34,768 nt of DNA from an uncultured Clostridium sp. (lineage in GTDB: Bacteria > Bacillota > Clostridia > Clostridiales > Clostridiaceae). The stretch spans positions 1 through 34,768 of the forward strand of contig CACZYK010000047.1 of assembly GCA_902785295.1 (NCBI GenBank). The letters are read 5' to 3'. The translations under genes were made by a program, and so were the position numbers. Position 1 is the stretch's first letter. Every line of letters starts with the position of its first letter. Under the pieces are notes generated by a model. The model was not told the DNA's origin. It saw only the letters and a list, made by a program, of their open reading frames with translations, and made no database searches. Below, piece after piece: positions 1 through 34,768 of the stretch.

Positions 1-374
1 TAAAGAATTCAGGTCTAGTTTTCATGTGACTATGCCAGTCCACTAAATATGTATTTTCATGAGTATTTATAAAGTTCATGATTGAGTTATTTCTTTCTGC
101 TTCTTGTTCTAGAAAAGGAAGTATTATGTTTACTAATAATATTGGCTTACCATCAGCAGAATTATAAATTTGTTCAAGTGCATTAATATCAATCCCATTA
201 CTAGCATTTGTTCCTAGTGCCAAAACAACAGCATCACCAACAAGATTTTGTGATTTTAATGAATTAAATATATCCACAGATTGAGTAAGTTGCCTACACC
301 CCTCTGCATCTATTGTTGCAGCAGGCATATAATCATATAAGGAATTTATAGATATTGTACTTAAAGAATCTCTC
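1..374 (-). pseudogene. Out-of-frame SGNH-hydrolase tail of the acyltransferase
   Basis: Downstream of the acyltransferase stop, the minus strand stays open in another frame to the window edge. It reads as the rest of an SGNH/GDSL esterase domain: ISINSLYDYMPAATIDAE, then the LALGTN block (about 200-220), then LVNIILPF and VDWHSHM near the edge. Removing one GA from the GAGAGA tract (plus-strand TCTCTC at 369-374) would join the upstream frame as LIG-DSL-STIS, restoring the GDSL nucleophile motif. The catalytic Asp-x-x-His block would lie beyond position 1. This is therefore the C-terminal half of one gene and not a separate one. Whether the lesion is real or an assembly error cannot be told from here. 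Confidence 0.8.
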
Positions 375-1842
375 CAATAAGACAGAACTTTAAATTTCTA
401 TATTTAATATAATCATCAGTATTAATAATACTTTCATTACCAATCATGTCATTAATTCTATTTATACTATCTAAGACTTCCATTAATTTTGGGTCATCCA
501 CTACATTTGAAGCAAGGTTTTCTTCTTGAGGTTTAGTAGTTAGTGTCTCGCTTGGAGTTATTGTTTCATTTGGAGTTACTGCTGCAGTTTCTGTTTCTTC
601 ATTTTTAGCTTGTTCTAACTTTTGAGCATTAAGCTTATCTTGAATTTCCTTTTCTTTATTTGCCAATTCTTCCTTGAATTTATTTAGTTCACCTAATTTT
701 TCATTTCCATTTGTAAGATTATCATATGGAAATATTGTAATAGCTAACATCATAGATATAATAGCTGGAATGAAAACTTCACTTCGCCACCTCTCTTGAA
801 AAAGTCTTTCTGTAAGGTTATAAGAAATATCTGATATTATAAATGTAAGAATAATAAATATAACAGAAAAACTAACAAATGAAATATTATAATGAGCTAA
901 TTTTTTTTCTAAAATTTTAAGTATTGGATAGTGCCATAAATAAATAGAATAACTACGAGAAGATAAGTATTTAAATGGCTTACAAGATAAAATCTTGTAT
1001 ATTAATGTATTATTAGTATGTAATAGTGATAAAAATAAAGCTGTAATAAAAGAATAAATTGTAAATCCAAAATAAAATGTAAAAGAATTAGACTGCCAGT
1101 AAAACATTGGAAGAATAATCATAATTAAAAGAATTAATGAAATAATATTTTTAATAATTACATTAAGTTTAAATTTTATTGTCTTAGTTAATATAGCAGC
1201 AATCATACCAAAAAGAAATGATACAAGCCTTGTATCAAAACCATAATAAGCACGAGAAGGATCATTTTCAGGTGTATATATAAAAAACATAGAAATGATA
1301 GAATATATTGATAAAATCAAAAATAAAAGACTCCAAGAGCCAGACTTTTTATTTTTAAAAAGTGGATAAATTAATAAATAAAATGCTAAATAAAATTGCA
1401 TTTCTAGTGATAATGCCCAAATATGAGTAATTGGTTTTAAAAATCCAAAGCTTTCAAAGTAAGATTCACCAGTTACAATTTGTGCTATATTATTAAAACC
1501 TAAAATACTTCCTATTGCCTGCAATCTTAGAGATTTCAAAAATTGAGGATAAAAAGCAGCCATAATTATTACTATAATTATTACCATAAATACTAAAGGT
1601 GGAAGTAACTTTTTAAATCGTTTTAATAGTTGAGTAATAGGTGAAGTTTTCCTTTTTTTATCACTAAATGATATTGTTTTTCTCATAGTTAGATATCCTG
1701 TCATTACAAAAAATATAACAATACCAAGAAATCCCCCAGGAACAGCATTTGGCATTAAATGATAAAATACAACTCCTAATAAAGCAAGAGCACGTAAACC
1801 ATCATAAGAAGAAATATGATTTTTAAAATTTGTTTTATTCAT
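361..1842 (-). CDS. OatA-like membrane acyltransferase (acyltransferase 3), C-terminus frameshifted
   Basis: This is an integral membrane O-acyltransferase of the acyltransferase-3 family, which in OatA-type enzymes passes acyl groups through the membrane for O-acetylation of cell-wall or surface glycans. The N-terminus carries the family signature SYDGLRALALLGVVFYHL, followed by about ten hydrophobic segments to roughly residue 370. A charged, probably coiled linker (KEELANKEKEIQDK) and a Thr/Glu/Pro-rich stretch follow. OatA-type proteins then have an extracellular SGNH domain; here the frame breaks inside its GDSL motif and stops at 361. The ATG at 1842 was chosen because GGAG lies nine bases upstream; a GTG at 1866 and ATG at 1857 have no comparable site. 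It is divergent from an ECF sigma gene. Family confidence is high; substrate is unknown. Without the SGNH domain it is probably non-functional. Confidence 0.85.
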   Translation of the reverse strand: MNKTNFKNHISSYDGLRALALLGVVFYHLMPNAVPGGFLGIVIFFVMTGYLTMRKTISFSDKKRKTSPITQLLKRFKKLLPPLVFMVIIIVIIMAAFYPQFLKSLRLQAIGSILGFNNIAQIVTGESYFESFGFLKPITHIWALSLEMQFYLAFYLLIYPLFKNKKSGSWSLLFLILSIYSIISMFFIYTPENDPSRAYYGFDTRLVSFLFGMIAAILTKTIKFKLNVIIKNIISLILLIMIILPMFYWQSNSFTFYFGFTIYSFITALFLSLLHTNNTLIYKILSCKPFKYLSSRSYSIYLWHYPILKILEKKLAHYNISFVSFSVIFIILTFIISDISYNLTERLFQERWRSEVFIPAIISMMLAITIFPYDNLTNGNEKLGELNKFKEELANKEKEIQDKLNAQKLEQAKNEETETAAVTPNETITPSETLTTKPQEENLASNVVDDPKLMEVLDSINRINDMIGNESIINTDDYIKYRNLKFCLIGEIL

Positions 1843-2007
1843 ATAAAATAACTCCATTTTTAACACAAATTTCTAAAAAGAATAGCATAAGACAAAAATA
1901 TAATCAATAATTTATTAAAATAAATATCAAAATTAATAAAATCTTGTTAGAGTTATTGAAACTTTTTTAAATTTTTAACACACTTATATAATAAAGGTGG
2001 TGAGTTT

Positions 2008-2556
2008 ATGGATAATAGAAATATTAATTTTTTTAATAATATTTATGATAAAACATATAAAAAGTTATTGTTATATGTTTTAAAAAGATGTAGCAATATA
2101 GAAGATGTTTCGGATATTCTTCAAGAAATATATGCTGAAGTATACTTAACAATAAATAAAAAAGGTATTGATTATATTAAAAATTATGATGCATTTGTGA
2201 TAAAAATAGCAAAAACAAAAATATTTAAGCACTATAAGTTTATAGAAAAAATAAAAAATTTTATACCTATATTTTCATTAAACAATAAAGATGACAAGAT
2301 AACATTTTTTGATTTAAAAATAGAAGATTATTCTATTGAAGATGATATTATAAATAATACTTTAGTTGAAGAAATATCAAATTATATAAAAAGAAAACCA
2401 ATAGATATTCAAAGGATTTTTTATCTTTATTATTATTTTGAAATGACAATATCTGAGATTTCAAAGCAGCTTTCCATAAAAGAATCAACTGTTAAAAGTA
2501 AGCTTTATAGAACATTAAAAGATATAAGAAGATTATATAAAGGGAGTGGTGATTGA
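2008..2556 (+). CDS. ECF-type RNA polymerase sigma factor
   Basis: This 182-residue sigma-70 family protein has the two-domain ECF architecture. Region 2 contains NIEDVSDILQEIYAEVY, for core binding and -10 recognition. A linker follows, then region 4 with the helix-turn-helix MTISEISKQLSIKESTVKSK (about residues 147-166). It should direct polymerase to a small regulon, typically envelope stress in clostridia. The ribosome binding site AGGTGG precedes the ATG. The gene runs directly into a membrane protein with anti-sigma layout, as expected for a sigma/anti-sigma pair. A TTGAAAC element at 1956-1962 resembles the GAAAC core of ECF -35 boxes and could mean autoregulation, but no clear ECF -10 was found. 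The specific ECF group is not assigned. Confidence 0.9.
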   Translation: MDNRNINFFNNIYDKTYKKLLLYVLKRCSNIEDVSDILQEIYAEVYLTINKKGIDYIKNYDAFVIKIAKTKIFKHYKFIEKIKNFIPIFSLNNKDDKITFFDLKIEDYSIEDDIINNTLVEEISNYIKRKPIDIQRIFYLYYYFEMTISEISKQLSIKESTVKSKLYRTLKDIRRLYKGSGD

Positions 2557-2558
2557 GT

Positions 2559-3191
2559 ATGAAGGAAAAAGAATTTTTAAAAAAGGCTATTGAAAAAAAT
2601 ATAATTAATAAAGAAGAGATTTATAAAAATGCTATTAACATTGCTAAATCATCAACCTTAAATAAAAAACAGTCTTTTATAATGAAAAATAAAAAGTTTA
2701 TTATTGCAATTAGTATGTGTTTATTATTTGCTTTAGGAGTAAAAATAATTAATTTGCCTTTTAATAATGAAGGATTAATTATTAAGGCATATGCAGAAGA
2801 AAATTTTAATTTAGAAAATGATAATAGTTATGTTGAAATGAAATTAAATACAAAAGTTTTAATAGAATCATATTCACCATTAATGAGTAGTGTTCCAGGA
2901 ATGCCTTTTGAAATAAGCTATGAAGGAGCAGAAATAAATATTAGTGTTGATAAGGGCGATATACTTTATTGGGATGGAAGTAAAGAGGGAGACTCAAAAG
3001 TATATAATCAAGGAAAAAACTGTACATTTAATGATTCTCATAAAATTTATTGGTCTCCTTCTTATGATGAAGATGGTAATAAAGGAATTATGACTATTGA
3101 GGTTATAAAAAATGAGAAAATAGTTGAAGAAGCTATTATTCAATATATTGAAGATGATTATAAGTATTATGCAATATTATTAAGAAAATAA
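2559..3191 (+). CDS. Putative membrane anti-sigma factor
   Basis: The protein has a charged cytoplasmic N-terminus (about residues 1-45), one membrane segment (about 47-61, FIIAISMCLLFALGV) and an extracytoplasmic domain of about 145 residues rich in Asp, Glu and Tyr. This topology and its position right behind the ECF sigma gene suggest an anti-sigma factor that holds the sigma factor until an extracellular signal arrives. No zinc-binding ZAS motif and no recognisable RsiV lysozyme-binding domain was seen, so function rests on topology and context. Two starts are possible: TTG at 2553, overlapping the sigma stop, or ATG at 2559, two bases after it. The ATG is preferred; GGGAGTGGTGA precedes both. 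Translation is probably coupled to the sigma gene. Confidence 0.65.
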   Translation: MKEKEFLKKAIEKNIINKEEIYKNAINIAKSSTLNKKQSFIMKNKKFIIAISMCLLFALGVKIINLPFNNEGLIIKAYAEENFNLENDNSYVEMKLNTKVLIESYSPLMSSVPGMPFEISYEGAEINISVDKGDILYWDGSKEGDSKVYNQGKNCTFNDSHKIYWSPSYDEDGNKGIMTIEVIKNEKIVEEAIIQYIEDDYKYYAILLRK

Positions 3192-3207
3192 TATAAGCTT
3201 ATGAATA

Positions 3208-3238
3208 AACTGTGAAAAAGAAAATTCATAGTTTTTTT
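3208..3238 (+). terminator. Intrinsic terminator of the sigma/anti-sigma operon
   Basis: AACTGTGAA (3208-3216) pairs with TTCATAGTT (3225-3233) with one G-U pair, and a seven-T run (3232-3238) overlaps the end of the stem. It lies 17 bases after the anti-sigma stop codon. Confidence 0.8.
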
Positions 3239-3323
3239 AATCTAATTTTAATCTTTCTTATATTTTAGATTAATTTTCCAGGATTATTATATAGCCATAG
3301 TAAAGATATGGAGAGTGATTTAT

Positions 3324-3848
3324 ATGGAAAGAATTGAAATGGTAGAAAAATTAATGAGTAAAGCTAATGTGGGTTATGAAGAAGCACAACAAGCATTAGA
3401 AAGTACAAATTGGGACCTTCTTGATGCAATGGTTTATTTAGAAAGGCAAGGAAAAGTGAAAACATCTCAAGAAAATAAATCTATAGTGTTAGCAAAAGAA
3501 AGTTCAGAAGACAAGAAAGAGAAAAAACAAGGAGGAGTAGGTGCAATGTTTGGAAAAGTTTGCAGATTTGTAAAAAATCTTATTAAAAAAGGAAATGAAA
3601 ATTATTTTGAAATAAATAAGGAAGGAGAAAAGCCAATAAAAATATCTTTAACAATATCTACATTATTACTTATAATTGCATTTTCACCTGTTGTTGTATT
3701 ACTTGTAGTTGGATTATTTTTAGGATATAAATATTCTTTAACTGGTCCAGATATAAAATGTAATACAGTAAATGATATTTTAGGAAAAGCATCATCTTCT
3801 GCAGAAGATATAAAAAATGATTTCAATAGAGAATATAGAAATTGCTAA
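3324..3848 (+). CDS. DUF4342 (UBA-like) domain membrane protein, copy 1
   Basis: This 174-residue protein has an N-terminal UBA-like helical domain (MERIEMVEKLMSKANVGYEE to YLERQGK, about residues 1-45), as in clostridial DUF4342 proteins and resembling the EF-Ts N-terminus. A charged linker follows, then a strongly hydrophobic stretch (about residues 105-135) that can cross the membrane. The function of the family is not known. ATG at 3324 was chosen over GTG at 3315 because the protein then starts like its paralogue at 4031 and GGAG sits ten bases upstream. The two paralogues share the pattern ME(R/K)IEMVEKL.SKAN..YEEA, and the WD.LDA.VYLER block, but differ after the linker. It stands just upstream of the paralogue-led sensor operon. 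Confidence 0.8.
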   Translation: MERIEMVEKLMSKANVGYEEAQQALESTNWDLLDAMVYLERQGKVKTSQENKSIVLAKESSEDKKEKKQGGVGAMFGKVCRFVKNLIKKGNENYFEINKEGEKPIKISLTISTLLLIIAFSPVVVLLVVGLFLGYKYSLTGPDIKCNTVNDILGKASSSAEDIKNDFNREYRNC

Positions 3849-3901
3849 TTTTTAAGCATAAAAGATTAATTTATATGCAGAATTTTGATAGGATTAATTG
3901 G

Positions 3902-3939
3902 ATTAGAGGTTTTGAATTGTGAGATTCAGGACCTCTAAT
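3902..3939 (+). terminator. Two-level hairpin after DUF4342 copy 1
   Basis: ATTAGAGGT (3902-3910) pairs perfectly with ACCTCTAAT (3931-3939), and inside it TGAAT (3913-3917) pairs with ATTCA (3924-3928). The following sequence is T-rich but not a clean T tract, so it may be a terminator or another RNA or DNA element between the two paralogues. Confidence 0.5.
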
Positions 3940-3945
3940 TTGGTA

Positions 3946-4007
3946 TTTAGGTTATTTTTATATAATGATATAATTTAAATTAGATAATATAAATTTCCTA
4001 AGGAAAT
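3946..4007 (+). promoter_or_regulatory. Promoter and palindrome of the DUF4342/two-component operon
   Basis: A TATAAT box at 3969-3974 with an upstream TG (extended -10) has a weak -35, TTTAGG, at 3946-3951 with a 17-base spacer. About 20 bases downstream is a perfect 7-1-7 palindrome, ATTTCCT-A-AGGAAAT (3993-4007), positioned like an operator between promoter and gene. Which protein would bind it is unknown; the response regulator encoded downstream is one candidate. Confidence 0.5.
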
Positions 4008-4030
4008 ATGTATAAGAATGGAGGAGATTT

Positions 4031-4570
4031 ATGGAAAAAATTGAAATGGTAGAAAAATTGAAAAGTAAAGCTAATATAAGCTATGAAGAGGCTAAAGTTG
4101 CATTAGAGCAAGTAAATTGGGATATACTTGATGCTATTGTGTATTTAGAGAGAAGTGGAAAAATAGAAAAGCCTTCTGTAAGTACATATTTTACTAATGA
4201 ATATGAAGAAACTCCTAAAGAAAATTTTAATCAAATAATAGAAAGTAAGGAAAAGAAAAAAGAAAAATTTTCTGAAAGTTTTTTTGAAACAATATGCAGA
4301 ATTATAGATAAAGGAAATACAATATTATTTGTAATAAAAAAGAATAATAAAGTAGTATTAAAGCTTCCAATAACAGTAATAGTATTATTGATTTTATTTA
4401 CTTTTTCCACAATTATACTTCTATTAATAGTAGGTTTATTCTTTGAAATGGAGTTTTCATTAGAGGGATATAATATGGAAAATAGTGAGATTAATAAGTA
4501 TTTAAAGAGTATTTCTAAATATGTTATAAAAATAAAAAATGATTTTAAGAGGGATAAGGGAAATGGTTAG
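4031..4570 (+). CDS. DUF4342 (UBA-like) domain membrane protein, copy 2
   Basis: This 179-residue paralogue of the preceding DUF4342 gene has the same UBA-like N-terminal domain (about residues 1-45), a longer charged linker, and a hydrophobic segment at about residues 115-140 (ITVIVLLILFTFSTIILLLIVGLF). GGAGGAG precedes the ATG. The last eight bases overlap the response regulator start at 4563, so translation is probably coupled. A DUF4342 protein leading a sensor operon suggests it may act with the membrane kinase, for example in folding, tethering or signal input; this is inference, as no function is established for the family. Its C-terminal charged tail is probably cytoplasmic. Confidence 0.82.
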   Translation: MEKIEMVEKLKSKANISYEEAKVALEQVNWDILDAIVYLERSGKIEKPSVSTYFTNEYEETPKENFNQIIESKEKKKEKFSESFFETICRIIDKGNTILFVIKKNNKVVLKLPITVIVLLILFTFSTIILLLIVGLFFEMEFSLEGYNMENSEINKYLKSISKYVIKIKNDFKRDKGNG

Positions 4571-5246
4571 GATTTTAATTGTTGAAGATGAAGAAAAAAT
4601 TGCAAGATTTACAGAGCTGGAGTTAGTTCATGAAGGTTATGAAGTAATAAAAGCTGATAATGGAAGAGATGGTCTTGAAATAGCTGAAAAAGGAGATGTT
4701 GATTTAATTCTTCTTGATATAATGCTTCCACAGATTAATGGTCTTGAGGTTCTTAGAAGATTACGTAAAACTTCGGATATACCTGTAATAATGTTAACAG
4801 CTAGGGATGCTGTTATGGACAAAGTATCTGGGCTTGATGCAGGAGCAGATGATTATATAACAAAGCCATTTGCAATAGAGGAGCTTCTTGCAAGAATAAG
4901 AACAGCTTTAAAAAGAAAGACTATTATAGAAAAGAAGCAAAATTCAGATATTCTTAATTGTGGGTTATTATCTTTAGATAAGGCAAAGCATAAAGTAATC
5001 TATGATGGAAATACAATAGAGCTTACTCATAGAGAATTTAATCTTCTTCAAGTTTTATTAGAAAATAAAAATATAGTGCTTACAAGAGATGTATTAATGG
5101 AAAAGGTATGTGGCTATGATTATATAGGAGAGACTAATGTAATAGATGTTTATGTAAGATATTTAAGAACAAAAATAGATGATAAATTTAAAACAAAAAT
5201 AATCTCCACTGTGCGTGGAGTAGGGTATGTTATAAAGGATGAGTAA
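4563..5246 (+). CDS. OmpR/PhoB-family response regulator
   Basis: This 228-residue DNA-binding response regulator has a receiver domain (about residues 1-115) with the acidic pair E8-D9, the phospho-acceptor D52 in LLDIMLP, T79 and K101 in TKPF. A winged helix-turn-helix domain follows (about residues 130-227, HREFNLLQVLLENKNIVLTR and the conserved STVRGVGYVI end). The ATG at 4563 begins MVRILIVEDE; an earlier in-frame ATG at 4539 would add residues inside the upstream gene. Its end overlaps the kinase start by eight bases (ATGAGTAA). It is phosphorylated by the adjacent kinase and probably controls this operon and envelope genes. The partner kinase is clear; targets are not. It resembles the VanR/ArlR-type group by layout only. 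Confidence 0.95.
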   Translation: MVRILIVEDEEKIARFTELELVHEGYEVIKADNGRDGLEIAEKGDVDLILLDIMLPQINGLEVLRRLRKTSDIPVIMLTARDAVMDKVSGLDAGADDYITKPFAIEELLARIRTALKRKTIIEKKQNSDILNCGLLSLDKAKHKVIYDGNTIELTHREFNLLQVLLENKNIVLTRDVLMEKVCGYDYIGETNVIDVYVRYLRTKIDDKFKTKIISTVRGVGYVIKDE

Positions 5247-6492
5247 ATCAAAGCAAAATAAAAAAGTAACATCTATTGCTATAAAGCTTAATTCTTTATC
5301 TGTAAGCAAAATGTTTTCTAAGTTTCTTTTATTTGATATATTTTTAATAGCAATTATTATTTTATATTGGTGTATTGATGGTGAGGTCAATTATTATGGA
5401 CAGTTTGTTCTTGAGATAGAAAGAGTAGTTAATTTTTTTCCAATAGAAAGTGCTACCTATACTGCAATTTGGGCTGATGGAAAAACTTTGATAAGAGATG
5501 CAAGTGACTTTTTGTTAGCTGTGAAGAAAATAAGTATATGTGGATTAACTTTACAAGGAATTTTTATTCTAAAGGAAATGATATTTGGAACATCAAAGAT
5601 TAGAAAAATTTTAAAGCCCCTTGATGAAATAGCAGAGACTGCAAGTAGATTAAGTAATATGACATTTGATGAAGATAAGGTTCAAAATCTTGAAGAGGCA
5701 ATATCTAAAATTAGCCCTACAACATCAGATGAAAAGATTCATACAGGAGATAGTGAACTTCAGGGATTAGAACAATCTATAAATAATCTTTTAGATAGAA
5801 TGAGAGAAGCTTATAGGCAACAAGCAAGATTTGTTTCTGATGCTTCACATGAGCTTAGAACTCCTATTTCAGTAATTCAGGGATATGCTAATATGCTTGA
5901 TAGATGGGGTAAAAAAGATGAAAAAATATTAGATGAGTCAATCATAGCAATAAAAAGTGAATCTGAAAATATGAAAAATTTAGTAGAGCAGCTTTTATTT
6001 TTAGCTAGAGGAATTAATGGCAAAACCCAGCTTAATTGCAAGGAATTTTTACTTAATGATATGATAAATGAAGTATTTGAAGAATCAAAAATGATAGATG
6101 ATAATCATATATATGAATATGAGAAGTCAGATGATATAAAAGTTTATGCAGATGAGGGACTTCTTAAGCAAACAGCAAGAATCCTTATTGAAAATGCAGC
6201 TAAGTATACAGATAAGAATGAAGTAATAAAATTCAAAACAGGAATAAATGAAAAGGGAGAACCTTATTTTTATGTTCAAGATAGTGGCATAGGGATGGAT
6301 GAGAAGGATATATCACATATATTTGAACGTTTCTTTAGGGCTGATACTGCAAGGGATAGAAAGACAGGAGGAACAGGACTTGGCCTTTCTATTGCTAAAT
6401 GGATAATAGATAAGCATAGAGGATATTTTGGAGTATTAAGTAGAAAAGGAATAGGAACTAGAATAACTGTATTTCTTCCTAAAAACAATTGA
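5239..6492 (+). CDS. Membrane sensor histidine kinase
   Basis: This 417-residue kinase is the partner of the adjacent response regulator. Two hydrophobic segments (about residues 28-46 and 92-112) frame an extracellular loop of only about 45 residues. A linker that may form a HAMP-like region follows, then the HisKA helix with phospho-acceptor H204 in SDASHELRTPIS. The catalytic domain follows, with the N box (ENAAKYT), G1 (DSGIGM), F (ERFFRAD) and G2 (GGTGLGLSI) motifs. All catalytic motifs are intact. The short sensor loop suggests it senses within the membrane or via a partner, which makes the operon's DUF4342 membrane protein of interest. Translation is coupled to the regulator through an eight-base overlap. 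Confidence 0.95.
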   Translation: MSKSKQNKKVTSIAIKLNSLSVSKMFSKFLLFDIFLIAIIILYWCIDGEVNYYGQFVLEIERVVNFFPIESATYTAIWADGKTLIRDASDFLLAVKKISICGLTLQGIFILKEMIFGTSKIRKILKPLDEIAETASRLSNMTFDEDKVQNLEEAISKISPTTSDEKIHTGDSELQGLEQSINNLLDRMREAYRQQARFVSDASHELRTPISVIQGYANMLDRWGKKDEKILDESIIAIKSESENMKNLVEQLLFLARGINGKTQLNCKEFLLNDMINEVFEESKMIDDNHIYEYEKSDDIKVYADEGLLKQTARILIENAAKYTDKNEVIKFKTGINEKGEPYFYVQDSGIGMDEKDISHIFERFFRADTARDRKTGGTGLGLSIAKWIIDKHRGYFGVLSRKGIGTRITVFLPKNN

Positions 6493-6521
6493 CTTTAGAA
6501 AATATAATATGAGGTGGAAAA

Positions 6522-7391
6522 ATGAATGAAAGATATGATATAGCAATAGTAGGAAGTGGACCTGCAGGTTTATCTGCTGCATTAAATGCAAGAATAAGAA
6601 ATAAGAGTTTTATAATCTTTGGAAGTAAAAACCTTAGTAATAAGATTGAAAAAGCACAAAAAATTAATAATTATTTAGGTTTTTATAATAGAAGTGGAAA
6701 AGAAATTAAAGAAGAATTTCAAAAACACATAGAAGCTATGGATATAAATATCACAGAAGAAAAGGTAAATAATATATATTCTATGGGTGATTATTTTTCA
6801 CTTATGGTAAATGAAAAAATTTATGAAGCAACAACAGTAATATTAGCAACAGGAGTTAATTTTGGAAAACCATTTAAAGGAGAAGAGGAGTTTTTAGGTC
6901 GTGGAGTAGGATATTGTGCAACCTGTGATGCTCCATTATATAAAGAAAAGATTGTTACTATAATATCTTATAACAAACATGAAGAATCAGATGTTAATTT
7001 TATAGCTAATATAGCCTCTAAGGTTTATTATATTCCTATGTATAATGAAGAGGTTGAAGTGGATTCATCAATAGAAATTATAAAAGATACTCCACTTGAG
7101 ATAATTGGAGATAAAAAAGTGAATAAGCTTATTCTAAAAAATTCTGAAATAGATACTGATGGTGTATTTATTTTAAGAGATAGTGTATCACCAAAACAAT
7201 TAGTACCAGGTTTAAAGCTTGATGGAAGCCATGTTGAGGTGGATAGAAAAATGCAGACTAATTTAAAAGGATGCTTTGCAGCAGGAGATATAGTAGGAAC
7301 TCCATATCAATATATAAAAGCAGCAGGAGAAGGAAATATAGCAGCATTATCAGCAGTGGCATATATCGATGAAATAAAAAGAAATAAATAA
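6522..7391 (+). CDS. Thioredoxin-reductase-like flavoprotein without NADPH motif
   Basis: The N-terminal FAD-binding motif (VGSGPAGLSAAL, about residues 10-21), the redox disulfide C132-A-T-C135 and the second FAD motif (GCFAAGDIVGTPYQY) mark a low-Mr thioredoxin reductase homologue. The NADPH domain is odd: where NADPH enzymes have GGGxSA after the CxxC, this protein reads TIISYNKHEES, and the HRRxxxRA motif is also missing. That matches what is known of ferredoxin-dependent flavin thioredoxin reductases in clostridia, which do not bind pyridine nucleotides. At 289 residues it is slightly short for the family. GAGGTGG precedes the ATG, 30 bases after the kinase stop, so it ends the two-component operon. 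Reduction of thioredoxin by ferredoxin is inference. Confidence 0.85.
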   Translation: MNERYDIAIVGSGPAGLSAALNARIRNKSFIIFGSKNLSNKIEKAQKINNYLGFYNRSGKEIKEEFQKHIEAMDINITEEKVNNIYSMGDYFSLMVNEKIYEATTVILATGVNFGKPFKGEEEFLGRGVGYCATCDAPLYKEKIVTIISYNKHEESDVNFIANIASKVYYIPMYNEEVEVDSSIEIIKDTPLEIIGDKKVNKLILKNSEIDTDGVFILRDSVSPKQLVPGLKLDGSHVEVDRKMQTNLKGCFAAGDIVGTPYQYIKAAGEGNIAALSAVAYIDEIKRNK

Positions 7392-7397
7392 TTTGTA

Positions 7398-7427
7398 CTG
7401 ACATTTTTTTTTAGAAAATGATATAAT
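7398..7427 (+). promoter_or_regulatory. Promoter of the carD-type gene
   Basis: CTGACA (7398-7403) and TATAAT (7422-7427) are separated by 18 bases, and TG at 7419-7420 makes an extended -10. Transcription should start near 7434, just before the leader hairpin. Confidence 0.75.
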
Positions 7428-7434
7428 TTAAATA

Positions 7435-7498
7435 TAATCAACGTGTTGTTTACTATGGAACGTAAGTCCAGTTGTGTGAATAACACGTTATTTTTTTT
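7435..7498 (+). ncRNA. Structured leader RNA or small RNA with terminator-like end
   Basis: AACGTGTTGTTTAC (7440-7453) pairs with GTGAATAACACGTT (7476-7489) over 14 positions with two G-U pairs. Inside, TGGA (7456-7459) pairs with TCCA (7467-7470) around the loop ACGTAAG, leaving a 2 x 5 internal loop. Eight T residues (7491-7498) follow directly, and the ribosome binding site GGGAGAG comes next. From the promoter at 7398-7427, termination here would yield an RNA of about 64 nt. It could be an attenuator for the CarD-type gene or a small RNA made from its promoter. No known riboswitch class was recognised. Confidence 0.6.
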
Positions 7499-7518
7499 GA
7501 AGGGAGAGAAGAATAGTT

Positions 7519-8031
7519 ATGTATAATAAAAATGATATGGTTTTGTATGGAAGTCAAGGAGTTTGTAAGGTTATAGATATTACAAATAAAGAAATGGATA
7601 ATAAAGTAAATGAATATTATGTATTAAAACCAATCAATGATATACATTCTACAATTTATGTTCCAACACAAAATGAAAAGTTAACATCGAAAATTAAGAA
7701 AGTATTATCTGTACAAGAGATTTATGAATTAATTAGTAATATGCCTAATGAAAAAGAAATATGGATTGATAATTTTAATGAAAGAAAAGAAGAATATACT
7801 AAAATTTTATATAGTGGAGACAGAAAAGAACTTATAAGATTAATAAAAACATTATATTTGCATCAGGAAAAATTAAGAAAGATGAAAAAAAGGTTATATA
7901 CAGTAGATGAAAGGATTTTAAAGGAAGCTATAAATATACTCCATGAAGAATTTGCATATGTATTACATATCAAAAAGGATGATGTAGTTCCTTTTATATT
8001 TGAAAAAATAAAATTACAAGAGAAAGTGTAA
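7519..8031 (+). CDS. CarD/CdnL-family transcriptional regulator
   Basis: This 170-residue protein opens with a CarD/CdnL/TRCF interaction domain (about residues 1-65, DMVLYGSQGVCKVIDI, then YYVLKPI and TIYVPT), the Tudor-like fold that binds the RNA polymerase beta subunit. A helical C-terminal domain (about 75-165) follows, which in CarD proteins contacts upstream promoter DNA. Such proteins stabilise open promoter complexes, often at growth-related promoters. GGGAGAG precedes the ATG. The gene stands alone, with its own promoter and an unusual terminator-like hairpin in the leader, which suggests its level is tuned. Length is typical of the family. The regulon cannot be inferred. Confidence 0.88.
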   Translation: MYNKNDMVLYGSQGVCKVIDITNKEMDNKVNEYYVLKPINDIHSTIYVPTQNEKLTSKIKKVLSVQEIYELISNMPNEKEIWIDNFNERKEEYTKILYSGDRKELIRLIKTLYLHQEKLRKMKKRLYTVDERILKEAINILHEEFAYVLHIKKDDVVPFIFEKIKLQEKV

Positions 8032-8079
8032 AAAATAGTTTATATATAAATTTAAAAAATAATAGTTTATGAATATAAT

Positions 8080-8131
8080 CAAACACAATATAAAGCAATT
8101 TTCAATGTATTATTACTATATATTGTGCTTG
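8080..8131. terminator. Hairpin repeat, copy 1, between convergent genes
   Basis: CACAATATA (8084-8092) pairs with TATATTGTG (8119-8127), extended outward by CAA/TTG past one mismatch. It sits between the convergent carD and deoR genes and probably ends transcription from both sides. The left arm, AAACACAATATAAAG(C/T)AATTTT, recurs almost exactly at 12321-12343. Confidence 0.7.
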
Positions 8132-8137
8132 AAAATT

Positions 8138-8860
8138 CTATTTATTAATTATGCCTTGTTCTGTGATTATACTACTTATATCTGTAATAGAAGCAAACTT
8201 AAAAAACTCATCATAATTAAATTTCTCATTTTCCATAACAATATAGCTTTTATTAGAGCATTTAATTATGGTTTTTTTAGTGTTTCCATCTTCTAAATCC
8301 AAGGTGCTTATATTTCCAGTATCCATATTAACCCCACATACCCCAATAAAAGCCTTATCAAAGGTAAATTCGCTTATATATCTATTAGCAGCAGCACCAA
8401 CTATAGCACCTACTTCTTTATTAAATTCTCCACCAATAGAAATAGTTCTAATAGTAGGATTTTTTCTTAATTCTAAGATAATCTCAAGCATATTACTTAC
8501 AACAGTTATTTTAATATCCGTTTTGTTTAATATTTTTGCCATTTCTAAGTTGGTGGTAGAAACATCTAAAAAAATGATATCTCCCTCTTCAATCAAATCA
8601 ACAGCTCTTAAAGCAGCACTTCTTTTTGTATCAATGTTTATATTCTTTCTTTCATCTAAAGGCTTAATATCACTATGATTTCTTTGAATCATAGCTCCAC
8701 CATACACTCTTTTTAAGTTACCTCTATTCTCAAGTTCACGTAAATCTTTTCTAATGCAGTCTTCTGTTACGTTAAAACTTTGTGAAAGCTCTTTTACTGT
8801 AACACGACCTTTCTTTTCTAGTAATTCTATAATTTTTTCGTATCTTTCTTCTAAAAACAA
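8138..8860 (-). CDS. DeoR-family transcriptional regulator
   Basis: This 240-residue repressor has an N-terminal DeoR winged helix (ERYEKIIELLEKKGRVTVKE, then NVTEDCIRKDLRELENRGNLKRVYGGA, about residues 5-57). A C-terminal DeoRC sensor domain (about 75-230) follows, related to ribose-5-phosphate isomerase-type folds that bind sugar phosphates (VDLIEEGDIIFLDVSTTNLEMA; FIGVCGV). The start is TTG at 8860, supported by GAGAGGTG eight bases upstream; no ATG is available nearby. It is divergent from a Cof-type HAD phosphatase across 168 bases, so a sugar phosphate that is effector of one and substrate of the other is a natural guess. DeoR proteins usually repress neighbouring sugar genes, but no transport or kinase gene is adjacent here. 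Confidence 0.92.
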   Translation of the reverse strand: MFLEERYEKIIELLEKKGRVTVKELSQSFNVTEDCIRKDLRELENRGNLKRVYGGAMIQRNHSDIKPLDERKNINIDTKRSAALRAVDLIEEGDIIFLDVSTTNLEMAKILNKTDIKITVVSNMLEIILELRKNPTIRTISIGGEFNKEVGAIVGAAANRYISEFTFDKAFIGVCGVNMDTGNISTLDLEDGNTKKTIIKCSNKSYIVMENEKFNYDEFFKFASITDISSIITEQGIINK

Positions 8861-8940
8861 AAATTTTCACCTCTCAATTTGTTCTTTGAACTTATTATAA
8901 CATTAAATTATCACTTTGTATTGATTTTTATTAATTATTA

Positions 8941-8969
8941 TTGAATTTCTTATTGTTTTATTCTATAAT
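8941..8969 (+). promoter_or_regulatory. Promoter of the Cof-type phosphatase gene
   Basis: TTGAAT (8941-8946) and TATAAT (8964-8969) with a 17-base spacer form a strong sigma-A promoter in the deoR/phosphatase intergenic region, 59 bases before the phosphatase ATG. Confidence 0.75.
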
Positions 8970-9028
8970 CTACTCGAATAAATATATGAATTAAATTTGT
9001 AAAAAATATTTAAGAAGCAGGTGAAAAA

Positions 9029-9820
9029 ATGATTAAATTAATAGCTACTGATATGGATGGAACATTACTAGATGAAAAAGGAAATTTACCAAAAGGTTTT
9101 TTTGATGTATTTTATAAGTTAAAAAAACATAGAGTTAAGTTTGTTGTGGCTAGTGGACGTCCATATTATACATTATATGAAAATTTTAAACCAATAAGTG
9201 ATGAATTGTATTATATATGTGATAATGGAGCTTATATAGCAAAAGAAAATAAGAAACCAAAAGTAAGTGTAATTGATAAAAAACAAATTAAAAAGATAAT
9301 AAAAGTCTGTGAAAAAATTCCTAACATAACATTAATTTTATGTGGCATTAAAGGGGCATATCATACATGTTGTGAAGATAGATTTCTTGAAGAAATAGAC
9401 AAATATTATATAAAAAAATATATTGTTAATGATTTAAACAACATTGAAGATGATATTTTTAAAGTTACTATATGTGATTTAGATATTTCAGCAGAAAATT
9501 CTTATCCTATTTTAAATGAATTATTTGGAGAAGAATTAAAAGTGGTGGTTTCTGGAAAACTATGGGTAGACATAAATAACAAAGGCGTAAATAAGGGATA
9601 TGCTTTAGAACAAATTCAAAAGGATGAAAATATATCTTTTGAAGAAACTATGGTGTTTGGAGATTTTTATAATGATATTGAGATGCTTCAAAAAGCATAT
9701 TATAGTTTTGTTATGGAAAATGCAAATGAAGATATGAAGCAATATGGTAATTTTATTGCCAAAAGTAATAGAGAAAATGGAGTAATTCAGGCTATAAATC
9801 AATATGTTTTTAAGCTATAA
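9029..9820 (+). CDS. Cof-type HAD-superfamily phosphatase
   Basis: This 263-residue protein belongs to the Cof/YwpJ subfamily (HAD IIB). It has the nucleophile motif D8-M-D-G-T in MIKLIATDMDGTLLDE, motif II in VVASGRP, motif III Lys in NKGVNKGYAL and the acidic motif IV in VFGDFYNDIEML. The large cap domain lies between motifs II and III. Enzymes of this class dephosphorylate sugar phosphates, pyridoxal phosphate or FMN; the exact substrate cannot be read from sequence. AGGTG precedes the ATG. The gene has its own promoter and lies opposite a DeoR-type repressor that may control it. The IS3 element begins about 40 bases downstream and does not interrupt it. Confidence 0.92.
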   Translation: MIKLIATDMDGTLLDEKGNLPKGFFDVFYKLKKHRVKFVVASGRPYYTLYENFKPISDELYYICDNGAYIAKENKKPKVSVIDKKQIKKIIKVCEKIPNITLILCGIKGAYHTCCEDRFLEEIDKYYIKKYIVNDLNNIEDDIFKVTICDLDISAENSYPILNELFGEELKVVVSGKLWVDINNKGVNKGYALEQIQKDENISFEETMVFGDFYNDIEMLQKAYYSFVMENANEDMKQYGNFIAKSNRENGVIQAINQYVFKL

Positions 9821-9861
9821 TGTTAAGAAAATAAACTGTTAAAAAGGGTTATCTTTATTTA

Positions 9862-11318
9862 TAAAATGGACCCTTTGTCAAGGACAATTTAAAAAAGAGG
9901 GTTAAGCTACTAAAAGCTGATTTCTGTATTTTACAGGAGTCAGCTTTTTTAAATTCCATTGACAACGATGATTATTATAATAGTCAATATAATCATCAAT
10001 AGCATTCTCAACTTCTTTCAATGAAGTACAATTTTTATAGTTAACTTCATCTTTCAGATGGCCGAAAAAAGATTCTTGAGGGGCATTATCCCAACAGTTA
10101 CCTCGTCTTGACATAGATTGTCCAAGATTATTATCTTTTAATAATTTTTGATATTTAGGACTAGTGTAATGAGCTCCTTGATCTGAATGAATAAATGCAT
10201 CTTTAGATAGTTTAAAATCTTTATTAGCCATTAAGTTATTTATAGTAGTTATAACTATGTCTAACTCTAAACTACTTGATACATTATAAGATAATATTTC
10301 ATTAGTTGAGGCATCTTTGATGGTCGACAAATAGGCCATCTGGTTTACACCATATGGCAAGTACGTAATATCTGTAAGAAGTACTTTCCCAGGTACTCCT
10401 TGTTTGAAATTTCTATTAAGAAGATTCGGAAGAACTCTATGTTCTTTTGTTGCTTTAGCCATTCTTTTATAAGGATTAGCTTTTCTTATAGGACAAACTA
10501 TATTGAATTTTCTCATAATTCTTTGAATTCTCTTTCTATTATATGTAATACCAAAACTGTTTTCTAAAATCATTTTGATTGAACGAGAACCTTTCTTATA
10601 TCCTTTAAAGTTAAATGCTTTTAATACATTATCTTTAATTATAAGATCATTATCTTCCTTAGCCCTTCTTAATGTTTTTGTTTTTAAATATCTATAATAC
10701 CCGGAACGTGAAACTTGAGCTATATCACATAAATGTTTAATACTAGGATGAATTTCAAGGGTATTAGACAAGTTTTCTATTAATTTAAATGCTTCAGCTG
10801 CAATTAATTTACCTTTCCTCACCTGCCTTTCTTGCAGCTCTAATTTTTTTAACAGTTCAATTTCAGCTTTCAAATATTCAATTTCAGCACTTTGTTTTGC
10901 TATAATATCATCCTTTGTGAATTCACGCTCACGCGGACGACCACTATTATTACGACGAGTATCATCTAAGCCTAGAACACCATTTTCTTTATAAGTTCTT
11001 TTCCATCTATCTGCTGCACACTCAATACGTTTTAATCCAATTAACTCAATATCAAAACCAGCTTCTTTGAAAATTATTCTTGGAGTTTTTCCATTATTGT
11101 ATTCTGCGATAAAATGAATTTTAAATTCATTAGTATATGTAATTGATTTAGCACTAACTTTTTTTACATATTTATTTGTAGACAACTTATTAATTTCTTC
11201 ATTTGAAAATTTCTTCTTACTCATTAGTTAAATCACCTCATAAAGTTATTATACAAAAAAAGACTCTATATAGATATACACGCTTTTATTTCGTGTCTAC
11301 TATATAGGGTCCATTTTA
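9862..11318 (-). mobile_element. IS3-family insertion sequence (IS150-like)
   Basis: The element is bounded by a 13-base perfect inverted repeat, TAAAATGGACCCT at 9862-9874 and its complement at 11306-11318. The core TGGACCCT pairs 9867-9874 with 11306-11313, and the similarity continues patchily inward. If the true ends are TGGACC the element is 9867-11313. No clear target-site duplication was found with either choice. It carries one full-length transposase gene on the minus strand. It sits between a HAD phosphatase gene and a gene starting 54 bases past the right end, whose native upstream DNA it may have displaced. Confidence 0.88.
9902..11224 (-). CDS. IS3-family transposase (fused OrfAB)
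   Basis: This 440-residue transposase combines, in one frame, the DNA-binding OrfA part and the catalytic OrfB part. The first is a helix-turn-helix in about residues 30-95, with GRPRERE and a leucine-zipper-like stretch AEIEYLKAEIELLKK. IS150-type elements usually make the fusion by -1 frameshifting. The rve/DDE catalytic core shows all three acids: D in LTDITYLPYG, D in IHSDQGAHYT and E in NAPQESFFGHLKDE. No stop or frameshift was seen, so it may be active. GAGGTG lies upstream of the ATG at 11224. It cuts and joins the element ends. Confidence 0.95.
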   Translation of the reverse strand: MSKKKFSNEEINKLSTNKYVKKVSAKSITYTNEFKIHFIAEYNNGKTPRIIFKEAGFDIELIGLKRIECAADRWKRTYKENGVLGLDDTRRNNSGRPREREFTKDDIIAKQSAEIEYLKAEIELLKKLELQERQVRKGKLIAAEAFKLIENLSNTLEIHPSIKHLCDIAQVSRSGYYRYLKTKTLRRAKEDNDLIIKDNVLKAFNFKGYKKGSRSIKMILENSFGITYNRKRIQRIMRKFNIVCPIRKANPYKRMAKATKEHRVLPNLLNRNFKQGVPGKVLLTDITYLPYGVNQMAYLSTIKDASTNEILSYNVSSSLELDIVITTINNLMANKDFKLSKDAFIHSDQGAHYTSPKYQKLLKDNNLGQSMSRRGNCWDNAPQESFFGHLKDEVNYKNCTSLKEVENAIDDYIDYYNNHRCQWNLKKLTPVKYRNQLLVA

Positions 11319-11372
11319 GAGGTTTTTCACCTCCTTTTTATTCTACTACAAGGAATATGGAGGGTATTATTT

Positions 11373-12308
11373 GTGAATGTACTTAAAGTTATAAATAAAA
11401 AAACTTTTTTTAATGATAGTTTTTTCAATTTTGATGATGGAACTTATGCAAAAGGAGATATTATTTTATTAAATAGAGAAACCAATATTATTTATAAAAT
11501 TAATAATAATTTTAAATTTACTTTATATAAACCTCCAATAAAGATAAATAAACTTTGCTATGATGAATGTGAAAATTGTTATTGGGCATTAATAGATTCT
11601 GACTATAAAATTTATAAATTAAATGAGCATTTTAGAAAAATATCTTGTATTTCTTTGAAGTATCCAGTTGATTCACCATTTGAAATTTGTGATATGTCTT
11701 ATTGTGAAAATGATAATTTATTTATCATAACAACCCCAAAATATATATTTAAATTTGATAAAGATGGGAATTGTAAGGAAAAAATTTATGAAAAAAATTC
11801 TTTGAAAATATACTACTCATCCTATTGTTTTTGTAATAGCACATATATTTTATATTCTCAAAACAAGGAAACATATATTTCTATTTTAATGAATGGTAAA
11901 GAAACTGACTGCTACAAAATCCCATCTACATGTACACCATTTTCTATTATTCACATTAAAAAAGAAAAGGATAATAAAAGTGAAATTATAACACTAATTG
12001 CAAAGGAAAATAAGTCTAATAAAAAATATTTGATTTCATTATCTGATAATGATGATAATTCTTCTATTCCTTGTATTTCTAATGAATTGGATAATGAAGA
12101 AATGACACATTCTATTCTATCAGTTGAAAAATCTTTAGCATATATATTAGATTTAGAAAGTGAAAAATTAAGAAAGGGTATAAGTTTAGCTAATACTGTA
12201 GATGAAATGCTTAAATTAAATGAAAATTTAACTGAAACAATTATAAATATAACTCAGCTTGAGTATTTACTAATGACTAGATTAAAATCGTTAAATGAGT
12301 TTAAATAA
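11373..12308 (+). CDS. Hypothetical protein, possible beta-propeller with helical tail
   Basis: This 311-residue protein was not firmly recognised. Residues 1 to about 235 are beta-rich with repeated Tyr/Phe/Ile-based strands such as YYSSYCFCNSTYILYSQ and NLFIITTPKYIFKFDKDG, and could form propeller-like blades. The last 65 or so residues are helical (SILSVEKSLAYILDLESEKL, then TETIINITQLEYLLMTRLKSL). They look like a tail domain found in many Firmicute hypothetical proteins, some spore-associated; that recollection is not verified. Cysteines are numerous. There is no signal peptide. The start is GTG at 11373, with GGAGGG eight bases upstream. The IS element ends only 54 bases upstream and may have replaced or supplied its promoter. 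Confidence 0.6.
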   Translation: MNVLKVINKKTFFNDSFFNFDDGTYAKGDIILLNRETNIIYKINNNFKFTLYKPPIKINKLCYDECENCYWALIDSDYKIYKLNEHFRKISCISLKYPVDSPFEICDMSYCENDNLFIITTPKYIFKFDKDGNCKEKIYEKNSLKIYYSSYCFCNSTYILYSQNKETYISILMNGKETDCYKIPSTCTPFSIIHIKKEKDNKSEIITLIAKENKSNKKYLISLSDNDDNSSIPCISNELDNEEMTHSILSVEKSLAYILDLESEKLRKGISLANTVDEMLKLNENLTETIINITQLEYLLMTRLKSLNEFK

Positions 12309-12320
12309 GTGTTATTGTAT

Positions 12321-12382
12321 AAACACAATATAAAGTAATTTTGGAAATAAAATATTACTGTATATTGTGTTTATATTTTTTT
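12321..12382 (+). terminator. Hairpin repeat, copy 2: intrinsic terminator
   Basis: The arms at 12321-12339 and 12354-12372 pair over 18 of 19 positions, and ATATTTTTTT follows. It ends transcription after the hypothetical gene at 11373-12308. It shares its left arm and right arm with the hairpin at 8080-8131 while the loop differs. Confidence 0.85.
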
Positions 12383-12537
12383 GTTTAAGTTTAATTTCCT
12401 TTTCTTGAAAAATATCACAATAATATTAAAAATTTATGGTATCTTTACAAAAAATTAACATAGATTTTACAAATACAAGGTATAATAAACAAAAATGTGG
12501 GAAAAATTATAATTATGAGGTGGAGTATTTTTAATTT

Positions 12538-14862
12538 ATGAAGATTCAAGAAAAAATTAATGGATTGACACAAGAGGAGGTTCTTGAAAGAAAAGAAAAA
12601 GGGCAAATTAATATTATTGAAGATAAAAATACCAAAACTAACTGGCAAATAATTTCAGAAAATGTATTTACATTATTTAATTTGTTCAATTTTCTTATAG
12701 CCTTAGCTCTAATGGCAGTTGGCGCTTATTCTAATTTAGCTTTTATGCTAGTTATTATAGTTAATATTTGTATTGGAATAGTTCAAGAAATTCATGCTAA
12801 GAATATGGTAGAAAAATTATCAGTTTTAACTATATCCAAAGCAGAAGTAATAAGAGATGGAGCTTTAAAAAAAATAAATATTGATGAAATAGTTTTAGAT
12901 GATATTACAGTACTTAGCATGGGAAATCAAATACCATCAGATTCTATTGTTATTGATGGAAAAATAGAAGTTAATGAATCCTTACTTACAGGAGAATCAG
13001 ATACTATAGTTAAAAATCCAGGAGATAAATTATTTTCTGGAAGTTATGTAGTAAGTGGAAAATGTTATGCTAAGGTTCAAAACGTAGGAAAAGACAATTT
13101 TGCAGCTCAAATAGCATTAAAATCTAAAAAACATAAAAAGCTAAAATCAGAACTTTTAGACTCTATGAGAAAAGTAACAAAAGCAACAAGTTTTATAATA
13201 ATTCCTGTTGGAATATTACTATTTATTCAAGCTTATTTTTTTAGAGGAGATTTATTAAAGCAGTCTGTTATATCAACTTCAGCAGCATTATTAGGAATGC
13301 TCCCTAAGGGGCTAGTTTTATTAATTAGTATTTCTCTTGCAACAGGAGTAATGAAGCTTGCCAAGAAAAAGGTATTAGTTCAAGATTTATATAGCGTAGA
13401 AACCCTAGCACATGTAGATACCTTATGTTTAGATAAAACAGGAACTATAACAGAGGGGAAAATGAAAGTTTCAAATGTTGAAGTATTTAACAATAATATA
13501 ATGCCAATATCTGTTGAAGTTGCATTAAGTGCTTTTGTTAATGAAATGGGAGATAATAATGCCACTTTTGAAGCATTAAAAAATCATTTTAAAGGAAAAG
13601 ATAGCTTTGAAGTTTTAGATAAAGTAAATTTTTCATCAGAAAGAAAATGGAGTTCAATAACATTTAAAGATATAGGTTCAATAATTGTTGGAGCACCTGA
13701 AAAATTAATGGAAAAGAGTAATTTTATAATGCCTAAAGAAAAAATTAATCTTCAAAGAGATGGAAAAAGAATTTTACTTTTAGGTTTTTCTAAGGAACAC
13801 ATAAAAAACTTAACATTACCAGAGCTTCAAGTTGTTGCAACAATAGAATTATCAGACCCATTAAGAAAAAACGCAAAAGAAATGTTAGGCTTTTTTAAAG
13901 ATGAGGGAGTAGATGTAAAAGTAATTTCAGGAGATAATCCAATAACAGTTTCTAGCATAGCAAAGCAAGCAGGACTTGAAGATTACAAATCTTATATTGA
14001 TTTATCTTCTATATCTTCAAATGATGAAATCCCTAACTTGGTAGATAAATATAGTATATTTGCAAGAGTATCTCCAGAACAAAAATGTTTATTAGTTAAG
14101 GCATTACAAGAAAAAGGTCATACTGTTGCAATGACAGGAGATGGAGTAAATGATGTTATAGCTTTAAGGCAGGCAGACTGTAGCATAACTCTTCCAGAAG
14201 CAAGTGATGTTGCAAAACAAGTTTCACAAATAGTTCTTTTAAACTCAGATTTTAGTGTTTTAAAGGATGTATTAATGGAAGGAAGAAGAGTTGTAAATAA
14301 TATTACTAATGTAGCAAGAATATTCTTTATTAAGACTTTATATTCAGTAATATTATCAATACTAAATATTATAACCTGTACAGCATTTCCATTCATACCA
14401 ATACAAATTACATTAATAGACCTTGTAATTGAAGGTTATACTTCATTCTTTATTTCCTTCGAGCCAAATGGAAAGAGAATAAAAGAACCTTTCTTAAAAA
14501 GCGTATTAAGAAATGCCTTACCATATTCTTTAGTTATAATACTCAATATAATAATCATATATTTTACAGCTCCATTATTGAATATTGGAAATGATAAAGC
14601 ACACACAATTATGTATTACCTTATAGGTTTTACAAGCATTTTAGCAGTTATAAGAGTATGTAGACCATTTAACAAAATGAGAATATTTTTATCAAGTACA
14701 ACAGCAATAGGTTTTTTTATGGCAACATTACTATTTAAAAAGCTACTATATTTAAGTATATTAGGAAATACAGAAATAATTTTATTACTTATACTTGCTG
14801 TTTTAGGAACAATTATAATCTTTGTGAAAAATATTTTTTATAAAAAACATGAATATTTATAA
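12538..14862 (+). CDS. Cation-transporting P-type ATPase (CtpE-like)
   Basis: This 774-residue ATP-driven ion pump carries an actuator motif (LLTGES), the phosphorylated D299 in LDKTGTITEG, a nucleotide-binding domain and the hinge motif GDGVND (534-539). About ten hydrophobic segments are visible. The end of the sixth segment region (TLIDLVIEGYTSFFISFEPNG) is typical of CtpE/YfgQ-type pumps, some of which move calcium. One oddity: membrane segment 4 reads P256-K-G-L, whereas P2-type pumps have PEGL, whose Glu binds the ion. The Lys codon AAG is one base from GAG. The ion is not known and transport may be impaired. GAGGTGG lies 11 bases before the ATG, and TATAAT is at 12481-12486 without a clear -35. 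Confidence 0.9.
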   Translation: MKIQEKINGLTQEEVLERKEKGQINIIEDKNTKTNWQIISENVFTLFNLFNFLIALALMAVGAYSNLAFMLVIIVNICIGIVQEIHAKNMVEKLSVLTISKAEVIRDGALKKINIDEIVLDDITVLSMGNQIPSDSIVIDGKIEVNESLLTGESDTIVKNPGDKLFSGSYVVSGKCYAKVQNVGKDNFAAQIALKSKKHKKLKSELLDSMRKVTKATSFIIIPVGILLFIQAYFFRGDLLKQSVISTSAALLGMLPKGLVLLISISLATGVMKLAKKKVLVQDLYSVETLAHVDTLCLDKTGTITEGKMKVSNVEVFNNNIMPISVEVALSAFVNEMGDNNATFEALKNHFKGKDSFEVLDKVNFSSERKWSSITFKDIGSIIVGAPEKLMEKSNFIMPKEKINLQRDGKRILLLGFSKEHIKNLTLPELQVVATIELSDPLRKNAKEMLGFFKDEGVDVKVISGDNPITVSSIAKQAGLEDYKSYIDLSSISSNDEIPNLVDKYSIFARVSPEQKCLLVKALQEKGHTVAMTGDGVNDVIALRQADCSITLPEASDVAKQVSQIVLLNSDFSVLKDVLMEGRRVVNNITNVARIFFIKTLYSVILSILNIITCTAFPFIPIQITLIDLVIEGYTSFFISFEPNGKRIKEPFLKSVLRNALPYSLVIILNIIIIYFTAPLLNIGNDKAHTIMYYLIGFTSILAVIRVCRPFNKMRIFLSSTTAIGFFMATLLFKKLLYLSILGNTEIILLLILAVLGTIIIFVKNIFYKKHEYL

Positions 14863-14871
14863 ATTATAAAC

Positions 14872-14924
14872 AAAAAGGATTGCTAATTTAAAGAAGAAAA
14901 AAATCATTATTAGCAATCCTTTTT
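14872..14924. terminator. Bidirectional terminator
   Basis: AAAAAGGATTGCTAAT (14872-14887) pairs perfectly with ATTAGCAATCCTTTTT (14909-14924). The A- and T-runs at the stem ends let it work both ways, between the convergent ATPase and small membrane protein genes. Confidence 0.88.
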
Positions 14925-14980
14925 CTTATAAATTATGATAATTTGATAAGTTCAATATAAAAGGGATAATTTCTCATTTT

Positions 14981-15406
14981 TTACTCTATAAATTCACTAT
15001 TTGAATTAGTTTTTGCTATTTTATAAAAAGCTTGCAGTCTAATAGAATGAGCTATAACACTTAATAGATAAGAATCAGCAACTTGAATATATGCAGATAT
15101 GTAGAAGTTATTGTTTTTTGAATTCCTTAAAGATTTTTCATTAACTCTTTCTATAGAAACAATCCATAAAAGTACATAACCAATTAAAATAATTTCTTGT
15201 CCTAACAATGTAACTTCATCTGGAGATTTTCCTGTGTAATTAATCTCTAATGATTCTAAAATATCAATGTCAGCACCAGTAAAAAATTCTAAATAGCCAA
15301 AGATTATAAAAATAATTCCTAATTGTTCAGTTTGAGCAAGACTTATATCTAAATTTTTAATGTATTCTCTAAATTCATTTAATGAATCTTCTATTGAATT
15401 TTCCAT
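14981..15406 (-). CDS. Small membrane protein of unknown function
   Basis: This 141-residue protein was not recognised. Two hydrophobic segments are visible, about residues 28-46 (LGIIFIIFGYLEFFTGA) and 68-86 (EIILIGYVLLWIVSIERV). The remainder is charged, with an amphipathic C-terminal region (VADSYLLSVIAHSIRLQAFYKIA). ATG at 15406 was chosen because AAGGA lies eight bases upstream; an in-frame ATG at 15430 has no ribosome binding site. It stands alone on the minus strand, ends at the bidirectional terminator and has no functional partner in view. No domain name can be given. Confidence 0.6.
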   Translation of the reverse strand: MENSIEDSLNEFREYIKNLDISLAQTEQLGIIFIIFGYLEFFTGADIDILESLEINYTGKSPDEVTLLGQEIILIGYVLLWIVSIERVNEKSLRNSKNNNFYISAYIQVADSYLLSVIAHSIRLQAFYKIAKTNSNSEFIE

Positions 15407-15454
15407 AAAATATCCTTTGAAAGAATTCATTAATATTATATGATGAAAATCTAG

Positions 15455-15562
15455 AATGTTGTAAAATGTTATTTAAGAGGATATAAACAATGTCCTAAAT
15501 GCAATTACTTAACTTATGAAAACTTTGATTTTTGTCCTAAATGTGGTGAAAGACTTAAATAA
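15455..15562 (+). pseudogene. Zinc-ribbon fragment lacking a start codon
   Basis: One frame reads CYLRGYKQCPKCNYLTYEN followed by FDFCPKCGERLK and stop at 15562. It contains two CPxC knuckles (C-P-K-C twice), the signature of a zinc ribbon. The frame is closed upstream by TAG at 15452-15454, and no ATG, GTG or TTG start lies between. The conserved motifs argue against chance, so it looks like the 3' end of a lost gene. Initiation at a rare codon cannot be excluded. Confidence 0.45.
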
Positions 15563-15648
15563 AAGGATATTAAGGAAAGTATTTTTATAGATTTACTAAT
15601 TAAAACTGGTATAATAAATGTAAATAGTAGATTTTAGGTGGTGGAGTT

Positions 15649-16311
15649 ATGCATGAGCAAAAAAGAATAGCTGTTTTAATAGATTCAGATAATATATCTC
15701 ATAATTATGTAAAAATAATATTTGATGAATTAGAGGAATATGGTGTTCCAACTTACAAAAGAATATATGGTGATTGGTCAAAGAATACTGGATGGAAGGA
15801 AAAGCTATTGGAAAATTCAATAAATCCAATACAACAATATAGCTATACAACTGGAAAAAATGCTACAGATTCCATTATGATTATTGATGCTATGGATATA
15901 TTATATACAAAGGATATTGATATATTCTGCTTAGTAACAAGTGATAGTGATTTTACAAGACTTGCAATGAGGTTAAGAGAAGAAGGAAAATTTGTTATTG
16001 GAATGGGAGAAAGCAAAACTCCTAAGGCATTCGTAAAGTCTTGTGACCAATTTAAATACTTAGATTTATTGCTTCAAGATGATGAGAAGGAAGTAGGAAA
16101 TATAATAAAAAATAATGATTCTGAAAAGAATACTTCAAATGAAGAGGACGAAGATGATGTTACAGATATATCATTAATAAAAGATTTTATTGTAAAAGTA
16201 ATTCATGGGGACAATGAAGCAGGAAAGAGAACAGATTTAGGAACACTAGGAAAGAAGCTTAATGAGAAATTCTCAGAATTTGATCCTTTATTGAAAATAT
16301 TAATGGATTAA
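15649..16311 (+). CDS. NYN-domain (LabA/PIN-like) protein, truncated by frameshift
   Basis: The NYN domain (about residues 5-140) belongs to the PIN-like nuclease superfamily. Its acidic residues are visible: D12 and D14 in VLIDSDNISHNY, D in DSIMIIDAMDIL and TSDSDFTRLAMRL. Such proteins cut or bind RNA. A charged linker (about 150-180) leads to an OST-HTH/LOTUS domain (ISLIKDFIVKVI to GTLGKKLNEKFSEFD), which breaks off at residue 220. The expected continuation is found downstream in another frame, so the gene was longer. The ATG has the ribosome binding site AGGTGGTGGAG. It is followed closely by a PLD-helicase gene on the same strand, which suggests a shared nucleic-acid-related role. Confidence 0.85.
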   Translation: MHEQKRIAVLIDSDNISHNYVKIIFDELEEYGVPTYKRIYGDWSKNTGWKEKLLENSINPIQQYSYTTGKNATDSIMIIDAMDILYTKDIDIFCLVTSDSDFTRLAMRLREEGKFVIGMGESKTPKAFVKSCDQFKYLDLLLQDDEKEVGNIIKNNDSEKNTSNEEDEDDVTDISLIKDFIVKVIHGDNEAGKRTDLGTLGKKLNEKFSEFDPLLKILMD

Positions 16312-16577
16312 TATTAGAAAAAGAAGGAAATCTCTATTATGTAAAAGAAAAAGAAAGAAAAATAGATAGGGCAGAGATTGAAAAATTTATAATTGATGTT
16401 GTTGAAAATAACAAGAAAAAAATAAAAAATATAGGCTTTATCCTTGAAGCAATAAAAGCAAAATATCCTAATTTCAGCTTTAAGGCAGAAGGCTATAATC
16501 AATTTTCTAAGTTTTTAAATAGCTTTGATAAGATAAGTGTTAATGGGAATAGTATAAAAATAAAGGGACAAGAATAG
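16293..16577 (+). pseudogene. Out-of-frame OST-HTH tail of the NYN gene
   Basis: From about 16293 another frame is open to TAG at 16577. It reads ENINGLILEKEGNLYYVKEK and then a second helical block (AEIEKFIIDVVENN, IGFILEAIKAKYPNFSFKAE, YNQFSKFLNSFDKISV). This is the end of one OST-HTH domain and most of another. Joined to the upstream frame it lacks about ten residues of the first domain, usually the block after F-D that includes the YGYKKLSDF-like helix. A deletion of 3n+1 bases near 16290 therefore explains both the gap and the frame change. There is no good start codon with a ribosome binding site, so it is a remnant. Confidence 0.75.
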
Positions 16578-16610
16578 CTTTAGTTTTTTAAGTTTAGGGG
16601 GATTGGTTTA

Positions 16611-19565
16611 ATGGCTATATTAAGGGATAAAATTTTATTAAATAATATAGAGCCTAAATCTATTATTAATTCCAACAAAATTAGTGAAGAGATACTTAAA
16701 GCTAGTGAAAAAGGATTAATTAATAGTAGGATATATTCAAACTTGGCATTAACTCCAAAGCTAATTATTAATGATTATTCTAAAGGTGATAAAGTATTAA
16801 GTGAGATAATAAATGAATTTAATAGATGTAAGGAGTTTTTTATTTCTGTTGCATTTATAACTTACAGTGGTATATTACCACTTTTGCAAACTTTAGAAGA
16901 ATTAAATAAAAAGGGTGTTAAGGGAAAAATATTAACTACTGATTATCTTAATTTTAGTGACCCTAAAGCATTAAAAAAATTATTGTCATTTCCTAATATT
17001 GAAGTAAAAGTGTATACTAAAGAAAACTTTCATACAAAGGGATATATTTTTAAAGATGAGGATAATTATAAGATTATTGTAGGAAGTTCTAATTTAACAC
17101 AAAGTGCACTAACACAAAATAAGGAATGGAATTTAAAAATATCATCACTTGAAGAGGGAGCATTAACAGAAGAGATTATCTCAGAATTTAATAATCTTTG
17201 GAATGATGCACAGGAGTTAACTCTAGATTGGTTAGAGATATATGAATATATACATAAAAAGCAAATAGAATATACAAGAAAAACGAAAGTACCAAGCATT
17301 AAACAATATAAACTTAGGCCTAATAGAATGCAAGTAGCTGCAATTGAAAATTTAAACAAATTAAGAGAAAATGGAGAGAATAAAGGACTGTTAATTTCAG
17401 CTACAGGAACAGGAAAAACATATTTGTCAGCCTTTGAAATTAGAAATTACAATCCTAAAAAAGCATTATTTATAGTACATAGAGAACAAATAGCAAAGCA
17501 AGCTCTAGAAAGCTATAAAGATGTATTTGGTGAGACAAAAACAATGGGAATTTTATCTGGAAACTATAAAGATACTAATTCAGATATATTATTTTGTACA
17601 ATACAAACTTTATCTAAAGATGATGTATTACATAGTTTTAAAAAAGATGAATTCGATTATATTGTAATTGATGAAGTGCATAAAGCAGGAGCAAATACTT
17701 ATCAAAAGGTAATAAATTATTTTAAACCTAAGTTTTTTTTAGGGATGACAGCAACACCTGAAAGAAATGATGATTTTGACATATTTAAGATGTTTGATTA
17801 TAACATTGCTTATGAAATACGCCTTCAACAAGCATTAGAAGAAGATTTATTATGTCCATTTCACTATTTTGGTATTTCTGATATTACAGTAGATGGAATT
17901 GAACTTGGTGATAATTCAGATTTTAGATTTTTAGTAGCAGAAGAAAGAGTTAATCATATTATTGATAAAATTAAATTTTATGGCTATTGTGGTGATAGAG
18001 TAAAAGGATTAATATTTTGTAGTAATAAAAAAGAAGCTAGAGAGTTATCCAATATTTTTAATAGTCGTGGTTATAAAACAGTTGCTTTAACTGGAGAAGA
18101 TTCTCAAGAAGTTAGAGAAAATGCTATTAAAAGATTAGAACAAGATAATCAAGATGATTGTTTAGATTATATTTTTACTGTAGATATTTTTAATGAAGGA
18201 GTAGATATTCCAGCTATAAATCAAATAGTTATGTTAAGACCAACTCAATCATCAATAATTTTTGTTCAACAATTAGGAAGGGGACTTAGAAAGAGTAAGT
18301 TTAAAGAGTATGTTGTAATTATTGATTTTGTTGGAAATTATGATAACAACTTCTTAATACCTATAGCTTTATCAGGAGATAGAACTTTTAACAAAGATAA
18401 TATTAGAAAATATGTATTAGAAGGTTCTAGAAGTATACCAGGATGTTCTACAATTAACTTTGATGAAATATCTAAGAAGAAGATTTTTCAATCTATTGAT
18501 AGTGCTAATTTTAATGATATTAAAATAATTAAAGATAGTTATAAACAACTTAAACAAAAGATAGGAAAAATTCCAAGATTAATGGATTTTGATAAGTATA
18601 ATTCTATTGATCCTTTAAGAATCTTTGAAAATAAAAATTTAGGTTCATATTATGCATTCTTAGAAAAATATGAAAAAGAGTATATTGTAAAGCTTAATGA
18701 TATTGAAAAATTATTTGTTGAATTTATTTCAAAAAAGTTAGCTTCTGGAAAAAGAGTACATGAACTTATAATATTAAAACTTATACTTAATAATGAAACT
18801 AAATTAATGTCCACGTTAAGTAAAAAACTAAAAGAAAATTACAATATTAATTTTACCTCAACCACTGAAAAAAATGTTATTAATATTTTGACTAATGAAT
18901 TTTTTACAGGCACAGGAAAAAAGACTTATTCTAAATGTATATTTATAGAGAAAAAAGATGATGATTATGTTGTATCTAAAGAATTTTATAACCTTCTTAA
19001 AAATAAGGAGTTTAAGAATATAGTTAGTGAGTTAATAGAATTTGGTCTTAATAGGTATGAAAAAAATTATAGTAATAGATATGAAAACACCTCTTTTCAA
19101 TTATATCAAAAATATACTTATGAAGATGTATGTAGGCTTTTAGAGTGGGAGAAAGGAGAGGTTGCTCTTAATATTGGAGGATATAAATTTGATAAAAACA
19201 CAAAGACATATCCTGTATTTATTAACTATGACAAACATGAATCTATTGAAGATAGCATTAATTATGAAGATAGATTATTATCAGAATCTCAGTTAATTGC
19301 AATTTCTAAATCAGGAAGAACTAAAAAATCTGATGATGTAGTACAAATCTATAATGCAGAAAAAGATAATGTAAGTATGTACTTATTTATTAGAAAAAAT
19401 AAAGATGATAAAATATCAAAAGAATTTTACTTTTTAGGAAGAATTAAAGCTATTGGAGAACCGAAAGAATTTATTATGAAGAATACAACAAAAACAGCTG
19501 TTGAAATAAAATATCAATTATTTACCCCAATTAGAAGTGACATTTATGATTATATTATTTCTTAA
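16611..19565 (+). CDS. PLD-nuclease / superfamily 2 helicase / DUF3427 protein
   Basis: This 984-residue cytoplasmic protein has three parts. Residues about 70-205 form a phospholipase-D-like nuclease with H141-T-K143 and GSSN (158-161). Residues about 230-600 form a superfamily 2 helicase: Walker A TGTGKT (265-270), DEVH (354-357), MTATPER and motif VI QQLGRGLRKS (553-562). The C-terminal part (about 700-984) matches DUF3427, including the YTYEDVCRLLEW opening. This architecture is restriction-like: a helicase moving on DNA with an attached nuclease. It is frequent in bacterial accessory regions, but its role is not firmly established. The ATG follows the broken NYN gene's stop by 33 bases. 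All motifs and the full length are intact. Confidence 0.92.
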   Translation: MAILRDKILLNNIEPKSIINSNKISEEILKASEKGLINSRIYSNLALTPKLIINDYSKGDKVLSEIINEFNRCKEFFISVAFITYSGILPLLQTLEELNKKGVKGKILTTDYLNFSDPKALKKLLSFPNIEVKVYTKENFHTKGYIFKDEDNYKIIVGSSNLTQSALTQNKEWNLKISSLEEGALTEEIISEFNNLWNDAQELTLDWLEIYEYIHKKQIEYTRKTKVPSIKQYKLRPNRMQVAAIENLNKLRENGENKGLLISATGTGKTYLSAFEIRNYNPKKALFIVHREQIAKQALESYKDVFGETKTMGILSGNYKDTNSDILFCTIQTLSKDDVLHSFKKDEFDYIVIDEVHKAGANTYQKVINYFKPKFFLGMTATPERNDDFDIFKMFDYNIAYEIRLQQALEEDLLCPFHYFGISDITVDGIELGDNSDFRFLVAEERVNHIIDKIKFYGYCGDRVKGLIFCSNKKEARELSNIFNSRGYKTVALTGEDSQEVRENAIKRLEQDNQDDCLDYIFTVDIFNEGVDIPAINQIVMLRPTQSSIIFVQQLGRGLRKSKFKEYVVIIDFVGNYDNNFLIPIALSGDRTFNKDNIRKYVLEGSRSIPGCSTINFDEISKKKIFQSIDSANFNDIKIIKDSYKQLKQKIGKIPRLMDFDKYNSIDPLRIFENKNLGSYYAFLEKYEKEYIVKLNDIEKLFVEFISKKLASGKRVHELIILKLILNNETKLMSTLSKKLKENYNINFTSTTEKNVINILTNEFFTGTGKKTYSKCIFIEKKDDDYVVSKEFYNLLKNKEFKNIVSELIEFGLNRYEKNYSNRYENTSFQLYQKYTYEDVCRLLEWEKGEVALNIGGYKFDKNTKTYPVFINYDKHESIEDSINYEDRLLSESQLIAISKSGRTKKSDDVVQIYNAEKDNVSMYLFIRKNKDDKISKEFYFLGRIKAIGEPKEFIMKNTTKTAVEIKYQLFTPIRSDIYDYIIS

Positions 19566-19606
19566 TAATTAAGATTATATTGTTACATAAAATTATTTAT
19601 AAAAAG

Positions 19607-19640
19607 AAAGCGTGATACTTTAATACTGTCACGCTTTTTT
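19607..19640 (+). terminator. Intrinsic terminator after the PLD-helicase
   Basis: AAAGCGTGA (19607-19615) pairs with TCACGCTTT (19629-19637), followed by T residues to 19640. GC-rich stem relative to the region; a strong rho-independent terminator. Confidence 0.88.
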
Positions 19641-19722
19641 ATAAATTAGATAATTTCTGAAATCATGAAAAATACATAATCTAAAAAGTAGATTTTTTAG
19701 TTTTATATAAAATTTTATATTT

Positions 19723-20118
19723 TTATATAGTAGATAATAATTTTTTTACAGCAGGGCGGTCTGCTGGTGCCCAGTTTAAGCTTTCAAGATAATCAATAGG
19801 AAGCCATATTAATTTTGCATGTTCATTGGCCTTAGGAGGCCCTTCAATAAGCTTACATTTAACGGTTATTAAGTTTACAATTATCTTATCATATTCATAA
19901 ATATTATCATTAAACAAGTCTAAAGTTTCTATAGTGCAATCTAGTTCTTCATGAATTTCTCTAACTATTGCATCTTGAATTGTTTCCCCTTTTTCTATTT
20001 TTCCTCCAGGAAATTCCCAAAAGTTAGATAAAGACATATTTTTTGAACGTAAGGCACATAATATTTCTTTATTTTCATTTTCAATTATAGCTCCAACAAC
20101 TTTAATAGTTTTTTTCAT
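19723..20118 (-). CDS. Nudix hydrolase (MutT-like)
   Basis: This 131-residue hydrolase carries a Nudix box: GGKIEKGET, then VREIHEEL, with the Gly of the terminal EEXG replaced by Asp (EELD). The N-terminal strand VVGAIIENENKEILCALRS and WEFPGGK are typical of MutT-type enzymes that cleave 8-oxo-dGTP or other nucleoside triphosphates. The ATG at 20118 (MKKTIKV) is preceded by GAGGTG; a GTG nine bases earlier overlaps that site and is less likely. It lies 45 bases after the oxidoreductase gene on the same strand and is probably its operon partner. It converges with the PLD-helicase gene; a housecleaning role is the default and the substrate is uncertain. Confidence 0.9.
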   Translation of the reverse strand: MKKTIKVVGAIIENENKEILCALRSKNMSLSNFWEFPGGKIEKGETIQDAIVREIHEELDCTIETLDLFNDNIYEYDKIIVNLITVKCKLIEGPPKANEHAKLIWLPIDYLESLNWAPADRPAVKKLLSTI

Positions 20119-20163
20119 ATTAGTCACCTCAAATATTATGGTAACACAAATTAGAAATAATCT

Positions 20164-21144
20164 CTATTTATCTGCCTCGAAAATTATTCCAGCATCTTTT
20201 CTAGCCTTAACAGCAATTTGCATTACATTTAAAGAGTGATTTAATAGCTTATAATATCTTTCAAAGTCCTTTTCTCTAAAGATTTTTTCAAATTCAATTA
20301 ATTCATAAACCATTCTATTTGAATATTTTTGTTCATTATAATTTTTTAAGCCTTCTTTAGTTTGTATTTCAATTGAAGGACATTTATTACTTGGACCATT
20401 AACCTTTATGTATCCATTATCTCCTTGAATAATAACAAAGCTTGGACTTTCAGCATCCTTAGCACCTGTACATTCGCATATAAAGTCTGGATATTTAAGT
20501 ATAGCAATTCCAGAGGTATCTATTCCATTTGGTGCAATATTACCAAAATACTTTACTTCTTCTGGTTTTCCAAAAAGTCCAGCTACAAAATGAAGATTAT
20601 AAATGTTTATATCATATAAGGCTCCACCAGAGAATTTAGTAGTAAAAACATTAGCAAAGTCTCCTTTTAAGAATCTATCATATCTACTAGAGTATTGAGA
20701 GTAGTTACATTGAACTAATTTTATTTGTCCTATCCTGTTAAGGTTTTCATTAACCTTTTTATAATTAGGAAGATGTATTGTTGTAATTGCTTCAAAAAGA
20801 AAAAGTTGTTTTTCCTTTGCAGTTTTTATTAGTGTTTCTGCTTCTTCTATTGTTGAGGTAAATGGCTTTTCATTTATAACATTTTTGTTAGCATTTAATG
20901 CTTTTAATGTGTATTCATAATGAAGACTATTAGGAAGAGCTATGTATATAAATTCTATTTCTTCATCTTTAAGAAGAGCATCATAATCAGTATAGGTTTT
21001 TTCTATATTAAATTTTTGTGCTAGCTTTGAAGCTGTTTCTTGTTTCCTTGAATAAACAGCTACACAATTTACATTTTCCACTTCACCTACAGCACTTAAA
21101 AATTCTTCTACAATAGCACCTGTACCTACAGTTCCTATTTTCAT
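20164..21144 (-). CDS. Gfo/Idh/MocA-family NAD(P)-dependent oxidoreductase
   Basis: This 326-residue enzyme has the N-terminal Rossmann fold, with the nucleotide-binding loop GTVGTGAIVEEF (residues 4-15) and the AVYSRK strand. The conserved ALPNSLHYE and the family lysine in N-EKP-F follow (about residues 90-96). The C-terminal half is the beta-sheet substrate domain (GGALYDINIYNLHF). Members oxidise or reduce sugars, inositols and similar polyols. The substrate here is unknown, since no sugar transporter or kinase is adjacent. AAAGGATTG precedes the ATG, and an extended -10 TGATATAAT lies upstream on this strand. It is followed by the Nudix gene. Confidence 0.92.
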   Translation of the reverse strand: MKIGTVGTGAIVEEFLSAVGEVENVNCVAVYSRKQETASKLAQKFNIEKTYTDYDALLKDEEIEFIYIALPNSLHYEYTLKALNANKNVINEKPFTSTIEEAETLIKTAKEKQLFLFEAITTIHLPNYKKVNENLNRIGQIKLVQCNYSQYSSRYDRFLKGDFANVFTTKFSGGALYDINIYNLHFVAGLFGKPEEVKYFGNIAPNGIDTSGIAILKYPDFICECTGAKDAESPSFVIIQGDNGYIKVNGPSNKCPSIEIQTKEGLKNYNEQKYSNRMVYELIEFEKIFREKDFERYYKLLNHSLNVMQIAVKARKDAGIIFEADK

Positions 21145-21334
21145 AAAATCAATCCTTTCATATATTAATTACTTACAATTTAAATTATATCATAAATATC
21201 TATGAATACGTTTAAATTATGGCAAATAGATAGAACATGATATTGTTTATGAATACTGATAGAAAGTTGTTGATAAATGATGTATTATATAAGAAAAAAT
21301 TAAAAATTTATATTTTACATAAGGAGTATATAGT

Positions 21335-21874
21335 ATGACTGGTAAAAAAACATATAAATGTTGTATTTTTGACTTAGATGGAACTTTAATAAATTCTATA
21401 AAAGCTATGACTTATAGTGTTAATCTTACATTAAAGGAAAATAATCTTGGTTCTATTAATGATGAGGAGTGTAAAATTTTTATTGGTGATGGATATAAAA
21501 AACTTATAGAACGTTCTTTAATTCATTGTGGAGATAAAGAATTAAAGTATTATGAAGAATCTTTAACTCTTTATCAAAAGTACTTTAAAGAGCATTGCCT
21601 TTATGGTGTTAAGGCTTATGATGGAATTAAAGATGTGCTTTTAGAATTAAAGAAAAGAAATATAAAAATAGCAGTTTTATCAAATAAGCCTCATGAAAGA
21701 ACTTTAGATAATGTAAATGCAATATTTGGAGAAAATTATTTTATGAAAACAGGAATTTCAGCAAAGATGGATACAATAGGAGTTGCTTGGGGTTTTAGAA
21801 CAGTTGAAGAATTAGAAAGTTATAATCCAATGAAGATTATTAAAAGCCCTAAAGAAATTTTAGATATCATATAA
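21335..21874 (+). CDS. HAD phosphatase (Gph-like) with internal deletion of the active-site block
   Basis: The N-terminus is a normal phosphoglycolate-phosphatase-like HAD enzyme: D13-L-D15-G-T nucleophile motif, a helical cap, and motif II in VLSNKPHE. The C-terminus is also normal (MKTGISAKMDTIGVAWGFR, then EELESYNPMKII). Between them, at F136/M137 (position 21742/21743), the region with the motif III Lys and the motif IV GDxxTD that should directly precede MKTG is missing. The protein is 179 residues, about 36 short of the usual 215, and the frame is kept. Without the magnesium-binding acids it should be inactive. A promoter with good match was not found. It converges with hcp. Confidence 0.88.
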   Translation: MTGKKTYKCCIFDLDGTLINSIKAMTYSVNLTLKENNLGSINDEECKIFIGDGYKKLIERSLIHCGDKELKYYEESLTLYQKYFKEHCLYGVKAYDGIKDVLLELKKRNIKIAVLSNKPHERTLDNVNAIFGENYFMKTGISAKMDTIGVAWGFRTVEELESYNPMKIIKSPKEILDII

Positions 21875-21890
21875 ATTTCAATTAAGTTAA

Positions 21891-21948
21891 AAGGAATATA
21901 TTGAAAAGTTATTCAAGGAAGAATAAAACAATATATTCCTTATTTTTA
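21891..21948. terminator. Bidirectional terminator between HAD gene and hcp
   Basis: AAGGAATATATTG (21891-21903) pairs perfectly with CAATATATTCCTT (21929-21941), followed by ATTTTTA. The genes converge on it. Confidence 0.8.
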
Positions 21949-21966
21949 TGTGAAATTAGAAAAAGC

Positions 21967-23604
21967 TTATTTTAATAAAATTTTTAAATCATTTTCTACA
22001 TCAGTTATTTCTGCTATTTTAAAGTTATCTACTAAAACTTTTAAAACATTAGGAGATAAAAATGCAGGAAGGGTTGGTCCTAAGTGAATATTCTTAACAC
22101 CTAAATATAGTAGTGATAATAATACTATTACAGCTTTTTGTTCATACCAAGCAATATTAAAGGCTAATGGAAGATCATTGATATCTTCTAATTCAAATAC
22201 TTCTTTAAGTTTTAGTGCTATTAATGCTAAAGAGTAAGAATCATTACATTGACCTGCATCTAAAACTCTTGGAATTCCATTTATATCACCAAGATTTAAT
22301 TTATTGTATTTATATTTTGCACATCCAGCTGTTAGTATAACAGTATCTTTAGGAAGTGCCTTTGCAAAATCTGTGTAATAATTTCTTGATTTTGCTCTTC
22401 CATCACAGCCTGCCATTACTACAAACTTTTTGATGGAGCCATTTTTCACCTCTTCAACTATCTTATCAGCTAGAGCTAGTACTTGTGCATGAGCAAAACC
22501 TCCAAGAATTTCTCCTTTTTCTATTTCTAAAGGTGCTTCACAATTCTTAGCCATTTTAATTATTTCTGAGAAATCTTTATGACCATTTTCATCTTTTTCT
22601 ATATGAGTGCATCCTACAAATCCAGCAGTTCCAGTAGTAAATAATCTATTTTTATAAGAATCCTTTGGTGGAACTATACAATTTGTTGTCATTAATATTG
22701 GTCCATTAAAGCTTTCAAATTCTTCTTTTTGTTTCCACCATGCATTACCATAGTTTCCTACAAGATGAGAATATTTCTTTAATTTTGGGTAATAATGTGC
22801 AGGAAGCATTTCAGAGTGAGTGTATATGTCTATTCCCATACCTTCACTTTGAATTAACAACTCTTCTAAATCTTTTAAGTCATGTCCTGAAACCAATATT
22901 CCAGGTCTCTTTCCAACACCTATATTAACTTTAGTTATTTCAGGATTTCCATAGCTTTCAGTATTAGCCTTATCTAATAAAGCCATTCCATCTACACCAA
23001 CTTTACCAGTCTCTAAAGTTAGTGATATTAAATTATCAATAGATAAAGAATCATTTAATGTAGAAGCTAGAGCTTTTTGCATAAAGATACTTATATTTTC
23101 ATTGTCATATCCAAGCTCATTTGCATGCTTTAAGTATGCTGACATGCCTTTTAATCCATAAGTTATTAATTCTCTTAAGCTTCTTATATCTTCATTTTCC
23201 GTTGTAAGTACTCCTACTGTATAAGACTTTTTATCAAGTTCTTCTTTAGTTTTAGCACTCCAAATAGAAGCATTAGATAGTTCATTTTTATTTTTCAAGT
23301 TAGATAAAAGTTGATCTTTAATTTTTAAAGTTTCTAATACTCTAGTATAAAAAATATCATTATCAAAATTAGCATTTGTTATTGTTGTAAATAAATTTAA
23401 TGTTATATAATTATTTATTTCAAAAGGAATAGATTGTCCTTCTTCTCTTAATTTTGTTGTTATTTCACTTAACCCTTTAGTTACATATATTAATAAATCT
23501 TGCATTCTAGCTAAGTCTGGGCTTTTTCCACATACACCAAACTTGGTGCATCCAGTACACCCTGCTGTTTCTTGACATTGAAAGCAAAACATTTTATTTT
23601 CCAT
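21967..23604 (-). CDS. hcp: Hydroxylamine reductase (hybrid-cluster protein, class I)
   Basis: This 545-residue hybrid-cluster protein contains a cubane Fe-S cluster and a hybrid Fe-S-O cluster and reduces hydroxylamine, and in other bacteria nitric oxide. The N-terminal cysteines C7-x2-C10-x8-C19-x5-C25 follow the class I spacing. The hybrid-cluster ligands are visible in the conserved blocks: H and E in [10 protein letters not shown] and [12 protein letters not shown] in [30 protein letters not shown] and [17 protein letters not shown] precedes the ATG. The upstream region carries a CRP/FNR-type inverted repeat placed for activation. No hcr-type reductase gene follows; the next minus-strand gene upstream is rubrerythrin, behind its own terminator. 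Complete and probably functional. Confidence 0.97.
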
Positions 23605-23640
23605 AATTACATCTCCTTAAAACTGTTTTATTTGATTATT

Positions 23641-23682
23641 ATTTTAAGCAGAGGAATAGAAAAAGTCTGTAACATAGGTTAC
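23641..23682 (-). promoter_or_regulatory. hcp promoter with CRP/FNR-type activator site
   Basis: GTAAC-ATAG-GTTAC (23669-23682) is an inverted repeat with the half-site spacing of CRP/FNR-family regulators. On the hcp strand a -10 TAAAAT lies at 23646-23641, placing the start near 23634 and the operator centre at about -41.5, the class II activator position. A family member such as HcpR is the likely ligand by analogy with known hcp regulation; its gene is not in this window. Confidence 0.6.
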
Positions 23683-23739
23683 CAAAATATAATTATTTTG
23701 CTTTTTGCACTGCTAGCTTTAAGTAAACTAAAGAAATAT

Positions 23740-23770
23740 AAAAAAGCACTTGTTGGGGAAACAAGTGCTT
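23740..23770 (-). terminator. Intrinsic terminator downstream of rubrerythrin
   Basis: AAGCACTTGTT (23744-23754) pairs perfectly with AACAAGTGCTT (23760-23770). On the minus strand the stem is followed by TTTTTA, so it ends transcripts coming from the rubrerythrin gene before they reach hcp. Confidence 0.82.
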
Positions 23771-23952
23771 CAATTTTAATCATTTTTAGGGGGGGATGAT
23801 TAAAATTTAAATGGGGATAAAAATAATATTAACTTTATGAGTTTATTATATTAAAGGTATGTGTCATTTTTATGGCAAGTAATTAATTTTTTATTTTATA
23901 GAAAATTATATTAATTGCTAAGTTATATAATTTTCTAATTTAACAATAAAGT

Positions 23953-24492
23953 TTAATAATTTTGAGCTAAAACTTGGAAGTATGCTTGTGGGTGATTACA
24001 TACAGGGCATACTTCAGGAGCTTTTTGTCCAACATGTATGTGTCCACAATTAGAACATTGCCAAATAGTATCTCCATCTTTAGAAAATACTAATCCCCCC
24101 TCAATGTTAGCTAATAATTTACGATATCTTTCTTCATGTTCTTTTTCAATTTTACCTACTTCTTCAAATAGATATGCTATATGGTCAAAGCCTTCTTCTT
24201 TTGCTTCTTTAGCAAACTTAGCATACATATCAGTCCATTCATAATTTTCACCATCAGCAGCATCTTTTAAATTTTCTACTGTGTCTGGCATACCATCATG
24301 TAAAAGCTTAAACCATATTTTTGCATGTTCTTTCTCATTATTTGCTGTTTCAAGAAATAGATTTGCTATTTGTTCAAAACCTTCTTTCTTTGCTTTGCTA
24401 GCATAATAAGTATATTTATTTCTAGCCTCTGATTCTCCAGCAAAAGCTATTTTTAAGTTAGCCTCTGTTTTAGTACCTTTTAAATTTTCCAT
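23953..24492 (-). CDS. rbr: Rubrerythrin
   Basis: This 179-residue non-haem di-iron protein reduces hydrogen peroxide in anaerobes using electrons passed through its rubredoxin centre. The N-terminal ferritin-like four-helix bundle (about 1-140) shows the iron ligands in [18 protein letters not shown], and [12 protein letters not shown]. The C-terminal rubredoxin domain has two CxxC pairs, [12 protein letters not shown] and EVCPVCNH. Order and length match classical, not reverse, rubrerythrin. ATG at 24492 is preceded by GGAGG; an in-frame TTG 15 bases earlier overlaps this site. A promoter lies at 24537-24565. No PerR box was recognised. Its partner in defence is probably hcp, downstream on the same strand. 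Confidence 0.96.
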
Positions 24493-24536
24493 AATATTAA
24501 CCTCCAATTACATAAATTACTTACTTTTATATTTTC

Positions 24537-24565
24537 AGAATAATTCTAAAATTAAAAAAAGTCAA
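24537..24565 (-). promoter_or_regulatory. Rubrerythrin promoter
   Basis: On the minus strand TTGACT (24565-24560) and TATTCT (24542-24537) have a 17-base spacer, about 45 bases upstream of the ATG. Confidence 0.65.
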
Positions 24566-24687
24566 TAAGTAGTATTAAAAATTTATAAGTTAAGATATTA
24601 TGATAAAACAGAGTTTAAAAAATATCGAAGTTATTTAAAGAAATTGATATAATAAAAATAAAAAATAATTTAGTGGAGAGTGATAAA

Positions 24688-24876
24688 ATGTTTACTAAAG
24701 ATGAACTTTTAGTAATTGAAGATGCTTTAAAAATTGCAGATGCAGAGTATATAAGACTTATTGATGAAAATAAAAACAATAAAAATAGAATGGTTGCATA
24801 CAATAGAAAGCAGAAAAAATTATGGTTAGTTCAAAATAAATTAAAAAAGCTTATTAAGGAAAATGAAAATACATAA
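24688..24876 (+). CDS. Small hypothetical helical protein
   Basis: This 62-residue protein is highly charged and almost wholly helical: MFTKDELLVIEDALKIADAE, then KKLWLVQNKLKKLIKENEN. It has no membrane segment, cysteine or known domain. The ATG at 24688 has GGAG about ten bases upstream; a GTG at 24673 would put that site inside the gene. A TATAAT at 24648-24653 gives a plausible -10. It is divergent from rubrerythrin and ends before the large hairpin at 24961. Small proteins of this type occur in many clostridia without assigned function. Confidence 0.65.
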   Translation: MFTKDELLVIEDALKIADAEYIRLIDENKNNKNRMVAYNRKQKKLWLVQNKLKKLIKENENT

Positions 24877-24960
24877 AGTTAGTAGTAAGTAAAATTTTTA
24901 GAAAGAAAAAATAAGCAACATGTTTTATTTGACCTTAACTGACCTTTTAAAATTAAAAAT

Positions 24961-25040
24961 TGAGCTATTACACAAAAAATATAAAATAATTTTGAAATTT
25001 ACATATTGTTTTATATTTATTTGTGTAAAGCTCATTTTTT
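24961..25040. terminator. Hairpin repeat, copy 3 (diverged), between convergent genes
   Basis: TGAGCTATTACACAAA (24961-24976) pairs with TTTGTGTAAAGCTCA (25020-25034) with a one-base bulge, and inner AT-rich pairing extends the stem. The stem is followed by TTTTTT. It ends transcription of the small gene at 24688 and of ilvN. Its ACACA...ATAAA(A/G)TAATTTTG core recalls the hairpins at 8080 and 12321. Confidence 0.8.
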
Positions 25041-25104
25041 AATATCAGAAGATTATAAATAAAATTTGGATAAATTATTAAGTTTAATAATTTACATTTT
25101 AGTA

Positions 25105-25398
25105 TTACCTTATTTTTAATACATCATCTAGATTTTCAAAAACTGATTTATCATAATCACAATGAACAGATACTTTTAATACATCATAAAGTTTTTCAAG
25201 TTGCTTTATAACTTGGTCTAAAGCAGAGTTATTTTCTACTAGCAAGAACATTTTACTAGTGCTACCATCACCAGTTTGAGAACATAATATGGCTTCTAAG
25301 TTAAAAGCTCTTCTTGCAAAAAGTCCAGTAATATGACTCATTACACCAGGATGATTTCTAACAAGTAATTCTATAATAAAAAAATCTGTATTAATCAT
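25105..25398 (-). CDS. ilvN: Acetolactate synthase small (regulatory) subunit
   Basis: This 97-residue ACT-domain protein binds branched-chain amino acid (usually valine) and controls the large subunit. The ACT core is IIELLVRNHPGVMSHITGLFARRAFNLEAI, with the Gly at the ligand site (HPGVMSHI) and the second strand SKMFLLVE. It is short, like the ACT-only small subunits of many Gram-positive bacteria, and lacks the longer C-terminal domain. Its start overlaps the end of ilvB by eight bases, so the two are made together under the T-box. It is the last gene of the operon and ends before the large bidirectional hairpin. Confidence 0.93.
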   Translation of the reverse strand: MINTDFFIIELLVRNHPGVMSHITGLFARRAFNLEAILCSQTGDGSTSKMFLLVENNSALDQVIKQLEKLYDVLKVSVHCDYDKSVFENLDDVLKIR

Positions 25399-27070
25399 TA
25401 TATACTACACCACCTATCATTTCTGTATTTGAGCCTCCAGGAGCAACCATTGGTAAAACTTTTTCCATAGCTGGAACTGGTAAGTTAATTACACATGGAC
25501 CAGGAGTTTTAAGTAATTCTTCTAATTTATCTAAAGGATTTTCTTCAGTTCCTAAATCACAACTTTTTATTCCAAATCCTTGAGCTATTAATTTAAAATC
25601 AGGATTTGATATAAAGCGTGATGCTATATAGTGTTTATTGTAAAATAGTTCTTGTTGTTGACGAACAAGCCCAAGATGATTATTATTTAAAATTATTACT
25701 TTAACATTTAATCCAAAGTCCGCAAGAGTTGCAAGCTCTTGAATGTTCATAAGTATTGAACCATCTCCACTAAAGCATAAAATTTCCTTATCTTTATTAG
25801 CTAAAGCTGCTCCAATAGCTACTGGCAAACCAAATCCCATTGTTCCTAAACCACCAGAAGTCAAGAAAGTCTTTGGTTTATTTATTGGATATCTTTGAGC
25901 TGTCCACATTTGATGCTCTCCTACATCAGTAGCAACTATAGTATCTTTAGGAACTTTTGATGCAATAAAAGGTATAATATTTGCTGGGTGTAGTGGATTA
26001 TTATATGATGGTAAAGGATATTTAATTTTGTATTCTTTAACTTTGTTTAACCATTGAGTTCTAAGTCTTTTTTCTATATATGGTAAAACTTCTACTAAAA
26101 ATTCTTTTACATCAGCTACCATTGATATATTGCTAGGTTTTATTTTATTTATTTCAGATGCATCAATATCTACATGAATTATTTTGGCATTAGGACAAAA
26201 TTCTTTTACATTTCCAGTAGCTCTATCATCAAATCTTACTCCTAAAGCAATTATTAAATCTGCTTCATTGATTAAATAATTTGTATAAGGAGCACCATGC
26301 ATACCAAGCATACCAAGGCTTAATTCATCATCATGAGGAAAAGCTCCAATTCCCATAAGACTTAAAGTAACAGGAATATTACTCTTTTTAGCAAAATTAT
26401 ATAAATCATCATTTGAGTGAGAGCTAGTTATTCCACCACCAGCAAATATTATAGGCTTTTTAGATTTATTTATTACATCTGCAATATCCTTTAAAGCATA
26501 TTTTTTAAGTTCTGCTTTCTTTTTTTTGTGCATAGCTTCAGCAAATGAAGGAAAATCATCAATTTCAATTATCTTTGTTTGAACATCCTTAGGGATATCA
26601 ATAAGTACAGGTCCTGGTCTTCCTTCTTGAGCTATTTTAAAGGCTTCTGGAATTATAGTAAATAAATCTTCAGTATTTCTTACAAGAAAATTGTGCTTTG
26701 TTATAGGAATAGTTAATCCATAAGCATCAACTTCTTGGAAGGCATCCGTACCTATAGCAGAAAGAGGAACTTGACCAGTTATTGCTACTAAAGGAATTGA
26801 ATCAAGCTTTGCATCAGCAATAGCAGTAAGCAAGTTTGTTGCACCAGGACCAGAGGTTGCCATACAAACACCTACTTTATTTGTGGTTCTAGATATTCCT
26901 TGAGCTATAAAGGCTGCCCCTTGTTCATGCCTAGCTAGAATATGAGTAATTTTACTATAGTATAAAGCATCATATATTGGGAGATTAAATCCTCCAGGGA
27001 TTCCTGCAATATATTCTACTCCTTGATTTTCAAGTAATTTAACAACGATTTCAGCACCATTATATTTCAT
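25391..27070 (-). CDS. ilvB: Acetolactate synthase large (catalytic) subunit
   Basis: This 559-residue thiamine-diphosphate enzyme condenses two pyruvates to acetolactate (valine/leucine or acetoin route), or pyruvate and 2-oxobutyrate. The catalytic Glu is in ARHEQGAAF (about residue 48), the FAD-binding middle domain follows, and the thiamine-binding motif begins GDGSILMNIQEL and ends near LNNNHLG. Length and motifs are complete. AGGGGAG lies before the ATG, directly downstream of the T-box terminator. Only ilvB and ilvN are present: ilvC, ilvD and leu genes are not in this window, so the operon may serve acetoin or a partial pathway, unless the rest lies elsewhere. Confidence 0.95.
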   Translation of the reverse strand: MKYNGAEIVVKLLENQGVEYIAGIPGGFNLPIYDALYYSKITHILARHEQGAAFIAQGISRTTNKVGVCMATSGPGATNLLTAIADAKLDSIPLVAITGQVPLSAIGTDAFQEVDAYGLTIPITKHNFLVRNTEDLFTIIPEAFKIAQEGRPGPVLIDIPKDVQTKIIEIDDFPSFAEAMHKKKKAELKKYALKDIADVINKSKKPIIFAGGGITSSHSNDDLYNFAKKSNIPVTLSLMGIGAFPHDDELSLGMLGMHGAPYTNYLINEADLIIALGVRFDDRATGNVKEFCPNAKIIHVDIDASEINKIKPSNISMVADVKEFLVEVLPYIEKRLRTQWLNKVKEYKIKYPLPSYNNPLHPANIIPFIASKVPKDTIVATDVGEHQMWTAQRYPINKPKTFLTSGGLGTMGFGLPVAIGAALANKDKEILCFSGDGSILMNIQELATLADFGLNVKVIILNNNHLGLVRQQQELFYNKHYIASRFISNPDFKLIAQGFGIKSCDLGTEENPLDKLEELLKTPGPCVINLPVPAMEKVLPMVAPGGSNTEMIGGVVYND

Positions 27071-27082
27071 ATTTTCACTCCC

Positions 27083-27384
27083 CTAAAATAATATAAAAAA
27101 ATCTCCATCCTGAAACAATAGGACGAAGAAAAAATCATCGCGGTACCACCTAAATTTGCATTAAAAAATACACACTCATTATAATACAGATAAAATTTAT
27201 CGATATTATTACCCTTTTAACGGTAGGTACTCCGTTTAATTCTACTTTCAAAAATGATTTCTATTAAAAGCTCCTAGGCTACATTCTACTTCTTTATCAT
27301 GGAAATTTACACCTTGCATTTCCTCTCTTTGTTTCAAAAATAAGTATACTCCTCCTAATCAAGGCTTGTTATTATTCATCTGTG
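27083..27384 (-). promoter_or_regulatory. T-box riboswitch leader of ilvBN
   Basis: The T-box sequence AGGTGGTACCGCG is at 27151-27139 on the minus strand. A downstream hairpin with a T run (27126-27095) is the terminator, and alternative pairing with the T-box region gives the antiterminator. Stem I shows the AGTA/GAA loop-E strands (27350-27347 and 27286-27284) bounding the specifier loop GAATGTAG (27286-27279). The codon can be read as GTA (Val) or TGT (Cys). The UGGU of the T-box matches a tRNA with discriminator A, which fits valine and not cysteine. When its tRNA is uncharged, ilvBN is expressed. Confidence 0.92.
27095..27126 (-). terminator. T-box leader terminator
   Basis: On the minus strand the stem TCGTCCT/AGGATGGA, with G-U pairs, is followed by GATTTTTTT just before the ilvB ribosome binding site. 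It competes with the antiterminator formed around the T-box sequence. Confidence 0.85.
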
Positions 27385-27389
27385 ATACA

Positions 27390-27419
27390 ATTATATTATT
27401 AAATGGATTGATTTGTCAA
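27390..27419 (-). promoter_or_regulatory. Promoter of the ilvBN T-box operon
   Basis: TTGACA (27419-27414) and TATAAT (27395-27390) with an 18-base spacer. Transcription would start near 27384, giving a leader of about 315 bases before the ilvB ATG. Confidence 0.9.
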
Positions 27420-27554
27420 CTAAATTTTTAGAAAATTCTTAATAGTAACTGATGATTATTTTTGAAGAATTATGAAAAATGATATTAAAATATAGAATTT
27501 TATGTAATTATGGTATTATAGTAGAAGATTTATTTAAAATAGGAGAATAGAAAA

Positions 27555-28484
27555 ATGGACAAAACAAAATTTTATACAAACAGAAAGAATATTGTATTTT
27601 TAGCAGCTATATGTTGTGCATTGTGGGGGAGTGCTTTCCCAGCTGTAAAGATTGGTTATTCTATGTTCAACATTCCAGGAGAAGACATTTCCACAAAGTT
27701 AATTTTTGCAGGGATTAGATTTGCTATGGCAGGAATTTTTGTACTTATAAGCCAAGTAGCATTAGGAAAAAAATTATTTTCTTTTTCAAAAACTGATACA
27801 AAGGAATTTGTAGTGCTTGGAATAATACAAACAACACTACAATATATATTTTTTTACATAGGAATGGCATATACAACAGGAGTGAGAGGCTCAATAATAA
27901 ATGGTACAGGAACATTTTTTAGCATAATATTAGCTCATTTTATATATAAAAATGATAAGATAGATTTTAATAAAATTGTTGGTTGTATTATTGGATTTTT
28001 AGGAGTAATTGTAGTTAATTTAGATGGAAGTAATTTAATGGAAACTTCCTTTAAATTTAAAGGAGAAGGTTTTATAATGCTATCTGCTCTTATGCTTTCT
28101 ATATCTTCAATTTATAGCAAAAAAGTGACTAGAAATAAAGATGCTTCAATTGTCACAGGATACCAACTTTTTATAGGAGGTATTATATTAATTGTATTAG
28201 GTTTAGTTTTTGGAGGAAATTTAACAGGTTTTACAATAAAATCATCACTTCTTTTAATATATATGGCATTAATATCATCAGTAGCCTTTGCTATTTGGAC
28301 ACAACTTTTAAAATACAATAAGGTAAGTACAATATGTGTATTTAATTTTCTTATTCCTGTGTTTGGAAGTATTTTATCTGCAATTGTGCTTGGTGATGAT
28401 ATATTTAATGTGAAAATTTTGATTGCTTTAATATTAGTTTCTATAGGAATATTCTTAGTTTATAAAGAAAAAAGAAAATGCTAG
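27555..28484 (+). CDS. EamA/DMT-family membrane transporter
   Basis: This 309-residue protein has ten hydrophobic segments in two EamA repeats, the first beginning AAICCALWGSAFPAVKIGY and the second after GEGFIMLSALMLSISSIYS. It is typical of the 10-TMS drug/metabolite exporter family, which moves amino acids, nucleobases or toxic compounds outward. The WGSAFPAVK motif near the N-terminus is common to the family. The substrate cannot be given. AGGAG precedes the ATG at 27555. It is divergent from the ilvBN leader, so an export role for branched-chain amino acids is possible but only inference. It converges with a DUF4143 ATPase gene. Confidence 0.9.
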   Translation: MDKTKFYTNRKNIVFLAAICCALWGSAFPAVKIGYSMFNIPGEDISTKLIFAGIRFAMAGIFVLISQVALGKKLFSFSKTDTKEFVVLGIIQTTLQYIFFYIGMAYTTGVRGSIINGTGTFFSIILAHFIYKNDKIDFNKIVGCIIGFLGVIVVNLDGSNLMETSFKFKGEGFIMLSALMLSISSIYSKKVTRNKDASIVTGYQLFIGGIILIVLGLVFGGNLTGFTIKSSLLLIYMALISSVAFAIWTQLLKYNKVSTICVFNFLIPVFGSILSAIVLGDDIFNVKILIALILVSIGIFLVYKEKRKC

Positions 28485-28494
28485 AAAGTTTATT

Positions 28495-28534
28495 ACAAGG
28501 AGCTATTGTATTAATTAATTTAATAGCTCCTTGT
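28495..28534. terminator. Hairpin between convergent transporter and ATPase genes
   Basis: ACAAGGAGCTATT (28495-28507) pairs perfectly with AATAGCTCCTTGT (28522-28534). No clean T tract follows on either strand, so termination efficiency is uncertain despite the strong stem. Confidence 0.6.
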
Positions 28535-28542
28535 ATAGCTTG

Positions 28543-29739
28543 CTATTGTAATAAAAAGTCAATTATATTTATATTTTTTATTCCATTAAAATCTTTAATT
28601 GGAGTTCTATCCATTGTAAGAATAACTTTTTCATAGTGGTCTGGAATATGATCAAAAGGATTTAATTCTCTTTTTTTAGTATTTTCATCTAATATGCTTG
28701 CACTTACTTGATAATATATTTTTTCATCATAATTTTGAGCAACAAAGTCTATCTCAAGATTATCTATTTTACCAACTGATACATCATATCCTCTTCTTAA
28801 TAATTCAAGATATACTAAATTTTCAAGCATATGACCATAATCTCCATCTTTAAAGCTTAATAATTCATTCCTAATTCCAGTATCTACAATATAATATTTC
28901 TCTAAAGTTTTTAAATACATTTTTCCTTTAATATCAAATCTATTAGCTTTATATATTACGAATGCATTTTCAAGCATTTTTAAATAATTATCAATTGTTT
29001 CAGTAGAAGTTTTGCGTCCAGCACTATTTAGATAATTGCTAATATTTCTTGAGGATATAGGGCTACCTATATTTTGAGCTATATAACGAATTAAATTTTC
29101 TAATAAGGTAATATCTCTTATAGAATTACGTTTAGCAACATCTTTAATGATAACTGTATTAAATACTCCTGAAAGTATATTCCTAATTGCTGATTTATCA
29201 TGAACATATGAAACTATAGGAAGTCCCCCATATAATAAGTAATCATTAAAATGTTCTTCTAAATTTTCTTTTGTATTATAATCATTAAAATCTAAGTATT
29301 CTTTAAAAGATAGAGGAAGCATTTTTATTTCAACATAACGCCCTGATAAAAGTGTAGATATTTCAGATGATAATAAATAAGCATTTGAACCAGTAATGTA
29401 TATGTCACAATTAAGCGTAACAAGAAAGGAATTGATGGCTTTTTCCCAATTACTTACTTGTTGAATTTCGTCTAAAATAATATATTTTTTATCATTATCT
29501 AAAATTTTTTCTTTAATGTATTTATTTAAATCTTTGTAATCTTTAATTTCATCATATGTTAAGTCTTCAAAATTCATGTGTATAATATTTTCTTTTTTTA
29601 TACCAGTATTTAATAAGTATTCTTCAAACAAATCTAAAAGAGTAGATTTCCCACAACGTCTTATTCCAGTAATAACTTTAATTAATGGTTTATCTTTAAA
29701 GGTTATTAACTTGTTTAAATAAATATCTCTTGATTTCAT
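28543..29739 (-). CDS. AAA-type ATPase with DUF4143 domain
   Basis: This 398-residue protein of the AAA_14/DUF4143 ATPase family has Walker A GIRRCGKST (25-33), Walker B YIILDEIQQV, and the sensor region DIYITGSNAYLL. A winged-helix segment follows, and the DUF4143 part carries a PD-(D/E)xK-like block (GDYGHMLENLVYLELLRRGY, then VGKIDNLEIDFVAQ). These proteins are widespread and often lineage-specific; their function is unknown, though nuclease or toxin-like roles are proposed. ATG at 29739 follows GAGGTG; a GTG at 29748 overlaps that site. A promoter at 29773-29801 serves it. It has no operon partner here. Confidence 0.9.
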   Translation of the reverse strand: MKSRDIYLNKLITFKDKPLIKVITGIRRCGKSTLLDLFEEYLLNTGIKKENIIHMNFEDLTYDEIKDYKDLNKYIKEKILDNDKKYIILDEIQQVSNWEKAINSFLVTLNCDIYITGSNAYLLSSEISTLLSGRYVEIKMLPLSFKEYLDFNDYNTKENLEEHFNDYLLYGGLPIVSYVHDKSAIRNILSGVFNTVIIKDVAKRNSIRDITLLENLIRYIAQNIGSPISSRNISNYLNSAGRKTSTETIDNYLKMLENAFVIYKANRFDIKGKMYLKTLEKYYIVDTGIRNELLSFKDGDYGHMLENLVYLELLRRGYDVSVGKIDNLEIDFVAQNYDEKIYYQVSASILDENTKKRELNPFDHIPDHYEKVILTMDRTPIKDFNGIKNINIIDFLLQ

Positions 29740-29772
29740 TATATACACCTCAAAAATTATTTATATACTAAT

Positions 29773-29801
29773 AATATATCCATTAAATTTTAAAATATCA
29801 A
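29773..29801 (-). promoter_or_regulatory. Promoter of the DUF4143 ATPase gene
   Basis: On the minus strand TTGATA (29801-29796) and TATATT (29778-29773) have a 17-base spacer, about 34 bases before the ATG. Confidence 0.65.
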
Positions 29802-30046
29802 CTTATTTTAAAATTATAATCTATAAAAATATTAAAAAAGCATTAAAAATAAGTTGTAAATGAAAAAATATATAAATAATTAAATAAAACAATTTATAAT
29901 AGAAAAATTTTTATTTTATAAGAATTTTTCATAGTATAAACTTAATTTAAAAGGGAAAGTATATTCTTAAGAATGAATAAAACTTTATTCTTTACATAGC
30001 TTAGTGTAAAATGTATATGAAAATAAAAAACAACTGAGGTTTTAAG
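29802..30046. other. AT-rich intergenic region between divergent genes
   Basis: Together with the promoter above, about 307 bases separate the DUF4143 ATPase from the GNAT-peptidase gene. They are almost pure A/T. The only structure seen is the perfect palindrome ATTCTTAAGAAT (29963-29974) and a short AT hairpin near 29912-29940. No clear promoter for the rightward gene was found. Confidence 0.5.
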
Positions 30047-32263
30047 ATGAATAAAGATATTAAATGGCTATTTATAAATAAAAAATCAAAATTTTATGAT
30101 GAGACTATAGACCTTGTATATGAGGAACTTTTTAAAGATTATAATTATTCAAAGGAAACTATATTAGCAGAAAAACAAAATAATGGCATACATATAATAG
30201 CCATTTATGACTCAAAAGTAGTTGGTCATGCTAGATTGTTTGTTGAAAATAACATAGGGATGATATCTCAGGTTGCAGTTGCAAAAGGTTATAGAAATTT
30301 AAAAATAGGTTCTGGTGTTATAAATATATTAGTAAAAGAATCTGAAAAATTAAAAATAGATTTTGTTGAGTTAAATTCAAGAGAAGATGCTATTGAATTT
30401 TATGAGAAACTTGGATTCTCTAGAAATGGAGAATTAAAAAAATCTGTTAAGACAGGAGTACCTTTATTAAATATGAGAAAGTGTGTGAAAAGTAATATGA
30501 AAGAAATAAATTTAAATTGGAGTTTAGATGAAATATATAAATCATTTGATGATGAAGAATTCAAAAATGATATTAATAAATTAGATGAATGTATAAAAGA
30601 TATAAATTCTTGGGGGGCATCTATTTTAAGAAGAAAGGATTCTCATGTAAAAAAGCTTGAGGAATATATAGAAAAACGTTCTGATTTTGAAGAATTATCT
30701 AATAAACTTGAGATTTTTATAAATCTTAGTTTAAGTGTAAATACTAAAGATAAAGAAGCATTAAGATACTCTGATATAATAGAAAAAAAGCTTACAGAAG
30801 TTGTTGAGACATTTGCAAAGGTTGAAAAGTGGATTAGTTCTATAGATAACTTAGATTGCATTATAGAAAAATCAAATATTCTTAAAGAGTATAAATTTTT
30901 ATTTAGTGAAATTGTTGAGAAGGGCAAGTACATATTAAGTGAAAAAGAAGAAAATATTATATCCAATATGAAAAATACAGGTTCTAGTGCATGGGAAAAG
31001 CTTAAGGATAATTTAGTTTCAAATTTAATGGTGGATATCAATGGAAAAGAAGAACCTCTTACAGTAGTTTTAAATATGGCTTATGATAAAGATGAAAATG
31101 TAAGAAAAAGTGCCTATGAAGCAGAAATAAAATCATATAAAAAGATTGAAGAGGGAGTAGCAGCTGCTTTAAATGGAATAAAGGGTGAAGTTTTAACAAT
31201 TTCTAATATAAGAGGATATAAATCTCCTCTTCAAATGACTCTTTTAGAATCTAGAATGGATGAAGAATCTTTAAATGCAATGCTTTCTGCAATGAAGGAA
31301 AGCTTACCTGTATTTAGAAAGTATTTAAGAAAAAAAGGAGAGCTTTTAGGACACAAAAATGGTCTTCCTTTTTATGATTTATACGCTCCTATAGTTGATT
31401 GTGATATGAAGTTTTCCTATGAAGAAGCAGGAAATTTTGTTGAAAAAAACTTTAGAAGTTTTAGTGAAAGTTTAGGAAACTATGCAAGAAAAGCTATTGA
31501 TAATAGGTGGATAGATGTTATGCCTAAAGAAGGAAAAGTAGGTGGAGCATTTTGTGAAAATATTCATTATATAGGTGAAAGTAGATTCTTATTAAACTTT
31601 GGAGGAAGTTTTAGTGATGTAGTTACTATGGCACATGAATTAGGGCATGGTTTTCATGGAGAATGTTTAAAAAATGAAAAAATATTAAACTTTGATTATC
31701 CAATGCCAATAGCAGAAACAGCTTCAACATTTTGTGAAACTATAATAAAAAATGCTACAATAAAAAACGCTAGCAAAAAAGAAGCTTTAGCAATATTAGA
31801 AACAGAAATATGTGATGATACTCAAGTTATAGTTGATATATATTCAAGATTTATATTTGAAAAGAATTTGTTTGAAAAGAGAAAAGAATGTGCATTATCA
31901 GTAGAAGAAATTAAAAATCTTATGATTGATGCACAAAAAGAAGCTTATGGTGATGGCTTAGACCAAAACTTTTTACATCCTTATATGTGGCTTTGGAAAC
32001 CTCACTATTATGATGCTGATTATAATTTTTATAATTATCCATATGCCTTTGGATTATTATTTTCAAAAGGATTATATGCAGAATACTTAAAAAGAGGAGA
32101 TTCCTTTGTAAAAGATTATGAAAAACTTCTTTCTATAACAGGAAAAAATAAACTTGAAGATGTAGCTAAGGTTATGGGAATAGATATTCATAATGTGGAA
32201 TTTTGGAGAAACTCATTAAAGCTTATAGAAGATAATATAGAAAAATTTATAAGCTTAACTTAA
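30047..32263 (+). CDS. GNAT acetyltransferase fused to M3 oligoendopeptidase F
   Basis: This 738-residue protein joins two enzymes. Residues about 1-146 are a GNAT N-acetyltransferase with the acetyl-CoA loop Q75-V-A-V-A-K-G-Y-R-N-L-K-I-G-S-G90 and the FYEKLGF motif. Residues about 151-738 are a complete oligoendopeptidase F (M3B zinc peptidase) with HELGH (530-534) and the downstream IAETASTFCE ligand helix. PepF proteins are usually about 600 residues and stand alone. The peptidase part starts at M151 (MKEINLNWSL), the natural PepF start, with no good ribosome binding site before it. GAGG precedes ATG 30047. It hydrolyses oligopeptides in the cytoplasm; the acetyltransferase substrate is unknown. 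Confidence 0.93.
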   Translation: MNKDIKWLFINKKSKFYDETIDLVYEELFKDYNYSKETILAEKQNNGIHIIAIYDSKVVGHARLFVENNIGMISQVAVAKGYRNLKIGSGVINILVKESEKLKIDFVELNSREDAIEFYEKLGFSRNGELKKSVKTGVPLLNMRKCVKSNMKEINLNWSLDEIYKSFDDEEFKNDINKLDECIKDINSWGASILRRKDSHVKKLEEYIEKRSDFEELSNKLEIFINLSLSVNTKDKEALRYSDIIEKKLTEVVETFAKVEKWISSIDNLDCIIEKSNILKEYKFLFSEIVEKGKYILSEKEENIISNMKNTGSSAWEKLKDNLVSNLMVDINGKEEPLTVVLNMAYDKDENVRKSAYEAEIKSYKKIEEGVAAALNGIKGEVLTISNIRGYKSPLQMTLLESRMDEESLNAMLSAMKESLPVFRKYLRKKGELLGHKNGLPFYDLYAPIVDCDMKFSYEEAGNFVEKNFRSFSESLGNYARKAIDNRWIDVMPKEGKVGGAFCENIHYIGESRFLLNFGGSFSDVVTMAHELGHGFHGECLKNEKILNFDYPMPIAETASTFCETIIKNATIKNASKKEALAILETEICDDTQVIVDIYSRFIFEKNLFEKRKECALSVEEIKNLMIDAQKEAYGDGLDQNFLHPYMWLWKPHYYDADYNFYNYPYAFGLLFSKGLYAEYLKRGDSFVKDYEKLLSITGKNKLEDVAKVMGIDIHNVEFWRNSLKLIEDNIEKFISLT

Positions 32264-32318
32264 AATAATATGTTTAGTTATAAAGTTAAATGTAAAATGA
32301 TATTATAGATTATAGGAG

Positions 32319-33748
32319 ATGAAATTGGATAGTGTAGTAAGAATTCAAGAAATTGAAGTTGAAAACTTTAAAAATGTATTAAATGGAGTAATAACATTTG
32401 AAAGTTATAAAAAAAGGATTTTTTTCAAGATTCACATAACTCTGATATAGTTGGTTTATATGGGCAAAATGGTTCTGGAAAAACAAGTTTAGTTGAAGCA
32501 ATTGATATTTTAAAATCAGTTTTGTTAGGACAAGAACTTAGTAATAGTATAAGAAATTTAATATCATATGATAAGAAATATTGCAGATTAAAATTTACCT
32601 TTTTAATTAAGATAGATAAAAATAAGTATATTGTTAAATATGGTTTTAAGTTAACATATAATGAAGAAGAAGATAAGATTGAAGTTTTAGAAGAAATTAT
32701 AAAATATTCTGAAATAGATGTTGCTAATAAAAAAATATTATCAACAAAAAGTATTATTGAATTTAATATGAATGACAAAACTATATTTAAACCTCTTAAA
32801 AACTATAATCTAATTGTGAATAATAATAGTATAAATAAAACAGAGTTAATTGTTGCTAAAGAATTAGCAAAGGAAAATAGTACATCTTTTATTTTTAGCA
32901 AAAGATGTATTAAATTATTTAAAGAAAGCTTTGAGAATGAGAATAAAGTATTTATTGATATAATTAATTCTTTATGTAATTTTGGTTTAAAATCTTTTGT
33001 AATAAAAAATAATTATTTAGGACATATTGATTTAGGAACTATAATGCCCTTTTCCTTCTTGGTAAAAAATGACAAAGGGGTTGCACAAGGAACAATAGCT
33101 TTTTCTTTATTTGAAACTAATAGGGTTCCGATAAATATATTTAATATTTTAGATAAAATTATTATACAAATAAATACAGTTTTAAGCTCATTGATACCAG
33201 GACTTACTATAGAAACTAAAGAAATTAATGAAGAACTTATGGAAAATGGGAATGTAGGAAAAGTATTTGAATTGCTTTCAGTAAGAAAAGTATTTGAATT
33301 GCTTTCAGTAAGAGAAAATATAAAAATACCATTAAAATATGAGTCAGATGGTATAAAAAAGATAATTTCTATTTTAAGTGCACTTATAGCAATGTATAAT
33401 AATGAAAAAATATGTGTTGTAATAGATGAAATGGATTCAGGTATTTTTGAATTTTTACTTGGAGAGCTTTTAGGAGTATTAAAAGAAAAGGCTGAAGGAC
33501 AATTGATATTTACATCTCATAATCTTAGAGCATTAGAAGTTTTAGATAAAAATGATATAATTTTCACTACAACTAATCCTAATAATAGATATATTAAGAT
33601 GAAAAATGTTAAGAAAACAAATAATTTAAGAGATTTCTATTTACGTGAAATATTCTTAGGAGGCCAAAATGAGCCAATATATAATAAGACTAAAAGTTAT
33701 GCTATAAGTAGAGCTTTTAGGAAAGCAGGAAATTATGAGCAAAAGTAA
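32319..33748 (+). pseudogene. ABC-type (OLD/AAA15-like) ATPase, frameshifted before Walker A
   Basis: The gene opens at ATG 32319 or, with better spacing from GGAG, TTG 32325: VVRIQEIEVENFKNVLNG, typical of SMC/OLD-type ATPase N-termini. This frame stops at 32450. One extra A in the seven-A tract at 32409-32415 would join it to SYKKKDFFQDSHNSDIVG and the Walker A GQNGSGKT (32462-32485). The rest is intact to 33748: signature-like YESDGIKKIISIL, Walker B CVVIDEMDSG, and H-loop FTSHNLRALE. A 27-base tandem duplication lies at 33260-33313. The ATPase should work with the TOPRIM protein encoded next. As read, only an ATPase lacking Walker A could be made. Confidence 0.82.
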
Positions 33749-34448
33749 GGTAATTGTATTTATAGTAGAAGGATTTTCTGATAAAGAGGCACTTAATGGT
33801 ATTCTCTCTGAATTATATGATAATAAAAAAATTGTTTTTTCTATTGTAGATGGAGATATAACAACAAAAAATTCTACTAAACCAGAAAATATTCGTGAAA
33901 AAATAGGTGAATGCATAAAAATTGCAATGCAAAAGGATAAATTTTTAAAGACTGATATTGATATGGTTATACATCTTGTAGATACAGATGGAGTTTACAT
34001 TCCTAATGAAAATATTATAAAAAATGAAAGTATAAATATAATATATAATGAAAAAAATATAGAAACTAATAATGTTAAAAATATACAAGAAAGAAATGAA
34101 AAGAAAAGAAGGATATTAAATATTTTAAGTAGTATGTCATCAATATATAAAGGAAAAAATAGTGTACCTTATTATATGTTTTACATGTCTTGCAACTTAG
34201 AACATGTATTACATAATATACAAAATGCAACTGATGATGAAAAAGTTAATTTAGCAGAAAGTTTAGAAGATAAGTATATTGATAATCCAAATGAATTTGT
34301 AAAATTCATTAGTAATAGTAGTTTTACAGTTAAGGGCAATTATAAGGAAACATGGGAATTTATAAAAGAAGGTCTAAATTCATTAAATAGATATAGTAAC
34401 TTTCATTTGTTTTTTCAATATCTAATGATATATGTTAATCTTTTTTAA
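33735..34448 (+). CDS. TOPRIM-like protein (OLD/PARIS-type partner)
   Basis: This 237-residue protein starts with a TOPRIM-like fold: IVFIVEGFSDKEAL with the key E12, and the acidic pair D83-T-D85 in VIHLVDTDGVYI. TOPRIM domains of OLD, Gabija and AriB (PARIS) proteins use this E...DxD pattern to bind metal and cut nucleic acid. The C-terminal part (about residues 140-237) is helical and not recognised. The ATG lies inside the end of the ATPase gene, an overlap of 14 bases, so translation is coupled. Split ATPase plus TOPRIM pairs are typical of phage-defence modules, which makes this the best defence candidate here; the exact family is not assigned. Confidence 0.75.
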   Translation: MSKSKVIVFIVEGFSDKEALNGILSELYDNKKIVFSIVDGDITTKNSTKPENIREKIGECIKIAMQKDKFLKTDIDMVIHLVDTDGVYIPNENIIKNESINIIYNEKNIETNNVKNIQERNEKKRRILNILSSMSSIYKGKNSVPYYMFYMSCNLEHVLHNIQNATDDEKVNLAESLEDKYIDNPNEFVKFISNSSFTVKGNYKETWEFIKEGLNSLNRYSNFHLFFQYLMIYVNLF

Positions 34449-34485
34449 TGTTTTAGGATATATTTACATTAACATAATAATTCTA

Positions 34486-34534
34486 TATTATAACTAAATT
34501 ATGCAAGAAAACATAAAGAAATTTAGTTATAATA
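34486..34534. repeat. 15-base perfect inverted repeat downstream of the TOPRIM gene
   Basis: TATTATAACTAAATT (34486-34500) and its complement (34520-34534) are separated by 19 bases. No T run follows, so it is either a weak terminator or a protein-binding site ahead of the next gene. Confidence 0.65.
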
Positions 34535-34615
34535 AATTTAATGAAAATGTTTAGAAAATGTAAATATTTTAATGTATTATATGAATTATAATGTTAAGCA
34601 AGGTGGGATTAAAAA

Positions 34616-34768
34616 ATGAATGAAATTTATAAATATGGAAGAAGTTTCTGGAGAACAATTGAAGAGGGAAATGAGCTTTCTTGGATGATAGGTAATGGAA
34701 TAGGAGGCTATGCAAATCATACAGTATCTGGTGGTGGGGCAATGTGTTTTCATGGATATTTAATTGCC
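34616..34768 (+). CDS. Glycogen-debranching-type enzyme, N-terminus (runs off window)
   Basis: The first 51 codons are visible: MNEIYKYGRSFWRTIEEG, then ELSWMIGNGIGGYANHTVSG and FHGYLIA. This matches the N-terminal domain of amylo-alpha-1,6-glucosidases (GDE_N), where the (N)GxGGYAxxTxxG...(Y/F)HG(L/Y)L(I/V)A pattern is conserved. Such enzymes remove alpha-1,6 branches during glycogen breakdown. One difference is MCFHG where the family often has RxYHG. AAGGTGGG precedes the ATG. The frame is open to the window edge, so the active-site residues cannot be checked here. Confidence 0.8.
   Translation, partial: MNEIYKYGRSFWRTIEEGNELSWMIGNGIGGYANHTVSGGGAMCFHGYLIA

What the first reader, a model, noticed from the sequence alone, without database searches (positions are those of the whole stretch)
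32319..34448. ATPase-TOPRIM gene pair, a split OLD/PARIS-like defence candidate
An ABC-type ATPase with Walker A, signature-like SDGIKK, Walker B and H-loop overlaps by 14 bases a TOPRIM-like protein with E12 and D83xD85. Such coupled pairs include PARIS and Rlo/AbiL-type systems, but the 237-residue TOPRIM partner was not recognised as any named one, so it may be a new branch.
Basis: partly seen in the sequence, partly recalled or inferred. Interest (0 to 1): 0.7.

Follow-up and report, generated by a model that had tools for sequence, protein, structure and literature searches.

The report
Broken ATPase-nuclease defence-type gene pair
This is a damaged copy of a two-gene unit, an ATP-driven switch plus a probable nucleic-acid-cutting enzyme, that moves between many bacteria and most likely protects them against phages or other invading DNA, and it is a separate branch from the named systems it resembles.

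Summary
Window 32319-34448 carries an ABC-type ATPase gene overlapping by 14 bases a 237-residue TOPRIM-like gene. In this copy the ATPase is split over two frames before Walker A; a same-genus relative has an intact pair at the same spot. The pair is a conserved family: in 77 of 80 relatives a full ATPase lies directly upstream. E12, D83 and D85 are invariant in 65 of 65 TOPRIM proteins, E362 and H392 in 36 of 36 ATPases. It is patchy (19 of 206 family genomes, 7 of 398 phylum genomes, own included) and mobile: plasmids, a phage record, and a virB4 module shared at 95% between two classes. Nearest known system: AbiL (RloA/RloB) rather than PARIS. The ATPase forms its own 100/100 group; the TOPRIM protein does not match AbiLii, AriB or RloB as true members do. 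Best reading: a distinct split ATPase-TOPRIM nuclease defence family, broken here by decay or assembly error. Defence itself is untested.

The parts
32319..32450 (+). ATPase gene, piece 1: N-terminal 43 codons, frame ends before Walker A. A TTG at 32325 with AGGAG 6 nt upstream is the likelier start (inference from the sequence).
   Evidence: resembles the N-terminus of the intact relative L002/L020
32411..33748 (+). ATPase gene, piece 2 (other frame): Walker A, signature ESDGIKK, Walker B, H-loop and conserved C-terminus; stop at 33746-33748
   Evidence: AAA_21 1.4e-16; AbiLi 2.5e-28; motifs in relatives
33260..33313 (+). perfect 27-bp tandem duplication, in frame, inside ATPase piece 2; absent from the intact relative
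33735..34448 (+). TOPRIM-like nuclease-candidate gene, 237 aa; overlaps the ATPase by 14 bases; tail after about residue 226 differs from relatives

Best explanation
A split, OLD-like ATPase-TOPRIM system, distinct from AbiL and PARIS, that works as mobile anti-invader immunity. Shown: a two-gene operon with overlapping or abutting genes; conserved ABC motifs in the ATPase; an invariant TOPRIM-type acidic set in the partner; purifying selection on both genes in the pairs measured; patchy, mobile distribution; this copy broken. Inferred: the ATPase (as a dimer) binds the TOPRIM protein and holds it inactive; an invader product or nucleic-acid signal, read through ATP binding, releases or activates the TOPRIM protein as a metal-dependent endonuclease that cuts host tRNA/RNA (as AriB does) or DNA (as OLD/GajA do), stopping growth or destroying the invader. 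In the window the ATPase frame is lost before Walker A, so the system is most likely inactive here, unless the break is an assembly error.
Confidence: 0.68

Rival explanations
1. It is a divergent AbiL (RloA/RloB) system: same abortive-infection mechanism, only too diverged for the models.
For: AbiLi is the best PADLOC model for the ATPase (7.3e-31). The ATPase profile matches the RloA-type profile at 99.4%. The TOPRIM profile aligns to RloB over E12 to about D85 at 52%. ATPase is nearest to the RloB-partner ATPases in the tree, weakly (90/71). RloB's consensus WSNxCIExWFxLHF recalls the S-x-N-L-E-H stretch here.
Against: Four ATPases beside RloB score 7e-70 to 4e-88 on AbiLi, and even a PDC-M12-type ATPase scores better (5e-39) than this family. 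AbiLii reaches only 0.017 in 1 of 65. The RloB search finds another gene in the same genome and not this one. ATPase group 100/100 with a 2.6 stem.
Confidence: 0.17
2. A conjugation-related module: it protects an ICE or plasmid from rival elements (exclusion or anti-plasmid nuclease) rather than against phage.
For: In L034 the pair lies just upstream of virB4, and 12.3 kb around it is 95.3% identical between Sporosalibacterium and Alkaliphilus; seven loci share such neighbour genes; a plasmid copy lies near conjugal genes.
Against: The most frequent neighbour families recur in only 7 loci; in L031 and L042 the pair alone is shared with L034 at about 82%, with no flank match at E 1e-20; it is also in a phage record.
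Confidence: 0.1
3. A housekeeping RNA- or DNA-processing pair (RNase M5-like or repair).
For: TOPRIM catalytic sites are shared with RNase M5 and primases (PMC6755086, passages); the ATPase has a weak RecF match (6.6e-7, 28.8 bits, far under the 172-bit cut-off).
Against: Patchy presence, mobile contexts, partial relics in 6 of 19 matched genomes.
Confidence: 0.05

Closest known systems
AbiL (AbiLi/AbiLii; RloA/RloB type)
   Same: Two adjacent genes, ABC-type ATPase first, TOPRIM-related effector second; best PADLOC model for the ATPase; remote profile match of both proteins.
   Different: ATPase about 39 to 57 orders of magnitude weaker on the AbiLi model than four RloB partners; TOPRIM protein not recognised by RloB/AbiLii at member level; own ATPase group.
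PARIS (AriA/AriB), proposed Class 4 OLD
   Same: ATPase and TOPRIM nuclease as separate genes (PMC10568477, passages); an AriA model is hit by 36 of 36 ATPases.
   Different: No AriB match returned; AriA score (6e-16) is weaker than that of four RloB-partner ATPases (5e-26 to 2e-31).
OLD nucleases Class 1-3 (including GajA and retron OLD)
   Same: Catalytic order E, E/D, DxD, E/D, K is kept by sequence order; OLD TOPRIM domains among top structural matches.
   Different: Two proteins instead of one; no single partner gene recurs: the commonest neighbour families are in 7 loci, and DEAD or ResIII domains are in 3 of 136 neighbours.
HEC-01, PDC-M12 and MADS mad3/mad4 (PADLOC)
   Same: ATPase plus small partner; HEC-01B reaches 2.5e-4 in 4 of 65, PDC-M12B 2.8e-4 in 3 of 65, mad4 2.3e-3 in 5 of 65.
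   Different: True HEC-01B and PDC-M12B proteins score 2e-75 and 2e-13; no mad4 control was run.
NetFlax TOPRIM_OLD:AAA-D29 pairs (PMC10440598)
   Same: AAA plus TOPRIM_OLD pairs from C. algidicarnis and S. agalactiae with neutralisation assays (passages and legend).
   Different: The C. algidicarnis one is of the RloB-homologous node D44; whether node D60 or M70 is this family could not be tested here (supplements not available).

Membership tests
AbiL (RloA/RloB) | ATPase matches AbiLi at member level | tested here: not met
   7.3e-31 for the intact relative against 7e-70 to 4e-88 for four RloB partners; a PDC-M12-type ATPase gets 5e-39
AbiL (RloA/RloB) | second protein is RloB/AbiLii | tested here: not met
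   AbiLii 1 of 65 at 0.017; RloB search at E 0.001 found G000:C74 and not the window gene; remote profile similarity of 52% remains
PARIS | second protein is AriB (DUF4435) | tested here: not met
   no AriB among hits for the window protein or 65 members at E 0.1; DUF4435 search found nothing in the own genome; control L160 hits AriB 4.7e-25
PARIS | AriA senses a phage trigger protein and releases AriB | not testable with these tools
   feature as stated in PMC12409363 (passages); needs an experiment
OLD Class 1-3 | ATPase and TOPRIM in one polypeptide | tested here: not met
   separate ORFs in all 77 loci with a full ATPase
OLD-type TOPRIM nuclease | E, E/D at +4, DxD, downstream E/D | tested here: met
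   E12, D/E16, D83, D85, E/D156 in 65 of 65; ligand list from PMC6755086; mapping by sequence order, not by coordinates
OLD-type TOPRIM nuclease | TOPRIM fold | tested here: inconclusive
HEC-01 / PDC-M12 | second protein matches HEC-01B or PDC-M12B at member level | tested here: not met
   best 2.5e-4 and 2.8e-4 against 2e-75 and 2e-13 for one protein of each
toxin-antitoxin / abortive infection | TOPRIM protein toxic, ATPase neutralises it | not testable with these tools
   broken copies give no clear asymmetry: full ATPase with broken TOPRIM gene in L015, L016, L017, L035, L099; the reverse in the window, L006, L043

The most novel reading that the evidence does not exclude
A separate, unnamed class of split OLD-like immunity, spread across Bacillota by conjugative elements, plasmids and a phage, whose TOPRIM effector has its own invariant residues (D41, Y104, R120-N121, K124, H157, K170, W207, N222) and hence its own substrate.
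Probability: 0.5. Interest if true: 0.6.

Novelty: new variant of a known kind. Interest (0 to 1): 0.48.

Why it matters
Many defence systems couple an ABC-type ATPase to a TOPRIM nuclease, yet few substrates are known. A well-bounded extra family with intact copies in named Bacillota (for example on the R. albus 7 plasmid pRUMAL01) lets one ask directly which ATPase-TOPRIM pairs cut tRNA and which cut DNA, and it would add an effector that no PADLOC 2.0.0 model names at member level.

Tried and rejected
PARIS membership: rejected on the AriB test. AbiL membership: rejected on the AbiLii/RloB test, kept as closest relative. DUF4276/HEC-01: only sub-threshold. hhalign of the family profile against single DUF4276, DUF4435 and PDC-M12 proteins gave 1.6, 0.3 and 7.8%: uninformative. 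PDB sequence searches found no TOPRIM relative for the partner (none at E 1; the 15 hits are integrins and a chorismate mutase at E 0.12 or worse, taken as chance). The first structure model, from 13 sequences, was poor (pLDDT 62.9) and was not used. In BFVD two uncharacterised pithovirus proteins rank above the RloB-like one. Viral-contig scan: none. An empty-site comparison failed: in the 29 other peptidase-orthologue loci fetched neither the pair nor the downstream gene was found in the flanks held. Decay or assembly error: 4 frame-breaking indels in 2.1 kb of the pair against 6 in about 10.5 kb of other aligned genes (my sum; small numbers, and some may lie in the relative's draft): not decided. 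The peptidase dN/dS was out of frame and is discarded. Neighbour scan: 136 immediate neighbours (2 of 138 dropped for length; loci L043, L067, L090 and five near-duplicate module loci left out beforehand) matched 155 PADLOC families at 1e-15, among the 25 shown JetD, Cas1 and IetA with 2 members each; 95 far neighbours matched 10 families (AbiU, AbiLi, AriA, mad3, PDC-M12A, PDC-S14 models, 1 member each). The models are redundant, the two sets differ in size and the number of matching proteins is not given, so this is weak support only. No paper on this exact pair was seen in the listings; that library lacks most subscription papers, and PMC7544218 was not held.

Full report
What is there. The window is one whole contig (G000:C47) of a 3.2-Mb, 151-contig genome. 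I take the genus to be Clostridium because the nearest relatives in the named collection are Clostridium sp.. At 32319-34448 lie an ABC-type ATPase gene and a 237-residue TOPRIM-like gene that overlap by 14 bases. The ATPase is in two frames: piece 1 (32319-32450) ends before Walker A, and piece 2 is stop-free from 32411 to its stop at 33746-33748. Piece 2 also holds a perfect 27-bp tandem duplication (33260-33313) that the intact relative lacks. The first start codon left in piece 2 (32522, TTG) lies after Walker A, so a restart would not rescue the ATPase (inference). An intact pair (467 and 234 aa; TOPRIM protein 93% identical) sits in relative G052 (L002/L020) between the same peptidase and glycogen-debranching-like genes (the gene name of the latter rests on a GDE_N match of 25.2 bits, cut-off 27).

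A real, coupled family. A scan of genome contigs found 106 relatives of the TOPRIM protein, of which the best 80 were kept. In 77 of these 80 a full ATPase with Walker A is directly upstream. In L043, L067 and L090 only a partial ORF is there; L067 and L090 touch a contig end, L043 does not. In 75 of the 77 the TOPRIM match starts within 14 bases of the ATPase stop; L054 (65) and L071 (24) are the exceptions. The alignment of 65 TOPRIM proteins (window plus 64 of the 80; 2 truncated and 14 near-duplicates left out) has E12, G13, D41, D83, D85, Y104, R120, N121, K124, Y146, N154, H157, K170, F188, W207 and N222 in every row. The 36 ATPases aligned (of 77) keep YGQNGSGK, E333, G336, K339, D361-E362, D364 and T390-S391-H392-N393 in every row. 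dN/dS is low in both genes (A 0.03-0.22 in 9 of 10 pairs measurable; B 0.02-0.35 in 8 of 10; four pairs share L034, so they are not independent). The window pieces against the relative L020 give 0.11 (A piece 2) and 0.27 (B), so the break is recent or an assembly error (inference).

Which known system. The ATPase of the intact relative matches AbiLi (7.3e-31), then AriA (6e-16); all 36 ATPases match both at E 0.001. Four ATPases that sit beside RloB score 7e-70 to 4e-88 on AbiLi and 5e-26 to 2e-31 on AriA, and a PDC-M12-type ATPase scores 5e-39 on AbiLi, so this family lies well outside AbiL by that model and shows no special closeness to AriA. For the TOPRIM protein PADLOC gives nothing for the window member and only weak hits across 65 members: AbiLii 1 (0.017), HEC-01B 4 (2.5e-4), PDC-M12B 3 (2.8e-4), mad4 5 (2.3e-3), and no AriB. 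Proteins of those families scored 3.6e-21 (AbiLii), 2e-75 (HEC-01B), 2e-13 (PDC-M12B) and 4.7e-25 (AriB), one of each; no mad4 control was run. In Pfam, DUF4276 matches 23 of 65 (best 8.6e-5), Toprim 16 of 65 (best 2.4e-4) and OLD-like_TOPRIM 7 of 65 (4.2e-3). Profile comparison with 19 RloB proteins gives 52% over E12 to about D85 only; the ATPase profiles match at 99.4% over about 107 columns. In a tree of 64 ATPases the 36 of this family form one group (100/100, stem 2.6 changes per column), with the 20 RloB-partner ATPases as weakly supported neighbour (90/71; root for drawing only).

Distribution and mobility. 19 of 206 family genomes have a match at E 0.001, own included; 13 of these are near full-length and 6 partial. 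Of the 6 partial ones, 3 (L015, L016, L017) keep a full-length ATPase; in the 80-locus set L035 and L099 have a truncated TOPRIM ORF beside a full ATPase. Conversely the window, L006 and L043 keep a long TOPRIM ORF beside a split or partial ATPase. 7 of 398 phylum genomes match, own included. Plasmid copies occur in Ruminococcus albus (near a tyrosine recombinase), Lysinibacillus capsici (near conjugal genes) and Paenibacillus amylolyticus, and one copy in the record Clostridioides phage pCD1602_4, which is not annotated. In L034 (Sporosalibacterium, class Tissierellia) the pair lies next to a VirB4 protein (8e-112 to 4ag5), and 12.3 kb including it is 95.3% identical to L040 (Alkaliphilus, class Clostridia). 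In L031 and L042 only the pair is shared with L034 (81.6 and 82.4%), with no flank match at E 1e-20. The viral-contig scan found none.

Function. By analogy with PARIS (AriA senses, AriB is released and cuts tRNA; PMC12409363, passages read) and OLD/Gabija (DNA cutting; PMC10568477, passages read), the likeliest mechanism is ATPase-gated release or activation of a two-metal TOPRIM nuclease. RNA or DNA as substrate is open; I lean slightly to RNA because the split pair AriAB is the better precedent (inference). PMC10440598 (passages and a figure legend) reports toxicity neutralisation assays of TOPRIM_OLD proteins with their AAA partners in E. coli for a C. algidicarnis (RloB-type) and an S. 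agalactiae pair; the authors only speculate on phage defence, and a phage screen of a third AAA pair gave no hits. Whether the S. agalactiae pair or node M70 belongs to this family was not testable. Immediate neighbours include a few defence genes, weak support.

Verdict. The pair and the branch are real, defence is likely, and PARIS or AbiL membership fails tested features. The window copy is damaged, cause undecided.

Noticed in passing
G000:C74:5073-5714 (L143): The same genome carries a second ATPase-TOPRIM pair, this one AbiL-type: ATPase 458 aa (AbiLi 7e-70) plus an RloB protein (2.5e-30), both open.
   Followed up: partly
30047-32263: One ORF joins a GNAT acetyltransferase domain to an M3 peptidase. 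In the 29 other same-genus orthologue loci fetched no GNAT similarity was found at E 1e-3 and the open frames are 590-617 aa.
   Followed up: partly
21335-21874: HAD phosphatase ORF (179 aa) whose HAD_2 match stops at profile position 124 of 178, as if an internal stretch were missing without loss of frame.
   Followed up: no
16611-20127: PLD-ResIII-DUF3427 helicase-nuclease followed by a convergent NUDIX hydrolase, a repair- or defence-looking neighbourhood.
   Followed up: no
15649-16311: NYN-domain protein that differs from relative G052 by a 31-base indel.
   Followed up: no
9902-11224: IS3-type transposase (rve domains; the IS family name is recalled) on the minus strand.
   Followed up: no
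27116-27371: T-box leader on the minus strand upstream of acetolactate-synthase-like genes (the gene name is recalled from the sequence).
   Followed up: no
L029, L034, L039, L040, L044, L049, L050: Pair placed beside related neighbour genes in seven loci; in L034 the next gene is virB4. Looks like a cargo site of a conjugative module.
   Followed up: partly
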